Source: Actinomycetospora succinea
Lineage (GTDB): Bacteria; Actinomycetota; Actinomycetes; Mycobacteriales; Pseudonocardiaceae
Direction of reading: 5' to 3'
DNA length: 64,000 nucleotides
NCBI RefSeq assembly: GCF_004363095.1
Contig: NZ_SNYO01000002.1
Span: 496,001 to 560,000, forward strand
Part shown: one piece after another, positions 1 to 64,000 of the stretch
Numbering within the stretch: position 1 is the stretch's first letter
Layout of the letters: the number at the start of each line of letters is the position of its first letter
The notes under the pieces: generated by a model
What the model saw: only the letters and a program-made list of their open reading frames with translations
What the model was told of the DNA's origin: nothing
The model's database searches: none
Program-made: the position numbers and the translations under genes

Positions 1-27
1 CTTCTCTTCGGGGTTCGCGGGTGACAT
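1..27 (-). CDS. possible 5' end of a truncated gene
   Basis: An ATG reading leftward from base 27 is preceded by a GGGAG ribosome-binding-like stretch about seven bases upstream and stays open for nine codons (MSPANPEEK) to the window edge. Nothing can be said about function. The bases between this start and 198 show no convincing gene. Confidence 0.25.
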
Positions 28-198
28 GGCTCCCGGGGGCGCGGGTCGGGGTGGCACGGACAGGTCGGGCGCCGTCAGTCGACGCACCGACCACAACGGA
101 CGACGCCCACCATCGTCCCGCGTTGTCCGCCGGTGAGAGCGTTCACCCGCGGCCCAAGTCGGTTGCGGCCGGACGTCGCAATGACTAGGCCGAACAGA

Positions 199-894
199 TC
201 AGGCGTCGGGGACGACGGGGCGCCGTGGGCCCGGATGCCCGGGCGGCAGGGCCGAACGAACCAACGGCCAGGACGCTGCGATGCACACCACGACGAGCGG
301 CCACGTCAGCACGATCTGGGCGACGAGCAGGGCGGCGGGCTGCTCGGCCCACCACAGCCCGAGGAACACCACGACACGCAGCGCGTACTGCGCCACCCAC
401 ACCCAGCTCGCCCGGCAGTAGCCGCGCACGAGGTCCGGGTCGCGGCGCCAGAGCGTGGGGTGCCCTGTGAGCGTCCCCACGACGACGCCCAGCAGCGGCC
501 ACCGGATCGCGATCGAGACGAGCCAGGCGACGAGGCTGCCGGCGTTGGCGACGATGCGGGGCAGGAAGAAGTCCTCGGCGCGCCCCGTGTAGAGCGCGAG
601 CAGCGCCGCGCCCACCGCGAGCAGCAGGCCGACGGCGACCGCGCGGGGGCGGTCGCCCCGGCGCAAGCGCCACGCGGCGATCCCGGCGGCCACGACGACC
701 GCGGCGATCCCGCCGACGAGGATGGGCTGCGCCCACGCCAGCGCGTCGGCGACGAGCCAGACTGCGACGAACGCCACGCCGGGCGCCGACGCGTCGAGCG
801 CCTGCCCCTTGCCGCCGAGGAGCTCGGTGAAGGGGTTGGCCTCGCGATCCCGGCCGGGCGCGCGCTCCTCGCCCACCTCGGGGTCGTCGGGCAC
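199..894 (-). CDS. DUF3159 family membrane protein
   Basis: This 231-residue protein matches the actinobacterial DUF3159 integral membrane family by its pattern: an acidic N terminus, an NPFTELLGGKGQ-like segment before the first membrane helix, and about five to six hydrophobic helices with charged loops such as YTGRAEDFF and HPTLWRRDPDLVRGY. The function of the family is unknown. GTG at 894 is the chosen start. A TTG at 900 overlaps the stop of the upstream VOC gene and would give two more residues, so the two genes are probably translationally coupled. The C terminus is proline-rich and looks non-essential. Confidence 0.8.
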   Translation of the reverse strand: MPDDPEVGEERAPGRDREANPFTELLGGKGQALDASAPGVAFVAVWLVADALAWAQPILVGGIAAVVVAAGIAAWRLRRGDRPRAVAVGLLLAVGAALLALYTGRAEDFFLPRIVANAGSLVAWLVSIAIRWPLLGVVVGTLTGHPTLWRRDPDLVRGYCRASWVWVAQYALRVVVFLGLWWAEQPAALLVAQIVLTWPLVVVCIAASWPLVRSALPPGHPGPRRPVVPDA

Positions 895-896
895 GG

Positions 897-1343
897 TCAA
901 CCGAGGGACTCCGCGGCACGGCCCCGGCGTGCGAGCTCGGCGGTGAACGCCGGCGACGGCGTGCTCGGGCTCGAGATCTCCACGAGCATGCCGTTGGGGT
1001 CGGTGACGAGCATCTGGCGCCGGCCGTGGAACAGGTCGCGCGGCGGGGCGACGAGCGGCAGGCGCAGCCGCCGGGCCTCGGCGTGCACCGCGTCGACGTC
1101 GTCGACCATGAACGTGAGGATCACGCCGGCCGGGTCGGCCCGGTAGGGCGGCGGCACCAGCTCGTGGCCGACGGCCCAGATGGCGAGCTCGTGCACGTCC
1201 TCGTCCGGGCCGTCGGTGCGGGTGAGCGCCACGTACCAGTCGCTGTCGAAGGCGACCCGGAAGCCGAGCAGCGCGACGTAGAAGTCCCGCGTCTCCGGCA
1301 GCCGGTCGGACAGGACGGTGGGGAACGAACGGCGCATCGCCAT
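897..1343 (-). CDS. VOC family (glyoxalase/dioxygenase fold) protein
   Basis: A 148-residue single-domain protein with the vicinal-oxygen-chelate pattern: an N-terminal FPTVLSDRLPETRDFYVALLGF module and a C-terminal ILTFMVDDVDAVHAEARR...LVTDPNGMLVEI module. Such proteins are metal-dependent lyases, dioxygenases or resistance proteins; nothing here fixes the substrate. ATG at 1343 is preferred over the longer reading because GAGAGAGGAT lies about ten bases upstream. It is co-directional with, and touches, the DUF3159 gene, and follows a TetR gene that may control it. Confidence 0.8.
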   Translation of the reverse strand: MAMRRSFPTVLSDRLPETRDFYVALLGFRVAFDSDWYVALTRTDGPDEDVHELAIWAVGHELVPPPYRADPAGVILTFMVDDVDAVHAEARRLRLPLVAPPRDLFHGRRQMLVTDPNGMLVEISSPSTPSPAFTAELARRGRAAESLG

Positions 1344-1433
1344 GCCTCGAGATCCTCTCTCCGGCGGGGCCTCCATCGTCGCGCATCGTCGCCGTTCCCC
1401 CGGTCAGGGGTCCGATCATCCCCGTCACATCGC

Positions 1434-2093
1434 TCAACCGGTGGGCAGCGGCCCGACCGTCACCCGGATGACCGCCCAGCACGCCTCGGTCAGCTGCGTC
1501 GCGAGCTGGTCGCGGGAGGCGCCGTGGGGGTCGTCGAGCCAGTGGGAGCTCGCGGAGTCGACCATCCCCACCAGCCCGAAGGCGAGCGGGTGCGCGACCG
1601 GCGGCGGGATCTCCGCCCCGAGCGAGCCGTCGACGAGCATCCCGGCGACGTGCTCGGCGACCGTCGCCCGGACGTTGGTCGTCGCGGACTCGCCGCCGGT
1701 GCCGAACGAGGTGCGCTTGAGGTAGCGGTAGACGTTGGCGTTCGCCTCGAGCCAGCCGAGGTGGGCGCGCAGCGCCTTCGCGAGCATCTCGAACGGGTGT
1801 CCCGACGGCCGCCACACCGGCTCGAGCTCGTGGACGAGCCGCTCGACCGAGCGCGCGGCGATGGCGCTCTGCAGGTCGTCGCGGCCCTCGAAGTGCCGGT
1901 AGAGCCCGGGCCGCGAGACGCCGGCCTGCGCGGCGATCTGCTCGGTGGTGACCTCGGGGCCGTGCTCGCCGATCGCGGCGACCGCGGCGTCGACGAGCTC
2001 GAGCCGGCGGGCCTCGCGGTGGCCGGCCCAGCGCGCGGCGCGCCCGTCGACGGGCGCGCCGTCGGCGGCCTCCTCGGCGGGTGCATCGGTCAT
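1434..2093 (-). CDS. TetR/AcrR family transcriptional regulator
   Basis: A 219-residue protein with a canonical TetR N-terminal helix-turn-helix (around residues 30-75, TTEQIAAQAGVSRPGLYRHF) and a helical C-terminal ligand domain ending in a segment with LAFGLVGMVDSASSHWLDD. The ligand is not predictable. It is read in the same direction as the VOC and DUF3159 genes 90 bases downstream, so it may control them or itself. The chosen ATG gives MTDAPAEEAADG before the DNA-binding domain. Confidence 0.85.
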   Translation of the reverse strand: MTDAPAEEAADGAPVDGRAARWAGHREARRLELVDAAVAAIGEHGPEVTTEQIAAQAGVSRPGLYRHFEGRDDLQSAIAARSVERLVHELEPVWRPSGHPFEMLAKALRAHLGWLEANANVYRYLKRTSFGTGGESATTNVRATVAEHVAGMLVDGSLGAEIPPPVAHPLAFGLVGMVDSASSHWLDDPHGASRDQLATQLTEACWAVIRVTVGPLPTG

Positions 2094-2143
2094 GGTCGCC
2101 CCAGGGTGGCACCGCGGGGGCTGGGCGGCCAGTGAAGCGCAGG

Positions 2144-2551
2144 TCAGGACCGGGTGCCGACGTGCTCGCTCGCGCGCCCGACCAGCACCAGCACGCACCC
2201 CGCGAGCAGTCCCGCGACCACCGCCCGGCCGCCGTGGGTCGGGTCGGCGAGGGCCACCAGCGACGAGAAGATCGTGACCGCCCAGCCGAAGACCGCGAGC
2301 CAGCTCGAGATCGGCCGCAGGCCGTCGACCGACGTGGTGTCCCGCCGGGCGCGCACCGAGCGCCACGCCGCGAGCACGAACGCGAGGACGACGGCGACGA
2401 CCACGGCGGTGGTGCGTCCCGCGCTCGGCGGCACGAGCCCGACGACCAGCAACGTCGCCGCCGCGACGACGAGCGCCGCGCCCGTGACCAGCCATCCGGC
2501 CCTCCGCACGCGGGCGTCGCCGCCGTCGCCGGCGGCGGTCCCGATGGGCAT
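2144..2551 (-). CDS. small hypothetical membrane protein
   Basis: A 135-residue protein with four predicted hydrophobic helices (AGWLVTGAALVVAAATLLVV, TTAVVVAVVLAFVLAAW, SSWLAVFGWAVTIFSSLVAL and AVVAGLLAGCVLVLVG) separated by short charged loops. No family is recognised. It lies just upstream of the TetR gene on the same strand and is divergent from the GAF-ANTAR-AraC gene, with 208 bases of intergenic DNA between them. Confidence 0.6.
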   Translation of the reverse strand: MPIGTAAGDGGDARVRRAGWLVTGAALVVAAATLLVVGLVPPSAGRTTAVVVAVVLAFVLAAWRSVRARRDTTSVDGLRPISSWLAVFGWAVTIFSSLVALADPTHGGRAVVAGLLAGCVLVLVGRASEHVGTRS

Positions 2552-2759
2552 GGCGGGAGGGTATCGGCGCGGTGACCCGATCAGGCGCAGGCACGGTCGG
2601 TCGTGCGCGTTATGGTTGTCGGCCCATCGGTTGACGTCCCAGCCGTCGTTCGGCTGCGCCCTGCCCCGAGACGCGGTCGACGATCCCCTGCGCTGTATCC
2701 GGCCTCCGGCGCGGCACCTCCGCTGCGCTGCGTGCCGCCCCCGCGTTGAGGAGACCGCG

Positions 2760-3776
2760 ATGGACTCGACCGCTCCCCCGGCGCCGAACCACACCCACCG
2801 GCTCGGCCCGCTCCGTCTCGACGCCGACCAGGTCCCGGTACCCGACCTGACCCGCGTGTGCCGGCACGCCCTGTGCATCGCCGACGCCGTGCGCTGGGTC
2901 GAGATCGCGGTCCCGGTCCGGCACGGCACCACCGTCACGTCCTCGGCGGGTGAGCTCTCCGCCGCCGCCGTCGACGCCGTCGGGCGGGGTCCGCGGGCGA
3001 CGGCCGCCCGCTCCGGGGTCCCCGTCGTCGTCGACGACGTCGCCTCCGACACCCGCTGGCCCGTCCTGCGGCGCGAGAGCGTCGGCGCCCCGGCGTCGCT
3101 GCTCGTGCTCCCGCTCGGCCCCGTCGGCGGCACGCTCACGCTCGCGGCCGGCGCGCCCGCGGCCTTCGGCCCCGAGGTGCGGGCCGTGGCCGGCGAGGTC
3201 GCGCGTCTCGCCGGCCGCCTCCTGACCGTGCGGGACCAGCCCGACGGCGACCCGGGGGCCCGCGCCCGCGACGTCGTCGTGGCCGCCCGCGCCCTGCTCG
3301 CGCGGCAGGAGCAGGTCACGCCGGACGCGGCGTTCGAGATGCTGCTCGAGCGCGCCCACCGGCACTCCGAGACGGTCCTGGCCTGCGCCGAGCAGGTGCT
3401 CGACGAGCTCGGCGGCGTCCCGGCCGACGAGCAGGGCCGCCCGCCCGAGCCGGCGACGCTGCGGCGGGCGATCACCTACCTCGAGGAGCACGCGGCCGAC
3501 GACGTCGACGTCGCCGACGTGGCGGCCGCCGCCGGCCTCGGGGTGCGCGGCCTGCAGATGGCGTTCCGGCGCTGGCGGGACACCACCCCGCTCGCCCACC
3601 TGCGCGAGGTGCGTCTCGCGCGCGCCCACCAGGAGCTCCGCGCCGCCGACGCGCGCACCGGCGGCGAGACCGTCGCCGACATCGCCGCACGCTGGCACTT
3701 CACCCACCCCGGCCGGTTCTCGGTGACCTACCGCGAGCGCTACGGCTGCTCGCCGAGCGAGACCCTGCGCGCCTGA
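2760..3776 (+). CDS. GAF-ANTAR-AraC composite transcriptional regulator
   Basis: A 338-residue cytoplasmic regulator. Residues about 25-155 form a degenerate GAF-like sensor (ARSGVPVVVDDVASDTRWPVLRRES is the characteristic stretch). Residues about 160-215 resemble an ANTAR RNA-binding module (AARALLARQEQVTPDAAFEMLLERA). Residues about 230-335 form an AraC-type double helix-turn-helix ending in RFSVTYRERYGCSPSETLRA. ANTAR domains usually act on leader RNAs and AraC domains on promoters; combining them is uncommon. ATG at 2760 follows GAGGAG by seven bases. The target is unknown. Confidence 0.8.
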   Translation: MDSTAPPAPNHTHRLGPLRLDADQVPVPDLTRVCRHALCIADAVRWVEIAVPVRHGTTVTSSAGELSAAAVDAVGRGPRATAARSGVPVVVDDVASDTRWPVLRRESVGAPASLLVLPLGPVGGTLTLAAGAPAAFGPEVRAVAGEVARLAGRLLTVRDQPDGDPGARARDVVVAARALLARQEQVTPDAAFEMLLERAHRHSETVLACAEQVLDELGGVPADEQGRPPEPATLRRAITYLEEHAADDVDVADVAAAAGLGVRGLQMAFRRWRDTTPLAHLREVRLARAHQELRAADARTGGETVADIAARWHFTHPGRFSVTYRERYGCSPSETLRA

Positions 3777-3816
3777 AGCCCTTCGCCCGGCCCCGTCGGC
3801 GGTCTACCGTCGTGGC

Positions 3817-5646
3817 GTGGGCCACGCGCGGGAGGTGGACGCCGCGCGGCGGCGCTTCCTGCGCGACGGCCGTGACGCCGTGGCGGGCGGCGTCGTGCGG
3901 CCCGAGGTCCTCGCGTCGTGGGAGCGGTCGGCGGGCGTCGACACCGGGCGCCTGGCCGCGGTGCTGATCGGCGTCGACGACGGCCCGCGCACGGCGGCGG
4001 CGCGCCGGGTCGTCGACCGCGTCCACGCCCGCGACCCGGACCTCGACGCCAGCGTGCTCGTCGTCGACGGCGACGGCGTGGTGCTCGTGCGCCGCGACGG
4101 CGACACCGCGCTCGCCGAGATCCTCGACGCCCTGTGGGTGCTGCCGGGGTACGCCCACGCCGAGCACGTCGTCGGCACCACCGCGGCCGCGCTCGCCCTG
4201 CACGACGGCGTCGCCGCGGCGGTCGAGGGACCCGAGCACCTGCACCCCGCGCTCGGCGTCCTCGCCGGCGCGGCGGCCCCCGTCGAGGCGGGCGACCTCG
4301 CCGTCGTCGTGGTCCGCCACGCCGAGGACGGCGCCGTCCGTGACCTCCCGCTCGCCCGGACGCTCGCCCGCGAGATCGGCGACGAGGACGCGGCGGCCCG
4401 GCGCGGGCGGATCCTCGCCGTGCACGACGCCCTCGCCGCGGCGGCCGCGCAGGGTGCCTCGTGGGTGGTGGCGACCGACGGCGACGACCTGGTGCTGGGC
4501 GCTGGCGCGCGCCGGCTCCCGCCCGCCGACCAGCAGATCCTCGCCGACCTCGCCCTCGCCGGCCTGGCGCTCGAGAGCCCCGACGACCCGTACCACGTCG
4601 ACCTGCCCTCGGGCGGCTGCGCGGAGGTCGCGGTGACCGGGATCCGGCACGGGGAGCGGCTCGTCGGGTGCGTGGTGGCCGGCTCGCCCGCGGTCGACGA
4701 GGGCGGCCGGCGCGAGGCGGAGGCGCGGCGTCGTCAGGGCTCGCACGTCGCACCCACCTCGCGGCGCGACTTCGCCGCCGACATGCGCGGCGACGAGCGC
4801 GCCCACGCCGAGGCCCGGGTGCGCGCCAACCGCGACCTGCTCACCCCGTCGCTGCGCGCGCGCCAGGAGCTCGCCGCGAACCTCGGGCAGCGCCGCCACC
4901 AGGTGCTCGTCGGCGAGGCCGGGGTCGGCAAGCGGACGCTGGCCGTCGAGCAGTTCGTCCGCCTGCACCGGGACGGGACCGTCACCGTCCTCGACGCCGC
5001 CGAGGACGGGGTGCGCGCCGCCGAGCCGCTCGAACGCCTCGTGCACCGGCCGCCGTCGCGCCCGCACCTCGTGGTCCTGCGCGGGCTGCAGGGCGTCACG
5101 CCGCTGTCCGCGCGGCGTCTCGACGAGCAGCTCGGCCTGCTGCTGGCGCGCGCGTCGAGCACCGTGGTCGTCGCGTGCCTGGACACGACGTCGGTCGACG
5201 CGAGCCGCCCGTACGGCCTGCTGCTGCGCCACTTCCACGAGACCGTCCGCGTCCCCCCGCTGCGCCACCGCGCCGACGAGCTCGCCGACATCGCGCTCTC
5301 GGTGCTGCGCGCGATCGGCGGCGGGCGCTCGCTGCGGCTCTCGCACCAGGTCATCCGCGTGCTCGAGGGCTACGCGTGGCCGGGCAACATCAACGAGCTC
5401 GAGGACGTGCTGCGCTACGTCGTCGCCCGCAAGCCGGTCGGCGTCATCCAGGCGCCCGACCTGCCCGCCCTGTGCTTCACCAGCCGCCCGCGGCTGACGA
5501 TGCTCGAGACCGCGCAGGCCGACGCGATCATCCAGGCGCTCTACGAGGCGCGCGGCAACCGCTACCAGGCCGCCGCGATGCTCGGGATCGCCCGCTCCTC
5601 GCTCTACCGCAAGATCGACGCGTTCGGGATCAGCTACATCGCCTGA
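3817..5646 (+). CDS. AcoR/MimR-type AAA transcriptional activator without GAFTGA
   Basis: A 609-residue bacterial enhancer-binding-type protein: an N-terminal GAF-like sensor region (about residues 20-300, opening with the family signature RPEVLASWERS), a degenerate AAA+ domain (about 330-530, P-loop GEAGVGKRT near residue 366, VPPLRHRADEL and WPGNINELEDVLRY) and a C-terminal Fis helix-turn-helix (RYQAAAMLGIARSSLYRKI). The sigma-54-contacting GAFTGA loop is absent, as in other actinobacterial members such as MimR, so it must work with an ordinary sigma factor. GTG at 3817 is the start. It sits immediately upstream of a zinc alcohol dehydrogenase, its probable target. Confidence 0.85.
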   Translation: MGHAREVDAARRRFLRDGRDAVAGGVVRPEVLASWERSAGVDTGRLAAVLIGVDDGPRTAAARRVVDRVHARDPDLDASVLVVDGDGVVLVRRDGDTALAEILDALWVLPGYAHAEHVVGTTAAALALHDGVAAAVEGPEHLHPALGVLAGAAAPVEAGDLAVVVVRHAEDGAVRDLPLARTLAREIGDEDAAARRGRILAVHDALAAAAAQGASWVVATDGDDLVLGAGARRLPPADQQILADLALAGLALESPDDPYHVDLPSGGCAEVAVTGIRHGERLVGCVVAGSPAVDEGGRREAEARRRQGSHVAPTSRRDFAADMRGDERAHAEARVRANRDLLTPSLRARQELAANLGQRRHQVLVGEAGVGKRTLAVEQFVRLHRDGTVTVLDAAEDGVRAAEPLERLVHRPPSRPHLVVLRGLQGVTPLSARRLDEQLGLLLARASSTVVVACLDTTSVDASRPYGLLLRHFHETVRVPPLRHRADELADIALSVLRAIGGGRSLRLSHQVIRVLEGYAWPGNINELEDVLRYVVARKPVGVIQAPDLPALCFTSRPRLTMLETAQADAIIQALYEARGNRYQAAAMLGIARSSLYRKIDAFGISYIA

Positions 5647-5660
5647 GGGGCTTCGCCCAC

Positions 5661-5700
5661 GTGAGTGTTCTGGGTCGCCGGGGCGACCCGGAACACTCAC
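5661..5700. terminator. long hairpin after the activator gene
   Basis: Two 19-base arms (GTGAGTGTTCTGGGTCGCC and its reverse complement with one mismatch) face each other around a two-base centre, 14 bases after the activator stop codon. This is a strong stem with no T tract, as usual for actinobacterial terminators. It may also be a dispersed intergenic repeat. Confidence 0.7.
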
Positions 5701-5765
5701 GAGGCCGGAGGCCATCTGTCCCGGAAGCGGGTCAGTGATCGACTTCTCCGCGCCGGACGTCGTTC

Positions 5766-5801
5766 GGGACGTCCCATGATGGGACAGGTCCGTGTGTCCC
5801 A
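5766..5801. promoter_or_regulatory. candidate activator-binding sites upstream of the alcohol dehydrogenase
   Basis: Several inverted GGGAC/GTCCC elements are stacked here: GGGACGTCCC (5766-5775), GTCCCATGATGGGAC (5771-5785) and the perfect repeat TGGGACA-N8-TGTCCCA (5780-5801). They lie 72-107 bases upstream of the dehydrogenase ATG and just after the activator gene, where an enhancer-binding-type protein would act. The assignment to that activator is inference. Confidence 0.55.
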
Positions 5802-5872
5802 CGCCACTAGCGTCGGGTCACGGCGGCCCCGCGAGGCGGCCGGGCCGCCGGAGCGAACCGACGGGAGCGACG

Positions 5873-6916
5873 ATGAAGGCACTGGTGTACCACGGCCCCG
5901 GCAAGAAGGCCTGGGAGGACGTCCCGGACGCGACGGTCCAGGAGCCGACGGACGTGGTGGTGAAGGTCGAGACGACCACGATCTGCGGCACCGACCTGCA
6001 CATCCTGCAGGGCGACGTCGCCGCGGTCACCGACGGCCGCATCCTCGGCCACGAGGCCGTCGGCACGGTCACCGCGGTCGGCGACGCCGTGCGCGGCTTC
6101 TCGGTCGGCGACCGGGTCCTCGTCCCGGCGATCACGAAGTGCGGGCGCTGCGAGTACTGCCAGCGCGGCATGCCGTCGCACTGCCAGACGGTCGGCGGCA
6201 TCGGCTGGATCTTCGGCCACCTCATCGACGGCACCCAGGCCGAGCTCGTCCGCGTGCCCTACGCGGACACGTCGCTCTACGCCATCCCGCAGGGCGTCAC
6301 CGACGAGCAGGCGATCTTCCTCGCCGACTCGCTGCCCACCGGCTACGAGGTCGGCGTCCTGGCCGGCGGCGTGCGCCCGGGCGACACGGTCGCGGTCGTC
6401 GGCGCCGGTGCGGTCGGGCTCTCCGCGGTGCTGACGACGGGCCTGTGGGGCGCGTCCAAGGTCATCGCGGTGGACTCGAACAAGTTCCGCCTGGAGAAGG
6501 CCGTCGAGTTCGGCGCCACCGACGCGATCGAGGTCGGGCCGGGGACGGTCGGCGACGTCGTCGCGCTCACCGACGGGCTCGGCGTCGACGTGGCCATCGA
6601 GGCCGTCGGCTACCCGGAGACCCTGCTGACCGCGGCCTCGCTGGTCCGGCCGGGCGGGACGATCGCGAACATCGGCGTCCACGGCACACCGGTCGAGCTG
6701 CCGATGCAGGACATGTGGATCAGCAACGTCACGCTGACCATGGGCCTCGTCGACACCGTGTCCATCCCGACCCTGCTGAAGATGGTCGCCTCCGGGCGCA
6801 TCCCGGCCGAGAAGATGGGCACGCACTCGTTCACGTTCGACCAGATCAACGAGGCCTACGACGTCTTCGCGAACGCGGCGGCGAACCTCGCGCTGAAGGT
6901 CGTCATCACGCCCTGA
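5873..6916 (+). CDS. zinc-dependent alcohol dehydrogenase (MDR family)
   Basis: A 347-residue medium-chain dehydrogenase that oxidises an alcohol with NAD(P). Catalytic zinc ligands are visible as Cys38 (TTICGTDLH) and His60 (GHEAVG). The structural zinc lobe is Cys90-Cys93-Cys96-Cys104. The nucleotide fold carries VAVVGAGAVGLSAV. Overall it resembles bacterial secondary-alcohol/2-propanol-type dehydrogenases, but the substrate is not fixed. The ATG follows GGGAGCGACG. It is probably activated by the upstream AcoR/MimR-type protein through the repeats at 5766-5801. It converges with the next small gene, with no spacer between stop codons. Confidence 0.85.
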   Translation: MKALVYHGPGKKAWEDVPDATVQEPTDVVVKVETTTICGTDLHILQGDVAAVTDGRILGHEAVGTVTAVGDAVRGFSVGDRVLVPAITKCGRCEYCQRGMPSHCQTVGGIGWIFGHLIDGTQAELVRVPYADTSLYAIPQGVTDEQAIFLADSLPTGYEVGVLAGGVRPGDTVAVVGAGAVGLSAVLTTGLWGASKVIAVDSNKFRLEKAVEFGATDAIEVGPGTVGDVVALTDGLGVDVAIEAVGYPETLLTAASLVRPGGTIANIGVHGTPVELPMQDMWISNVTLTMGLVDTVSIPTLLKMVASGRIPAEKMGTHSFTFDQINEAYDVFANAAANLALKVVITP

Positions 6917-7141
6917 TCAGGGCAGCAGCACGAAGAGCGCGACCAGGCCGACGGCGACGAGCAGCGCCAGCCGGCCGACCCACGCGACGGTCGCCGCCTG
7001 CGCGACGAGACGGGCGGCGACCAGCTCCGGGTGCTCGCCCTGCTCGGGGCCCGCGGCCCGCACGGTCATCGGCACGACGGCCGGGCGGGCCGCGGGCGTG
7101 CGCGGCGCCGGGACCTCGACGTGCTGTGCCTCGGTGATCAT
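6917..7141 (-). CDS. small tail-anchored hypothetical protein
   Basis: A 74-residue protein with a proline/alanine-rich soluble N terminus (MITEAQHVEVPAPRTPAARP) and one C-terminal hydrophobic helix (VAWVGRLALLVAVGLVALFVLLP). No family is recognised. Its stop codon directly abuts the stop of the alcohol dehydrogenase read from the other strand. Confidence 0.55.
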   Translation of the reverse strand: MITEAQHVEVPAPRTPAARPAVVPMTVRAAGPEQGEHPELVAARLVAQAATVAWVGRLALLVAVGLVALFVLLP

Positions 7142-7212
7142 CGTCTGCCCTCTCCCCGCGGAGTCCGTGGTCTCTCGCGGGGAACGTCGAGGCAGGTCAG
7201 GGCGTCGTTAGC

Positions 7213-7230
7213 GGATCTCCGCGGAGATCC
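7213..7230. terminator. perfect palindrome after the small ANTAR-linked gene
   Basis: GGATCTCC-GC-GGAGATCC is a perfect 18-base inverted repeat located 30 bases after the stop of the gene at 7260-7409 and about 70 bases upstream of the next gene on the same strand. It could end transcription or act as an operator. Confidence 0.4.
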
Positions 7231-7259
7231 ACCCACCGGGTGGCGCGTCGGTGGTGCGG

Positions 7260-7409
7260 CTACTGCGCGTCGACGAGGAACCGCCCGAACGAGCCGTGGA
7301 CGAGACGGGCGGCACGGGCGTACTGCGCGAGGTCCACGACGTCCTGCTCGGCGATCCAGGCCGACAGGTCGACCTCGACGGCCGCGCGCTCGTCGTCTAG
7401 ATCGGGCAC
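7260..7409 (-). CDS. 49-residue hypothetical protein
   Basis: Begins at a GTG (7407-7409) with GAGGAG about six bases upstream and overlaps the end of the ANTAR gene by 13 bases, which suggests translational coupling. The peptide (VPDLDDERAAVEVDLSAWIA...FGRFLVDAQ) is acidic and soluble and matches no family I recognise. The good ribosome-binding site and the overlap are the main support. Confidence 0.45.
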   Translation of the reverse strand: MPDLDDERAAVEVDLSAWIAEQDVVDLAQYARAARLVHGSFGRFLVDAQ

Positions 7410-7636
7410 GTGGTCTCCTCGGTCGTCGGCATCGGCATGACGCGCCGCCACACCGCGCTCACGTCGTCGATCAGCCACGCGGCGACGAGCGGGATGCCGA
7501 TGTCGGTCTCGCGCGACCACGCGACGAGCCGGTCGATCGCGCCCTCGGCGTCACAGCCGTAGCGCTCCATGAGGATCCCGGTCGCGCAGCTGATGACGTC
7601 AGGGCGATCGATCGCGTTCGGCGGGGTGTCGCGCAC
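7397..7636 (-). CDS. ANTAR domain-only protein
   Basis: This 79-residue protein is almost entirely one ANTAR domain (DVISCATGILMERYGCDAEG followed by AIDRLVAWSRETDIGIPLVAAWLID), the RNA-binding antitermination module normally attached to GAF or receiver domains. The usual sensor domain is missing. GTG at 7636 has GGAGG eight bases upstream, so the short form looks real rather than a broken gene. It may act with a separate sensor. It lies just outside the left end of the integrated element. Confidence 0.7.
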   Translation of the reverse strand: MRDTPPNAIDRPDVISCATGILMERYGCDAEGAIDRLVAWSRETDIGIPLVAAWLIDDVSAVWRRVMPMPTTEETTCPI

Positions 7637-7869
7637 CGGACATGCCTCCCCTGAGCGGCCGCGTCGTCATCCCGCAGACCCACTCCGGTCGCCTCCCGGC
7701 CATCTGGTTGACCGTGATCGGCGACGGTACACCGGGTGCGTTCGGCGGACAGCGGGGGTGGGAGCGGGGCCGACACGGGAGATCAGGGGCGACGTCATCG
7801 ACCGTGCGCGGGCGACGAGGTGCACCCCGTCGCCCGTGATCTCCGCGGGTGCCCGGTGGGGAGAGGAAG

Positions 7870-7914
7870 TGGAGCCGGCGCGGGGAATCGAACCCCGGAC
7901 CTTTCGCTTACAAG
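7870..7914. repeat. left attachment site (attL), displaced 3' half of tRNA-Thr
   Basis: This 45-base stretch is identical to 27437-27481. It equals the 3' part of tRNA-Thr from the anticodon loop to the encoded CCA, but continues into unrelated sequence, so it is not a functional tRNA. It is the chromosomal tRNA end displaced by integration. Confidence 0.9.
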
Positions 7915-7998
7915 CCCGATCGAGGACGGTCGTCGCTAGCGCTGAGCTGGGGAAGCCGCCCACAGCGAACTGGCTCGGACGAAGCTGCGTCCGGGAGT

Positions 7999-8022
7999 GT
8001 TGCTGTCAGCCGTTGCTGTCAG
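7999..8022. repeat. left pair of putative integrase arm-type sites
   Basis: GTTGCTGTCAG occurs twice (7999-8009 and 8012-8022) with a 13-base period, 85 bases inside the left attachment repeat. A matching pair (GTTGCTGTC and GCTGCTGTC) with the same 13-base period lies just inside the right end at 27379-27400. Symmetric placement suggests integrase N-terminal-domain binding sites. Confidence 0.6.
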
Positions 8023-8606
8023 ATCGGCTCAGGACCATCCGCGGGCGACGGCCCAGAGGCTGAGTCCACGTCCCTGCCGTCGGAGTTCGCGCCACGTCCG
8101 GATCGTCCGCATGAGTGCGGAGGCTGCCTGTCGAGCGCCCCGACGTCCATCGAACGGGTGTGCGAGGGCCCGCCGGCTGGCTGCGCTGCTGAACCTCGCC
8201 GGCTGGTTGCCTGTTGTTCGCGGCCACTTGCCGCACGGTTCGTGCTCGGGGTCTCTCCCTCGGCGGCGCGGGCTCTGCCCTGCCGGGCCGCTCGTGCGGG
8301 TGCAAGCGCCCCAGTCCTCGATAGCTGGCGCGCGTACTGCCTGGTTGCGCTTGCGGCTGTGCGGGCGGTCTGGCAGCCCTCGGGCGCGTCGTCGTGGGTG
8401 AGGCCCCGCCCCGACCACCACTCCCCCGAGCTCGTCGCACTCGTGGGCTCTCCTGAGGTCGGTGCCCTGGTCCAGGGCGGAGCGCCTGGCCGCCGGAGGC
8501 CGTATGCGTGTCGCACTGTCGTCCTGGTTGGCGTCGTCGCTGCCGCTGCCGTCATGCCCGGCCCCCGGGTCGGGTGCGCGCCCCGGGTCGGAGACAGGAG
8601 GGGAAG

Positions 8607-8648
8607 CGTGCCCGGCCCGACGGGGCCGGGCACGGCTGGCGCGCCAGC
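8607..8648. promoter_or_regulatory. tandem palindromes, candidate replication/transfer origin
   Basis: A perfect 12-base stem with a GACG loop (8607-8634) is followed directly by the 14-base palindrome GCTGGCGCGCCAGC (8635-8648), about 115 bases upstream of the Rep start. Rolling-circle double-strand origins carry such hairpins near rep, but a terminator is the alternative. Confidence 0.45.
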
Positions 8649-8762
8649 GCCGGCCCTGACCGTGGGCGGTGTGCGTTGAGCGCTCTCGGTAATGGGCGAA
8701 CAGGTCTTCACAAGACCAGGCAGCGACGAGGAGCCAACGAGCGCCTGAGCCCGGGAGAGCGG

Positions 8763-10013
8763 GTGGCGAAGGCCCAGCACCGACGCGAGACCCGGTGGGC
8801 CCGCCGCTCACAACTACGTCCGATCACGAGCCTGCGGCGCGTGCGGAACTGCGGCACCCCGCTCGACCCCGACGGCGGGGTCACGCTCGCGCTCACGACG
8901 GGCGAGGACGGGACCCGCTCGGCCGGCTACTCCGGGCTCGCGTCATGCGGGTCGGTGTGGGCGTGCCCGCAGTGCGCGGCGAAGATCGCCACCCGCCGCG
9001 CCGGCGAATTGTCCAGGGTCATGCGCGCGGTCGACGAGGCTGGCGGGTCGGCGTTCCTGCTGACCCTGACGATGCGCCACGCCCGCGGGGACCGGCTCGG
9101 GCTGACCAAGCTGGAGCGGACCCGGCTGCGTCACCTCGAGGAGAACCGGTCGCGCTACGAGGCGGCGAACGCCAATCACTGGGACTTCGATGAGCGCGAG
9201 GCCGAGGCGGAGGCCATCGAGGAGCACTCCTTGCGGCAACGGAAGGGCTGCTGGGACGTGCTCTCCGATGCGTGGGCGCGGGTTACCTCTGGCGGGGCGT
9301 GGCAGTCCGATCAGGAGCTGTTCGGCGGGCTCCTGGGCTGGGCGCGGGTCGTGGAGGTGACCGACGGGGACAACGGGTGGCACGTCCACATCCACGCCTT
9401 GCTCTGCTTCGGCGCCCAAGTCTCGGCCGAGCTCGTCGCCGGCTCGATCGGCGCTCGCATGTTCTCCCGCTGGCGAGGCACCCTGGAGCGCAAAGGCTTC
9501 GACGCCTCAGAGCAGCATGGCTGGGACCTGCGGCGCGTGCAGCTCGGGGACGGTGACCTCGCGGACTACTTCACCAAGATCGCCCACGAAGTCACCGGTT
9601 CGCACCGCAAGGAAGGCCGCCGCGCGGGTGGCCGCACCCCGATGCGACTTCTCGCCGACGCGGTGGACACCTACGAGGAGTCGGCGGTGGCGCGCTGGTG
9701 GGAGTGGGAGCAGGCCAGCGAGGGCCGCAGGCAGCTCACCTGGTCCACCGGCCGACGCAACCTGCGCGCCCTAGCTCAACTTGGCGCCGAGGCCACCGAC
9801 GAGGACATCGCGGCCGAGGACCTCGACGCCGACACCAGGCTCAGGCTGCCCGCCGACACGTGGGACACCGTCCATCGTGCGGGCGGGGAGGCCGAGCTAC
9901 TCAACCTTGCCGAGGTCGGTGGCCTCGAAGCGGTGCGAGCCTGGCTGCACGCGCGGGGCCTGCGCTGGCTCCCCGACGTCGAGCGACCAACTGTGAAGCA
10001 GGCACATGAGTAG
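8763..10013 (+). CDS. RepSA-like rolling-circle replication initiator
   Basis: A 416-residue HUH-type Rep that would nick and initiate replication of the excised element. The N terminus has a zinc-finger-like CGSVWACPQC (residues 62-71). Motif 1 is FLLTLTM (around 98-104). The HUH metal motif is HVHIH (207-211). The catalytic tyrosine lies in YFTKIAHEVTG (Tyr269, Lys272). These are the hallmarks of RepSA/protein-rep initiators of AICEs. The start is taken as GTG 8763 with GGGAGAG upstream; an upstream TTG is possible. It stands alone between the palindromic region and the cargo. Confidence 0.85.
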   Translation: MAKAQHRRETRWARRSQLRPITSLRRVRNCGTPLDPDGGVTLALTTGEDGTRSAGYSGLASCGSVWACPQCAAKIATRRAGELSRVMRAVDEAGGSAFLLTLTMRHARGDRLGLTKLERTRLRHLEENRSRYEAANANHWDFDEREAEAEAIEEHSLRQRKGCWDVLSDAWARVTSGGAWQSDQELFGGLLGWARVVEVTDGDNGWHVHIHALLCFGAQVSAELVAGSIGARMFSRWRGTLERKGFDASEQHGWDLRRVQLGDGDLADYFTKIAHEVTGSHRKEGRRAGGRTPMRLLADAVDTYEESAVARWWEWEQASEGRRQLTWSTGRRNLRALAQLGAEATDEDIAAEDLDADTRLRLPADTWDTVHRAGGEAELLNLAEVGGLEAVRAWLHARGLRWLPDVERPTVKQAHE

Positions 10014-10297
10014 CGGCGCGCCACCGGACCGTTCCGCCCATGCTTTCGGTGGCGTCGCGCGCCTGGCCGAGACGTGGAGGGCACCGCCGGTCCTCTGGCG
10101 TAGTCCTCCGGGCGGTGAAGCGAACAGTCGGGCGTCCACCTCGCGGGCCCGTAGCGCCCCCGGGAACGGCGTCCTCCGGTGGGTCGCCACCGTCGTCACC
10201 ATGTCGTGTTCGCCAACCCGAAGCTGCACGGCCATGGCCTCCGGTTCGACCCAAGTTTGGGGATGCTCGCTGGCTGCCTCGGTGCCACCGGCACGAA

Positions 10298-11185
10298 CTA
10301 AGTGCCGGCGCCGAGGGAGCGGCCCACACAGCGGAAACCGACGTGACTCATCCCGGTGTCGATCGGTTGCGGGCGGCGGGCCGCCGGGCGGTAGCGCTGG
10401 CAGTAGCTGTCGGTGCAGAGGAACGAGCCTCCCTTGACGACGTGGCGCGGCACGAATCCCGTGTCCTCCGGGCCGCAGCAGGTGTGATCGACGACGTCGT
10501 AGAGATCGGCGGTCCACTCCCAGACGTTGCCGGCCATGTCGACGAGGCCGTAGGGGTTGGCGGGGAAGGCGCCGACCGGGGTGGTCCCCCCATATCCGCG
10601 GTCGGCGCGCCAGGGGAACTCGCCGTGCCAGAAGTTCGCGAGCCGCGTGCCGGGCTCCTCGGGCGAGTCGCCCCAGGTGTAGGTGGCGCCGTCGAGGCCG
10701 CCGCGGGCCGCGGTCTCCCACTCGACCTCGGTCGGGAGCGCGAGCCCGGCCCACATGGCGTAGGCGTGCGCGTCGGCGTGGGCGACGTGCACCACCGGGT
10801 GGTCGGCGCGGTCGGCCAACGACGAGCCGCGGCCCTCCGGGCGGCGCCAGGACGCGCCCGGGGTCCAGGTCCACCACTGCGAGAGGTGGCGGAGGTCGAC
10901 CGGCCCAGGGGTGGGTGTGAAGACCATCGAGCCGGGCTGGAGGTTCTCGGCCGGAGCGCCCGGGAAGTCGGCGGGGTCGAGGGGCTGCTCGGCCACGGTG
11001 ACGTACTTCGTCGCCCGCACGAAGGCGGCGAACTGGGCGTTGGTGACGGGGTGGCGCTCGATCTCGAAGGCGTCCACGTCCACCGTCCGGGCCGGAGCCT
11101 CCTCGGGGTAGTGGTGGTCCGAGCCGACGGTGAGCGTCTGGGCCTCGATCCGGCGCAGCTCTCCGGTGATCACGGCGGCGCTCAC
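10298..11185 (-). CDS. formylglycine-generating enzyme (SUMF1 family)
   Basis: This 295-residue enzyme oxidises the active-site cysteine of type I sulfatases to formylglycine using copper and oxygen. Family signatures are HPVTNAQFAAFV, LPTEVEWETAARGG, NPYGLVDMAGNVWEWTADLY and the catalytic GGSFLCTDSYCQRYRPAAR, in which Cys257 and Cys262 are the redox pair; CRxxxR-type FRC ends the domain. GTG at 11185 overlaps the stop of the upstream HAD frame by four bases (GTGA). It lies in one operon with the sulfatase at 12112-13650, its evident substrate. No signal peptide is visible, so maturation is cytoplasmic. Confidence 0.92.
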   Translation of the reverse strand: MSAAVITGELRRIEAQTLTVGSDHHYPEEAPARTVDVDAFEIERHPVTNAQFAAFVRATKYVTVAEQPLDPADFPGAPAENLQPGSMVFTPTPGPVDLRHLSQWWTWTPGASWRRPEGRGSSLADRADHPVVHVAHADAHAYAMWAGLALPTEVEWETAARGGLDGATYTWGDSPEEPGTRLANFWHGEFPWRADRGYGGTTPVGAFPANPYGLVDMAGNVWEWTADLYDVVDHTCCGPEDTGFVPRHVVKGGSFLCTDSYCQRYRPAARRPQPIDTGMSHVGFRCVGRSLGAGT

Positions 11186-12106
11186 CGGTCCGGCTCCGCG
11201 AAGACGGTGTGCCAGTCGTTCTTCATGCTCACGACGACCCAGTCCTGGTCGTGGGCCCGCGCCAGGACGTCCTCGGCGCCCGCGGTGTCGGCGAACTCGC
11301 GGTCGGCGTCGTCGTGTGCCACGACCAGGCGCAGCGCCGGCCCGTCGGGACGGCCGGCGAACTCCAGCATGGGCAGGTCGCCGTTGGAGTTGCCGATCGC
11401 GACGATCGGGCGGCGCCCGATCCGGCTCCAGATCCGGACCGGCTTCTCCGGGCCGTCGTCGAAGAAGTCCATCTCGGCCTTATAGAGCAGCTCCCCGCCC
11501 GACCACGTCAGCCCCAGCGCTCCCGATCACGCGCTCCGGGGGGATGCCGTAGAGCTCCCCCGCCACGGGGCGCATGAAGTCCCGGTCGCCGCCGGAGGCG
11601 ATGTAGACGGTGAATCCGTGGGCCTCCAGATAGCGCAGGAGCTCGACCATCGGCCCGTACCCGCACCCCCGGTAGGGCCGCTTCAGCTGCGGGTGCTCGG
11701 CGTCGACGAAGAAGGCCGTGACGCGGCGGTCATACTCCTCGACGCTCACCTCGCCGAATGCGCCCGTCACCGCCCTCATCAGCAGGCCCAGGTCGGCGTC
11801 ATCACCGCGGTAGTGCTTGACCATCGCCGCGCCGAGCCAGTGCAGGTCGTGGGAGTAGGCGGCCTTGTACGGCTGCGTGTCGCGCAGCGACGGGTCGTCG
11901 CGCGCCATCTCGCCGAGCCGGCGGATGGTGAAGTCGAGCTGGATCGGCATCGGCTTCTCGCACCACAGCGTGCCGTCATTGTCGGCGACCGCCACGCGCG
12001 CTTCGGACGGGAGATAGTCGGGGCCCGACTCGTCGCAGACTCGTGCGACGAAGTCCTCGATAGCCGACCTGGTCTCCGTGTCGTGCCACGAGTCGAGTCC
12101 GATCAC
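11182..12106 (-). pseudogene. HAD-family phosphatase with an internal frameshift
   Basis: Residues from VIGLDSWHDT through VAVADNDGTLWCEKPMP (DxDGT nucleophile motif) to GIPPERVIGSAG are read in one frame that stops at 11480. The rest of the domain (MDFFDDGPEKPVRIWSRIGR, IVAIGNSNGDLPML with the HAD motif-IV GNSNGD) continues in another frame to 11182. Reading LTWSGGELLYKAE in the second frame just before MDFF shows the shift lies near 11511-11522 (two bases lost or one gained). The two halves together make a normal-length phosphoserine-phosphatase-like HAD enzyme. It could be a real inactivation, a sequencing error or recoding. The family commonly accompanies sulfatase/FGE genes. Confidence 0.75.
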
Positions 12107-12111
12107 CGTGG

Positions 12112-13650
12112 TCAGTCCGCGGCCAGGAACTCGTGGAGCTTGGCGACGGCGTGGTCGATCGTGAACGACGCCGGTTCCTGACGGGGCGGGAACTCGTGGA
12201 ACGTGTCGAGGAACTGGGTGCCGAGCACGGTGCCGTACACGGTGATGTAGGCATGATCGATGAACCAGTCCCAGTAGGTGTTGGACGTGATGTCGGCCCG
12301 CTCGAAGGGGTCCGTGCGCAAATTGAAGATCTTGGGCAGCCGGAGCAGGGTGAAGGGCTCGGCCCACAGACCCATCGTCCCGTGCAGACGCTGCTCCATG
12401 AACACGATCTTCCAGTTGTCGAACCGGATGCCGAGCACGTCGCCGTCGTCGGAGAAGTACACCATTCCGGCGCGAGGGCTGTGGGCCTGCTCGCCCGTGA
12501 GGTAGGGCAGCAGGTCGTAGCCGTCGATGTGGACGCGGAAGGTTTTCTCGCCGGCCTGGTGACCCGCCTTGAGCTTCTCGACGATGTCGGGGTCGCCAGC
12601 GGCGGCGAGAAGGGTCGGCAGCCAGTCGTGGTGCTGGACGATCTCGTTGGAGACGACACCCGCCGGGATGTGCCCGGGCCAGCGGATCATCTCCGGGACG
12701 CGGAACGCGCCCTCCCAGTTCGTGTCCTTCTCGCTGCGGAACGGGGTGGTGGCGCCGTCGGGCCAGGTGTTGGCGTGCGGACCATTGTCGGTGGAGTAGA
12801 TGACGATCGTGTCCTCGGCGATGCCCAGCTCGTCGAGCAGGTCGAGCAGCTGCCCGACGTTGCCGTCGTGGTCGATCATGGTGTCGTGGTACGGCGACTG
12901 CCAGCGTCCCGCCTGCCCGATGCTCTCCGGCTTGGTGTGGGTGCGAAGGTGCATGTGGGTCATGTTCATCCACACGAAGAACGGCGTCCCCGCCTCGTGC
13001 TGCTTGCGAATGAACGTCTCGCAGGCACCGGTAGTCTCGTCGTCGATGGTCTCCATGCGCTTCTTGGTCAGCGGGCCGGTGTCCTCGACGCGCTGCTTGC
13101 CGACGGGCCCGTAGCGCGGATCGGTCTCGCCCGCGTCATCCTCAGTGGCCCAGGAGTGCAGGACGCCACGCGGGAGCGCGAGCTGGCGGAGACGGGGGAA
13201 GTCCTTTTCGCTGGGATAGTCCGGCAGCTCGGGCTCTTCCTCGGCGTTGAGGTGGTAGAGGTTGCCGAAGAACTCGTCGAAGCCGTGGACGGTCGGCAGG
13301 TACTTGTTCAGGTCGCCGAGGTGGTTCTTGCCGAACTGCCCGGTGGCGTAGCCCAGGGGTTTGATCAGCTCGGCGATGGTCGGGTCGTCAGCCGAGAGCC
13401 CGATGTCCACGCCCGGGACGCCGACCTTGCTCATGCCGGTGCGGTAGACGCTCTGGCCGGTGATGAACGCCGCCCGTCCCGCGGTGCAGCTCTGCTCGCC
13501 GTAGGAGTCGGTGAAGCGCATCCCCTCGGCGGCGACCCGGTCGATGTTCGGGGTCCGGTAACCCATCAACCCGTCGCTGTAGCAGGACAGGTTCGTGATC
13601 CCGATGTCGTCACCCCAGATGACGAGGATGTTCGGCTTCCCGTTCGGCAT
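12112..13650 (-). CDS. type I arylsulfatase (formylglycine-dependent)
   Basis: A 512-residue alkaline-phosphatase-superfamily sulfatase that hydrolyses sulfate esters. It opens with NILVIWGDDIGITNLSCY (metal-binding Asp14, Asp15) and has the maturation motif Cys55-Thr-Ala-Gly-Arg (SCTAGRAAFITGQS). Further family signatures are ATGQFGKNHLGD and IVIYSTDNGPHANTWPDG. No signal peptide is seen, which points to an intracellular enzyme. ATG 13650 has AAAGGAG eight bases upstream; a longer frame to 13740 lacks support. It is first in an operon with the HAD phosphatase and the formylglycine-generating enzyme. Confidence 0.92.
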   Translation of the reverse strand: MPNGKPNILVIWGDDIGITNLSCYSDGLMGYRTPNIDRVAAEGMRFTDSYGEQSCTAGRAAFITGQSVYRTGMSKVGVPGVDIGLSADDPTIAELIKPLGYATGQFGKNHLGDLNKYLPTVHGFDEFFGNLYHLNAEEEPELPDYPSEKDFPRLRQLALPRGVLHSWATEDDAGETDPRYGPVGKQRVEDTGPLTKKRMETIDDETTGACETFIRKQHEAGTPFFVWMNMTHMHLRTHTKPESIGQAGRWQSPYHDTMIDHDGNVGQLLDLLDELGIAEDTIVIYSTDNGPHANTWPDGATTPFRSEKDTNWEGAFRVPEMIRWPGHIPAGVVSNEIVQHHDWLPTLLAAAGDPDIVEKLKAGHQAGEKTFRVHIDGYDLLPYLTGEQAHSPRAGMVYFSDDGDVLGIRFDNWKIVFMEQRLHGTMGLWAEPFTLLRLPKIFNLRTDPFERADITSNTYWDWFIDHAYITVYGTVLGTQFLDTFHEFPPRQEPASFTIDHAVAKLHEFLAAD

Positions 13651-13723
13651 AGAGAGCTCCTTTGCGGTGGCGCGAATCGACGGGGCGCCAAGTGGATGCG
13701 GGCAGAGAGGATGCGCAGGCTTC

Positions 13724-14032
13724 TCAGCGGGGGACACCACGCATTGAGACCGCGTGGAGGCTCAGGGATTGGAGGCGGGGCGAGAATGCCGTGGAGGAGC
13801 GCCTCGTCGACGACCTCGCTGTGCATACGGTTTCGGGCACGGCCTCGGTGACCTCGAGCAGTCCGAACTCGCCGGCGACGTCGTGAACGAATTCATACGA
13901 AGCTCGTCCCCACACGATTTGTCCATCGCCTGGAAGAATCACCGAGTCCTTGCGTATGGCGATGAACCCACGGTCGGCACCGTCGACAGAGTTGTCGGCG
14001 CAGGACGGGCCCGCAGGTTGGACCTGGGTCAT
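13724..14032 (-). CDS. hypothetical protein, possibly frameshifted
   Basis: A 102-residue frame starting at ATG 14032 with GGAG eight bases upstream. The first 65 residues (MTQVQPAGPSC..., IVWGRASYEFVHDVAGEFGL, LEVTEAVPE) look like real protein. The last 35 are low-complexity Ser/Arg, whereas the next frame over the same bases reads MHSEVVDEALLHGILAPP, so the 3' end may be shifted. No family is recognised. It lies 74 bases upstream of the sulfatase on the same strand and could be its first operon gene. Confidence 0.4.
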   Translation of the reverse strand: MTQVQPAGPSCADNSVDGADRGFIAIRKDSVILPGDGQIVWGRASYEFVHDVAGEFGLLEVTEAVPETVCTARSSTRRSSTAFSPRLQSLSLHAVSMRGVPR

Positions 14033-14379
14033 GGAGACTCCGGAGTCGCTCGGTCGAAGGGAGTGGCCGCGGGCCCAGTCGCCACAGTCTTCGTGCATCA
14101 CCCCCGCGTGCCGTGGCTGAGCACGGAAGGGCGCCAAGCAGGTATACGCGATCACGTCCGTCGTGCATACCGCTCAGGTGCGCAGTGATCTCGTCGGGCG
14201 CCCGGCGAAGAAGATGATCGACTCGCAGTGTCCCCACCGACGGTGCTGGACAGGTATCGGCAGGCACGTCAGAGTGATCTCCGCCGATCTCTCCGCGGAC
14301 GACCAGGGGCAGGCCATCCGCGCGGCCATCGCCCAGCTATCCCACATGGTGATTCCCCCGGCGCGAGAGGCCGTGACTC
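14033..14379. other. intergenic region between divergent cargo operons
   Basis: These 347 bases separate the leftward sulfatase operon from the rightward SulP gene and should hold both promoters. I see no convincing coding frame and no clear operator; base composition is slightly less GC-rich than the flanking genes. Confidence 0.4.
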
Positions 14380-16071
14380 GTGATCGCACCCTCCCTGCAC
14401 GGGTACCGGCCGGCCTGGGCCCGGCGCGATCTGGTGGCGGGGGCGACGGTGTGGGCGGTCCTGGTGCCCGAGTCGCTGGCCTACGCCACGATCGCCGGGG
14501 TCCCGCCGGTGGTGGGTCTCTACGCCGCCGTACCTGCGCTGGTGCTCTACGCCCTGGTCGGCAGCTCGAAGCACCTCGTCGTCGGCCCGATGGCGGCCAC
14601 CGCCGCCCTCTCCGCGAGCGTCGTCGCCGACGTCAGCGGGGGCGGCTTCGACCCAGCGACACTGACCACCGCGTTGGCAATCACCGTCGGGCTCGTCGCG
14701 ATCGTGGCCGGCGCGTTCCGGCTCGGCTTCCTCGCAAGCTTCATCTCCGAGCCCGTGCTCAAGGGTTTCATCGTCGGCCTGGCGCTGACCATCGCCGTGG
14801 GCCAACTCCCGAAGCTGATCGGGGTGGAGAAGGGCGAGGGCGACTTCTTCGCCCAGCTCTGGCACTTCGTGACCCACCTCGGCGACGCGGACCTGCTCAG
14901 CGCAGCGATCGGGATCGGCACCCTCGCCGTGGTCCTCGGACTGCGGCGCTGGCTACCGACCGTCCCCGGCTCGCTTGTGGCGGTCGCGGTGGCCATCGCC
15001 CTGGTGTGGACCCTCGCTCTCGACCGCCACGGCGTCGACGTAGTCGGCCCGATCACCGCCGGACTTCCCCCGCTGGGGCTGCCGGCCATCCCGGCCTCGA
15101 CGTATCTGCAGCTGGTGGGCGGTGCCCTCGGGGTCGCCTTGGTCGGGTTCGCCGAGGGCCTGGGGGCGGCCAAGACCTACGCCACCCGCCACGGCTACGA
15201 GGTCGACCCCAACCGGGAGCTGCTCGGGCTCGGAGCCGCGAACATCGGGGCCGGGCTCGCGTCCGGGATGGTGGTCAACGGCAGCCTCTCCAAGACCGCC
15301 GTCAACGGGTCGGCCGGCGCCCGCACCGAGGCGTCGAGCCTGGTCGCTGCGGCGCTGACCGTGGTCACCCTGCTGTTCCTGACCGGACTGTTCACCCGGC
15401 TCCCCGAGCCGGCGCTGGCTGCGATCGTGATCGCCGCGGTCGTGGAGCTGATCGACATACGCGCCCTGGTGACGCTCTACCGGATGTGGACGCGGCGCCT
15501 GGGGTCGATCTACGGGCTGGCCGCTCGAGCCGACTTCGCTGCTGCAGTCGCCGCGCTGCTCGGGGTCCTGGTCTTCGACACCCTCCCCGGCCTCTTCATC
15601 GGCATCACCCTGTCGCTGGTGCTCCTCCTCTACCGCGCGTCCCGCCCGCACGTCGCCGAGCTGGGCCGGGCCGCATCCGGTGCCGACCTCTGGATCGACC
15701 GCGACCGCCACCCCGACGCCGCGGCCGCCGACGGTGTCGCGGTCGTCCGCGTGGAAGGCGGCCTGTTCTTCGCCGACGCCGATCACGTCCGAGACGCCCT
15801 ACGCGACGCCGCCGGCCCCGGCGTACACGGAATCGTCCTCGACGCCCGCTCGGTGCCCTTCGTCGACGTCACCGCCGCCCGGATGCTCGTCGAGCTCACC
15901 GCAACCCTCGCCGCCCGGAACGTCGAGCTCGTCATCGCCCGCGACCTCGGCCAGGTCCGCGACATCCTGCGCGCCACCGACGGCACTGCCCCTCGAGTCT
16001 TCGCCGAGGTCGACGCCGCCGTCGCCGCTCTCGGCACCGCCCCCTCGACCGATCCCAGGAGACGGCCGTGA
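14380..16071 (+). CDS. SulP family anion transporter with STAS domain
   Basis: A 563-residue inner-membrane permease of the SLC26/SulP family, which moves sulfate, bicarbonate or related anions. The family signature ATIAGVPPVVGLYAA is near the N terminus. About 10-14 helices follow, with GMVVNGSLSKTAVNGSAGARTEASSL in the middle. Residues about 440-545 form a cytoplasmic STAS domain (VVRVEGGLFFADADHVRD...VVLDARSVPFVD-like). GTG 14380 has GAGAGG upstream. Being divergent from the sulfatase operon it could handle sulfate released or required there, but bicarbonate transport is equally possible by sequence. Confidence 0.88.
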   Translation: MIAPSLHGYRPAWARRDLVAGATVWAVLVPESLAYATIAGVPPVVGLYAAVPALVLYALVGSSKHLVVGPMAATAALSASVVADVSGGGFDPATLTTALAITVGLVAIVAGAFRLGFLASFISEPVLKGFIVGLALTIAVGQLPKLIGVEKGEGDFFAQLWHFVTHLGDADLLSAAIGIGTLAVVLGLRRWLPTVPGSLVAVAVAIALVWTLALDRHGVDVVGPITAGLPPLGLPAIPASTYLQLVGGALGVALVGFAEGLGAAKTYATRHGYEVDPNRELLGLGAANIGAGLASGMVVNGSLSKTAVNGSAGARTEASSLVAAALTVVTLLFLTGLFTRLPEPALAAIVIAAVVELIDIRALVTLYRMWTRRLGSIYGLAARADFAAAVAALLGVLVFDTLPGLFIGITLSLVLLLYRASRPHVAELGRAASGADLWIDRDRHPDAAAADGVAVVRVEGGLFFADADHVRDALRDAAGPGVHGIVLDARSVPFVDVTAARMLVELTATLAARNVELVIARDLGQVRDILRATDGTAPRVFAEVDAAVAALGTAPSTDPRRRP

Positions 16072-16131
16072 CTCCTGCCGAGGCAGACGACCTGCAGGCC
16101 ACCATCCGAGGCACCAGCCTCGGTGCCGAGA

Positions 16132-16818
16132 ATGGGTGAGGCCATCGGCGCGGTCCTCCCGCTCGCCGTCGGGGTGTCGCTGAGCCCCATCCCGATCATC
16201 GCGGTCGTGCTGATGCTCGCGACCCCACGCGGGCGCGCGAACGGGATCGCCTTCGTCCTCGGCTGGATCGTCGGCCTCAGCGTCGCCGGCACGATCGTGC
16301 TGCTCGTGTCGGGCGGCGCGGGAGCGAGCGACGATCAGGCCCCGGCCACCTGGGTCGGCATCGTGAAGCTCGTCCTCGGCGCCGCGCTCGTCGTGCTCGC
16401 CGTCGTCCGGTGGCGGCGTCGCCCCCGCGGCGCGGGCGACGAGGCCCTCCCCGCGTGGATGACGACGATCGACAGGTTCACCCCGGCGAAGTCCGTCGGC
16501 TTCGGGGTCGCGCTGTCCGCGGTCAACCCGAAGAACCTCCTCATCACCGTCGGCGCCGCCGCCGCGATCGCCCAGACAGGGACGAGCGCCGGCGGGCAGG
16601 CCGTCGCCCTGGCCGTGTTCGTCGTCCTCAGCACCATCGGGCCCGCCGTCCCGCTCGCGATCTACCTCGGGATGGGCGACCGGTCCACCCAGGTCCTCGC
16701 ATCGCTCCGGACCTGGATGGCCGCGCACAACACCGCGATCATGTGCGTGCTGCTGCTCGTGATCGGGGTCAAGCTCGTCGGCGACGGTGTCGCCGGCTTG
16801 TTCGGGCGAGGCCCGTGA
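16132..16818 (+). CDS. GAP/SfLAP family membrane protein
   Basis: A 228-residue protein with six hydrophobic helices in the LysE-like arrangement of the GAP family (PF11139, sulfolipid-1-addressing protein type). Signatures are GVSLSPIPIIAVVLMLATPRGRANG and FGVALSAVNPKNLLITVGAAA. Mycobacterial relatives help export peptidoglycolipids or sulfolipids; the cargo here is unknown. ATG 16132 is chosen over an in-frame GTG three codons upstream. A short GGCACC/GGTGCC stem (16110-16127) lies just before the start. It follows SulP by 60 bases and is probably co-transcribed. Confidence 0.8.
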   Translation: MGEAIGAVLPLAVGVSLSPIPIIAVVLMLATPRGRANGIAFVLGWIVGLSVAGTIVLLVSGGAGASDDQAPATWVGIVKLVLGAALVVLAVVRWRRRPRGAGDEALPAWMTTIDRFTPAKSVGFGVALSAVNPKNLLITVGAAAAIAQTGTSAGGQAVALAVFVVLSTIGPAVPLAIYLGMGDRSTQVLASLRTWMAAHNTAIMCVLLLVIGVKLVGDGVAGLFGRGP

Positions 16819-16924
16819 GAACGATCGGTCGAAGTCACCGGCCCTGAGTGCCCCCGGCAAGCACACCGATCTCTCCGGTCATCACCGGGCAAGGCCCGTC
16901 ACGTAGTCGAAAGAGGTAGATGAA

Positions 16925-18136
16925 ATGAGTTCGTCGGGCTCATCGACTCCTGCCGGCCAACCCAGGACGGTCGACGCTGACTCAGAGGACAACTTGGAGG
17001 AAGGCTCCCGAGTTGTCTCGGACCGGCCTCCAGCGGACGCGGACCCGCTGCCGATTCGACGAAGGGTCACCGTGGGCGAGGCGGCGATGGTTACCGCTAC
17101 CGTGATCGGTGTCGCCGCGCTCGCCGTGGCCGCGTACGCCGCCCGCGGCGCGCTGATCCTGGTCTTCGTCGGCTTCTTCCTCGCCACCGGGATCGAACCG
17201 GCGGTGCGCTACCTCGGCCAACGCAGGGTTCCGCGCGGTGCCGCCGTCGCGCTGGTCGTGCTCGGTGTCCTGCTCGTGTTGACCGGCGTGGTCGCCGTCA
17301 TCGTCGTGCCCGCCGCTCATCAGGTCGGCGTCCTGGCCCAGCAGTTGCCCGACCGGATGAACCAGCTCGGGGCCCAGGTCGGGGGCCAGGGCACCTCGCT
17401 CGGCGCGGCGCTCCAGGACCCCGCCCAGCACCAGCAACTACAACAGCAGGCCAGCAGCGTCGGCAAGGCGGTCGGTGCCGCCCTCACCGTGGTGTTCTCC
17501 GCCCTGGGCGCCGTGCTCGGCGGCGTCTTCTCCGCGGTCACGGTCCTCGCGCTCATGGTCTACTTCGCGCTCGCGATGCCCCGCATCCTCGCCGGGCTGA
17601 ATCGGACGCTCGCGCGCGAGGACCGCATCAAGACCGCGGACCAGGCCCTCGGGCGGATCGGCGGCTACGTCTCCGGCCAGCTGCTCGTCTCGCTGGTTGC
17701 GGGTCTCACCTCGCTCGTCTTCTTCCTGCTGGCGGGCCTGCCCTACCCCGCACTGCTCGCGCTCGTCGTCGCCATCCTCGACGCCATCCCCCAGGTCGGT
17801 GCCGCCCTTGCGTCCCTGGCCGGGATCGGGGTGGCGCTCACGGTCAGCCCAGGCCTGGCCGTTGCTACCTTGGCCTTCTTCGTCGTCTACCAGGCAGTCG
17901 AGAATTACCTGGTCGCCCCACGCGTGTTCGCCCGCACCGTCGAGCTCAGCCCTGCCGCCGCATTCGTCGCTCTGTTGATCGGCGGGTCGGTCGGCGGACT
18001 CCTCGGTGCCATCACCGCACTCCCATTGACCGCCGCCGGGAAGGTCGTCCTTCGCCAGGCTCTCCAAGAACGCCGCGCAGCCCGTCCCCGCCGACCGTCG
18101 GACCCAGGCGGCGCCCCACTGAGCACCGACACGTAG
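16925..18136 (+). CDS. AI-2E family transporter (PerM/UPF0118)
   Basis: A 403-residue membrane protein of the AI-2E exporter superfamily. A hydrophilic 45-residue N terminus is followed by paired helices, a long periplasmic-type segment (residues about 125-175, glutamine-rich [10 protein letters not shown]) and the conserved C-terminal core ([56 protein letters not shown]). Family members transport signalling molecules, ions or organic acids; the substrate here is unknown. Its stop codon is followed immediately by a fragment of an unrelated UPF0060 gene, marking a recombination junction. Confidence 0.85.
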
Positions 18137-18138
18137 GG

Positions 18139-18242
18139 CCTGGGGCATGGTCTTCGACAGCCACCAACCGAACCGACTCGACGTCATCGGCGCCCTGATC
18201 TGCCTGGCCGGCGCCGGAGTGATCGTGTACGCCCGGCGGTGA
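18139..18242 (+). pseudogene. C-terminal remnant of a UPF0060 (YnfA) membrane protein
   Basis: Starting three bases after the AI-2E stop, the sequence reads [20 protein letters not shown] then [14 protein letters not shown] and stops at 18242. This closely follows the last helix and tail of UPF0060/YnfA proteins (WGxxxDGxxPDRWDVIGAxxCLxGxxVIMYAPR). The first three quarters of the gene are missing. A start at ATG 18147 would give a 31-residue peptide, but a truncated remnant is the better reading. Confidence 0.7.
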
Positions 18243-18283
18243 CGCGTGAGGTTGGGTCAGAGGCCCGACGATAGGTTGAGCAG

Positions 18284-18859
18284 GTGGAATCGGGAGCGGA
18301 GGCCGTCGGGGCCTCGCCGGCACGACGAGCCGCCGAGACGCTCGCGCGTGATCTCCTAGCACCCCTTGGCAACCGCTATCGCCACACCACGCAGGTGGCG
18401 GCGCGCGCCGAAGAGCTGACGCTCGCCGTTCCAGAGGCGGACCGTGAACTCCTCGTCGTAGCGGCCTGGTGGCACGACCTCGGGTACGCGCCTGACCTCG
18501 TCCAGACGGGTTTCCACCCCATCGACGGCGCCCTGTACCTGACGGCCAAGGGTCACTCGCCGCGGCTGTGCGCGCTCATCGCGCATCACTCGGCGGCGAC
18601 GTTCGAAGCGGCGGAGCGCGGCCTCGAAGCAGAGCTCGCCGAGTGGCCGCGCGAGGAAGGTCCGGTGCCAGACGCCCTCTGGACGGCGGACATGACTACG
18701 GGGCCTCGAGGTGAGCGGTTCGACTACGCCGAGCGTCTCTCCGAAATTCTCGCTCGATACGCCGAGGACTCGATCGTCGGGCGCGCCATGTCCCGTGCGC
18801 AGCCATCGATCCAAGCCGCGATCGATCGGACCAGCTTCCGCCTCGCGGCCGCTAATTGA
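18284..18859 (+). CDS. HD domain phosphohydrolase-like protein
   Basis: A 191-residue soluble protein with a compact HD domain: His-Asp in VVAAWWHDLGYAPDLV (around residues 62-70), an upstream RYRHTTQVAARAEEL and a downstream LIAHHSAATFEA that together supply metal ligands. Such small HD proteins hydrolyse phosphate from nucleotides or related compounds; the substrate is unknown. GTG 18284 is the start. Its 3' end overlaps the convergent NUDIX gene by eight bases, so the two genes are packed tightly. Confidence 0.75.
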   Translation: MESGAEAVGASPARRAAETLARDLLAPLGNRYRHTTQVAARAEELTLAVPEADRELLVVAAWWHDLGYAPDLVQTGFHPIDGALYLTAKGHSPRLCALIAHHSAATFEAAERGLEAELAEWPREEGPVPDALWTADMTTGPRGERFDYAERLSEILARYAEDSIVGRAMSRAQPSIQAAIDRTSFRLAAAN

Positions 18860-19325
18860 TCTCGGGCTCGCTGCCCGCCCTGAGCGCAGCCTCGATGCGC
18901 CGGCGCATCGACGGGTGGATGTCCAGCTCGGGGACGTCGGCGACGTCGACCCACTTCGCCGCCTTCGTCTCGACGTCGTCCTGGCGGGGCTCTCCGCTGA
19001 TCACGCGCGCGTGGAAGCACACGGAGAACTCCTGGCGCACCTCGCCGTCGTCGTAGGCCATGACGTGGCCGGGGTCCGTGTAGATGCCGACCAGACCCGT
19101 GACCTCGACACGCACGCCGGTCTCTTCCTCGACCTCGCGGACCGCGGCGTGGACGACCGACTCCCCCAGGTCCATAGCTCCGCCCGGGAGGGCCCACCGA
19201 TCATTGTCAATCTTGTGTATGAGCAGCAGCCGTCCACGACTGTCCCGCACTGCGGCCGTCACCGACGGCACGATGCTGTTCGCCTGAGGTGCCTCCGGGT
19301 CGTCGTAGTAGTCGATGCGCGCCAC
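18852..19325 (-). CDS. NUDIX hydrolase
   Basis: A 157-residue pyrophosphohydrolase. The Nudix box reads GGAMDLGESVVHAAVREVEE with ETG following, matching GX5EX7REUXEEXGU. The start VARIDYYDDPEAP fits close relatives that begin at this point, so GTG 19325 is preferred to a longer frame to 19400. Family members clear modified nucleotides or nucleoside diphosphate derivatives; the substrate cannot be assigned. It is convergent with the HD protein. Confidence 0.82.
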   Translation of the reverse strand: MARIDYYDDPEAPQANSIVPSVTAAVRDSRGRLLLIHKIDNDRWALPGGAMDLGESVVHAAVREVEEETGVRVEVTGLVGIYTDPGHVMAYDDGEVRQEFSVCFHARVISGEPRQDDVETKAAKWVDVADVPELDIHPSMRRRIEAALRAGSEPEIN

Positions 19326-19483
19326 GCCTCCATCTTGGCTGATGAAGCCGACGTGCGAACGCTCGTGCCGCTGGCCGCACTTCCTAGGCTCAGTCTTCAC
19401 CCGACGAGCGCATCGTTGATTCTCGCCGAGCCATGTAACGTTAGGCCGTTTGCGCTCGACAGCATCCGGACGACGGGGGGAAG

Positions 19484-20611
19484 ATGGCCGGCAGGAGCAA
19501 GCGACTTCTCGAGCTTGAGAAGACAGTGTGGCCGTCTGAGCCGCACGGGATGCTCAAGCATCTCGCCTATCGCTTGTACCTCCAGTGCTGGATGGGCAAG
19601 CTGCTTCAGGCCTTTCCAAGTGCGACAGTGGTTGACTGCTTTGCTGGGCCCGGAGTGTACGAGGACGAGAAGCCCGGGTCGCCACTCATGGTAGCCAATA
19701 CCTACCTAAACCACACCCGCCTCGCACACCTTGGCCACCTGAGAATTATCTGCCAGGAGGACCGGAGCGATCGAGTCGAGAGACTCAAGCACGAGGTGAG
19801 TAAGACTCCAACCGCTCACGGTCTTGAGATTCAGATCGAAAAGCCCGGGAAGTTTCACGATCGCGTCGACCAGCTCGTCGCGTCCGCCCGTCGGCAGGGC
19901 GAGGAGTATCCCGTCCTATGGCTAGTCGACCCATTCGACATCAAGTCAGTCTCGATGGCAGACCTCATGAAGTGCGTTGCTGGACCGCGAGATGAGTTCA
20001 TACTTACGTTCTTCGCTAATGAGATGTACCGTCTCGCCGGTAAGAACGATAACCTGAGCCCGGCTCTTGATCGGCACTTCGGTTCGAATGCATGGCGAAA
20101 AGCGCTTATCTATCGTGGTGAAGCTGAGCGCAAGCAGGCATTCGTAGATGTGTTCGCCGAAGGCGTGAAGAGTCGTGGTCAGTTCGAGGTCGCGGACTTC
20201 GGGATTCGCGTGGCGAATATGTCTCCACGCTACTCGCTGATACTTGCGACACGCGACATGTCTGGCCTTCAGTGCTGGAACAGCATGGCTTGGCACATCG
20301 ATCGAGTTGCGGGCCGTGGACAGAAGTCCGGAATGGAAGACCAGTTTGATCTCTTCGGCGGCCAGTCCGAGTACCCCAGACTTGAGGGAGAGCTTCAGGG
20401 CCTGGCAGGCAGAGAGGCCAGCTGGTCGCAGCTAGTCGACACGACTCTGCGATGTGGCTTCAAGGAGACTCATCTGCGGCAAGTACTTACTCGCTTGAAC
20501 GAGAAGGGGTTGGCGTTCCGCGCCTCGAAGTTGGAGAACAAGACACCGTGGCCGACCGGCTGCGCCGTGCGTTTCTACGCGCCTGAGTACCTTGATCTAG
20601 ATTGCGACTAG
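19484..20611 (+). CDS. tcmP: TcmP family three-Cys-motif partner protein
   Basis: A 375-residue protein of the three-Cys-motif partner family (TcmP). The N-terminal part has a Rossmann-like nucleotide/SAM-type motif Asp51-CFAGPG (VVDCFAGPGVYEDEKPGSPL) and a second acidic strand end, LWLVDPFDIK. The middle carries KQAFVDVFAEGVKSRG. The C terminus looks like a winged-helix segment (LRCGFKETHLRQVLTRLNEKGL). The molecular function is unproven. The usual partner, a DUF5131 protein, is encoded convergently with a 15-base overlap. Codon use is clearly less GC-rich than the flanking genes, which suggests separate acquisition. ATG 19484 follows GGGGGAAG. Confidence 0.85.
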   Translation: MAGRSKRLLELEKTVWPSEPHGMLKHLAYRLYLQCWMGKLLQAFPSATVVDCFAGPGVYEDEKPGSPLMVANTYLNHTRLAHLGHLRIICQEDRSDRVERLKHEVSKTPTAHGLEIQIEKPGKFHDRVDQLVASARRQGEEYPVLWLVDPFDIKSVSMADLMKCVAGPRDEFILTFFANEMYRLAGKNDNLSPALDRHFGSNAWRKALIYRGEAERKQAFVDVFAEGVKSRGQFEVADFGIRVANMSPRYSLILATRDMSGLQCWNSMAWHIDRVAGRGQKSGMEDQFDLFGGQSEYPRLEGELQGLAGREASWSQLVDTTLRCGFKETHLRQVLTRLNEKGLAFRASKLENKTPWPTGCAVRFYAPEYLDLDCD

Positions 20612-21346
20612 GTCGCCCGGCATCTCGTCCCACGTTCTGCCATCAAGAAGTCTGCCGTTCGCCTTCGGACTCCGGCCGCCCCACTGCTTGAAGAAGAATG
20701 CGGTATCTTGCGAGCGACAAGCGTCACGTAACTCACGGAACCAGCAAGGGTCTGCCGCCCGAAAGTGCGGACCGGACTCCCCGCCGGCAATCAGCCAATC
20801 GATGGACTGAAGATCAATGGTCCTGATTGACCCCAGGAGAGGCTCCGCGGAGATGAATTTTACAGCCGCGGGGACAGAACGTAGATCGTCAACCCGGTGA
20901 AGCACATCGGTGGATTCGACGCTGGTCCCAAGCCATAAATTGGAAGGCCATGGAAGCTGGTCAGCGATCTTGCGCACTCGACTAGGACGTTTCGTGAGTA
21001 CCTGATACGTGTGCCGGGGTGTCTCTTCGATCACTTGGAAGACATCCTTGACGAAGTCCAGCGGGACCTTCGCGTGAAAGAGGTCGCTCATCGAGTTCAC
21101 GAAGACGACTCTCGGCTTCTTCCACCGTCGTGGCTCGTCTAGCGCCGACGGATGTATGGATACGCCGAATCCTGGGCCGCTGGTAACGGGGTCGCCGTCA
21201 GTTTGATACTTGGCCTGTCCCATACCCTTGAGGCGCTTAGCAAGCACAAGCGCGTAACAGTTATCGCAGCCCGATGAAATTCGGTTACAACCGGTCGTGG
21301 GATTCCACGTGGCTTCTGTCCACTCGATCGCGCTGCTTCCGCTCAT
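20597..21346 (-). CDS. DUF5131 (phage Gp37/Gp68) three-Cys-motif protein
   Basis: A 249-residue protein of the phage Gp37/Gp68 family. The N terminus carries the three-cysteine motif Cys20-X6-Cys27-X2-Cys30 (WNPTTGCNRISSGCDNCYA), reminiscent of an iron-sulfur or zinc site. Conserved family segments follow: KKPRVVFVNSMSDLFH, TPRHTYQVLTKRPSRV, NLWLGTSVE, FISAEPLLG, DWLIAGGESGP and AFFFKQWGG. These resemble the radical SAM barrel order, but no enzymatic role is established. ATG 21346 follows GGGAGGGG. It overlaps the convergent tcmP, and the pair is often found in mobile elements and defence islands. Confidence 0.88.
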   Translation of the reverse strand: MSGSSAIEWTEATWNPTTGCNRISSGCDNCYALVLAKRLKGMGQAKYQTDGDPVTSGPGFGVSIHPSALDEPRRWKKPRVVFVNSMSDLFHAKVPLDFVKDVFQVIEETPRHTYQVLTKRPSRVRKIADQLPWPSNLWLGTSVESTDVLHRVDDLRSVPAAVKFISAEPLLGSIRTIDLQSIDWLIAGGESGPHFRAADPCWFRELRDACRSQDTAFFFKQWGGRSPKANGRLLDGRTWDEMPGDLVAI

Positions 21347-21451
21347 GCGCCCCTCCCTGGTTCCGGGCACTGTAACCGCGGGCCAGCATCAACCTGCGCT
21401 CCCACGCCACGAACGTTCGAACATACGAGCGAACTCGGTCAGGGCTCACGC

Positions 21452-22234
21452 TTACCGGCTTGGAGCGCGCTGCGCTGACCCGCCCGGAACTTGTCCAGTC
21501 TCTGGCGCGCCCTGGCGCCAGACCTCCTCGAACGAGCGCATGTAGTGGTCCCACATCCGGCCGCCGGGCACCCTTCGAAGGTGGAGAACCGGAGATTCCC
21601 CGGCAGGCGCACCGTAGGCATGCCCGTTGACCAGCATGTCCTGGTCGAACCGGAACAGGCTGTTGTAGAGGGTCGTCCCGTGGGTCCGGACCTCGACACC
21701 CCGAACGGCGTGCACCTGCCGGAGGTATCGCCGGTGGAGCTGGATGCGACCCTGGAGGCCGCCGCTTGTCCCCTCCTCCTCCGCACGGAGTGCCACAGCC
21801 GGCGCGGTCTCATCGGCCAGCAGAATTCGGACTCTCACGCCCTGCGCCGCCTTCTGCGTGATCGTCGCCGTGAAGTCGTACTGCTCGAAGAGGAATGACC
21901 CCGCGTAGACGAGGACGTCGATGGCCTCACGGGCACCGACCATGAGCTGCGCCCAGGTGTCGTGCGGGATGGCGGCGCGAGTCGGGTGGAGCGCCAGGAG
22001 CTCGGCGACGCTCGCCGATTGCGTAGCCGGCGCGTCGACCACCTCGGGCCAGACGTAGGCCTCGTCCACGCCGAGGGCGGACGCGACGGCGACGCGGTGT
22101 GTCCGGTGGGGCAGACGTCCCTTCGTGATCCAGCGCTCGACCGTCTTGGCGTCTACGCCGATCCGTTCGGCCAGCTCAGCGGGCCGTAAGCCAGCGGAAA
22201 CGATCGAACCGCGGAGGCGCTGGTTGGTCACCAT
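21452..22234 (-). CDS. XRE-type regulator with phospholipase D-like C-terminal domain
   Basis: A 260-residue protein with an N-terminal Cro/XRE helix-turn-helix (LRPAELAERIGVDAKTVERWIT, residues about 18-40). The C-terminal domain belongs to the DUF5919/PLD-like type (LVYAGSFLFEQYDFTATITQKAA, VRVRILLADETAP, HYMRSFEEVW). These proteins are typical regulators of actinobacterial integrative elements. It is divergent from the ten-gene transfer/integration operon, with ACGTCCC repeats between, so it is probably the element's repressor. ATG 22234 has GAGGAG nine bases upstream. Confidence 0.85.
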   Translation of the reverse strand: MVTNQRLRGSIVSAGLRPAELAERIGVDAKTVERWITKGRLPHRTHRVAVASALGVDEAYVWPEVVDAPATQSASVAELLALHPTRAAIPHDTWAQLMVGAREAIDVLVYAGSFLFEQYDFTATITQKAAQGVRVRILLADETAPAVALRAEEEGTSGGLQGRIQLHRRYLRQVHAVRGVEVRTHGTTLYNSLFRFDQDMLVNGHAYGAPAGESPVLHLRRVPGGRMWDHYMRSFEEVWRQGAPETGQVPGGSAQRAPSR

Positions 22235-22246
22235 AAGGGACTCCTC

Positions 22247-22305
22247 GGGACGTTTCACCGCCGATAGGGACACTCTAGGCGGCTGAGGACGTCCCGTCAC
22301 GTCCC
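22247..22305. promoter_or_regulatory. candidate operator of the element regulator
   Basis: ACGTCCC occurs at 22289-22295 and 22299-22305 (10-base period, one helical turn) and on the opposite strand at 22247-22253, with a near copy (GGGACAC) at 22267. These flank the divergent start region of the XRE-type regulator and the transfer operon. Confidence 0.5.
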
Positions 22306-22395
22306 TTCTTGGTGGTGCTGGTGTCCCCTGCCGCCGCCGTCTCCTGGTGATGCACCGCACAAGCGGTCTCCCCTCGACACCAGGAGACGAGCGCA

Positions 22396-22800
22396 ATGCC
22401 CTACGACATCTCTGCACCGATCGACACGAGCCGGCTCGATGCCATCGCGACCGGCCACGGCGCGACGATGGAGCGCTGGGAGGACACCCCGACCGGCCGA
22501 CGGTCCTCGGGCCAGCCGCTGATCGACGAGGCCACCGGCGCCCCGGTGCGCATCTACGACGTGATGCTCCCGACCGGGCGCGACGGGCGCCATGAGCTGC
22601 ACGGCATCCGGGTCGTGTCGCACGAGGCCCCGGAGCTGGCGCCCTACTCCCCGGTGGAGCTGGACGGCCTGTGGGTCCGCGTCAAGCCCGCCCGCAACGG
22701 GGGCAAGGGCGTCGAGGTCAGCTTCTCCGCCGAGTCCATCCGTCCCGTGGCCGGCCCGCAGCGCCCGAACCGGCGCACCGCCGAGGGCGAGGCCGCGTGA
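22396..22800 (+). CDS. hypothetical protein, first gene of the transfer operon
   Basis: A 134-residue soluble protein (MPYDISAPIDTSRLDAIATG..., RIYDVMLPTGRDGRHELHGI, SPVELDGLWVRVKPARNGGK, VEVSFSAESIRPVA). The pattern of short beta-rich segments suggests a small nucleic-acid- or replication-associated protein of actinobacterial elements, but I do not recognise a named family. ATG 22396 has AGGAGA upstream. Its stop codon shares one base with the next start, so it heads a tightly coupled operon that ends in int. Confidence 0.7.
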   Translation: MPYDISAPIDTSRLDAIATGHGATMERWEDTPTGRRSSGQPLIDEATGAPVRIYDVMLPTGRDGRHELHGIRVVSHEAPELAPYSPVELDGLWVRVKPARNGGKGVEVSFSAESIRPVAGPQRPNRRTAEGEAA

Positions 22801-23165
22801 TGCGCTGGCAGACCCGCGGCACGTGCCGCAGCCACGACCCGGAGCTGTTCTTTCCGCCCGACGACGGCCAGGGCCTCGATGAGGCCGCGGCCGTCCAGCA
22901 ACAGGTAGCCGCCGCCCGCGACGTTTGCCGGTTCTGCCCGGTACAGCGCGAGTGCCTGGCGTGGGCGTTGGATTCCGGCGAGGACCACGGCGTCTGGGCC
23001 GCGACCATCCCCGGCGAGCGCCGCCTGATGCGCCGGCTCCGCCTGGCCGGCGCCTCCGCCTCGTTCGGCGACACCACGTCGTGCCCGGCCTGCGCGCTGC
23101 TGTTCCCGATGCCCGCGGTCGACGGGGAGCTGTGCCCCGCCTGCGTCGAGCGGAGGGCCGCGTGA
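22800..23165 (+). CDS. WhiB-family iron-sulfur regulator
   Basis: A 121-residue protein with the WhiB cluster ligands Cys9, Cys43, Cys46 and Cys52 (C-X33-C-X2-C-X5-C) and a GVWAA turn at 64-68 in place of GVWGG, followed by basic RRLMRRLR. WhiB proteins bind a 4Fe-4S cluster and modulate the primary sigma factor. An extra C-terminal zinc-ribbon-like pair (CPAC at 95-98, CPAC at 112-115) is unusual for the family. It is encoded within the transfer operon, with starts and stops overlapping on both sides. Confidence 0.88.
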   Translation: MRWQTRGTCRSHDPELFFPPDDGQGLDEAAAVQQQVAAARDVCRFCPVQRECLAWALDSGEDHGVWAATIPGERRLMRRLRLAGASASFGDTTSCPACALLFPMPAVDGELCPACVERRAA

Positions 23166-23485
23166 TGACCCGTCAATTGCCCTGCCCCGGGACGCCCGAG
23201 TTCTCACTCGCCACGGCCTCGATGCACGTCGACACCTCCGCCGCGCTCGACGTGCTGGTCCTGACCTGCCGCGACGGGGACTGCCTCGCGCAGTGGACCC
23301 CCGCACCCGTCGAACGCGACGGCCGGCTCGTGATCGCCCTGTCGATCGAGGTCTGCCCGGACTGCGGCTCCTCGACCTGGGAGGTGACCGAAGTCCAGGT
23401 CTCCGGCTCGCCCTCGGCGCAGGTCCGCCGCCGTCGCCAGACCCGCCGTGCCCACCGCTCGTCTCACTCCGGAAGGGGTTTCTGA
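23165..23485 (+). CDS. hypothetical protein with CxxC zinc-ribbon motif
   Basis: A 106-residue protein containing a TCRDGDCLAQW segment and a later VCPDCGSSTWEV, a likely zinc ribbon, and ending in a very basic tail (QVRRRRQTRRAHRSSHSG) suited to nucleic-acid binding. No named family. ATG 23165 shares its A with the stop codon of the WhiB gene. Confidence 0.65.
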   Translation: MTRQLPCPGTPEFSLATASMHVDTSAALDVLVLTCRDGDCLAQWTPAPVERDGRLVIALSIEVCPDCGSSTWEVTEVQVSGSPSAQVRRRRQTRRAHRSSHSGRGF

Positions 23486-23487
23486 TC

Positions 23488-23709
23488 ATGGCTCGTCCGA
23501 TGCGCGCCCCCGGCCTCACGACCGGCGGCTACCACTTCTGCACCGCCTGCCAGGGCTCCGGCTCCTGCGCCCAGCGCACCTGGACCTCCCGCGGCTGGGA
23601 GCGCTCCTACGGCAAGTGCGGGGCCTGCCACGGCAAGGGCGGCAAGTTCGCCAACCACGCCCCCAAGGGCAACATCACCCGCGGCGGACTCGGGGGGCGA
23701 GCCCGATGA
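23488..23709 (+). CDS. small DnaJ-like zinc-finger protein
   Basis: A 73-residue protein with two CxxC pairs in the DnaJ central-domain style: CTACQGSGSC (near residue 18) and KCGACHGKGGKF (near residue 43). It is basic overall. Function is unknown; such small zinc proteins often accompany AICE transfer genes. ATG 23488 has GGAAGGGG upstream, and its stop overlaps the transfer ATPase start by four bases (ATGA). Confidence 0.7.
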   Translation: MARPMRAPGLTTGGYHFCTACQGSGSCAQRTWTSRGWERSYGKCGACHGKGGKFANHAPKGNITRGGLGGRAR

Positions 23710-25214
23710 GAGAGATCACCACCGCGCGACTGTGGCGCGGCCAGACCATCCGCACCCGCGCCGACGTCATGCGCACCGAACGCCTTCACGAGCGTTCCCG
23801 GCTGCTGCGCTGGAGCCTCACTGCCGGCTGGTGGGCCGGCTGGATCGCCGTCATGACCGTATGGGCCTGCCTCTACGTCCCCGCCCTCGGCGGCGCACTC
23901 ACCCTCGCCGCCCTCGCCTGGCTCGCCGTCGGGCCGTGGGGCCTGCTTGCCGTCGCCCTCGTCGGGGCGCTCGTGGCGCGGCTGTGGTCGCGGTCCTCCC
24001 CCACCTCGTGGGACCACCGGGTGACCTCGCGGCTGCGTCGGTTCGTGCGCAGGACCCGCTACCGCTGGTCCTGGGACGACGTGTGCGCCGCGACCGGGGT
24101 CAAGGCCACCGACGCCTCCCACCGCGTCATCGTCCCCCGGCTGTTGTGGGTCTCCCTGGGCGAGCACGTCGACCAGCTCCACGTCCAGCTCTGCGCCGGC
24201 GTCACCCCCGGCGTCATCGCCCGCCAGGCCGACGCCCTCGCGTGCGAGTGGTGCGCCCTCGAGGTCCGCGTCCTGGCCCACCCCACGCGCGAGGGCTGGG
24301 TGCTGCTCCGGGTCGTGTATCGCGATGTCCTGGCTGACGAGCAGGACGAGCGCGACAACCTCGTCACGCCCGACTTCCAGTGGGCCCGCGTCGGACGTCG
24401 CGAGGACGGCGAGCCCTGGTGGCTGCGCCTGATGGGCACCCACGTTCTGATCGCCGGGCTCACCGGCGCCGGCAAGTCGGGCCTGGTCGCCTGCATCATC
24501 CGCGCCCTCGCCCCGGCCATCGCGGCGGGGAAGGTGCGCCTGGTCGGGATCGACCCCAAGGGCGGCATGGAGTACCGGATGGTCTCCGAGCTGTTCTACA
24601 TGCTCGCCTATGGCGACGACGAGCACCTCGTGGCCGCGCTGGAGTTCGCCGCCGACCTGATGAAGCAGCGCGCCGAGGCCCTCGGCGGCACCGTCCGGAA
24701 GCTGCTCGCACGGATGTTCGGCGACTACCCGCTCTACGTCATCCTTGTCGACGAGCTGCTGGCGCTCACGACCTACATCGCCAACCGCGACCTCAAGGAC
24801 CGCGCCAACGCCGCGGTGCGCCGGATGCTCTCCCAAGGCCGCGCCCCTGGCGTGGTGGTCATCGGCTGCGTGCAGGACCCCCGCAAGGAAGTCCTCTCGT
24901 TCCGCGACATGTTCGGCTACCGCGTCGCCCTCCGCCTCGACAGCGACGTCGAGACCCGCATGGTGCTCTCGGACTCGGCTTACGACCGCGGCGCACGCTG
25001 CGACGCCATCCCAGAGGGCTGCCCCGGCATGGGGTTCGTCGTCGACGAGGACGGCGGCAAGCGCCAGCCCATCAAGGTCCGCGCTGACTGGGTCTCCGAC
25101 GCCGAACTGGCCTACCTCGCCGCCGAGTACCCAGCCCCCGAGCAGGTCGAGGTCCCCCCGCTCGCCACCCGCAGCCGAAAGAGCGGGTCCAGCTCGGGAG
25201 CGCAGGCGGCATGA
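23706..25214 (+). CDS. FtsK/SpoIIIE-type conjugative DNA translocase (TraSA-like)
   Basis: A 502-residue membrane-anchored motor. Two or three hydrophobic helices (residues about 38-95) precede the ATPase domain, with Walker A GLTGAGKSG (251-259) and Walker B YVILVDELLAL (about 344-354). SQGRAPGVVVIGCVQDPRKE and the later LDSDVETRMVL are typical FtsK/Tra segments. In pSAM2-like elements one such protein moves double-stranded DNA to the recipient. ATG 23706 overlaps the preceding gene by four bases, and its own stop overlaps the next start in the same way. Confidence 0.9.
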   Translation: MREITTARLWRGQTIRTRADVMRTERLHERSRLLRWSLTAGWWAGWIAVMTVWACLYVPALGGALTLAALAWLAVGPWGLLAVALVGALVARLWSRSSPTSWDHRVTSRLRRFVRRTRYRWSWDDVCAATGVKATDASHRVIVPRLLWVSLGEHVDQLHVQLCAGVTPGVIARQADALACEWCALEVRVLAHPTREGWVLLRVVYRDVLADEQDERDNLVTPDFQWARVGRREDGEPWWLRLMGTHVLIAGLTGAGKSGLVACIIRALAPAIAAGKVRLVGIDPKGGMEYRMVSELFYMLAYGDDEHLVAALEFAADLMKQRAEALGGTVRKLLARMFGDYPLYVILVDELLALTTYIANRDLKDRANAAVRRMLSQGRAPGVVVIGCVQDPRKEVLSFRDMFGYRVALRLDSDVETRMVLSDSAYDRGARCDAIPEGCPGMGFVVDEDGGKRQPIKVRADWVSDAELAYLAAEYPAPEQVEVPPLATRSRKSGSSSGAQAA

Positions 25215-25648
25215 GACAGACCGGCCTGATCAACATCATCCGCACCACCAGCGACACCAGCCGCAGCAACTCGGGCGGCTCGCTGCTCGGCGCCCTCGTC
25301 GCCCTGGCCGGCGTCGTCCTCCTGGGTGCTGGGGTCTACCGCGCCCTGGACGCCGGGATCCGGGGCATCGCCGCCAGCACCGCCGAGGCCAACCGCATCG
25401 TCGGCTGGGCGGCCGCCACCGTCCTCGTCCTCGGCGCTCTCACCGCCGCCGGCTGGGTGCTGCTCGCCCGCCGCCGAGCGCTTCGGGACGGCCCGGTCGT
25501 GGAGGCCTTCACCGCCGCCACCGACCGCGCCCTCGAAGCCCACCGCCAAGGCCGGCTCCCGGCCTCGCTTCGCGCCGAGCGCCGCGAGCTCCACCACGTC
25601 GCGGCCGTGCGCCTGGACCGCCTCGACGCAGATCGGAGCCAGCCGTGA
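25211..25648 (+). CDS. membrane protein of the transfer operon (Spd-like position)
   Basis: A 145-residue protein with two hydrophobic helices (LLGALVALAGVVLLGAGVY and IVGWAAATVLVLGALTAAGW) and a basic, helical C-terminal half (LRAERRELHHVAAVRLDRL). Position just after the translocase and the membrane topology recall the spread (Spd) proteins of AICEs that carry DNA between mycelial compartments; sequence similarity is too weak to assert this. It overlaps both neighbours by four bases. Confidence 0.65.
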   Translation: MRQTGLINIIRTTSDTSRSNSGGSLLGALVALAGVVLLGAGVYRALDAGIRGIAASTAEANRIVGWAAATVLVLGALTAAGWVLLARRRALRDGPVVEAFTAATDRALEAHRQGRLPASLRAERRELHHVAAVRLDRLDADRSQP

Positions 25649-25854
25649 TCGCCGCCGTCATCATCACCGCCCTGCTCACGGTCATCGCCGCCCAGACCCG
25701 GGCCGTTGGCGCCGCGGTGGTGCTCGGAGTCATCACCGTCGCTCTGCTCGCGGTCGTCGCCCCCGACCTGGTCACCGGCTTCGGCCACGTCCTGGGCGCC
25801 ATCGCCACCGGCATCGGCGACGCCCTGTCGAGCGCCTCAGCGGACGCGTCATGA
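25645..25854 (+). CDS. 69-residue membrane peptide of the transfer operon
   Basis: Two consecutive hydrophobic segments (AAVIITALLTVIAAQ and GAAVVLGVITVALLAVVAP) make up most of this protein. GTG 25645 overlaps the preceding stop and its own stop overlaps the next ATG by four bases. Function unknown; probably part of the spread or mating-membrane apparatus. Confidence 0.6.
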   Translation: MIAAVIITALLTVIAAQTRAVGAAVVLGVITVALLAVVAPDLVTGFGHVLGAIATGIGDALSSASADAS

Positions 25855-26042
25855 CGGAGAACGAGCGCTTTCAGGCGCGTATCCGGGACCTCGTTCGACC
25901 CCTGGCTGGGCTCGACCTCCAGGACGGCGACCACCGCGCCCTCGTCCGGGTCGCCGACTTGGACGACGCCACCGCCACGACCGTGGCCCGCCTGCTGCGC
26001 CGAGCCCGGCAGGCCCGCCCGCTGCGAATCCCAAGGAGCTGA
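25851..26042 (+). CDS. 63-residue hypothetical protein
   Basis: A small soluble protein (MTENERFQARIRDLVRPLAG..., LVRVADLDDATATTVARLLR) with a basic C terminus (RRARQARPLRIPRS). No family recognised. It overlaps the upstream membrane peptide by four bases and lies three bases before the excisionase, so it is a genuine member of the operon. Confidence 0.55.
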   Translation: MTENERFQARIRDLVRPLAGLDLQDGDHRALVRVADLDDATATTVARLLRRARQARPLRIPRS

Positions 26043-26045
26043 CCG

Positions 26046-26228
26046 ATGGAACGTGTCTTCCTCGCCCCCGACGAGGTTGCCGAGGCCCTGCACGTCGGGC
26101 GCGCCAAGGTCTATGACCTCATCCGCAACGGCGACCTCGTCTCGGTCAAGATCGGCCGGCTGCGTCGCGTCCACGTCGACGCCGTCCAGGAGTACGCCCG
26201 CCGGCTCATCGAGGAGGCGGCAGCGTGA
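26046..26228 (+). CDS. xis: excisionase (Xis, MerR-like winged helix)
   Basis: A 60-residue protein with the excisionase/MerR-type DNA-binding fold: FLAPDEVAEALHVGRAKVYD, LIRNGDLVSVKIGRLRRVHV, DAVQEYARRL. It would bend DNA at the attachment site and favour excision by the integrase. ATG 26046 follows AAGGAG. Its stop overlaps the integrase GTG by four bases, the standard xis-int arrangement. Confidence 0.88.
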   Translation: MERVFLAPDEVAEALHVGRAKVYDLIRNGDLVSVKIGRLRRVHVDAVQEYARRLIEEAAA

Positions 26229-27376
26229 GCCGCAACCAGAACGGCGAGGGCAGCGTCTGGCCGCGCTCGGACGGCCGGTGGTCCGGGGCCGCTTACGTCC
26301 GAACCCACACGGGTCGCATCGAGCGGCGCTACGTCTACGGCAAGACCGAGAAGGACGCTCTCGCCAAACTGATCAAACTGCAGGAGAAGGACGCCCAGGG
26401 CGTGCCGGCGGGACCGACGAAGTACACGCTCGCGGACTTCCTCGCCGAGTGGCTGGAGCACATGCGCCACCACGTCCGGCCGCAGACATGGACCGGCTAC
26501 GAGAACAACGTCCGCCTGCACCTCGTGCCCCGCCTCGGCAAGAAGAAGCTCACCGCGCTCACGGTCCGGGACGTCCGTCTCATGGTCGACAAGCTCCGGG
26601 CCGAGGGCGTCAGCAAGCGCGGGGTGCAGTGGATTCACTCGACGCTGCGCGTCGCCCTGGAGCACGCGGTCCGCGAGGAGCTGGTCACTCGCAACGTCGC
26701 CCGCAGCGTTCGCGTCGAGCGTCCAGAGGCCGGAACGACCGCCGAGCCCTTCACCCCGGACGAGGCGCGCCGCTTCCTCGTCGCGGTCAAGGATCACCGG
26801 CTCTACGCGCTGTGGGCCACCACGCTCATGCTCGGCCTCCGTCGCTCCGAGGCGTGCGGGCTGCACTGGTCGGACGTCGACCTCGACAAGGGCACCCTGC
26901 GCATCCGCCGGAGCCTCCAGCGCGTCCAGGGCGAGCTGCGCGAGCTGCCGACCAAGACGCGGCGCTCGACGCGGACCGTGCCGCTGCCCGGTTTCCTCGT
27001 CCGTGTGCTCACCGACCACCGCGCGCGTCAGGCCAAGGAGCGCGCCGACGCCGGCCGGCTCCGCTGGGCGGACTCCGACTACCTGTTCGCCTCGACCGTG
27101 GGCGGACCGCTCGAACCTCGCAACGTCTCGCGCGCCTTCGACGAGCTGACCGCCGCGCACGGGTTCCGCCGCGTCCGGCTGCACGACCTTCGGCACACCT
27201 GCGTGAGCCTGCTGCTCTCCCTCGGGGTCCATCCCCGGGTCGTCATGGAGATCGTCGGCCACAGCGCGATCGAGATGACCATGAACGTCTACGGCCACAT
27301 CACGCTCGACACCCAGCGCGAGGCCCTCGGCCGGTTGGACGCCCAGCTCGACCTCGACGACCCCTCGGAGGACTGA
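26225..27376 (+). CDS. int: tyrosine site-specific integrase
   Basis: A 383-residue tyrosine recombinase that inserts the element in tRNA-Thr. It has an N-terminal arm-binding AP2-like region (GSVWPRSDGRWSGAAYVRT), a core-binding SAM-like domain (residues about 65-160, TLADFLAEWLEH) and a catalytic domain with Arg206 (GLRRSEACGL), His320-X2-Arg323 (HDLRHTC), His346 and nucleophile Tyr356 (MNVYGHI). All catalytic residues are present. The gene ends 60 bases from the right attachment repeat, as expected, and is last in the transfer operon. Confidence 0.93.
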   Translation: MSRNQNGEGSVWPRSDGRWSGAAYVRTHTGRIERRYVYGKTEKDALAKLIKLQEKDAQGVPAGPTKYTLADFLAEWLEHMRHHVRPQTWTGYENNVRLHLVPRLGKKKLTALTVRDVRLMVDKLRAEGVSKRGVQWIHSTLRVALEHAVREELVTRNVARSVRVERPEAGTTAEPFTPDEARRFLVAVKDHRLYALWATTLMLGLRRSEACGLHWSDVDLDKGTLRIRRSLQRVQGELRELPTKTRRSTRTVPLPGFLVRVLTDHRARQAKERADAGRLRWADSDYLFASTVGGPLEPRNVSRAFDELTAAHGFRRVRLHDLRHTCVSLLLSLGVHPRVVMEIVGHSAIEMTMNVYGHITLDTQREALGRLDAQLDLDDPSED

Positions 27377-27378
27377 CC

Positions 27379-27400
27379 GTTGCTGTCGACCGCTGCTGTC
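27379..27400. repeat. right pair of putative integrase arm-type sites
   Basis: GTTGCTGTC (27379-27387) and GCTGCTGTC (27392-27400) lie between the integrase stop and the right attachment repeat with a 13-base period, the same as the pair at 7999-8022. Confidence 0.55.
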
Positions 27401-27436
27401 ACCGAAGGAATCACGACGGGCACACCGCCGTTGACC

Positions 27437-27481
27437 TGGAGCCGGCGCGGGGAATCGAACCCCGGACCTTTCGCTTACAAG
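27437..27481. repeat. right attachment site (attR), within tRNA-Thr
   Basis: 45 bases identical to 7870-7914. They cover the 3' half of the intact tRNA-Thr from the anticodon loop to the CCA end, so integration rebuilt a full tRNA from element-borne sequence. Confidence 0.9.
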
Positions 27482-27512
27482 GCGAGCGCTCTGCCGATTG
27501 AGCTACGCCGGC
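27437..27512 (-). tRNA. tRNA-Thr (anticodon UGU)
   Basis: The minus strand folds into a full cloverleaf: acceptor GCCGGCG pairing with CGCCGGC, D arm GCTC/GAGC, anticodon loop CTTGTAA giving UGU (threonine, ACA codons), T arm with GGTTCGATTCC, discriminator U and encoded CCA. It is the integration target of the element; its 3' half is the attR repeat. Confidence 0.95.
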
Positions 27513-27699
27513 ACGGAGGCCCATGGTACGAGGGCCTCCGAGCGGTCGAGACCCCGCCCACAGGTGCGGGCACGTAGCCTCGGCCGGTCGGCACGGTGGT
27601 CGGGCGGGGGTCGCCACCACCACGGCGGGATGGGACGTGGCGCACGCTCCTCCGCCGGCAACCACGATCGACTCCCGCACGTCTGGGCAGGTGGCCTTG

Positions 27700-29229
27700 A
27701 TGAAGTTTCCCGGGGTGCCCCGTCCGCGGTTCGAGCACCCCGATGAGCCCGGAGAGGAAGGTCCGCCCGTGGGGGTGGCCCAGCGAGCCCGCGGCTCGCT
27801 CCGTCGACAGTTCCCCGTAGACGACATCCGTCGCGCCGCCGTGGACGCGCCGACGGTCCGCGACAACCTCCTGCCGGCCGTGACCGGCCCGGAGGTCGCC
27901 GACGACACGCTGGTGCTGCGCGTGCTCGACCTCTCGCTGCGCATCGGCGAGGTCCAGATCGCGTCCGGCGCGGGCGCGGCGGTCGCGCACGACACGATGC
28001 TCGCGATCGCCGGTGCGTACGGCCTGCCGGCCTGCGACGTCGACATCGCGTTCTCGACGATCACCATGTGCTGTCACCGCGGCAACGAGGCCGGCCCGGT
28101 GACGACGATGCGCAACGTCCGCTACCGGACCCAGGACTACACGCGCCTCACCGAGGTCGACGAGATCATCGCCGCGATCGTCGACCGCGACGAGCCGATG
28201 CGCGTCGAGGAGGCGATCACCCGCGTCGGCCACGCCGTGCGGGCGCCGCACCCGTACCCGCGGTTCGTCGCCGGGATCGCCCGCTCGCTGTTCGCGGGCG
28301 CCGTCGCGTTCCTGCTCGGCGGCGGCCTGGTCGTCGCCCTGCTGGCGACGGTGGCCACCGGCGTCATCTGGGCCGTGGCGCGCTGGCTGGCCCGGCGCCG
28401 GGTGCCGATGTTCTTCCAGCAGATGGTCAGCGCCACCATCGTGACGCTCTCCGCGACGACCCTGGCCTGGACCGGGACGCTCGACGACTCCCCCGCGTTC
28501 GTCATCGCGGCCGGCATCGTCGTGTTCCTCTCCGGGTTGTCCCTGGTCGGCCTGGTGCAGGACGCGATCTCCGGCTTCCCGCTGACGGCGGCCGGGCGTG
28601 CCGTCGAGGTGGTGCTCGCGTCGGCGGGCCTGCTGGTCGGCGTCGTCGTCAGCATCAAGCTCGTCGGCGCGGTGCTGGGCACCGACGCAGGCGCCTACGC
28701 GGCCGTGGTGCCGCCGAGCCCGGCCCCGTCGCTGCACCCGATCTCGCTGCTCGCCGCGGCGGCGGCCGGGATGCTGTTCGCCCTCTCGGCCTACGCGCCC
28801 TGGCGGTCGCTGCCGCTGGCGGCGCTCGCCGGCGCCGTGGCGTGGGCCGGCTACGGGCTGCTCGGCATCCTCGGCGCCGGCGAGGTCGTCGCCGCGGCCC
28901 TCGCGGCCGCCGCGCTCGGGCTCGTCGCGATGCTCCTGCCCCGCATGTTGGGTACACCCCCGTTGGTGCTGGTGATCGCCGGGATCACGCCGCTCCTGCC
29001 CGGTCTGACGATGTACCGCGGGTTCTCCCAACTCGCGTACGGCAGCGTCGCCGTCGGAGCGGTGACGATCCTGCTGGCCCTGACCTTCGGACTCGCGCTC
29101 GCGGCCGGGGTCTCGGTCGGGGAGCAGGTCGGCTGGCCCCTGCAGCGGCTGATCCGCCGTCTGCTGCCCGGAGTCACCGCGGAGGACAGAGAACGTGAGC
29201 TACGCCGAGGACGGCCCCGGGTCTTCTGA
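27700..29229 (+). CDS. ThrE-like threonine/serine exporter
   Basis: A 509-residue protein fusing the two halves of the threonine/serine exporter family: a soluble N-terminal ThrE domain ([20 protein letters not shown]..., [17 protein letters not shown]) followed by about ten helices. The conserved [33 protein letters not shown] and [19 protein letters not shown] are visible. ATG 27700 is chosen; an in-frame GTG at 27691 is possible. Its 3' end overlaps otsA by 35 bases, so the two are co-transcribed. Confidence 0.85.
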
Positions 29230-30598
29230 CCTGCTGGTGGTGGCCAACCGGTTGCCGTTCGACCTCGACGCCGACGGCGCCTGGCACCGCGCCCCCGGTG
29301 GGCTGGTCACCGCGCTGGAGCCGACCCTGCGCGCCCGCGGCGGCGCGTGGGTCGGCTGGCCGGGCCGGCCGGACGCCGAGCCGGAGCCGTTCGACGACGA
29401 CGGGCTGGCGATCCGGCCGGTCACGATCAGCGCCGAGGAGGTCGCCGCCTACTACGAGGGCTTCGCCAACGCGACGCTCTGGCCGCTCTACCACGACGTC
29501 GTCGCGACCCCGCGCTTCGAACGTTCCTGGTGGGAGGCCTACCGGAGGGTCAACGAGCGCTTCGCCGACGCCGCCGCCGGGGCCGCCGCCGAGGGCGCGA
29601 CGGTGTGGGTGCAGGACTACCAGCTCCAGCTCGTCCCGCGCCTGCTCCGCGAGCGGCGCCCGGACCTGAGGATCGGGTTCTTCCTGCACATCCCGTTCCC
29701 GCCCGTCGAGCTGTTCGCCCAGCTCCCATGGCGGCAGCCGGTGGTGGAGGGCCTGCTCGGCGCGGACGTCGTCGGGTTCCAGACGGCCGGGGGCGCGGAG
29801 AACTTCCGCCGCGTCGCGGCCCGCCTGACCGAGGCGACCGCCGACTCCCCGGGGCAGGTCACCGCGCCGGACGGGCGCACCGTCACCGTCGCCGCCCACC
29901 CGATCTCGGTGGACGCCTCGCACCTCGACGGGATGGCCCGCGACCCGGACACGGCGAAGCGCTCCGAGGCCCTGCGCCACGAGCTCGGCGACCCGCGCAC
30001 GGTGCTGCTCGGCGTCGACCGCCTCGACTACACCAAGGGCATCGACGTGCGCCTGCAGGCGTTCGCCGAGGTCCTCGGGCAGGGACGCCTCGACCCCGCC
30101 GAGACCGTGCTCATCCAGGTCGCGACGCCCAGCCGCGAGCGCGTCGAGCACTACGCCGAGATGCGCGACGACATCGAGCTCACCGTCGGGCGGATCAACG
30201 GCGAGTACGCCTCGGTCGGCCACCCGGTCGTGCACTACGTCCACCAGTCGACGCCGCGCGAGGAGCTCGTCGCCTTCTTCCGGGCCGCCGACGTCATGCT
30301 CGTGACGCCCTACCGCGACGGCATGAACCTCGTCGCCAAGGAGTACGTCGCCAGCCGTGGGGACGGTGGCGGCGCGCTGGTGCTCTCCGAGTTCACGGGC
30401 GCCGCCGACGAGCTGGGCGACGGCGCGTTCCTCGTCAACCCGCACGACCTCGATGCGGTCGGCGACGCGATCGTCGCCGCGGCCACGCAGGACCCCGAGG
30501 ACGCCCGCGCGCGCATGCAGCGGATGCACGACCAGGTCCTCGAGCACGACGTCGAGCGCTGGGCCGCGGGGTTCCTCGAGGCCCTCGGCGTCGGCTAG
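29195..30598 (+). CDS. otsA: trehalose-6-phosphate synthase
   Basis: This 467-residue GT20 glycosyltransferase makes trehalose-6-phosphate from UDP- or ADP-glucose and glucose-6-phosphate. Visible signatures: [12 protein letters not shown] at the N terminus, [48 protein letters not shown] (phosphate-binding Arg/Lys) and [19 protein letters not shown] 29195 lies inside the upstream exporter frame but has GGAGGACA eight bases before it, supporting this start. No trehalose phosphatase follows; its stop codon overlaps that of a convergent LacI gene. Confidence 0.93.
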
Positions 30599-31719
30599 GC
30601 CTCCCGGGCCGGCCCCGACGTCGCGCGGGCGAGCAGCTCGGTCGGCAGCAGGAGGGTCCGCGAGCGCTGGCGGTCGCCGCGGTCGAGCAGCAGCTCGCCG
30701 GCCGCGCGGCCCTTGTCGAGGGTCGGCTGGCGGATCGTCGTCAGCTCGGCGCGCTCGGCGGCGGGGACGCCGTCGAAGCCGGTCACCGAGATCTCGTCGG
30801 GCACGCTCCGGCCGGCCTCGCGGGCGTGGCGCAGCGCGCCGAGCGCGAGGATGTCCGAGGTGCACAGGATCGCCGTGACGTCGTGCTGCGCGAGCATCTG
30901 CTCGGCGGCCGAGGCACCCGCCGACTCGCTGTGGTCGTAGCGCTCGACCACCGGCACCGTGCTCCAGTCGACGCCGGCCTCGGCGAAGCCCTCGCGCAGC
31001 CCCGCGAGGCGCCGGCGCTGGACCTCGTAGCGGGCGCGCTGCTGGCGCTCGACGCTCGCGAAGCCGTCGTTGCGCTCGGTCGACAGGCGCATGCACAGCA
31101 CGCCGACCTTGCGGTGGCCCAGACCGGCGAGGTGGCGGGCCATGTCGACCATCGCGGCGTGGTCGTCGATGCCGACCCGGTCGACGTCGGGGACCGCGGT
31201 CGGCTGGTCGCAGACGACGACGGGGACCGGGCGCTCGAGGACCGCGTGAAAGTTGTCGTCGTCGTCGGGCATCGAGTAGACGACGAAGCCGTCGACGCCC
31301 GCCCGCGCGACGGCGCCGGGGTCGTCGGCCTCGGGGCTGACCGGGACGAGCAGCAGGCCCGACCCGTTGTCCTCGCAGGCCAGCGCGAGGCCTTCGAGGA
31401 ACTGGACCGCCACCGGGTCGCGGAACGCGTAGGACAGCGCCTCGGTCAGCAGCAGGCCGACGGCTCCCGCCTTGCGGGTGCGCAGCGAGCGCGCGACCGG
31501 GTCGGGACCGGGGTAGCCGAGGCGCCGTGCGGTGTCCAGCACGCGGCGCCGCAACGCCGGCGAGAGCTGGTCGGGGCGGTTGTAGGCATTCGACACCGTT
31601 GTCCGGGAAACGCCCAGTTCCGCCGCCAGCGAGGCCAGCGTGGCGGTACGCCGCGATCGGCGCCCCTCGAGTGCCTCGGCCACCACCCGACGGTAGCGAC
31701 TGTCTCGATCTAGGGCCAC
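30595..31719 (-). CDS. LacI/GalR family transcriptional regulator
   Basis: A 374-residue repressor. The N-terminal helix-turn-helix with hinge is unmistakable ([20 protein letters not shown] and [34 protein letters not shown] in sequence). It is followed by a periplasmic-binding-protein-like effector domain ([15 protein letters not shown]..., [48 protein letters not shown]). The effector is probably a sugar. Its stop overlaps that of otsA. GTG 31719 is the best available start, although the ribosome-binding site is weak. Confidence 0.85.
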
Positions 31720-31788
31720 TCCACGCGACCGACGGTGTCCGCTGAGCGGTGGGTGTGACCTGGTCGGACGAACTCCGGCTCCCACTCG

Positions 31789-31811
31789 CAATCGATAACC
31801 GTTATCGTTTG
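31789..31811. promoter_or_regulatory. 23-bp palindrome, candidate metal-regulator (Zur/MntR-type) operator
   Basis: CAATCGATAAC-C-GTTATCGTTTG is a near-perfect inverted repeat (one mismatch) 38 bases upstream of the metal-binding lipoprotein start. AT-rich centre-symmetric GATAAC/GTTATC sites in a GC-rich genome are typical of Fur-family (Zur) or DtxR-family operators. Confidence 0.6.
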
Positions 31812-31849
31812 CGTTCGTCGGAACCCCCGCCGTCACGAGGAGCTGCACC

Positions 31850-32797
31850 GTGCCCGTCCGTCCCGTCCCCCTGGTCGCCGTCCTGCTCGGCGCACTGCTG
31901 GTGCTCGTCGGCTGCGGGGGTGGTGGACAGACCCCGGCGCCGGCCGCCGCGCCCGGGACGACCCCGGAGTCGCCCGCCCCGGCCCCGGGGCGCACGCTGA
32001 CGGTCGTGGCCACCACGAACGTCTGGGGATCGGTCGCCAGCGCGATCGCCGGCCCGGGCGTCGAGGTCCGGTCGATCATCCAGGACCCCACCGCCGACCC
32101 GCACTCGTACGAGAGCACGCCCGCCGACGCCGCGGCGCTGACGAACGCCGACCTCGTCGTGTTCAACGGCGGGCACTACGACGACTGGGTCGAGCAGGTC
32201 ATCGACGGTGACCCGGCCCTGCGCGAGCGCTCGATCGAGGCCTTCGCCCTGCGCGGCGACCAGGCGCAGGAGAACGAGCACGTCTGGTTCGACCCGACCG
32301 CGGTCAAGGGCGTCGTGAACCAGGTCGCCGAGCGTCTCGCCGCCGTCGAGCCCGCCCAGGCCGGCGCGCTGCGCGAGCGGGCGACCGCCTTCAGCGCCCG
32401 CGTCGACGACGAGGCCACGCGCCTGGCGGCGATCGGCCAGACCCGCCCCGGCGCCCGCGTCCTCGCCACCGAGCCGATCGCGCAGTACCTGCTGACCACC
32501 GCGGGCGTCGCCGACGCGACCCCGCCCGCGTTCAGCGAGGCGATCGAGAACGAGACCGACCCGCCGGCCGCCACCCTCGCCGAGACGAACCAGCTGGTCG
32601 CGACCCGTGGGGTGAACGCGCTGGTGTTCAACCCGCAGACCGAGACCCCGATCACCACCTCGCTGCGCGACGCCGCCACGGGGGCGGGCGTGCCGGTGGT
32701 GAACGTGACCGAGACACTGCCCGCCGGGCAGGACTACCTGACCTGGCTCGACGCGACCCGCGCCGAGCTCGCCCGGGCCCTGGGCGCCCCTGCTTGA
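31850..32797 (+). CDS. metal ABC transporter substrate-binding lipoprotein
   Basis: A 315-residue cluster A-I (ZnuA/PsaA-type) binding protein. A signal peptide ends at lipobox LVGC (Cys22), so it is lipid-anchored outside the membrane. Candidate metal ligands are His85 (DPHSYES), His144 (NEHVWFDP) and Glu208 (ATEPIAQYL). The third position is Glu, as in manganese/iron binders such as PsaA, not the His of typical zinc binders. The histidine-rich loop of ZnuA is absent. Metal specificity is therefore open between Mn, Fe and Zn. GTG 31850. First gene of a three-gene ABC operon. Confidence 0.87.
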   Translation: MPVRPVPLVAVLLGALLVLVGCGGGGQTPAPAAAPGTTPESPAPAPGRTLTVVATTNVWGSVASAIAGPGVEVRSIIQDPTADPHSYESTPADAAALTNADLVVFNGGHYDDWVEQVIDGDPALRERSIEAFALRGDQAQENEHVWFDPTAVKGVVNQVAERLAAVEPAQAGALRERATAFSARVDDEATRLAAIGQTRPGARVLATEPIAQYLLTTAGVADATPPAFSEAIENETDPPAATLAETNQLVATRGVNALVFNPQTETPITTSLRDAATGAGVPVVNVTETLPAGQDYLTWLDATRAELARALGAPA

Positions 32798-32831
32798 GAC
32801 GCGACCGCGTGACGTACCGGAGAATCCTGTC

Positions 32832-33629
32832 GTGACCCCGTCCATCCGCCTGTCCGGCGCGGAGGTCCGCCGCGGCGGCCGCACGCTGTGGACGGGTCTC
32901 GACCTGGACGTCGCCCCCGGCGAGTTCGTCACCGTGCTCGGGCCCAACGGCTCCGGCAAGACGACGCTGCTCACCGTGCTGCTCGGGCTGCTCCCGCTCG
33001 CGGCCGGGACCTGCGAGGTCTCCGGGTCCGCGCCGCGGCGGGGCAGCGCCGACGTCGGGTACGTCCCGCAGCAGACGAGCGTCGACCCGCTGACGCCGCT
33101 GCGCGGCCGCGACCTGGTCGGGCTGGGACTCGACGGGCACCGCTTCGGCCTGCCGTTCCGCGGTCGCGCCGAGCGCACCCGCCGGGTCCACGAGGCGTTG
33201 CTGCAGGTCGACGCCCTGGAGCTCGCCGACGCCCCCGTCGGCGCGCTCTCGGGCGGCGAGCAGCAGCGCCTGCGGATCGCGCAGGCGCTCGTCGGCGACC
33301 CCGGCCTGCTGCTCGCCGACGAGCCGCTGCACTCGCTCGACCTGGCCCGCCAGCGCACCGTCGTCGAGCTGCTCGAGCGCCGCCGCCGGGACCACGGCAC
33401 GGCGATCGTGTTCGTGACCCACGAGCTCAACCCGGTCCTGCCCGTCACCGACCGGGTGCTCTACCTCGTCGACGGGCAGTTCCGGATCGGGACGCCGGAC
33501 GAGGTGATGACCTCGGAGACGCTCTCGGAGCTCTACCGCACCGACGTCGACGTCGTGCGGGTCCGCGACCGGATCGTCGTGGTCGGCGCCGAGGACCGCC
33601 TCGTGCACACCGGGGGCGGACCCCGGTGA
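32832..33629 (+). CDS. metal ABC transporter ATP-binding protein
   Basis: A 265-residue ATPase with Walker A GPNGSGKTT (near residue 37), a Q-loop VPQQTSVDP, signature LSGGEQQRLRIAQAL and Walker B LLLADEPLHSLDL; the usual Asp-Glu-Pro is kept and the H-loop appears as VFVTHELNPV. It follows the binding-protein gene by 34 bases and overlaps the permease by four, forming one transport operon. It powers metal uptake by the complex. Confidence 0.9.
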   Translation: MTPSIRLSGAEVRRGGRTLWTGLDLDVAPGEFVTVLGPNGSGKTTLLTVLLGLLPLAAGTCEVSGSAPRRGSADVGYVPQQTSVDPLTPLRGRDLVGLGLDGHRFGLPFRGRAERTRRVHEALLQVDALELADAPVGALSGGEQQRLRIAQALVGDPGLLLADEPLHSLDLARQRTVVELLERRRRDHGTAIVFVTHELNPVLPVTDRVLYLVDGQFRIGTPDEVMTSETLSELYRTDVDVVRVRDRIVVVGAEDRLVHTGGGPR

Positions 33630-34474
33630 GCACGCTCGACCTCCTCTCGCTCGACTTCGTCCGCAACGCCCTGCTCGCTGGCGTCGTGCTGGCGCTGCTC
33701 GCGGGCCTGCTCGGCCCGATCGTCGTCGGGCGCGGCATGGCGTTCTCGGTGCACGGCACCGCCGAGCTCGCGTTCGCGGGCGGCGCCGGGGCGCTGCTCG
33801 TGTTCGGCACCGACGCGATCGGCTGGGGCGCGCTGGTCGGCGCCGTGCTCGTCGCCCTGCTGTTCGGGGCGCTCGGGCGGGCGCAGCGCGAGCGCGACTC
33901 CGTGATCGGCGTGCTCCTCTCGTTCGGCCTCGGCCTCGGCGTGCTGTTCCAGTCGCTGTACACGGGGCGCTCGGCCAACAAGTTCGGCCTGCTCGTGGGC
34001 CAGATCGTCGGGGTGGACGTCGGCGACGTGCTCACGCTGACCGGCGTCGGCGTCGTCGTGCTGATCGTGTTCGCCGTGGTGCGCCGCCCGCTGCTGTTCG
34101 CGAGCCTGGACCCCGACATGGCGGCCGCGCGCGGGGTGCCGGTGCGGGTGCTCTCGATCCTGTTCGCGGTGCTGCTGGGCGTGACGGTCGCGCTCGGCGT
34201 CCAGATCGTCGGCGCGCTGCTCGTGCTCTGCCTGCTCATCACCCCGGCCGCGGCGGCCGCGCAGGTGACGGCCTCGCCGACGCTCGCGTCGGTGCTCGCG
34301 GTGGTGTTCGCCGAGGTCGCGGTGATCGGCGGGATCGTCGCCTCGCTCGACGCGGGGCTGCCGATCAGCCCGTTCGTCGCGTCGATCGCGTTCGTCATCT
34401 ACGTCGTCTGCCGGGCGCTCGGTGCGCTGCGGACCCGGCGGCGCGCGACGCGCACCGCGCTCGCCACCGGGTGA
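33626..34474 (+). CDS. metal ABC transporter permease (ZnuB/MntB type)
   Basis: A 282-residue integral membrane protein of the ABC-3 family with about eight helices. Family signatures are GLLGPIVVGRGMAFSVHGTA near the N terminus and VQIVGALLVLCLLITPAAAAAQ in the second half. GTG 33626 overlaps the ATPase stop (GTGA). It forms the channel for the metal delivered by the lipoprotein. The C-terminal tail is strongly basic. Confidence 0.9.
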   Translation: MSTLDLLSLDFVRNALLAGVVLALLAGLLGPIVVGRGMAFSVHGTAELAFAGGAGALLVFGTDAIGWGALVGAVLVALLFGALGRAQRERDSVIGVLLSFGLGLGVLFQSLYTGRSANKFGLLVGQIVGVDVGDVLTLTGVGVVVLIVFAVVRRPLLFASLDPDMAAARGVPVRVLSILFAVLLGVTVALGVQIVGALLVLCLLITPAAAAAQVTASPTLASVLAVVFAEVAVIGGIVASLDAGLPISPFVASIAFVIYVVCRALGALRTRRRATRTALATG

Positions 34475-34517
34475 GCTGCGCGGATCGGCTCAGGGCCCGT
34501 CGATAGAATCCGTCCCC

Positions 34518-36113
34518 ATGTCCGGAGCCACCCGCGGCGTCACCGCCGAGGACCACGGCCTCCGGCTCGTCACGCGCGTCGCGCTGGGCCTGGTCGTCGT
34601 CACCCCGAACATCGTCGGGGCCGGCGTCGTGCTGGTCGTGGCGGCCTGGGTCCTGCCGCTCGGGGCGCTCGTGGCGTACGACCCCGCCGCGCTGGTCCGC
34701 AACCTCATCGCGTTCGGCGCGTACCTGCTCGGCGCGATCGTCGTCGGTTCGATCTGGGGCCACTTCCGGGTGCGCGTGCCTCGCGCGCCCGGGCCGGGGG
34801 CCGACGAGGCCGCCGTGCGCCGCCACCGCCGGCGCGTGCGCCGCGTCGTGCTGCGCGGGCCGCTGCGCCTCGCGACGGTCCAGGCCGTCCTCTGGGCCGC
34901 GGCGCTGATCCTGTTCGTGCTGATCAACGTGTTCTCCAGCCCGCGGCTCGGGGTGTCGGTCGGCGTGACGGTCGCGCTCGGCGGGGTCGCGACGGTCGCC
35001 GTCACCTACCGGCTCGTCGAGCGGGTGCTGCGCCGCGAGGTCGCGCGGGTGCTCAACGACCGCCCGCCGCAGGGCCGCCTGCTGCCCGGCGTCGCGCTGC
35101 GCGCGGTGGGGTCGTGGGCGCTGGGGACCGCGGTGCCGCTGGTCGGCGTGCTCCTGGCCGCCGCGGCCGCGCTGGTGTTCGGCGGCTACTCGACCGACCG
35201 GCTCGCCATCGTCGTGCTCGTGCTCGGCGGGGTCGCGCTCGTCGTGGGCCTGCTGGTCACGGTGCTCACCGCGAACTCCACCGCCGCCCCGGTGCTCGCG
35301 CTGCGCCGGGCCCAGCGCCGCGTCGAGGACGGCGACTACGACGCCGAGGTCGCCGTCTTCGACACCACCGAGCTGGGCGTGCTGCAGGCCGGCTTCAACA
35401 CGATGGTCGCCGGGCTGCGCGAGCGCGAGCGGGTCCGCGACCTGTTCGGGCGCCACGTCGGCGAGGACGTCGCCCGCACCGCGCTCGAGAACGAGGTCGA
35501 GCTCGGGGGCGAGGTCCGCGAGGTCGCCGTGCTGTTCGTCGACCTCGTCGGCTCCACCCGCCTCGCCGCGACCCGCCCGCCGCACGAGGTCGTCGAGGCG
35601 CTCAACGCGTTCTTCGCCGTGGTCATCGACGTGGTCGAGCAGCACGACGGCTGGATCAACAAGTTCGAGGGCGACGCGGCCCTCGCCGTCTTCGGCGCGC
35701 CGACCGAGCTCGACGACGCCGCGGGGTGCGCCCTGCGCGCCGGGCGCGAGCTGTCACGCCGCATCGCGACCGAGCTCGACGACATCTCCGCGGGGATCGG
35801 GGTCTCGGCCGGCGAGGCGGTCGCGGGCAACATCGGCGACACCCGCCGCTACGAGTACACCGTGATCGGCGACCCCGTGAACGAGGCCGCCCGGCTCACC
35901 GAGGCCGCGAAGGAGATCGACGGCTGCGTCCTCGCCTCCGGCGCGGCGCTGGACCGCGCGGGCGCCGAGGCGCAGCGCTGGCGCGTGATCGACGCGCGCG
36001 TGCTGCGGGGCCGCGACGCGGAGACGGAGCTGTTCGTGCCCACGGAGCACGCCGGCGCGTGCGTGGACGAGGGCGCGTCGCTTGCTGAGCGAAGGGCACC
36101 TTCGCTCGGATAG
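34518..36113 (+). CDS. membrane-bound class III adenylate/guanylate cyclase
   Basis: A 531-residue protein: six predicted transmembrane helices (residues about 15-265), a HAMP-like linker (RRVEDGDYDAEVAVFDTTE...GFNTMVAGLRERERVRDLFG) and a class III catalytic domain. VAVLFVDLVGSTRLA and KFEGDAALAVFGAP supply the two metal aspartates; GEAVAGNIGDTRRYEYTVIG and DPVNEAARL complete the site. This mycobacterial-type architecture makes cAMP in response to a membrane signal. The stop codon lies inside the first hairpin of a dispersed repeat at 36086-36140, so the last residues (LAERRAPSLG) are repeat-encoded. Confidence 0.9.
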   Translation: MSGATRGVTAEDHGLRLVTRVALGLVVVTPNIVGAGVVLVVAAWVLPLGALVAYDPAALVRNLIAFGAYLLGAIVVGSIWGHFRVRVPRAPGPGADEAAVRRHRRRVRRVVLRGPLRLATVQAVLWAAALILFVLINVFSSPRLGVSVGVTVALGGVATVAVTYRLVERVLRREVARVLNDRPPQGRLLPGVALRAVGSWALGTAVPLVGVLLAAAAALVFGGYSTDRLAIVVLVLGGVALVVGLLVTVLTANSTAAPVLALRRAQRRVEDGDYDAEVAVFDTTELGVLQAGFNTMVAGLRERERVRDLFGRHVGEDVARTALENEVELGGEVREVAVLFVDLVGSTRLAATRPPHEVVEALNAFFAVVIDVVEQHDGWINKFEGDAALAVFGAPTELDDAAGCALRAGRELSRRIATELDDISAGIGVSAGEAVAGNIGDTRRYEYTVIGDPVNEAARLTEAAKEIDGCVLASGAALDRAGAEAQRWRVIDARVLRGRDAETELFVPTEHAGACVDEGASLAERRAPSLG

Positions 36114-36140
36114 GCGGGCGAGGGGCGCCCCTCGCCGGAA
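36086..36140. repeat. dispersed double-hairpin intergenic repeat, copy A
   Basis: Contains stem 1 GAGCGAAGG-GCA-CCTTCGCTC and stem 2 GGCGAGGGGC-GCCCCTCGCC, each perfect. A diverged copy lies at 41878-41932 with stem 1 and the flanks TGAGCG...GCCGGAA conserved. It doubles as terminator between the convergent cyclase and rlmB genes. Confidence 0.7.
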
Positions 36141-36154
36141 CCGCGAGCGCGCTG

Positions 36155-37168
36155 CTACAGGCGCCGGCGCCGGGCCACTTCCGCCAGCGCGACGCCCGCC
36201 GCGACCGAGGCGTTGAGCGACTCCACGTCGCCCGCCATCGGGATCGACACGACGCCCGTGCAGGTCTCGCGCACGAGGCGGGACAGGCCCTTGCCCTCGG
36301 AGCCGACGACGAGCACGAGCGGCCCGCGCGCGGCGTCGGGGGCGACGTCGTCGAGGTGGTCGATGTCGGCCTTCGCCTCGCCGTCGAGCCCGATCGACAC
36401 GAGGCCCTCGTCGAGCCAGGCCGACAGGGTGCGGCTGAGGTTGGTCGCGCGCCCGACGGGCATGCGCGCGGCGGCGCCGGCCGAGGTCCGCCAGGCCACG
36501 GGCGTCACGCCGACCGAGCGTCGCAGCGGCAGCAGCACCCCGTGGGCGCCGAACGCCGCGGCCGAGCGCAGCACCGCGCCGAGGTTGCGGGGGTCCTGGA
36601 CGCCGTCGAGGGCGACGAGCAGCGGCTCGACCCTGTCGAGGTGGGCACGCTGGCGCGCCTCCTCGAGCAGGTCGTCGGGGTGCCGGTACTCGAACGCCGG
36701 CACACCCAGCGCGAGCCCCTGGTGCACGGCGCCGTCGGCCATCTTGTCGACGTCGCCGCGCGGCACCTCGAGCACCGAGATGCCCCGCTCGGACGCCATC
36801 TTGATCGACTCGCGGACCCGGTCGTCCACCTCGACGTTCTGGGCGACGTAGAGCGCGGTCGCGGGGATGTGCGCGCGCAGGCTCTCGACCACCGGGTTGC
36901 GGCCCAGCACGACCTGCGGGCCGTCGGGGTCCTCCCGACGTCCCGGGGCGCGGCGCGCCCCGCCCCGGTCCTCGGCGGCCGGCTTGCGCGGCGCCGAGGA
37001 CGACGCCCCGCCGGAGCGGTAGGCCTTGTGGTTCGGGCGCTTCTCGGCGGGCGGGGTCGGGCCCTTGCCCTCGAGGCTCTTGCGCCCCTTGCCGCCCGAG
37101 CCCTTGGTCGGGCCCTTCTTCGAGCCCGGGTTGCGGCGGGCCCCGGGGCGCCGCGAGTTGCCGGCCAT
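36155..37168 (-). CDS. rlmB: 23S rRNA 2'-O-methyltransferase (RlmB/TrmH family)
   Basis: A 337-residue SPOUT methyltransferase. Residues 1-80 are a basic, low-complexity tail ([12 protein letters not shown]) that may bind rRNA. A substrate-binding domain follows ([14 protein letters not shown]) and then the knotted SAM domain with [33 protein letters not shown] and [14 protein letters not shown]. It methylates G2251-type guanosine or a neighbouring 23S rRNA position, by family. ATG 37168 is taken. It lies four bases after cysS on the same strand, the same order as in mycobacteria. Confidence 0.9.
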
Positions 37169-37172
37169 GGCG

Positions 37173-38573
<1,401 letters not shown>

Positions 38574-38736
38574 CGTCCGGATCCTACGGAACGGTGGTCG
38601 CAGGACTGTCGGCCCATCAGCGTAGGCCACGTCCCCAACCGATCGATCGTTCGGGACGGCTCTTCCCAACGTGTGAGTGGAGCCATAGAGTCGCGATCGT
38701 CATTCGACGGTTTCGCTACGCAAGGAGTGGTCAGCG

Positions 38737-39861
38737 TTGTCCATCACGTGCCGGACGTCTCTCGTCCGCCAGGCCCCGGGCAAGTACGAGACGGCGACGG
38801 TCGAGGTCGACGACCCGCGTCAGGACGAGATCCGCGTCAAGATGGTCGCGTCGGGCCTCTGCCACTCCGACGACCACATCGCCACCGGTGACATCCCCGT
38901 CGGCACCTACCCGTTCGCGGGCGGCCACGAGGGCGGCGGCATCGTCGAGTCGGTCGGCCCGAACACCAAGGGCTTCGAGGTCGGCGACAAGGTCCTCTTC
39001 TCGTTCCTGCCCGCCTGCGGGCAGTGCCGCTGGTGCGCCACCGGCCACTCGAACCTCTGCGACCTCGGCGCGGGCCTGCTCGCCGGCACCCGCTGGACCG
39101 AGGACTCCACCCGCCTGCACCTGGAGGACGGCAGCAACGTCGGCCAGATGTGCGGCATCTCGACGTTCTCCGAGTACTCGACCGTCGCGGTCGACTCGGC
39201 GATCAAGGTCGCGCAGGACACCAACCTCGAGGTCGCCTGCCTGCTCGGCTGCTCGGTCGGCACCGGCTGGGGCACCGCCGTGAACGCCGCCGAGGTCAAG
39301 CCCGGCGACACCGTGATCATCCAGGGCATCGGCGGCATCGGCGCCAACGCCGTCCAGGGCGCGGCGCACGCCGGCGCGACCAACGTCATCGCCGTCGACC
39401 CGGTCGCGTTCAAGCGCGAGAAGGCCCTCGAGCTCGGCGCGACGCACGCCGTCGAGTCGATGGAGGAGGCCACCGAGATCGCGAAGGGCTTCACCAACGG
39501 CCAGGGCGCCGACTCCGCGCTCGTGACCATCGGCATCACGAAGCCCGAGCACGTGGGCGAGGCGTTCGCGTCCATCCGCAAGCAGGGCACCGTCGTCGTC
39601 ACCGGCCTCGGCGACATCACCGAGGTCGGCGTGCCGATCCCGATCGGCGAGCTGACCCTGTTCGAGAAGAAGCTCAAGGGCGCGCTGTTCGGCTCCTCGA
39701 ACCCGAAGGCCGACATCCCGATGATGCTCAACCTGTACAACGCCGGGAAGCTCAAGCTCGACGAGCTCGTCACCAAGCGCTACAAGCTCGACGAGATCGC
39801 CCAGGGCTACGAGGACATGCACGCGGGCAAGAACATCCGCGGCGTCGTGGTCTTCGACTGA
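38737..39861 (+). CDS. NDMA-dependent zinc alcohol dehydrogenase
   Basis: A 374-residue medium-chain dehydrogenase of the nicotinoprotein type that keeps NAD bound and, in actinobacteria, is thought to need mycofactocin (NDMA is the artificial acceptor). Catalytic zinc ligands are Cys42 (SGLCHSDDH) and His64 (GGHEGGG). The structural lobe is Cys94-Cys97-Cys100-Cys108. An insertion at 110-140 (LGAGLLAGTRWTEDSTRLHLE) is typical of this subgroup. TTG 38737 has AAGGAG ten bases upstream. Downstream MoxR and VWA genes probably form an operon with it. Confidence 0.87.
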   Translation: MSITCRTSLVRQAPGKYETATVEVDDPRQDEIRVKMVASGLCHSDDHIATGDIPVGTYPFAGGHEGGGIVESVGPNTKGFEVGDKVLFSFLPACGQCRWCATGHSNLCDLGAGLLAGTRWTEDSTRLHLEDGSNVGQMCGISTFSEYSTVAVDSAIKVAQDTNLEVACLLGCSVGTGWGTAVNAAEVKPGDTVIIQGIGGIGANAVQGAAHAGATNVIAVDPVAFKREKALELGATHAVESMEEATEIAKGFTNGQGADSALVTIGITKPEHVGEAFASIRKQGTVVVTGLGDITEVGVPIPIGELTLFEKKLKGALFGSSNPKADIPMMLNLYNAGKLKLDELVTKRYKLDEIAQGYEDMHAGKNIRGVVVFD

Positions 39862-39887
39862 TCCTGAACCTGGAGTAACCGACACCC

Positions 39888-40877
39888 GTGACGAACGGAT
39901 CCGCGGCCCCGGTGTCCCTCGTGGACCCCGGGGCCGCCCCCCGTCTGCCCACCGCCGGACCGCTCCCGGTCCGGTCCATGATCGACGCCTCGCACGCGCG
40001 GGTCGTCGGGCGCCTGCGCGAGTCGGAGGTGATCGCCGCGGCGCTCGCCGCCGGGCGCAGCATCCTGCTCGAGGGCCCGCCCGGCACCGGCAAGACGACC
40101 CTGCTGCGGGCGCTCGCCGAGGGCGCCGGCGTCGGCCTCGAGCTCGTCGAGGGCAACGCCGAGCTGTCCCCGGCGCGCCTCGTCGGCCACCACGACCCCT
40201 CCCGCGTGCTCACCGAGGACTACCGGCCGGAGAACTTCGTGCCGGGTCCCCTGGTCCGGGCGCTGTCCTCGGGCGCCCTGCTCTACGTCGAGGAGCTCAA
40301 CCGCGTCCCCGAGGAGACGCTCAACGTGCTGCTCGGCGTGCTCTCCGAGCGGCGCCTGCACGTCCCGCGCCTCGGCGTCGTCGACGCCGCGCCGAGCTTC
40401 CGGCTGGTCGCGGCCATGAACCCGTCCGACGCCGTCGGCACCGGGCGGATCACGCCCGCGCTCTACGACCGCTCGTGCCGCGTCGGGTTCGCCCACCAGA
40501 ACGCCGACGAGGAGACCGCGATCGTGCGCCGCGACCATGACGTCGTCGACGCCGCCTTCGTCGAGCGGGCGGTGCGCGCCACCCGCTCCACGCGCGAGCA
40601 CCCCGACCTGCGGCTCGGGTCGTCGGTGCGCGGGGCGCTCGACCTCGTCGCCGTGGCCGAGTCGCTGGCCGAGCTGCGGTCGGTGGCGCTCGCGGGCCGG
40701 CTCGCCCCAGCCGCGGAGTCGACGGGCACCGACGCCGCGCTGGCCGCGCTGTCCGGGCGCGTGCAGCTGCTCGAGGGCTCGACCCGCACGGTCGAGGAGG
40801 TCGTCGCCGAGCTGTGGGCGGCGAGCGCCCCGGTGGACGCGACCGGCTCCGACGGGGGTGACCCGGGAAAAGCCTGA
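39888..40877 (+). CDS. MoxR/MadB-type AAA+ ATPase
   Basis: A 329-residue AAA+ chaperone-like ATPase. Walker A GPPGTGKT spans residues 63-70, Walker B ALLYVEELNRVPEET lies near 130, and the sensor region reads RLVAAMNPSDAVGTGRITPAL. MoxR-type ATPases activate or load cofactors into metalloenzymes together with a VWA protein. The VWA partner follows directly and an alcohol dehydrogenase precedes it by 26 bases, so it may activate that enzyme. GTG 39888. Confidence 0.85.
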   Translation: MTNGSAAPVSLVDPGAAPRLPTAGPLPVRSMIDASHARVVGRLRESEVIAAALAAGRSILLEGPPGTGKTTLLRALAEGAGVGLELVEGNAELSPARLVGHHDPSRVLTEDYRPENFVPGPLVRALSSGALLYVEELNRVPEETLNVLLGVLSERRLHVPRLGVVDAAPSFRLVAAMNPSDAVGTGRITPALYDRSCRVGFAHQNADEETAIVRRDHDVVDAAFVERAVRATRSTREHPDLRLGSSVRGALDLVAVAESLAELRSVALAGRLAPAAESTGTDAALAALSGRVQLLEGSTRTVEEVVAELWAASAPVDATGSDGGDPGKA

Positions 40878-40933
40878 GCCCCGGCGCGTCTCCCCCGCAG
40901 GAGCCGGGGCGCTCCCCGAAGGCCCCGCCGCGC

Positions 40934-41863
40934 GTGGTGACCGACCCCAAGGAGGTCGAGGAGCTCCTGCGCGACCAGGCCCGGCGCACCGAGACCCGCG
41001 CCGACCTGCAGCGTCGCCACGAGGACCTCGAGCAGGTCAGCCCGACCGTCGGGGTGCTGGACGAGGCCGCCGTCGCCGGGGCCTACGACGAGGACCAGGA
41101 CGCGACCGTCGACCTGCTCGCCGACCTCGCCCGCGCCACCGACCCGACGCTGCGTGCGGCCGCCCGGCGGCTGGCCGTGCGGCTGCTCGTGCCGCCGGCG
41201 CGGGCGGGCGAGACGGAGCGGCGGGGGTCGAGCCGGCTCACGACGGTCGCCGGCGACGGCCTCGACCTGGACCTCGACGCCACGCTGGAGCGCTCGCTGG
41301 CCCACCGGCCGATCCGCGCGGAGGACCTGCGCTGGCGCGGCTGGCGCTCGCCGGCGCGTGCGCTGATCCTGCTGGTCGACGCGTCGGGGTCGGTGGCGGG
41401 GAAGCCGCTGACGACGGCGGTCACGACGGCCGGGGCGCTGGCGGCGGGGCTGCGGACGGACGACGAGCTCGCCGTCGTCGCGTTCTGGTCGCGCGCCGTG
41501 GTGCTGCGCCACCTGCACTCCCCCGCGCCGGCGTCGGCGGTGCTCGACTCCCTGCTCGACCTGCGCGGCGGCTCGACGACCGACCTGGCCCTCGGCCTCC
41601 GGGTGGCGTTGACGCAGGCCACGGCGGCGCGGGTCCCGCACGCCGACGTCCTGGTGCTGACGGACGGCGCGTGGAACGAGGGCGAGGACCCGGCGCCGAT
41701 CGCCGGCGGGTCGGGCGCGGCGCGCGTGCACACGCTCGTCACGGTCGACGACGACGAGGCCCGGCCGTCCTGCGCGCGCCTGGCCGCGGCGGGCGGCGGG
41801 CGCTCGGTGCCGCTGTACAAGCCGTCGGACGCCCCGGCGGCCGTGCGGGCGGTGCTGCGGTGA
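40934..41863 (+). CDS. VWA domain protein (MadC/CbbO-like partner)
   Basis: A 309-residue protein with a helical N-terminal half and a C-terminal von Willebrand A domain. The MIDAS metal site is Asp149-Ala-Ser-Gly-Ser (ILLVDASGSVAG), completed by GSTTDLALGL and VLTDGAWNEGED. VWA proteins of this kind act with a MoxR ATPase on a client enzyme. GTG 40934 is the apparent start; an adjacent GTG at 40937 is equally possible. Transcription likely ends at the hairpin repeat after its stop. Confidence 0.85.
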   Translation: MVTDPKEVEELLRDQARRTETRADLQRRHEDLEQVSPTVGVLDEAAVAGAYDEDQDATVDLLADLARATDPTLRAAARRLAVRLLVPPARAGETERRGSSRLTTVAGDGLDLDLDATLERSLAHRPIRAEDLRWRGWRSPARALILLVDASGSVAGKPLTTAVTTAGALAAGLRTDDELAVVAFWSRAVVLRHLHSPAPASAVLDSLLDLRGGSTTDLALGLRVALTQATAARVPHADVLVLTDGAWNEGEDPAPIAGGSGAARVHTLVTVDDDEARPSCARLAAAGGGRSVPLYKPSDAPAAVRAVLR

Positions 41864-41877
41864 GGGCGCCGGCCTTC

Positions 41878-41932
41878 TGAGCGAAGGGCACCTTCGCTCG
41901 AGTAGACGGGCGAAGGGTGCCCGCCGCCGGAA
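41878..41932. repeat. dispersed double-hairpin intergenic repeat, copy B
   Basis: Same layout as 36086-36140: an identical first stem (GAGCGAAGG-GCA-CCTTCGCTC) and a decayed second stem, ending in the shared GCCGGAA. It follows the VWA stop codon by 14 bases. Between it and 42079 I see no gene. Confidence 0.7.
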
Positions 41933-42078
41933 TCGCGCGGTGCGCGAGCAGCACGCTCGGCATGATCGACGGGCTCGCCGCGCTGCCGAACGCGCCGGGC
42001 GCGACGCTGGGCGACTGGGTCGCGTCGGCTCTCGTGGGGACGCTTCGGAAACCGAAGCGATCTGCGGAAGCGCAGCTC

Positions 42079-42882
42079 CTACGCGGGCCCGCGGCGGCCG
42101 GCGACGTCGTGCACGTGGCCGTCGAGGAGCGCGGTCAGCTCGGCGCGCAGGCGCGGGCGGTCGAGGGGCTGGGCGAGGACGTCGCGCGCGGTCGCGTCGA
42201 GGCCCCAGGCCACGCGGCCGGCCGCGGTGTCGAGGACGGTGAGGGTCCGGGGCCCGCGGCGGGGGGCGCCGTCGGCGTCGCGGGCGGTGACCCCGAAGGT
42301 CATCGCGCGGTCGGGGGTGCGCGCCCAGAGGGCCCGGAGGCGGTCGACGTGGTGCGGCGGCACCCAGGCCCGGCGCAGGCGCCGGGAGCGCTCGTCGAGG
42401 GTCAGGCCCGGCCCGAACAGGGCGTCCGCGGGGAGCGCCACGGAGACCCCGGGCGCCGGGCGGACGTCGGGGAGGCGGGCGAGCAGGGCGCCGGCGAGGT
42501 CCTGCGGGTCGGTCGTCTCGAGCAGCAGGCCCTGATCGTCGAGGCGGGCGATGACGCCGAGCGCCCCGCGCGCCGCCGCCAGCGTCGCCCGCGCCGCGCG
42601 CCCCTCGACCTGCACGACCACGTCGAGCTCGCGGGCGGGGCGTGCGAGCACCCCGAGCGTGTCCGCGAGCCCCGGGTCGGGCTCGCCGCGCGCGTCGAGC
42701 AGGCCCTGGTCCGCGAGGCGGCGCCAGGCGGCGGCGTCGAGGGCGTCGCGCTCGGCGTAGGTGCGGCCGTGGTCGAGGACGTGCAGGACGGTCGGGCGCG
42801 CAGCGAAGCCGAGGCGACGCCACAGCGCGAGGTACTGGCCGACGTCGAGCCGCGCGCCCGCGAACTGCGTGCCCAGCGCCAT
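42079..42882 (-). CDS. EspG-like ESX secretion-associated protein
   Basis: A 267-residue protein resembling the EspG chaperone family, which binds PE/PPE-type substrates in the cytosol and delivers them to the type VII (ESX) machine. Features: LDVGQYLALWRRLGF at the N terminus, LDVVVQVEGRAARATLAAAR in the core, and VLDTAAGRVAWGLDATARDV followed by a helical end. It directly follows a PPE-like gene, its presumptive client. ATG 42882 is used; a GTG at 42900 would overlap the PPE stop by four bases. No other ESX genes are in the window. Confidence 0.7.
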   Translation of the reverse strand: MALGTQFAGARLDVGQYLALWRRLGFAARPTVLHVLDHGRTYAERDALDAAAWRRLADQGLLDARGEPDPGLADTLGVLARPARELDVVVQVEGRAARATLAAARGALGVIARLDDQGLLLETTDPQDLAGALLARLPDVRPAPGVSVALPADALFGPGLTLDERSRRLRRAWVPPHHVDRLRALWARTPDRAMTFGVTARDADGAPRRGPRTLTVLDTAAGRVAWGLDATARDVLAQPLDRPRLRAELTALLDGHVHDVAGRRGPA

Positions 42883-42896
42883 CGCCAGGACGCCCC

Positions 42897-44528
42897 TCAC
42901 TCGCCGATCACCGGCGGCGCGGTCGCGGGCAGCACGCCGGCGATGGCGTCGGGATCGTCCTCGGAGAGGTAGTCGGGGCGCCGGCGCTGACCGTCGCCGC
43001 CCTGGCCGCCGACCATGCCCGCCGGCGGGATCATGGGCACCGCGCCGCCACGGCCCTCGGCGGCCGCCGCACCGGCCGCGCGCGCCGCGACCGTCTCCGC
43101 CGCCGCGCCGCCACCGACGCCCGCACGGGCACCGGACCCCAGCTCGCCCGCGGCGCCTCCGCCGGCGCGGGAGCCCAGCTCGCCGGCGGCGCCACCTCCT
43201 CCGACGCGGGACCCCAACTCGCCCGCGGCACCACCGCCGCCGACGCGGGAGCCGAGCTCGCCCGCCGCGCCGCCGGCGCGGCCCGCGGGGCCCAGCTCGC
43301 CCGCCGCGCCGCCGACACCGCCACTCGAACCGCCGCCTCCGCCGACGCCACCCCCGAGACCGGCGCCCGTCCGGCCCGCGGCCGCACTGCCCCCGCCCAC
43401 CGCCGTGCCCGGGAGTCGGGGCACACCGGCCGCCCCACCCGCGCCACCGGCACGACCTGCTGCCCCGGCATCGCCCGGTGTCCCCGGCACACGTCCGGCT
43501 CCCGTCGCTGCACCCGGAGCGCTGCCCGGGACGGCACCCACGGGCGGCACGAACCCACCGCCCGCGCCGCCACCACCCGGACCCGCGCCCGGCGGAACGC
43601 CACCGCCCGGAGCCGCCGGCCCGGCAGTGCCCGGAGCAGTCGGGACCGCCGGCGCACCGGTCGCCGTCGTCGGCCCCGCCGGCACGCCAGCGGCGCCACC
43701 CGCAGCTCCACCTCCGCCCGCACCACCGGCACCCCCGGCCGCGGCCCCGCCGGCACCCGGCGCCGGGACCGCGCCGGGCGCGACGCCGCCCCCACCGGCC
43801 CCCGCGCCGCCGCCCCCTCCGGGCACGGCGCCCACGCCACCCGCACCGCCCGGCACCGCGCCGACCGCGTCGGGGCGGCTCAGCGTCCCCACCCCGGTCG
43901 CCGAGGGCGGCGACCCCGGCCCGGGCTGCACCGCCGAGCCCTCCGGGCCCGCGAACTGCGGCAGCGTCGCCATCCCGCCGCCGCTCGCGTCCTGGTAGTT
44001 CGTCATCGCCTCCTGGGCGAACTGCTCGGCCTGCTGGTAGCGGATCATCGAGGCCACGGCGTCCGCACCGCCGACCGGCACCGCGAGGGGAGCCGCGAGC
44101 GGGGCCACCGGCGCCACCGTGCCGACGAGCGCCGAGCCGTCGAGGAAGCCGTTGATCCCGGCGTCCATCACCGACCCGGCCGCCGGCGGCCCCTGGTCGA
44201 ACACCGCGTTCTGGACCGTGGTCAGCCGGTCGCCCTGCTCGACGTTGACGTTCTTGACCTGCGCCGCCAGCTCGCGCGCCTGGTCGGCCCACGGCCGCAG
44301 CGGCTCGATCTTCTTCTGGGCGGCCACCGACGCGTCGCCGTCCCAGGCGGCGTGCAGGGTGGCGTTGGCGCGGCCGACGGAGTCGGTGACCGCGATCATC
44401 CGGTCGGCCAGTCCCTGCCACCGGCCACCGGCACCCCCGAAGCCGTCGCCGGCCTGCGGCTGCAGGGCGTCCCAGATCGCCTGGTGCGACACCGCGCTCC
44501 AGTTGTGTCCAAACGCCTGCTCGGGCAC
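42897..44528 (-). CDS. PPE-like, glycine-rich ESX substrate candidate
   Basis: A 543-residue protein. Residues 1-190 form a helical PPE/WXG100-like domain (HNWSAVSHQAIWDALQ, GRWQGLADRMIAVTDSVGRA, LHAAWDGDASVAAQKKI). Residues about 190-520 are Gly/Ala/Pro-rich, including five tandem copies around GGAAGELGSR. A short C-terminal domain ends in DYLSEDDPDAIAGVLPAT. The canonical Pro-Pro-Glu is lacking. GTG 44528 is preferred because AGGGGG lies six bases upstream; a GTG at 44543 adds five residues. It is paired with the EspG-like gene. Confidence 0.75.
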   Translation of the reverse strand: MPEQAFGHNWSAVSHQAIWDALQPQAGDGFGGAGGRWQGLADRMIAVTDSVGRANATLHAAWDGDASVAAQKKIEPLRPWADQARELAAQVKNVNVEQGDRLTTVQNAVFDQGPPAAGSVMDAGINGFLDGSALVGTVAPVAPLAAPLAVPVGGADAVASMIRYQQAEQFAQEAMTNYQDASGGGMATLPQFAGPEGSAVQPGPGSPPSATGVGTLSRPDAVGAVPGGAGGVGAVPGGGGGAGAGGGGVAPGAVPAPGAGGAAAGGAGGAGGGGAAGGAAGVPAGPTTATGAPAVPTAPGTAGPAAPGGGVPPGAGPGGGGAGGGFVPPVGAVPGSAPGAATGAGRVPGTPGDAGAAGRAGGAGGAAGVPRLPGTAVGGGSAAAGRTGAGLGGGVGGGGGSSGGVGGAAGELGPAGRAGGAAGELGSRVGGGGAAGELGSRVGGGGAAGELGSRAGGGAAGELGSGARAGVGGGAAAETVAARAAGAAAAEGRGGAVPMIPPAGMVGGQGGDGQRRRPDYLSEDDPDAIAGVLPATAPPVIGE

Positions 44529-44591
44529 CGGCCACCCCCTCACGCGGAGCGTAGGAAGCCCGCGCGGGCCGTGGGTGCGGTTTCGGGAAAC

Positions 44592-45056
44592 TCAGCCCGC
44601 GAGCAGCAGCGCCGTCGCCACGGCGGCGAGACCTTCGCCACGCCCGGTGAGCCCGAGCCCGTCGGACGTCGTGCCCGACACGGCCACCGGGCCGCCGAGC
44701 GCCTCGGACAGCGCCGCCTGCGCCTCGGCGCGACGGGTCCCGATCTTGGGCGCGTTGCCGATCACCTGGACCGCCGCGTTGCCCAGCACCCAGCCCTCGG
44801 CGCCGACGAGCCTGCGGACCTCGCCCAGCAGCCGCACCCCCGACGCCCCGGCCCACTCGGGCCGGCCGGTGCCGAACACGGCGCCGAGGTCACCCAGACC
44901 GGCGGCCGAGAGCACGGCGTCGCACAGCGCATGCGCGGCGACGTCGCCGTCGGAGTGCCCGGCGCAGCCGTCGACGCCCGCCCAGAACAGGCCCGCGACC
45001 CAGCACTCGACGCCCGCCTGCACCGGGTGCACATCGGTGCCCACGCCGACCCTCAC
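44592..45056 (-). CDS. ispF: 2-C-methyl-D-erythritol 2,4-cyclodiphosphate synthase
   Basis: A 154-residue MEP-pathway enzyme. Zinc ligands are visible in [10 protein letters not shown] (Asp8, His10) and [12 protein letters not shown] (His34 region). The catalytic/CDP region reads [10 protein letters not shown] with a later [12 protein letters not shown] and [19 protein letters not shown]. It cyclises CDP-methylerythritol phosphate on the route to isoprenoids. GTG 45056. It follows ispD by 37 bases; in mycobacteria cysS would come next, but PPE/EspG genes intervene. Confidence 0.95.
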
Positions 45057-45093
45057 GGTCGAGCTCCGCAGGCTCCGTCTCCGACCCGACGAG

Positions 45094-45786
45094 TCACGCC
45101 GGCCCCGCCGTCACCAGCGCCTCGGCCATCGCGAGGTCGAGCGGGGTGGTGACCTTGAACGCCCGCGGGTCGCCGGGCACGGTGACGACGGCGACACCGA
45201 GGTCCTCGGCGAGCCCGGCGTCGTCGGTCGCGGCGACCGGTCCCCCGGCCGCGCGCAGGGTCCGGGCGCGCTCGTGCGCGGCCCGCAGCGTCGCGGGGTC
45301 GAAGCCCTGGGGCGTCTGGACCGCGGCGAGGCCGCTGCGGTCGACGGTGGCGGTCACGACGCCGGATTCTCCGGTGCGCTTGAGGGTGTCCGCGACGGCG
45401 GTGGCCGGGACGACGGCGGGATGCCCCGCGCGCACGGCGTCGATCACCGCCCGCACCACGGCCGGCGGGCACAGGCAGCGGGCGGCGTCGTGCACCAGCA
45501 CCACGTCGGTGTCGCCCGGCAGGGCCTGGAGGGCGGCGTCGACCGAGCCGACACGGTCGTCGGCACCCGGGACCACCGCGGCGCGGCGCGCACCGAGCGC
45601 AGCCCGCACGGCGTCCTCGTCCCCGGGCGGCGCGACCACCACGACGGCGTCCACACCACCCGCGACGAGGCCGTCGACGGCCCGCGCCACCAGCGCGAGC
45701 CCGCCGACGACCGCGAGCGCCTTGGGCCGGCCGAGGCCGAGCCGTTCACCACGTCCCGCCGCGGGCACGATCGCCGCGACGGTCAC
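45094..45786 (-). CDS. ispD: 2-C-methyl-D-erythritol 4-phosphate cytidylyltransferase
   Basis: This 230-residue enzyme couples CTP to methylerythritol phosphate. The nucleotide motif [21 protein letters not shown] is N-terminal, with Arg and Lys for CTP binding. [18 protein letters not shown] and [16 protein letters not shown] are the other family signatures. GTG 45786. It lies 41 bases downstream of carD on the same strand and is followed by ispF, the conserved actinobacterial order. Confidence 0.95.
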
Positions 45787-45827
45787 CGCGTCACCGCGGC
45801 CATGTCACCACCGGCAACGAGCGTCGA

Positions 45828-46310
45828 TCAGGACGCCAGCACCTGGTCCAGCAGCGATTCGGCGGCCACCTCGTCGGTGCCCTCCGCGAGCGCGAGCTCA
45901 CTGACCAGTATCTGCCGCGCCTTCGCCAGCATGCGCTTCTCACCCGCGGACAGGCCACGGTCCTTCTCCCGGCGCCACAGGTCGCGGACGACCTCGGCCA
46001 CCTTGTTCACGTCGCCCGACGCGAGCTTCTCGAGGTTCGCCTTGTACCGGCGCGACCAGTTGGTCGGCTCTTCGGTGTGCGGCGCACGCAGCACCTCGAA
46101 GACCCGGTCCAGCCCCTCCTGGCCCACCACGTCGCGGACGCCGACGATCTCGGCGTTGTCCGCGGGAACCCGAACGGTGAGGTCGCCCTGGGCAACCTTG
46201 AGGACGAGGTACTTCTTCTCCTCGCCCTTGATCGTCCGGGTTTCGATGGCCTCGATGAGAGCGGCACCGTGGTGCGGGTAGACGACGGTCTCGCCGACCT
46301 TGAAAACCAT
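45828..46310 (-). CDS. carD: CarD RNA polymerase-binding regulator
   Basis: A 160-residue essential transcription factor that binds the RNA polymerase beta subunit and stabilises open complexes, notably at rRNA promoters. The N-terminal Tudor-like domain ([39 protein letters not shown]) and the C-terminal helical DNA-binding domain with conserved Trp ([32 protein letters not shown]) are complete. ATG 46310 has AAAGGGG upstream. The upstream TTAATC-like element may be its -10 region. Confidence 0.97.
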
Positions 46311-46526
46311 GTGTCCCGAGCCCCTTTCGCTCCTCCCAGATTAACACGCCCGACGCACGGGCATCGCAGGGGATTGCGCCGTCTTCGCAGGTCAGGGACT
46401 TGACAAGTCGCCGTACCCCGTGCTCGCCCCGGTCACGGCCGCGCCCGGACGGCCGAAGGGCGGCACTGGTACTAGGGTGTCGCTGCCGCTGGAGCCCTGC
46501 CCCCCACCCGAGAGGACGCCCGGAAC

Positions 46527-47072
46527 ATGAGCCGCCGCCCGCGCGGGCACCGCCCCGGGATCGTCGCCGCGACCCTGCTGACCGCGGCTCTCGCCCTCGC
46601 GGGCTGCAGCGCCGGGGCCGTCACACAGACCGGCACCATCGTCTCGCAGGCCGACGGCGCCACCGGGCAGGTCGGGCCGATCGCCGTCCAGGACGTGTCG
46701 CTCGAGCCCGGGCCCGCGGCGACCGCGGTGGCCGGTGGCCAGGTCCCGCTGCGCGGCACGATCATCAACGACGGCCCGACCACGGATCGCCTGGTCAGCG
46801 TGTCGACGCCCTACGCGCAGAGCGTCCGCGTGGAGGGCGCCTCGACGATCCCGGGCGGCAACGCCGTGCGGATCGTCGGCGACGAGCCCGGGCCCGTCGG
46901 CCCGGCGGACGCCGCCCTGGGCGTCGGCGGGACGATGCGGCTCACGCTCACCGGCACCACGCAGCAGCTGCGCGCCGGCCCGACGTACGAGGTCACGTTC
47001 ACCTTCGAGCGCGCCGGCGCGGTCTCCATCCCGGTCATCGTCTCGGCCGGGGGTCTCGCCGCCGAGGGCTGA
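46527..47072 (+). CDS. LpqE-like lipoprotein
   Basis: A 181-residue secreted lipoprotein with a basic n-region, a hydrophobic stretch and the lipobox LALAGC (Cys27). The mature part is beta-rich (VQDVSLEPGP, GTIINDGPTTDRLVSVSTP, YEVTFTFERAGAVSIPVIVS) and resembles mycobacterial LpqE, which sits in the same place between carD and radA. Its role is unknown; the fold may be PCu(A)C-like. ATG 46527. Confidence 0.8.
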   Translation: MSRRPRGHRPGIVAATLLTAALALAGCSAGAVTQTGTIVSQADGATGQVGPIAVQDVSLEPGPAATAVAGGQVPLRGTIINDGPTTDRLVSVSTPYAQSVRVEGASTIPGGNAVRIVGDEPGPVGPADAALGVGGTMRLTLTGTTQQLRAGPTYEVTFTFERAGAVSIPVIVSAGGLAAEG

Positions 47073-47136
47073 TCCCGGTGCGCTGATTACGGCGACCCGG
47101 CCCCGCGCTGTCGGGGGTCCGTCCTACGGTGCGCTC

Positions 47137-48543
47137 GTGCCAGCACGAGCCCGCGCCCCGCGCTTCGAGTGCACCGCCTGCGGCCACCTCGCCGCCAAGT
47201 GGGTCGGTCGCTGCCCGGACTGCGGGGGCTGGGGCACCGTCGAGGAGGCCCCGGACATGCCCGCCGTCGGGAGCAGCGGACGCCCCGGCGTCGCGCCCGC
47301 CCCGGCCGCGCGGCCGTCCAGCCCCGTGCGGCAGATCGCCGAGGTCAGCCTCGAAACCGCCACGGCCCGCCCGACGGGCGTGTCCGAGCTCGACCGGGTG
47401 CTCGGCGGCGGCCTCGTGCCCGGGGTGGTCGTCCTGCTCGCGGGCGAGCCGGGCGTGGGCAAGTCCACGCTGCTGCTCGAGGTCGCGGCCCGGCGCGCCC
47501 GGGACGGCGCCACCGTGCTGTACGTCACGGGGGAGGAGTCGGCGGGTCAGGTCCGCCTGCGCGCCGAACGCACCGGCGGCCTCGCGCCGCACCTGTTCCT
47601 GTCCGCCACCGGCGACCTCGAGGAGGTCGCGGCGCACGTCGAGGCGGTCGATCCCGAACTGCTCGTCGTCGACTCCGTCCAGACGGTCGGCACCGCGACC
47701 GCCGACGGGACGCCCGGCGGGGTGTCGCAGGTCCGCACGGTCACGACGGCGCTCGTCGCCCTGGCCAAGCAGCGCGACCTCCCGATCGTGCTCATCGGCC
47801 ACGTCACCAAGGACGGGGCGGTGGCGGGCCCGCGCACGCTCGAACACCTCGTCGACGTCGTGCTGTCGTTCGAGGGCGAGCGTCACTCCCCGCTGCGGCT
47901 GGTGCGCGGGCTCAAGAACCGCTTCGGGGCCACCGACGAGGTCGGCTGCTTCGAGATGAACGACGCCGGCATCGCCGAGGTCACCGACCCGTCGGGGTTG
48001 TTCACCGGCGGCCTCGATCACCCGGTCGCGGGGCAGGCCCTCACGGTCGCGATGGAGGGCAAGCGCCCGATGATGGCCGAGGTGCAGGCGCTCATCGCTC
48101 ACCGCTCCGGCGACACTCCGGCGCGACGCGTGGTGTCCGACCTCGACAGCGGTCGCGTCGCCAAGATCATCGCCGTCCTCCAGGAACGGTGCCGGCTCCG
48201 TCTGCACGACAAGGACGTCTTCGTGGCCACCGTCGGCGGCATGAAGCTGCGCGAGCCGTCGGCCGACCTCGCGGTGGCCATCGCGATCGCGTCGGCGTTC
48301 CACAATCAGGCGGTGCGCTCCGGGCTCGTCGCGATCGGCGAGGTCGGCCTGGGCGGCGAGGTCCGCCGCGTGGTCGCGCTCGAGCGCCGGCTCGCCGAGG
48401 CCGGCCGGCTGGGCATCGACCGCGCGATCGTGCCGCCCGGTGAGGTCCGCACACCCCAGGGGCTGCACGCGGCGAGCGCCCAGGACCTCCTGGGCGGGCT
48501 GCAGCTCACGGGGCTGATCGCGGGACACCCCCAGGATCTCTAG
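47137..48543 (+). CDS. radA: DNA repair ATPase RadA/Sms
   Basis: A 468-residue branch-migration ATPase. The N-terminal zinc finger is Cys12, Cys15, Cys26, Cys29 (ECTACGHLAAKWVGRCPDCG). The RecA-like core has Walker A AGEPGVGKSTLL and the RadA signature LKNRFGATDEVG, followed by a Lon-like C-terminal domain (GGMKLREPSADLAVAIAIAS). GTG 47137. In most actinobacteria disA follows; here the next gene is convergent and overlaps the stop codon. Confidence 0.95.
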   Translation: MPARARAPRFECTACGHLAAKWVGRCPDCGGWGTVEEAPDMPAVGSSGRPGVAPAPAARPSSPVRQIAEVSLETATARPTGVSELDRVLGGGLVPGVVVLLAGEPGVGKSTLLLEVAARRARDGATVLYVTGEESAGQVRLRAERTGGLAPHLFLSATGDLEEVAAHVEAVDPELLVVDSVQTVGTATADGTPGGVSQVRTVTTALVALAKQRDLPIVLIGHVTKDGAVAGPRTLEHLVDVVLSFEGERHSPLRLVRGLKNRFGATDEVGCFEMNDAGIAEVTDPSGLFTGGLDHPVAGQALTVAMEGKRPMMAEVQALIAHRSGDTPARRVVSDLDSGRVAKIIAVLQERCRLRLHDKDVFVATVGGMKLREPSADLAVAIAIASAFHNQAVRSGLVAIGEVGLGGEVRRVVALERRLAEAGRLGIDRAIVPPGEVRTPQGLHAASAQDLLGGLQLTGLIAGHPQDL

Positions 48544-49424
48544 CCCTGCAGCGTGAACGACGCCGGGTCGCTGATGATCCCGTCGAGGCGGGCGAGCAGC
48601 TGGTACTCGCCGGGCGGCACGGTCGTCCGCTCGCCGCGACACCCCGGCATCGACGTGCGCCCCGACCACGTCACCGAGAACACCGCCTCCTCGCCCGGCG
48701 CGAGGGTGCGGACGTCGTCGGTGTCGCCCGGCGAGCAGTCGTTGCTGCCCCAGAGCCCGTCGCCGACCTTCTTGACGACGGCGACGGCCTGCTTCGCGGC
48801 GTCGAGGTCGCGCACGCAGGGGGCGTCGCCGGTGTTGGTCACCACGAGGCTGAGCACCGGCTTGCGGCCGGGCGCGTAGCTCGACGCGTCGGTGCGCGCC
48901 ACGACGCGGATGTCTCCATCGGCGCAGGGCCCGGGCAGCGGTTCCGCGGCCCGCTCCTGCGGGGGCGCCTCGGTGGTGGGCGGGGTCGTGCTCGGCGGCG
49001 CCGCCGTCGTGCTCGGCGCCTCGAGCAGGGGGCCCGCCGAGCCCGTGGGCACCCCGGGCGGCAGGAAGCCGCGGAAGTTCCCGCCGCCGGGCGGCACGAG
49101 CAGCGCGTCGCCGGGGGCCGGGGACCCGGGGGCCTCGCCGGGAGGGAACACCGAGGGGAGCGCCGCCGCGATCGGCCCCGGGGAGCTCGGCGGCGCGACG
49201 TCGGGCGGGACGTCCGAGCGCGTCTCGGTGGTCTCCGGCGTCTCCTGGCTCTGCATCGCCGCCGCCCGGGCGCGCGCCTCGACCGTCGCCGGGTCGGGCT
49301 CACCGCCGGTCAGGCCGACCAGCGCCCAGACGAAGCCGCCGAGCACGAGGACCACGACGCCGAGCGCAGCGGCCCGCCGCCGCCAGTAGACCGACGGCGC
49401 GAGCGGTCCGATCGGCTCCCACAC
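48540..49424 (-). CDS. membrane-anchored extracellular protein (Rv3587c-like)
   Basis: A 294-residue protein with a single N-terminal helix (AAALGVVVLVLGGFVWALVGL), a long Pro/Thr/Ser linker (residues about 45-165) and a C-terminal beta domain with four cysteines (GPCADGDIRVVARTDASSY, APCVRDLDAAKQ, NDCSPGD, PGCRGERTTV). Position and layout match mycobacterial Rv3587c. Function unknown; probably a cell-wall-exposed protein with two disulfides. Its stop codon overlaps that of radA. Confidence 0.75.
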   Translation of the reverse strand: MWEPIGPLAPSVYWRRRAAALGVVVLVLGGFVWALVGLTGGEPDPATVEARARAAAMQSQETPETTETRSDVPPDVAPPSSPGPIAAALPSVFPPGEAPGSPAPGDALLVPPGGGNFRGFLPPGVPTGSAGPLLEAPSTTAAPPSTTPPTTEAPPQERAAEPLPGPCADGDIRVVARTDASSYAPGRKPVLSLVVTNTGDAPCVRDLDAAKQAVAVVKKVGDGLWGSNDCSPGDTDDVRTLAPGEEAVFSVTWSGRTSMPGCRGERTTVPPGEYQLLARLDGIISDPASFTLQG

Positions 49425-49535
49425 GTCACGGAAAGTAGGGTCGTCCTCGCGGACCGCGACCGTTCACCACGCGGCGACCTCGCCGTTTCACCCGACGGTG
49501 GCGACGGCGGGGGCCCGGGGCAGGATCGGCGGTCG

Positions 49536-50474
49536 ATGGACACCACCACGTCCGCCGGATCCCGCGCCGCCGCACCCACCGCAGGCGGGGCCACGCTCGC
49601 CGACGTCCTCGTCCCCTGGTTCCGCGCGCACGCCCGCGACCTGCCCTGGCGCCGCCCGGACACGACCGCGTGGGGCGTCCTCGTCTCCGAGATCATGCTG
49701 CAGCAGACGCCGGTGGCGCGGGTCGAGGAGCCGTGGCGCGCGTGGCTCGAGCGCTGGCCGCGGCCGTCGGCGGTGGCCGCGGCGCCGGCGTCGGACGTGC
49801 TGCGGGCGTGGGGGAAGCTCGGCTACCCGCGGCGGGCCCTGCGCCTGCACGCCGCGGCCCAGGCGATCGCCGCCGACCACGGCGACGTCGTCCCCACCGA
49901 CGTCGAGACCCTCGAGTCGCTGCCGGGGATCGGGACCTACACCGCCCGGGCGGTCGCCGCGTTCGCCCACGGACAGCGCGTGCCCGTCGTCGACACCAAC
50001 GTGCGGCGGGTCGCCGCCCGGGCGGTGCACGGGGACGCCGAGGCCGGCGCCGCCGCGGCGCGGGACCTCGCCGACGTCGAGGTGCTGCTGCCCGACGACC
50101 GGACCGACGCGGCGACGATGTCGGCGGCGCTCATGGAGCTCGGCGCGACCGTCTGCGTCGCCCGCGGGCCGCGCTGCGCCGACTGCCCGATCCTCGACCG
50201 CTGCGCGTGGCAGCGCCGGGGCCGCCCGGCCTGGGACGGGCCGGTCCGCAAGGCCCAGACCTGGGCGGGCACCGACCGCCAGGTGCGCGGACGCCTGCTC
50301 GACGTGCTGCGCGGGGCGCCGGGCCCCGTCACCGCCGCGGCGCTCGAGGCCGCGTGGCTCACCGACCCCGGCCAGCGCGCGAAGTGCCTCGACTCGCTGC
50401 TCGTCGACGGTCTCGTCGAGCAGCTCGCGGACGGCCGCTTCGCGCTGCCGGGCGAGGCGGGCGACGTAGGCTGA
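49536..50474 (+). CDS. mutY: A/G-specific adenine glycosylase
   Basis: A 312-residue base-excision enzyme that removes adenine opposite 8-oxoguanine. The catalytic helix LVSEIMLQQTPVARV (Glu52), helix-hairpin-helix LPGIGTYTARAVAAFA and Asp in VPVVDTNVRRV are present. The 4Fe-4S cluster loop reads CVARGPRCADCPILDRC. The C-terminal NUDIX-like domain found in many MutY proteins is missing, as in other short actinobacterial forms. ATG 49536. Confidence 0.92.
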   Translation: MDTTTSAGSRAAAPTAGGATLADVLVPWFRAHARDLPWRRPDTTAWGVLVSEIMLQQTPVARVEEPWRAWLERWPRPSAVAAAPASDVLRAWGKLGYPRRALRLHAAAQAIAADHGDVVPTDVETLESLPGIGTYTARAVAAFAHGQRVPVVDTNVRRVAARAVHGDAEAGAAAARDLADVEVLLPDDRTDAATMSAALMELGATVCVARGPRCADCPILDRCAWQRRGRPAWDGPVRKAQTWAGTDRQVRGRLLDVLRGAPGPVTAAALEAAWLTDPGQRAKCLDSLLVDGLVEQLADGRFALPGEAGDVG

Positions 50475-50479
50475 CTCCC

Positions 50480-50794
50480 ATGGCCGTCGTGAAGATCAAC
50501 GCCATCCACATCCCCGAGGGCAGCGGCCCCGAGCTCGAGAAGCGGTTCGCCGCCCGCGGCGAGTCGATCAAGGACACCCCCGGGTTCCTCGGCTACGAGC
50601 TCCTGCGCCCGACCGCCGGCGACACCCGCTACTTCGTCTACACGAAGTGGGAGTCCGAGGAGGCCTTCGCCGCCTGGCGCGACGGGGGCGCCGCGGCCGC
50701 CGCGCACGCGGGCGAGCGCAAGCAGCCCGTCTCGTCCGGGGCCGACCTCCTGGAGTTCGAGCTCGTCCTGCGCGTCGACGGCGCGGGCTCCTGA
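50480..50794 (+). CDS. mhuD: MhuD-type heme-degrading monooxygenase
   Basis: A 104-residue dimeric ABM-fold protein very close to mycobacterial MhuD (Rv3592), which degrades heme and releases iron without carbon monoxide. Active-site Asn7, Trp66 and His76 align with the MhuD Asn7-Trp66-His75 set (VVKINAI, TKWESEEAFAAW, AAHAGERKQPV). Position near mutY also matches. ATG 50480 is five bases after the mutY stop, so the genes are probably co-transcribed. Confidence 0.88.
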   Translation: MAVVKINAIHIPEGSGPELEKRFAARGESIKDTPGFLGYELLRPTAGDTRYFVYTKWESEEAFAAWRDGGAAAAAHAGERKQPVSSGADLLEFELVLRVDGAGS

Positions 50795-51630
50795 CCCCAC
50801 CCGACCCCGCCCCCGACCGCGTCGCCGAGGCGGCCGAGCTCCTCGGCGGCGCGTCGGCGCTGCTGATCTGCGCCGGCGCCGGGATGGGCGTCGACTCGGG
50901 ACTGCCCGACTTCCGCGGCCCCGAGGGCTTCTGGCGCGCCTATCCGCCGTACCGGCGCCTCGGGCTGCGCTTCGAGGAGCTCGCCGACCCCGAGCACTTC
51001 GACGACGACCCCGAGCTCGCCTGGGGCTTCTACGGTCACCGGCTGGCCCTCTACCGCCGCACCGCGCCCCACGCGGGGTACGCGGTGCTGCGCCGGTGGG
51101 CCGACCGGTGGCCGGCGCGCGTGTTCACGTCGAACGTCGACGGCGCGTTCCAGGCCGCGGGGTTCGCGGACGAGGACGTGACCGAGTGCCACGGGGCGAT
51201 CGGGATGCTCCAGTGCACGGCGCCCTGCCACGACGGCACCTGGCCCGCCGACGTCGACGTCGTGATCGACGAGGACACGATGCGCGCCCGGCCCCCGCTG
51301 CCGGCGTGCCCGCGCTGCGGTCGCGTCGCGCGCCCCGACATCCTCATGTTCGGCGACGGCTCCTGGGTGCCCGGGCACCACGAGGTCAAGGAGGCCGCCC
51401 ACCGCTCCTGGCTGCGCGGGATCGACGCGCGCCGGCTCGTCGTCGTCGAGCTCGGCGCGGGCACCGCCGTGCCGACCGTGCGCCGCCACGCGGAGCTCGC
51501 GTCCGCGGCCTCGGGCGCGCTGATCCGGATCAACGTCCGCGAGCCGGAGATCCGCCACGGGCGTGGCGTCGCGCTCGCCTCGGGGGCGCGGGCGACGCTG
51601 GAGGCGATCGACGCGGCGCTGCCCGGGTGA
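50791..51630 (+). CDS. Sir2 family NAD-dependent deacetylase
   Basis: A sirtuin of about 279 residues. The NAD-binding GAGMGVDSGLPDFRG is N-terminal. FTSNVDGAFQAAGF and ECHGAIGMLQC supply the catalytic His, and zinc ligands lie in CTAPC and CPRCG. The end of the Rossmann part reads VVVELGAGTAVPTVRRHAE and LIRINVREPE. The start is uncertain: no ATG, GTG or TTG lies just upstream, and a CTG at 50791 overlapping the mhuD stop gives the natural N terminus. The substrate is not predictable. Confidence 0.82.
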   Translation: MTPPDPAPDRVAEAAELLGGASALLICAGAGMGVDSGLPDFRGPEGFWRAYPPYRRLGLRFEELADPEHFDDDPELAWGFYGHRLALYRRTAPHAGYAVLRRWADRWPARVFTSNVDGAFQAAGFADEDVTECHGAIGMLQCTAPCHDGTWPADVDVVIDEDTMRARPPLPACPRCGRVARPDILMFGDGSWVPGHHEVKEAAHRSWLRGIDARRLVVVELGAGTAVPTVRRHAELASAASGALIRINVREPEIRHGRGVALASGARATLEAIDAALPG

Positions 51631-51678
51631 TCACCGCGGACTTCGGACGCCTAGACGCAGCGAACCGCGCGCTCGCTG

Positions 51679-52785
51679 CTACACCCCCGTCAGCCCCGCG
51701 AGCGTGAGGCCGCGGGCGGCGGCGACGCGTTCCGCCTCGTCGTCGAGGCGCGCCCGCACGTCGGGGGCGAGCGGCACCACGGGCGCGATCTCGAGCGTCA
51801 GCTTCCTGCCCGACGCCTTCGGCCGCCAGGTGCCGACGATCTCGCCGTCGGCCAGCAGCGCGCCCGGGTTCCCGATGATCTTGTAGAGCGCCTTGCGGAC
51901 GTCCTCGTCGGGCGCGAGCAGCGCGCGGTCGCGGGCCTGGAGCATCGGGTCCCACGGCGGCAGGAACCGCACGAGGTCGGGCTCGGGCGCACCGAGCGCG
52001 GCGTCGAGGTCGTCGGCGGGCAGCCAGGCCTTGCGGCCGTCGACCGAGACCTCGACCAGCCCCGGCAGCGCCGCCTCCCACGCCGGCGCGAAGGCGGTCG
52101 CCGACGTCCCCACGAAGTCGGCGACCTCCCGCGGGCCGGCGGGCCCGAGGACGCGCAGGTAGTCGAGGATCAGGCGCGCCGCGCGGGCCGGGTCGCCCTG
52201 CACCGGGCGCTCCCACCCCGCGGGCGGGGGCGTCAGCAGCAGCGTCTTCCCCGTCGGGTCGAGGCCCACGCCGACCGGGAGCGCCGAGAGGCGCATGAGC
52301 TGCTCGTTGATGTGCACGCACGCGCAGGGCCGGCAGTCGCGCAGCAGGGCGTCGGGCAGCAGCTTCGTGACCGCGCCGCTCGCGGCGCCCTTGGTGATCG
52401 GCTCGGTGACGACCTCGGCGAGCGCGTCGGCGGCCCGGTCGACGGCCTCGCGGGCGGGGATGCCGACGCGGCGCTGCTCGGGGCCGCTCCAGTTCAGGCG
52501 CGCGCCGGCGTCGGCGTCGTCGAAGGGGCGGGCCGCGGCGGCGATCCCGTTGCGCTCGGCGGGCGGGTGGTGGTGCGGGGCGCCGCGATGGGTCCAGCCG
52601 TCGACGAGCCCGAGCGCGACCGGGTCGACCTCGCCGTCGGTGCGCGCGGCGAGGGCGAGGCGCGCCGTCGGCCCCGAGTCCTGCAGCCCCAGGGAGAACA
52701 GCGGACCCAGCGGCCGGTCGCGGTGCAGCCCCTGGGCGGCGATGCGGTGGGCCATGACCTGCTCACGGGTCAGCGTCTCGACCAT
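51679..52785 (-). CDS. AlkZ-like winged-helix DNA-binding protein
   Basis: A 368-residue protein of the HTH_42/AlkZ superfamily, which includes DNA glycosylases that unhook alkylation crosslinks. Family segments: LTREQVMAHRIAAQGLHR, GLQDSG near the N terminus, LLRDCRPCACVHIN mid-protein, and VRFLPPWDPMLQARDRALLA with WRPKASGRKLTLEIAP near the C terminus. Glycosylase activity is not proven for this branch. ATG 52785 is chosen; ATG 52815 would overlap a candidate operator. It is divergent from the YihY gene. Confidence 0.75.
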   Translation of the reverse strand: MVETLTREQVMAHRIAAQGLHRDRPLGPLFSLGLQDSGPTARLALAARTDGEVDPVALGLVDGWTHRGAPHHHPPAERNGIAAAARPFDDADAGARLNWSGPEQRRVGIPAREAVDRAADALAEVVTEPITKGAASGAVTKLLPDALLRDCRPCACVHINEQLMRLSALPVGVGLDPTGKTLLLTPPPAGWERPVQGDPARAARLILDYLRVLGPAGPREVADFVGTSATAFAPAWEAALPGLVEVSVDGRKAWLPADDLDAALGAPEPDLVRFLPPWDPMLQARDRALLAPDEDVRKALYKIIGNPGALLADGEIVGTWRPKASGRKLTLEIAPVVPLAPDVRARLDDEAERVAAARGLTLAGLTGV

Positions 52786-52809
52786 GGGGGCAGCCTGCCG
52801 CACGGGACC

Positions 52810-52824
52810 TGACATCTTCGGTCA
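52810..52824. promoter_or_regulatory. 15-bp operator-like palindrome (TGACA-N5-xGTCA), copy 1
   Basis: TGACATCTTCGGTCA, extended to CCTGAC...GTCAGG, sits between the divergent AlkZ-like and YihY genes. It has the same 15-base geometry as the site at 53894-53908 in front of the WYL regulator. Confidence 0.45.
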
Positions 52825-52834
52825 GGATGGTGGC

Positions 52835-53896
52835 GTGAGCTCGGTGCGCGCGGTGCCCGTCACCACCGACATGGACGGCGAGGCGCTGTCGGCCGACGAC
52901 GCCTGGCACGTCCTGCGCCGCGTCGGGCTGGTGAAGCTGCTGCGCGACGCCCTCCTGCGGTTCCGCTACGGCGACGGCTTCAGCCACGCGCGCGCGTTCG
53001 GGCTGCAGCTGGCGCTCGCGACGGTGCCGCTGGTGATCGCCGGCAGCGGGCTCGCGACGGCGGTCGGCGCGGAGTCGGTCGCCCAGGTCGTCGCGCGCAC
53101 GGTCGTGGCGGTCTCGCCGGGCGCGGGCGACCAGCTGCTCGCCGACGTCGTCGCCCGCGGGCCCGCCGAGCTGCCCGAGGAGGCGGGCGACGAGCCCGAG
53201 GACTCGCGCAGCGAGAACGTCGGCGAGCTCGCCGTCGCGTTCGGCCTGGTCACCGCATTCCTGGCGATGACCAGCGCCATCGCCCAGCTCGAACGCGGCA
53301 CCAACCGCATCTACGGCACCGAGCGCGACCGCCCCGCCCTGCGGAAGTACGCGCGCGCCGCGCTCCTGACGGTCACCGCGGGGTCGGCGCTCGGCGTCGG
53401 GCTCGTCCTGATCATCGCGGGCGGGCCGCTCGGCGACGCCGTCGAGTACGTCTACCGCTGGGGCGACACCGCCGAGACGATCTTCGACGTGCTGCGCTGG
53501 CCCGTCGGGCTGGCGGCGCTGGTGGTGGCCGTGACCGTGCTCTTCCGCTTCTCCCCCCGACGCCACCAACCCGGCCTGTCGTGGCTCGCGCTCGGCGCCG
53601 GGCTCACCGTGCTGCTCTGGCTCGCCGCGTCGGGCTGCGTGGCGCTCTACGTCGCGCTCTCCGGCGACTTCAGCGACACCTACGGGCCGCTCGCCGGGAT
53701 CATGGCGCTGCTGCTCTGGGCGATGGTCACCGGCATCGCGCTGCTGCTCGGCGTCGCCGTCGCCGCCCAGCTGGAGGCCGTCCGGGCCGGCATGGGCGAC
53801 CCGTTGCTGCGCGACGAGGACGCCGACGGCATCCCGGACGAGCTGCAGCCGAGGCAAGCGGCTGAACCCGTGGCCCCGGACGGGGGACGTGCCTGA
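52835..53896 (+). CDS. YihY/BrkB family membrane protein
   Basis: A 353-residue inner-membrane protein of the YihY/virulence factor BrkB family with six helices. Family segments are GDGFSHARAFGLQLALATVPL, FLAMTSAIAQLERGTNRIYG and YGPLAGIMALLLWAMVTGIA. Function is unresolved (the old RNase BN annotation is wrong). It ends in a short acidic cytoplasmic tail. GTG 52835 has GGATGG upstream. Its stop codon overlaps the operator-like palindrome of the next gene. Confidence 0.85.
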   Translation: MSSVRAVPVTTDMDGEALSADDAWHVLRRVGLVKLLRDALLRFRYGDGFSHARAFGLQLALATVPLVIAGSGLATAVGAESVAQVVARTVVAVSPGAGDQLLADVVARGPAELPEEAGDEPEDSRSENVGELAVAFGLVTAFLAMTSAIAQLERGTNRIYGTERDRPALRKYARAALLTVTAGSALGVGLVLIIAGGPLGDAVEYVYRWGDTAETIFDVLRWPVGLAALVVAVTVLFRFSPRRHQPGLSWLALGAGLTVLLWLAASGCVALYVALSGDFSDTYGPLAGIMALLLWAMVTGIALLLGVAVAAQLEAVRAGMGDPLLRDEDADGIPDELQPRQAAEPVAPDGGRA

Positions 53897-53908
53897 CAGG
53901 ACCTGTCA
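53894..53908. promoter_or_regulatory. 15-bp operator-like palindrome, copy 2
   Basis: TGACAGGACCTGTCA is a perfect palindrome about 22 bases upstream of the WYL regulator start and overlaps the YihY stop codon. It is well placed for autorepression. Confidence 0.6.
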
Positions 53909-53929
53909 GCCATGGGGTAACACTGTCGT

Positions 53930-54925
53930 GTGCGCGCCAGCCGCCTGCTCTCCGTCCTCCTGCTGCTGCAGAACCGCGGCCGCCTGACCGCGCGCGAGCT
54001 GGCCGACGAGCTCGAGGTCTCGATCCGCACGATCTACCGCGACATGGACGCGCTCTCGGCGTCCGGCGTGCCCGTCTACGCCGACCGCGGCCCGGACGGC
54101 GGCTACTCGCTGCTCGAGGGCTACCGCACCCACCTGACCGGGATGACGGCCGAGGAGGCCGACGCCCTGGCGCTGTCCGGGATGCCCGACGCCGCCGCCG
54201 AGCTCGGGCTCGGCCGGGTGCTGGCGGCGGCGCAGCTCAAGGTCCAGGCGGCGCTGCCCGGCGAGCTCTCCGACCGCGCCGGCCGGATCGCGGAGCGCTT
54301 CCACCTCGACGCCCCCGGCTGGTTCCGCGAGGCCGACCACGTCCCGACGCTCACGGGCGTCGCCGACGCCGTGTGGAACCAGCGGGTGCTGCGCGTGCGG
54401 TACCGGCGCTGGGCCACGGGCGGGCGCGAGCCGGAGGTGGAGCGCGAGCTCGCCCCGCTCGGGCTCGTGCTCAAGGCCGGCACCTGGTACCTGGTCGCCG
54501 TCCCGAGCGAGGAGCCCAACGCTGAACCGCGCACCTACCGCGTCGCGCGCATCCTCGAGCTCGAGACCCTCGACATCCGCTTCGACCGCCCCGAGGGCTT
54601 CGACCTCTGGAAGTACTGGCACCAGCGCACCCAGGAGCTCACCGACGCGCTCTACCAGGCCGAGGCCACCGTCCGGTTCTCCCCGCGCGCCCTCGAGCTC
54701 GCCCCGGTGATCCTGCGCCCGCACACGGCCCGCGCGCTCGCCGAGGGCTCCTGGCCCACCGACGACGACGGCTGGGTCCGGGCGGTGATCCCGATCGAGT
54801 CGCTCGCCCACGCCCGCTCGGAGCTGCTCGCGCTCGGCGCCGAGGTCGAGGTGCTCGCCCCGCCCGCGCTGCGCGAGCAGATGGCCGAGACCGCGCGCAC
54901 GCTGGCGTCGCTCTACCCGGTCTGA
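53930..54925 (+). CDS. HTH-WYL domain transcriptional regulator
   Basis: A 331-residue YafY-type regulator. The N-terminal winged helix is clear (LTARELADELEVSIRTIYRD, MDALSASGVPVYADRGPDGG). Residues about 130-230 form the WYL sensor (VLRVRYRRWATGG..., LGLVLKAGTWYLVA), and a WCX-type C-terminal domain follows. WYL domains sense nucleic acids or nucleotides and often regulate repair or defence genes. GTG 53930. It probably binds the palindrome at 53894-53908 and perhaps the related one at 52810. Confidence 0.85.
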   Translation: MRASRLLSVLLLLQNRGRLTARELADELEVSIRTIYRDMDALSASGVPVYADRGPDGGYSLLEGYRTHLTGMTAEEADALALSGMPDAAAELGLGRVLAAAQLKVQAALPGELSDRAGRIAERFHLDAPGWFREADHVPTLTGVADAVWNQRVLRVRYRRWATGGREPEVERELAPLGLVLKAGTWYLVAVPSEEPNAEPRTYRVARILELETLDIRFDRPEGFDLWKYWHQRTQELTDALYQAEATVRFSPRALELAPVILRPHTARALAEGSWPTDDDGWVRAVIPIESLAHARSELLALGAEVEVLAPPALREQMAETARTLASLYPV

Positions 54926-56388
54926 ACGACCCGGAGACCCAAGCGGTCACGGACACGCACGACGTCCGCGGCCGGCACGAGGCCCCACCGGACGGCGAGC
55001 ACGCCGTACCCGACGAGGCCCAGGGCGACCATCGGCAGGTCCGCGCCGGCCCCGGCCACCGCGGCACCGGCGAGCAGCGCGACCAGCACCGCCGTCGCCG
55101 CGGACCAGCGCAGCGCGACCCGCGCCCGGACCCGCCCGACCCGATGGTGGCGCACGTAGAGCGCACCGAGCACCAGCACCGAGACCCAGGCGCCCACCGC
55201 GAACCCGACGGCCGCGCCCAGCACGCCGTGGCCGGGGACCAGCAGGACCATCGTCACGACCTCGGCGAGCGCGGCGGCGGGCAGGCGCACCGCCGCGACC
55301 CCGGCGAAGCCGCGGGCACAGAGGGCCTTGAGCAGCATGTCGCCGGCGATCAGGCCGAGGGACCCGAGCGCCACGACGCGCACGGGACCGGCCGCCTCGG
55401 CGTACCCGGCGGGGAAGAGGCGCCCGATCAGCGTCTCCGGGGTCACGACGAGCACGAGCACCGCGGGGGTCAGGGCCAGCGGGATCCAGCGGAACGCGGT
55501 GACGAACCACCCGTGTGCCTCGGCGGCGTCGCGGGAGCGCGCGATGAACGGGAACACGGCTTCGGAGAGCGCGCTGCCCACGAGGACCGGCGCCTTGGCC
55601 AGCATCGCGGCCACCTGGTAGACGCCGACCGCGGCGAACGTCACGCCGTGGCCGTGGCCCAGCGCCCCGAGCAGCAGCACGTCGAGGGTGCCGATGAGGC
55701 CGAAGCCGACGGTGCCCGCGGCCATCGGGGCGGCCGCGGCGAACGAGCGTGCCCCGGCGACGGCGCCACGCAGGCTCGGGAGGCGGTCGCGCAGCGTCCA
55801 CCACGCCCCGCCCGCGGCACCCGCCGCGCCGGCCAGCAGCGCCCACCCGACGCCCGACGCGCCGGCGCCGAGCAGGGCGACGAGCCCGACGCCGAGCACG
55901 ACCTTGACGACCACCTCGACGGTGCGGGCCGTGCCGACCGCGGTGAACCGCCGCGCGCCCTGCAGCCCGCCGACGAGCACCTGGCCGAGCGCGACCACCA
56001 CGATCGCGCCCGCGACCAGCAGCGTCGGTCCGGCGCCCACGCCGGGCAGGATCGCCCCGGTCGTCAGCTGGACGGCCGCGAACCCGCCGGCCAGCCCGAC
56101 GCCGAGACCGACGTTGCCGACCAGCGCACCCCGGAACGCCGCATCGGTGTCCTCGCCACCGTCCTCGTCGGCCCGGGCGACCTCTCGCGCCAGCGCCCAC
56201 GGGAAGCCGGCGGCGAGCACCGTGGTCGCGAGCAGCAGCACCGTCAGCAGCGCGCCCACGACGCCGAACTCGGCGGTGGGCAGCAGCCAGGCGAGGGCGA
56301 GCGCGAAGACGTAGTGCAGCGGGGCCGTCAGGGCGACGGCGACGACGAGGACGGCGGTCCCGGTGGCCGCCGACTGCTGCGTGCGCAT
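54913..56388 (-). CDS. MOP-superfamily polysaccharide flippase-like protein
   Basis: A 491-residue protein with about 14 hydrophobic helices, matching the oligosaccharide flippase/Wzx type: a basic N-terminal loop, LPTAEFGVVGALLTVLLLA, VYQVAAMLAKAPVLVGSALS and AVFPFIARSRD. It likely flips a lipid-linked glycan; the substrate is unknown and no glycosyltransferases are nearby. ATG 56388 follows GGAGGGG. It is convergent with the WYL gene, overlapping by 13 bases. Confidence 0.8.
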   Translation of the reverse strand: MRTQQSAATGTAVLVVAVALTAPLHYVFALALAWLLPTAEFGVVGALLTVLLLATTVLAAGFPWALAREVARADEDGGEDTDAAFRGALVGNVGLGVGLAGGFAAVQLTTGAILPGVGAGPTLLVAGAIVVVALGQVLVGGLQGARRFTAVGTARTVEVVVKVVLGVGLVALLGAGASGVGWALLAGAAGAAGGAWWTLRDRLPSLRGAVAGARSFAAAAPMAAGTVGFGLIGTLDVLLLGALGHGHGVTFAAVGVYQVAAMLAKAPVLVGSALSEAVFPFIARSRDAAEAHGWFVTAFRWIPLALTPAVLVLVVTPETLIGRLFPAGYAEAAGPVRVVALGSLGLIAGDMLLKALCARGFAGVAAVRLPAAALAEVVTMVLLVPGHGVLGAAVGFAVGAWVSVLVLGALYVRHHRVGRVRARVALRWSAATAVLVALLAGAAVAGAGADLPMVALGLVGYGVLAVRWGLVPAADVVRVRDRLGLRVVQTG

Positions 56389-56491
56389 CCTGGTCCCCTC
56401 CCCGCTCGCCGGTGGGACCAGCGTCGTCCGGGGAGGCCCACGCCAGGAGGGAGCGGACCCCCGAAGGGCGGGGGCAAACCCCCCGGACACA

Positions 56492-56530
56492 CCCGAGCCC
56501 CGGCCCCCGCGAAGGGGACCGGGGCTCGGG
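56492..56530. terminator. rho-independent-type hairpin after clpC
   Basis: CCCGAGCCCCGG and CCGGGGCTCGGG pair perfectly over 12 bases around a 15-base loop, 18 bases past the clpC stop in its direction of transcription. Confidence 0.75.
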
Positions 56531-56548
56531 TGACGTGCTACGGGCGGA

Positions 56549-59086
56549 TCACTCCGCCGCGGCGACCTCCGGGGTGTCCGGGACCGGGGTCGGCTTGGCC
56601 TCACCGCGGAAGGTGAAGGTGGCCGACTCCGGGGCCGGCTTGGTGACCCCGTTCTCGTCGGGCTCGGGCGTCCAGCCCTCGACGTCGACGAGCACGATCT
56701 GGCCGGACTCGACCTCGCCGAAGAGGATCTTCTCGGAGAGCTGGTCCTCGATCTCGCGCTGGATCGTGCGGCGCAGCGGACGGGCGCCGAGGACCGGGTC
56801 GAAGCCGCGCTGCGCGAGCAGCTTCTTCGCGGCGTCGGTGAGCTCGATCGACATGTCCTTGTTCTGCAGCTGCTTCTCGGTGCGACCGATCATCAGGTCG
56901 ACCATCTGCACGATCTCGTCCTCGCGCAGCTGGTGGAACACGATGATGTCGTCGATGCGGTTGAGGAACTCGGGACGGAAGTGCTTCTTGAGCTCGTCCG
57001 TCACCTTGTTCTTCATGCGCTCGTAGTTCGAGCCCGAGTCCTGCCCGGACTGGAACCCGAGGCCGACCGCCTTCGAGATGTCCTGCGTTCCGAGGTTCGA
57101 CGTGAACACGATGACCGTGTTCTTGAAGTCGACGATGCGGCCCTGACCGTCGGTCAGGCGGCCGTCCTCGAGCACCTGCAGCAGCGTGTTGTAGACCTCG
57201 GAGTGGGCCTTCTCGATCTCGTCGAAGAGGACCACCGAGAACGGCTTGCGGCGCACCTTCTCGGTGAGCTGGCCGCCCTCCTCGTAGCCGACGTACCCGG
57301 GGGGCGCGCCGAAGAGCCGCGAGGCGGTGTAGCGGTCGTGGAACTCGCCCATGTCGATCTGGACGAGCGCGTCGTCGTCGCCGAAGAGGAACTCCGCGAG
57401 CGCCTTGGTGAGCTCGGTCTTACCGACACCCGAGGGGCCGGCGAAGATGAACGAGCCCGAGGGGCGCTTCGGGTCCTTGAGGCCGGCCCGCGTGCGGCGC
57501 ATCGACTGCGAGACCGCCTTGACGGCGTCCTCCTGGCCGATGATCCGCTTGTGGAGCTCGTCCTCCATGCGGAGCAGACGGGTCGTCTCCTCCTCGGTGA
57601 GCTTGAAGACGGGGATGCCGGTCCAGTTGGCCAGCACCTCGGCGATCTGCTCGTCGTCGACCTCCGCGACGACGTCGAGGTCACCCGACTTCCACTGCTT
57701 CTCGCGCTCGGTCTTCTGCCCGATGAGGGTCTTCTCCTCGTCGCGCAGGCGCGCCGCCTTCTCGAAGTCCTGCGCGTCGATCGCGGACTCCTTCTCGCGA
57801 CGGACGTCGGCGATCTTCTCGTCGAACTCGCGCAGGTCCGGCGGCGCGGTCATGCGGCGGATGCGCATGCGGGCGCCGGCCTCGTCGATGAGGTCGATCG
57901 CCTTGTCCGGCAGGAACCGGTCGTTGATGTACCGGTCGGCCAGGGTGGCCGCCGCGACCAGCGCCGGGTCCGTGATCGAGACGCGGTGGTGGGCCTCGTA
58001 GCGGTCGCGCAGCCCCTTGAGGATCTCGATGGAGTGGGCCACCGAGGGCTCCCCCACCTGGATCGGCTGGAAGCGGCGCTCGAGGGCGGCGTCCTTCTCG
58101 ACGTGCTTGCGGTACTCGTCGAGCGTCGTCGCGCCGATGGTCTGCAGCTCGCCGCGGGCCAGCATCGGCTTGAGGATCGACGCGGCGTCGATCGCGCCCT
58201 CGGCGGCACCCGCGCCGACGAGCGTGTGGAGCTCGTCGATGAACAGGATGATGTCGCCGCGGGTGCGGATCTCCTTGAGGACCTTCTTGAGGCGCTCCTC
58301 GAAGTCACCGCGGTAGCGCGAGCCCGCCACCAGCGACCCGAGGTCGAGGGTATAGAGCTGCTTGTCCTTCAGCGTCTCGGGCACCTCGCCCTTGACGATG
58401 GCCTGACCGAGGCCCTCGACGACGGCGGTCTTGCCGACGCCGGGCTCGCCGATGAGCACCGGGTTGTTCTTGGTCCTCCGCGAGAGGACCTGCATGACCC
58501 GCTCGATCTCCTTCTCCCGGCCGATGACCGGGTCCAGCTTGCCCTCGCGGGCCGACTGGGTGAGGTTGCGACCGAACTGGTCGAGCACCAGGGAGGAGGA
58601 CGGGGTGCCCTCGCCGCGCTGGCTGCCGGACTCCGCGGGCTCCTTGCCCTGGTAGCCCGAGAGCAGCTGCAGCACCTGCTGGCGCACACGGTTGAGGTCC
58701 GCGCCGAGCTTGACGAGCACCTGCGCGGCGACGCCCTCGCCCTCGCGGATGAGCCCGAGCAGGATGTGCTCGGTGCCGATGTAGTTGTGCCCGAGCTGCA
58801 GCGCCTCGCGCAGCGACAGCTCCAGCACCTTCTTGGCGCGAGGCGTGAACGGGATGTGGCCGCTCGGCGCCTGCTGCCCCTGGCCGATGATCTCCTCGAC
58901 CTGCTGGCGCACGCCCTCGAGGGCGATGCCCAGGGACTCCAGCGCCTTGGCGGCGACGCCCTCACCCTCGTGGATCAGACCGAGCAGGATGTGCTCGGTG
59001 CCGATGTAGTTGTGGTTGAGCATCCGGGCCTCTTCTTGGGCCAGGACGACCACCCGCCTCGCGCGGTCGGTGAACCTCTCGAACAT
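56549..59086 (-). CDS. clpC: ClpC unfoldase of the Clp protease
   Basis: An 845-residue HSP100 ATPase that feeds proteins to ClpP. It has two N-terminal Clp_N repeats ([20 protein letters not shown] and the parallel [20 protein letters not shown]), AAA domain 1 with Walker [10 protein letters not shown], a UVR/middle domain ([19 protein letters not shown]) and AAA domain 2 with [10 protein letters not shown]. The ClpP-docking loop region and C-terminal Clp_D2 follow ([20 protein letters not shown]). Full length. A candidate ClgR site lies about 280 bases upstream. Confidence 0.97.
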
Positions 59087-59538
59087 CTGTCACTCCTGAC
59101 TGCTGCGCCGGCGGTCCTCCACCGAGTGTCCCCGAAGCGACGGCCCGGTGGCCCCTTGGCTGGTGCCCGATTGACGGATCGGGACGCCCACGATGCCCCC
59201 ACTGACAGAACACCGCAGGCCCATCCTAGTCGTCGCGCGAGACGTCACGGGACCGTGACGGTTGCACGACCGTGACGGCGGACACGTCCGATCACACACG
59301 GACGTGCGCCGCCCCCGTTCCGTCCCCTCCAACCATCCCTGACGTCCGTGTCATCCCGCGGAGCCGTTCGCGGTGGGCGAACCACTCTCCCGGGTCCGTG
59401 ACCTCCGCTGTCGCGGATCCGACGGGAACGTCGACGCGGGGGGCCGCGCCGATCGATGATCGACGAGCTGTCGCCGCGGCGACTGCGGGGCTGGTCCGGA
59501 CAGGTGAGTGCTCACCGATCGACTCCACGGAGGGTGTC
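59087..59538. other. divergent intergenic region between clpC and the Crp-like gene
   Basis: These 452 bases hold no convincing gene; the open frame on the plus strand lacks protein character before ATG 59539. The region should contain the clpC leader and promoter, the ClgR-like palindrome at 59366-59382, and the promoter of the Crp-like regulator. Confidence 0.5.
59366..59382. promoter_or_regulatory. ClgR-like operator
   Basis: GTTCGC-GGTGG-GCGAAC is a perfect inverted repeat of the GTTCGC-N5-GCGAAC type described for ClgR, the activator of clp genes in actinobacteria. It is 280 bases from the clpC start, so it implies a long leader or a distal promoter. Confidence 0.5.
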
Positions 59539-60240
59539 ATGACGATGACCGCGCCGGACCGGGTCGAGCAGGGGGCGCGCGCCGCGCTGCGGCACTGCCC
59601 CCAGCTGCGGTCGCTGGACCCCGCGACGGTCGACGCCCTCGCCCGGGCGGCCACGGTGCGCCGGTACGCGGCGGGCGAGGCGGTGTTCCGGGCCGGCGAC
59701 GCGGGCGACGCGATGTTCGTCCTGCTGCACGGGTCGGTCGTCTCGCGGCTGACGTCGTCGGCCGGCGACGTCGTGGACCTCGGCGCCGCGGCCGTGGGCC
59801 ACGGGTTCGGCTACTTCGAGCTGCTCGACCCCGGCCCGCGCACCGAGGACGCGGTCGCCGTGCGCGACTCCTCGGTCCTCGTCCTGCCCGCGACGGCGGT
59901 GCGACGGGCGTTGCAGACGAACCCCGCGACGCTGCTCGCCCTCGCCGGCGACCTGGTCCGGATCGTGCGCCTGTCCAACCGCGCCCGCGCCGGGAGGACC
60001 TTCCACCCCGTCCCGCGCCGCGTCGCCGGCCTGCTGCTCGAGCTCGAGCACCACGGCGACCGCGTCGACTTCGGCGGCCCGCAGACGCTCCTCGCGCAGC
60101 GCCTCGGCATCGCGCGCCAGACGCTCAACACGGCCCTGCGGGCGCTCGCCGAGCGCGGCCTCATCCGCCTGCACCCCGGCGGGCGCGGGGCGACCATCGA
60201 CCGCCCCGCGCTCGTCGCCTACGCGGCCGGGAGCCGCTGA
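59539..60240 (+). CDS. Crp/Fnr family transcriptional regulator
   Basis: A 233-residue regulator with an N-terminal cyclic-nucleotide-type beta barrel (YAAGEAVFRAGDAGDAMFVLLH, GSVVSRLTSSAGDVVDLG) and a C-terminal winged helix (TLLAQRLGIARQTLNTALRA, LAERGLIRLHPGG). The phosphate-binding cassette of true cAMP receptors (GELALL...RAA) is not evident, and there are no Fnr cysteines, so the signal is unknown. ATG 59539 has GGAGGG six bases upstream. Confidence 0.85.
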   Translation: MTMTAPDRVEQGARAALRHCPQLRSLDPATVDALARAATVRRYAAGEAVFRAGDAGDAMFVLLHGSVVSRLTSSAGDVVDLGAAAVGHGFGYFELLDPGPRTEDAVAVRDSSVLVLPATAVRRALQTNPATLLALAGDLVRIVRLSNRARAGRTFHPVPRRVAGLLLELEHHGDRVDFGGPQTLLAQRLGIARQTLNTALRALAERGLIRLHPGGRGATIDRPALVAYAAGSR

Positions 60241-60252
60241 GACGAGCGACTC

Positions 60253-60612
60253 CTAGTGGGCCTTGTGATAGGCCTCGCTGACCTCGCTGGGGATGCGCCC
60301 GCGCTCGGACACCGTCATCCCCTGCTTGCGGGCCCACTCGCGGATCGCCTGGTTCTGCTCGCGGTCGACCGCCGCGCGGCCGCCGCCCCGGCGCGCCGCG
60401 GGGGCCGAGGAGGACGCCGTGGACGACTTCCGCCGGCCTCCGCTGCGCCGGGCGTGGGCGACGTAGTCGGCGAGCCGGTCCCGCAGCGCCGACGCGTTGG
60501 CGTCGGAGAGGTCGATCTCGTACGTGGCGCCGTCGAGACCGAACTCGACGGTCTCGTCCGCTTCCGACTGGTCCAGATCGTCGACGAGGGACACCACGAC
60601 TTTCTGCGCCAT
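60253..60612 (-). CDS. lsr2: Lsr2 nucleoid-associated xenogeneic silencer
   Basis: A 119-residue DNA-bridging protein. The N-terminal dimerisation domain ([40 protein letters not shown]) is followed by a Ser/Ala/Gly-rich linker and the DNA-binding domain ([31 protein letters not shown]). The AT-hook-like Arg-Gly-Arg is present. It silences AT-rich horizontally acquired DNA, so the lower-GC cargo of the AICE is a natural target. ATG 60612 has GGAGG upstream. Confidence 0.95.
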
Positions 60613-60717
60613 CACGCGACCTCCGCACCCGTTCCGCAAATGAATACGGCCGGGACCCTATTTCCGGGATCGGGAGTTTGTCGAGTGATCCACGCCGCGA
60701 TTTCGCGGAATTGCGTC

Positions 60718-61329
60718 TCAGTCGGGGATGGCGGCGGTGTCGGGAACCACGACCGCGAACATGTCCGAGAGCGCGGCGAGGCTGGCGCTCTGCAGCGACG
60801 CGGCGGGAACCGTGCCGTCGGGTCCGGGCAGCGCGCGGGTCGCGGTGGCACCCGCGACGACCGAGGGCGCGAAACCGGCGCTGAACGCACCGCGGGCGGT
60901 GGAGTTCACGCACATGTGCGTCATGAAGCCCGCGAGCACGAGGTTCGTGGCGGACCTGCTGCGCAGGTGGTCCTCGAGATCCGTCCCGACGAACGAGTTC
61001 GGGAAGTTCTTGACGATGACGTGCTCGCCGTCGCGCGGCGCGACGCGGTCGACGATCGCCCCGATCTCGGCGCGGACGTCGTAGGGCGTGCCCTCACCGG
61101 CGTCGTGCTGCACGTGGATGATCGGGATGCCCGCGCTGCGCGCGCGGTCGAGCAGGGCGGCGGCCTCGTCGATGGCCGGCTCGACGTTCTCGAGGGCCAT
61201 CACGCCGCGCGTGTAGGTGTTCTGCAGGTCGATCATCACCAGCGCGGACTCGCGCAGGGACGCGGGCGAGCCCGGCATGCCGGTCAGCTCGCGCAGGGTC
61301 GTGGACGGTGTGGCAGACGGGGTGCTCAT
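60718..61329 (-). CDS. isochorismatase-family cysteine hydrolase
   Basis: A 203-residue hydrolase with the family triad Asp34 (VMIDLQNTY), Lys107 (VIVKNFPNSF) and Cys140 (GFMTHMCVNSTARGAF). The cis-peptide preceding the cysteine helix is conserved. Family activities include nicotinamidase, carbamoylases and isochorismatase; the substrate is not predictable. ATG 61329. It lies downstream of the aldehyde dehydrogenase and DUF779 genes on the same strand, separated by a strong terminator. Confidence 0.87.
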   Translation of the reverse strand: MSTPSATPSTTLRELTGMPGSPASLRESALVMIDLQNTYTRGVMALENVEPAIDEAAALLDRARSAGIPIIHVQHDAGEGTPYDVRAEIGAIVDRVAPRDGEHVIVKNFPNSFVGTDLEDHLRSRSATNLVLAGFMTHMCVNSTARGAFSAGFAPSVVAGATATRALPGPDGTVPAASLQSASLAALSDMFAVVVPDTAAIPD

Positions 61330-61364
61330 CGTCGAACTCCTTCGTCGGGTGGGGCCGGAACGTG

Positions 61365-61409
61365 CGAGGGGCGCCCTCGCTGCGTCCTGCGCAGCGGGGG
61401 CGCCCCTCG
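61365..61409. terminator. 20-bp stem terminator after the DUF779 gene
   Basis: CGAGGGGCGCCCTCGCTGCG and its reverse complement (one G-T wobble) face a five-base loop, about 20 bases past the DUF779 stop. It separates the aldehyde dehydrogenase operon from the hydrolase gene. Confidence 0.75.
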
Positions 61410-61427
61410 ATCGTGCTCGGGTGACGG

Positions 61428-61865
61428 CTACAGGTCACCCAGGTCGCGCACCTCGTCGTCGGTGAACAGCCGCGAGCGGATGATGAAGCGGACGCCCTCC
61501 GGCGCCTCCACCGAGAACCCGCTGCCACGGCCCTTCACCACGTCGACGGTGAGGTGCGTGTGCTTCCAGTACTCGAACTGCGAGGCGGACATGTAGAAGC
61601 CGATGGGCTTCTCCAGGCCCTCCACGGTGAGGTCACCGAGGTGCACGTCCTGGCCGCCGATCTTGAAGTCCCCGTCCGGGTAGCACATCGGGGCGCTGCC
61701 GTCGCAGCACCCGCCGGACTGGTGGAACATCAGCGGGCCGTGGATGTCGGTGAGCTGCACCAGGAGCTCGGAGGCCTGCGGCGACAGGGCGACGCGCCCC
61801 GTGCCGGATCCCGGCACCTCCGCCACCTGCTCGGTGACGTCGGTGCTCGTGCTGATCTCGGTCAT
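61428..61865 (-). CDS. DUF779 family protein
   Basis: A 145-residue protein of DUF779, a family almost always linked to acetaldehyde/aldehyde dehydrogenases. The conserved cysteine-rich stretch QSGGCCDGSAPMCYPDGDF suggests metal or redox binding; GFYMSASQFEYWKHTHLTVD and GFSVEAPEGVRFIIRSRLFT are other family segments. Function is unproven. ATG 61865 has GGAGGAGGAGG upstream. It is 47 bases after the aldehyde dehydrogenase and co-transcribed with it. Confidence 0.9.
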   Translation of the reverse strand: MTEISTSTDVTEQVAEVPGSGTGRVALSPQASELLVQLTDIHGPLMFHQSGGCCDGSAPMCYPDGDFKIGGQDVHLGDLTVEGLEKPIGFYMSASQFEYWKHTHLTVDVVKGRGSGFSVEAPEGVRFIIRSRLFTDDEVRDLGDL

Positions 61866-61912
61866 GGTGACCACCTCCTCCTCCGTCCACTACCGGGGAA
61901 CCCGCAGGCGGA

Positions 61913-63436
<1,524 letters not shown>

Positions 63437-63515
63437 CGGTGTTTTCCTCCACGTTGGGGATCTCGAGCTGTTCGACTACGTGACCGCGGACACTAGGTAT
63501 GGGAGGGTTGCACCG

Positions 63516-63527
63516 GCGTTGCAACGC
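63516..63527. promoter_or_regulatory. palindrome upstream of the aldehyde dehydrogenase
   Basis: GCGTTGCAACGC is a perfect 12-base palindrome about 80 bases upstream of the dehydrogenase start, with further GTTGC repeats around it (63507 and 63536). It is a plausible binding site for the divergent AcoR-like regulator. Confidence 0.45.
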
Positions 63528-63702
63528 ATCTGCGGCGTTGCTCTTGTCGCGATGCCGCACCCGAGGGTTTGATGAAGGGTTGCCTTACCCGACGGGATGC
63601 AGGACCATCCAGTGGGAGGGGGCTTCCGCGCCCCCGGGCGTGGACGATCGCTGTCGTGGCGGCGCCGTCCCGCCCGTGACGGTCGGAGTGCAGGGGGCGC
63701 CG

Positions 63703-64000
63703 ATGCCGGAGAGTCAGGGTGGCGCGCGCGGGACCGCCCGCCTGACCGTCCCCGGCACGCTGCCGACACGCCTCGTGCCGTCCGACCCGCTCGAACGCGC
63801 CCACCTGCTCGAACGCATCCGCGACGCCGTGCTCTCCGGCACCACGGTCCCGGCCTCGCCGCGCGACGTCGTGTCGGCCTCGTGGCAGCGCTCCCTCGAC
63901 GCGCACATCGACCCCGAGCGCGGCCGGCCCCAGCACGTCTACGAGGACGACGAACTGCGCGACGTCCGCGGGGGCCACCTGCTCGCGCCGGTCCTGCCGC
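63703..64000 (+). CDS. AcoR-like GAF/Fis transcriptional regulator, 5' part
   Basis: The first 99 residues of a protein cut by the window edge. The segment SPRDVVSASWQRSLDAHIDPERG is the N-terminal signature of AcoR-type activators (compare RPEVLASWERS in the gene at 3817). GAF, AAA or Fis domains would follow beyond the window. ATG 63703 follows GGGGGCGCCG. Divergent orientation from the aldehyde dehydrogenase suggests it controls that operon. Confidence 0.75.
   Translation, partial: MPESQGGARGTARLTVPGTLPTRLVPSDPLERAHLLERIRDAVLSGTTVPASPRDVVSASWQRSLDAHIDPERGRPQHVYEDDELRDVRGGHLLAPVLP

Follow-up and report, generated by a model that had tools for sequence, protein, structure and literature searches.

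A mobile TcmP–DUF5131 gene pair as a candidate two-enzyme, nucleic-acid-modifying defence cassette

Two convergent genes on a bacterial mobile element raise the question of what a methyltransferase-like protein and a predicted radical-SAM protein might do together. Within the window, the 64,000-nucleotide stretch of Actinomycetospora succinea DNA that was analysed, tcmP (19484–20611, plus strand) encodes a three-Cys-motif partner protein (TcmP) of 375 amino acids, with an RlmJ-like methyltransferase domain and a C-terminal winged helix. Its neighbour (20597–21346, minus strand) encodes a DUF5131 protein of the phage Gp37/Gp68 family, 249 amino acids long and with a predicted radical-SAM barrel resembling that of spore photoproduct lyase (SPL). 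Both open reading frames lie where the initial annotation had placed them, as a convergent pair whose ends share 15 bp (20597–20611). In profile searches, TcmP scores 121.1 bits against TIGR04474 (E = 7.4e-35), above the curated cut-off of 53, and DUF5131 scores 329 bits against PF07505 (E = 2.3e-98), above the gathering threshold of 28.9.

The pair had been put forward as an undescribed system, which it is not: it is already catalogued as the PADLOC phage-defence candidate PDC-M30. With PADLOC-DB 2.0.0, TcmP matches model PDC-M30A (E = 8.4e-25) and DUF5131 matches PDC-M30B (E = 1.8e-100, 333.4 bits), the two matches being adjacent. DUF5131 scores higher still against model PDC-M41B (350.6 bits), so it may also serve a second candidate system. 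The available text of PMC10855318 describes PDC systems as “phage defence candidates” obtained from guilt-by-embedding, with no experimental validation, and predicts M30 in 32 of 100 Pseudomonas aeruginosa strains, 68.8% of those 32 being phage-resistant. In the accessible parts of two further papers, two copies of PDC-M30 are reported in PA14 (PMC11878078), and a table in a study of the S. meliloti Hna defence system lists the TcmP gene SMa2243 with Hna, SMa2245 (PMC12445080). The literature searched, with subscription papers and preprints outside its scope, yielded no functional test or mechanism of TcmP, DUF5131 or PDC-M30. Both families, like the candidate system, were known before, and the window pair is a further member whose anatomy gives a concrete, testable mechanism.

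That the pair is carried by a mobile element, as had been proposed, is borne out by its surroundings. An exact 45-bp repeat occurs at the left end of the element (7870–7914, attL-like) and inside the 3′ part of a tRNA-Thr gene (27437–27481, attR-like). The two copies are identical, and the repeat begins at the 3′ end of the tRNA-Thr (27437–27512), the integration site of the element, beside its tyrosine integrase (26225–27376, plus strand; PF00589, E = 5.6e-27). The repeats thus delimit an element of ~19.6 kb, whose gene content includes an FtsK/SpoIIIE-type protein and a WhiB protein (profile search). The base composition of the pair is unlike that of the window, again as annotated: its GC content is 0.578, compared with 0.732 for the whole window, 0.707 for the remaining element and 0.748 outside the element. 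It is lower than that of all other 1863-bp segments (n = 1243, step 50 bp), the nearest of which (0.579) overlaps the pair. GC so far below the surroundings suggests a separate origin of the pair. The source genome assembly, which is 97% complete, holds one DUF5131 copy.

DUF5131 is adjoined by a gene (21452–22417, minus strand) whose helix-turn-helix product matches PLD-like and DUF5919 profiles weakly and may regulate the element. Ordinary, cargo-like genes occupy positions 14163–19400 within the att repeats; they include those for a NUDIX protein (18852–19400; profile match) and, by eye, an AI-2E-type transporter (16925–18136) and a sulfate-permease-like protein (14380–16071).

By its predicted structure and by profile, TcmP is related to the methyltransferase RlmJ, without the helical insert and DPPY tetrad of that enzyme and with a winged helix. 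The AF2 model has a pLDDT of 92.1, and its closest solved folds are those of RlmJ. A profile comparison with RlmJ aligns 19 columns at a probability of 68%; in a separate alignment of the TcmP profile with RlmJ, the helical insert is absent. RlmJ entries are among the best PDB matches of the TcmP profile (E = 0.19–1.5), below isocitrate dehydrogenase (E = 0.073). No match to the RlmJ family PF04378 was found up to an E-value of 1, and a negative comparison with the RsmJ profile gave nothing.

The DxFAGPG methyltransferase-like motif singled out in the initial annotation is DCFAGPG at residues 51–57 (19634–19654, plus strand), the presumed SAM-binding motif I. Residue 51 is D or E in 69 of 70 aligned TcmP proteins, and G55 is kept in 68 of 70. 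Nearly invariant too is Lys25 (19556–19558, plus strand), which is present in 69 of 70 sequences, the remaining one having a gap. By eye, it is the putative counterpart of K18 in motif X of RlmJ, whose K18A mutant is inactive according to the accessible text of PMC3814359. In motif IV (DPFD, residues 149–152; 19928–19939, plus strand), D149 is invariant (70/70) and aligns with D164 of the RlmJ DPPY. The motif varies within the family, D-P-[FYWC]-G being its commonest form, and DPPY is not kept; TcmP may therefore have a changed methyl-transfer activity or none. The winged-helix domain (residues 282–342; 20327–20509, plus strand) is indicated by the order of helices and strands in the model and by a match to PF22560 (GMT-wHTH) below the cut-off (E = 0.0052); 23 of the 70 family members match PF22560 at E ≤ 0.01, the best at 8.4e-20.

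DUF5131 is predicted to adopt a radical-SAM TIM-barrel fold closest to that of SPL. A fold search with its AF2 model (pLDDT 93.5) returned SPL as the top solved match, followed by viperin, lipoyl synthase and RlmN among others. The barrel-like segments seen earlier in the letters agree with this structure prediction and fold search, and the C-X6-C-X2-C motif seen with them corresponds to C20, C27 and C30 (21257–21289, minus strand). These three residues, presumed to bind a [4Fe-4S] cluster, are invariant in 72 of 72 aligned proteins, and the exact motif occurs in all 102 paired DUF5131 copies and in 52 of 57 solo copies. The canonical radical-SAM CX3CX2C is absent, the spacing being enlarged to C-x6-C-x2-C; variant cysteine spacings exist in the radical SAM superfamily.

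DUF5131 has no match to the Pfam SPL family PF20903 up to an E-value of 1 and no HMM-level match to two SPL proteins, and in a profile comparison just 26 columns around the cysteine motif align, at an hhalign probability of 1.6%, so that it is the predicted fold that supports a link to SPL. A negative comparison of the DUF5131 and RlmJ profiles gave nothing, and PDB sequence searches with TcmP and DUF5131 found nothing significant. DUF5131 also has a weak match, under the cut-off, to the phage family GP88 (PF17338, E = 1.8e-4), whose proteins are among its viral fold matches and which may be a distant radical-SAM relative.

The two proteins have diverged unequally. Across 54 pairs, a set chosen by DUF5131 similarity in a way that favours the gap, median identity is 0.197 for TcmP and 0.594 for DUF5131, with TcmP lower in 1431 of 1431 comparisons. 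Likewise, the medians are 0.216 and 0.694 in 18 genomes chosen by TcmP, and the order is reversed in 0 of 153 comparisons. TcmP and DUF5131 distances correlate among the 54 pairs (Mantel r = 0.36, a value reached by none of 2000 permutations). From these alignments, TcmP may be read as the part with changing specificity and DUF5131 as the part with fixed chemistry; relaxed constraint on TcmP could be an alternative source of its divergence.

The reading that we find best supported, with a probability of roughly 0.45, is that the pair forms a mobile cassette of two SAM enzymes that modify nucleic acid and thereby protect their carrier from other phages or elements, TcmP being the part that confers specificity. 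The protected carrier would be the host cell, the integrated element or the prophage. The winged helix and the RlmJ-like methyltransferase domain of TcmP would bind the nucleic-acid target, and TcmP would set the specificity. DUF5131 would use a [4Fe-4S] cluster and SAM to form a 5′-deoxyadenosyl radical, and would carry out the shared chemical step on the target of TcmP or on the product of TcmP. The nucleic-acid-modifying, anti-phage role suggested in the initial annotation is plausible in view of the PADLOC candidacy, the restriction-modification and other defence genes nearby, and the position of the pair in the lysogeny module of two Gordonia phages.

These phages are Bosnia and Easley; in each, the immunity repressor and the tyrosine integrase flank the convergent pair, both of whose genes were confirmed by profile. 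Phage Sahara matches 57% of the Bosnia region, and its corresponding slot holds two small hypothetical genes, with no TcmP or DUF5131 match there in a profile search. On plasmids, the pair is found beside an integrase in two P. aeruginosa records, beside DNA methylase genes in Rhizobium, and ~5.7 kb from a DEAD/DEAH helicase in Streptomyces.

At an E-value of 1e-20, 114 ORFs immediately neighbouring 58 paired loci match 84 PADLOC families, versus 27 for 131 control ORFs; these counts are of families rather than proteins, many of the listed control matches being PD-T4-6 models with one member each, and the 114 ORFs are a random, size-limited part of 209, from mechanical ORF calls at loci mostly in other genomes than the controls. 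The neighbour matches listed include type I, II, IIG and III restriction-modification, DRT9, HEC-05 and PDC-S06, and the control matches listed, from 12 stretches, are PD-T4-6, mad3, mad6, SspA, DndA, C3a206, C3a189 and MkoA. Within the same 11 genomes, with 12 stretches per side and an E-value of 1e-10, the numbers are alike: 40 families for 101 ORFs around the pair and 42 for 131 control ORFs (133 were picked and two dropped for a residue limit; three ORFs of more than 900 aa were left out per side). JetA, JetB and JetD of Wadjet occur on the pair side of this comparison. Phage integrase and transposase families are present around the pair and absent among the control Pfam matches listed. 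The similarity of the same-genome family numbers counts against a defence cassette, as do the variable motif IV of TcmP and the lack of sequence similarity between DUF5131 and SPL beyond the 26-column cysteine stretch.

A close rival to the joint-modification cassette is that the two enzymes write and erase the same mark. TcmP would write a harmful nucleic-acid modification, as a toxin, and DUF5131 would remove it from self, as an enzymatic antitoxin. Infection would tip the balance, and in phages with DUF5131 alone the enzyme would serve as counter-defence. The logic of DarTG is the model for this arrangement, which we regard as possible though doubtful. Its strongest form, a toxin-antitoxin-like defence in which the RlmJ-related methyltransferase writes a lethal mark that the SPL-like radical-SAM enzyme directly reverses, with solo phage erasers as counter-defence, seems somewhat less likely again. 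We know of no radical-SAM antitoxin, which speaks against such a division of labour; the toxin-antitoxin-like version, if true, would be the first known to us.

The co-occurrence of the two families is well explained by writing and erasing. The initial annotation had the families occurring together widely, and the two do belong together: DUF5131 is present in all 29 of the genomes with a TcmP match over the cut-off among 486 sampled, within 1 kb in 27 of them. In the class of the window, 18 of 296 genomes have TcmP, all 18 also have DUF5131, and 24 have DUF5131. By profile boundaries the two lie within 1 kb in 16 of these 18, and 1.7 kb and 2.9 kb apart in the others (G089 and G102, respectively). 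In the class of a Bradyrhizobium (G297), 11 of 190 genomes have TcmP over the cut-off, all 11 with DUF5131 less than 1 kb away, and 26 have DUF5131. DUF5131 occurs without TcmP in 6 of the 296 and 15 of the 190 genomes. Since every TcmP genome has DUF5131 and the converse does not hold, TcmP seems dependent on DUF5131 but not the reverse, as would be expected of a toxin and its antitoxin. Four TcmP matches fall below the cut-off in the Bradyrhizobium class; the three examined are RlmJ, and the fourth (G356), which spans 37 residues at the end of a contig and whose genome has no DUF5131 match, is a point against writing and erasing.

Counted per copy in the window's class, 19 TcmP matches exceed the cut-off and 18 of them have DUF5131 near by. 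The one that does not (G089:C1:3612828) is the second copy in G089, which is missing its N-terminal region, motif I included. The sole copy with no DUF5131 nearby is therefore an incomplete one, which fits a toxin that needs its eraser; the same copy counts against the cassette reading. The first TcmP copy in that genome is also broken. The genome has a duplicated stretch with 12 identical ORFs (L227, L228), in which N-terminally incomplete TcmP occurs twice, once near DUF5131.

Solo DUF5131 genes are likewise well explained by an eraser that phages have taken up. TcmP accompanies DUF5131 at 34 of 80 viral loci and is missing at 46, versus 68 with and 12 without it at the best 80 of 589 genomic relatives, although the viral set is more distant from the query, so that the two solo fractions cannot be compared like for like. 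The retention of the exact cysteine motif in most solo copies counts in favour of such an eraser; however, at 7 of the 57 solo loci no more than 1200 nt separate DUF5131 from the end of the locus, and one (L161) is a cut-off pair. On a FastTree of 160 DUF5131 proteins, 58 of whose 156 inner branches are poorly supported, paired and solo forms interleave: their state needs 27 changes, compared with a shuffled mean of 46.9, and at least 12 are forced by starred branches. The two states thus appear clustered on the tree but often switched. C-terminal TcmP fragments adjoin three intact solo DUF5131 genes, as remnants of a lost writer would, but their scores are weak (L146:6755-7183, E = 0.0043; L113:9600-9950, E = 0.085; L103:9807-9995, E = 0.51). 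The contrast between a constant DUF5131 and a diverse TcmP agrees with a lesion that stays the same, and the closest predicted fold of DUF5131 is that of a repair lyase.

DUF5131 matches occur in 161 phage records, mostly of Mycobacterium and Gordonia phages, and window TcmP matches (tblastn) in 8. At two solo loci (L125:8577-9971 and L113:8310-9596), a P-loop protein and a methylase-like frame lie directly or closely upstream of DUF5131 by eye; these are possible other partners of DUF5131, perhaps those of PDC-M41.

The order of the genes sits uneasily with both readings. Among the best 80 of the 589 genomic loci, with ORFs taken from the first start codon, tcmP precedes DUF5131 in 27, the two converge in 24, DUF5131 precedes tcmP in 16, one locus is divergent and 12 have no TcmP. 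In the divergent case (L080) the gene overlaps its partner by 73 nt, possibly a start-site artefact, and at another locus (L074) 2.8 kb separates the two. Genes for subunits of one complex seldom vary so much in arrangement, which argues against the cassette, and a convergent arrangement lacks the expression coupling of toxin-antitoxin operons. No TcmP–DUF5131 fusion was found among the ORFs of 132 loci; two long TcmP frames considered as fusions look by eye like run-on frames.

It is unlikely, though conceivable, that the pair modifies element or host DNA or RNA so that it goes unrecognised by restriction or by other elements, rather than attacking phage. Its presence on integrated elements, plasmids and phages, with DUF5131 matches in 403 plasmid records, would suit such self-marking. 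However, restriction-modification and other attack systems are among the nearby genes, and the strong diversification of TcmP is more in keeping with an arms race than with a self-mark that stays fixed. Least probable is nucleic-acid repair or RNA maintenance, in which DUF5131 would repair damage in the manner of SPL and TcmP would assist it: the SPL-like predicted fold suits this role, but the patchy distribution (18 of 296 genomes with TcmP in one class and 11 of 190 over the cut-off in the other), the mobile and phage context and the diversified partner do not.

The anatomy of PDC-M30 described here turns a catalogued candidate into a testable proposal, in which an SPL-like radical-SAM enzyme is coupled with a strongly diversified RlmJ-like methyltransferase. 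To our knowledge, joint modification and writing with erasing would each, if true, add a new chemistry to phage defence. Under either, the solo phage DUF5131 proteins (Gp37/Gp68), mostly annotated as hypothetical, would gain a role.

Comparison with known systems places the pair as follows. It is like PDC-M30 in matching both M30 models as neighbours. RlmJ, the 23S rRNA m6A2030 methyltransferase, is the closest solved fold to TcmP and is detectable by profile, with motif I and the motif IV Asp in common; RlmJ has an insert of ~45 residues and a DPPY tetrad that are absent from TcmP, whereas TcmP has the C-terminal winged helix. The radical SAM enzyme SPL is the closest solved fold to the DUF5131 model, and their three-cysteine stretches align at very low probability, with C-x3-C-x2-C in SPL and C-x6-C-x2-C in DUF5131. 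The NCBIfam radical SAM mobile pair protein A (TIGR04471) is matched by DUF5131 residues 76–220 (E = 2.3e-19), but at 69.8 bits against a cut-off of 355 DUF5131 is not a member. Finally, the available text of PMC6426606 describes gp43/gp44 of Gordonia phage CarolAnn as a proven two-gene defence beside the immunity repressor, a position like that of the pair in Gordonia phages; by that description gp43/gp44 are a membrane protein and a DUF4747-like protein, RexAB-like, which sets them apart from TcmP and DUF5131.
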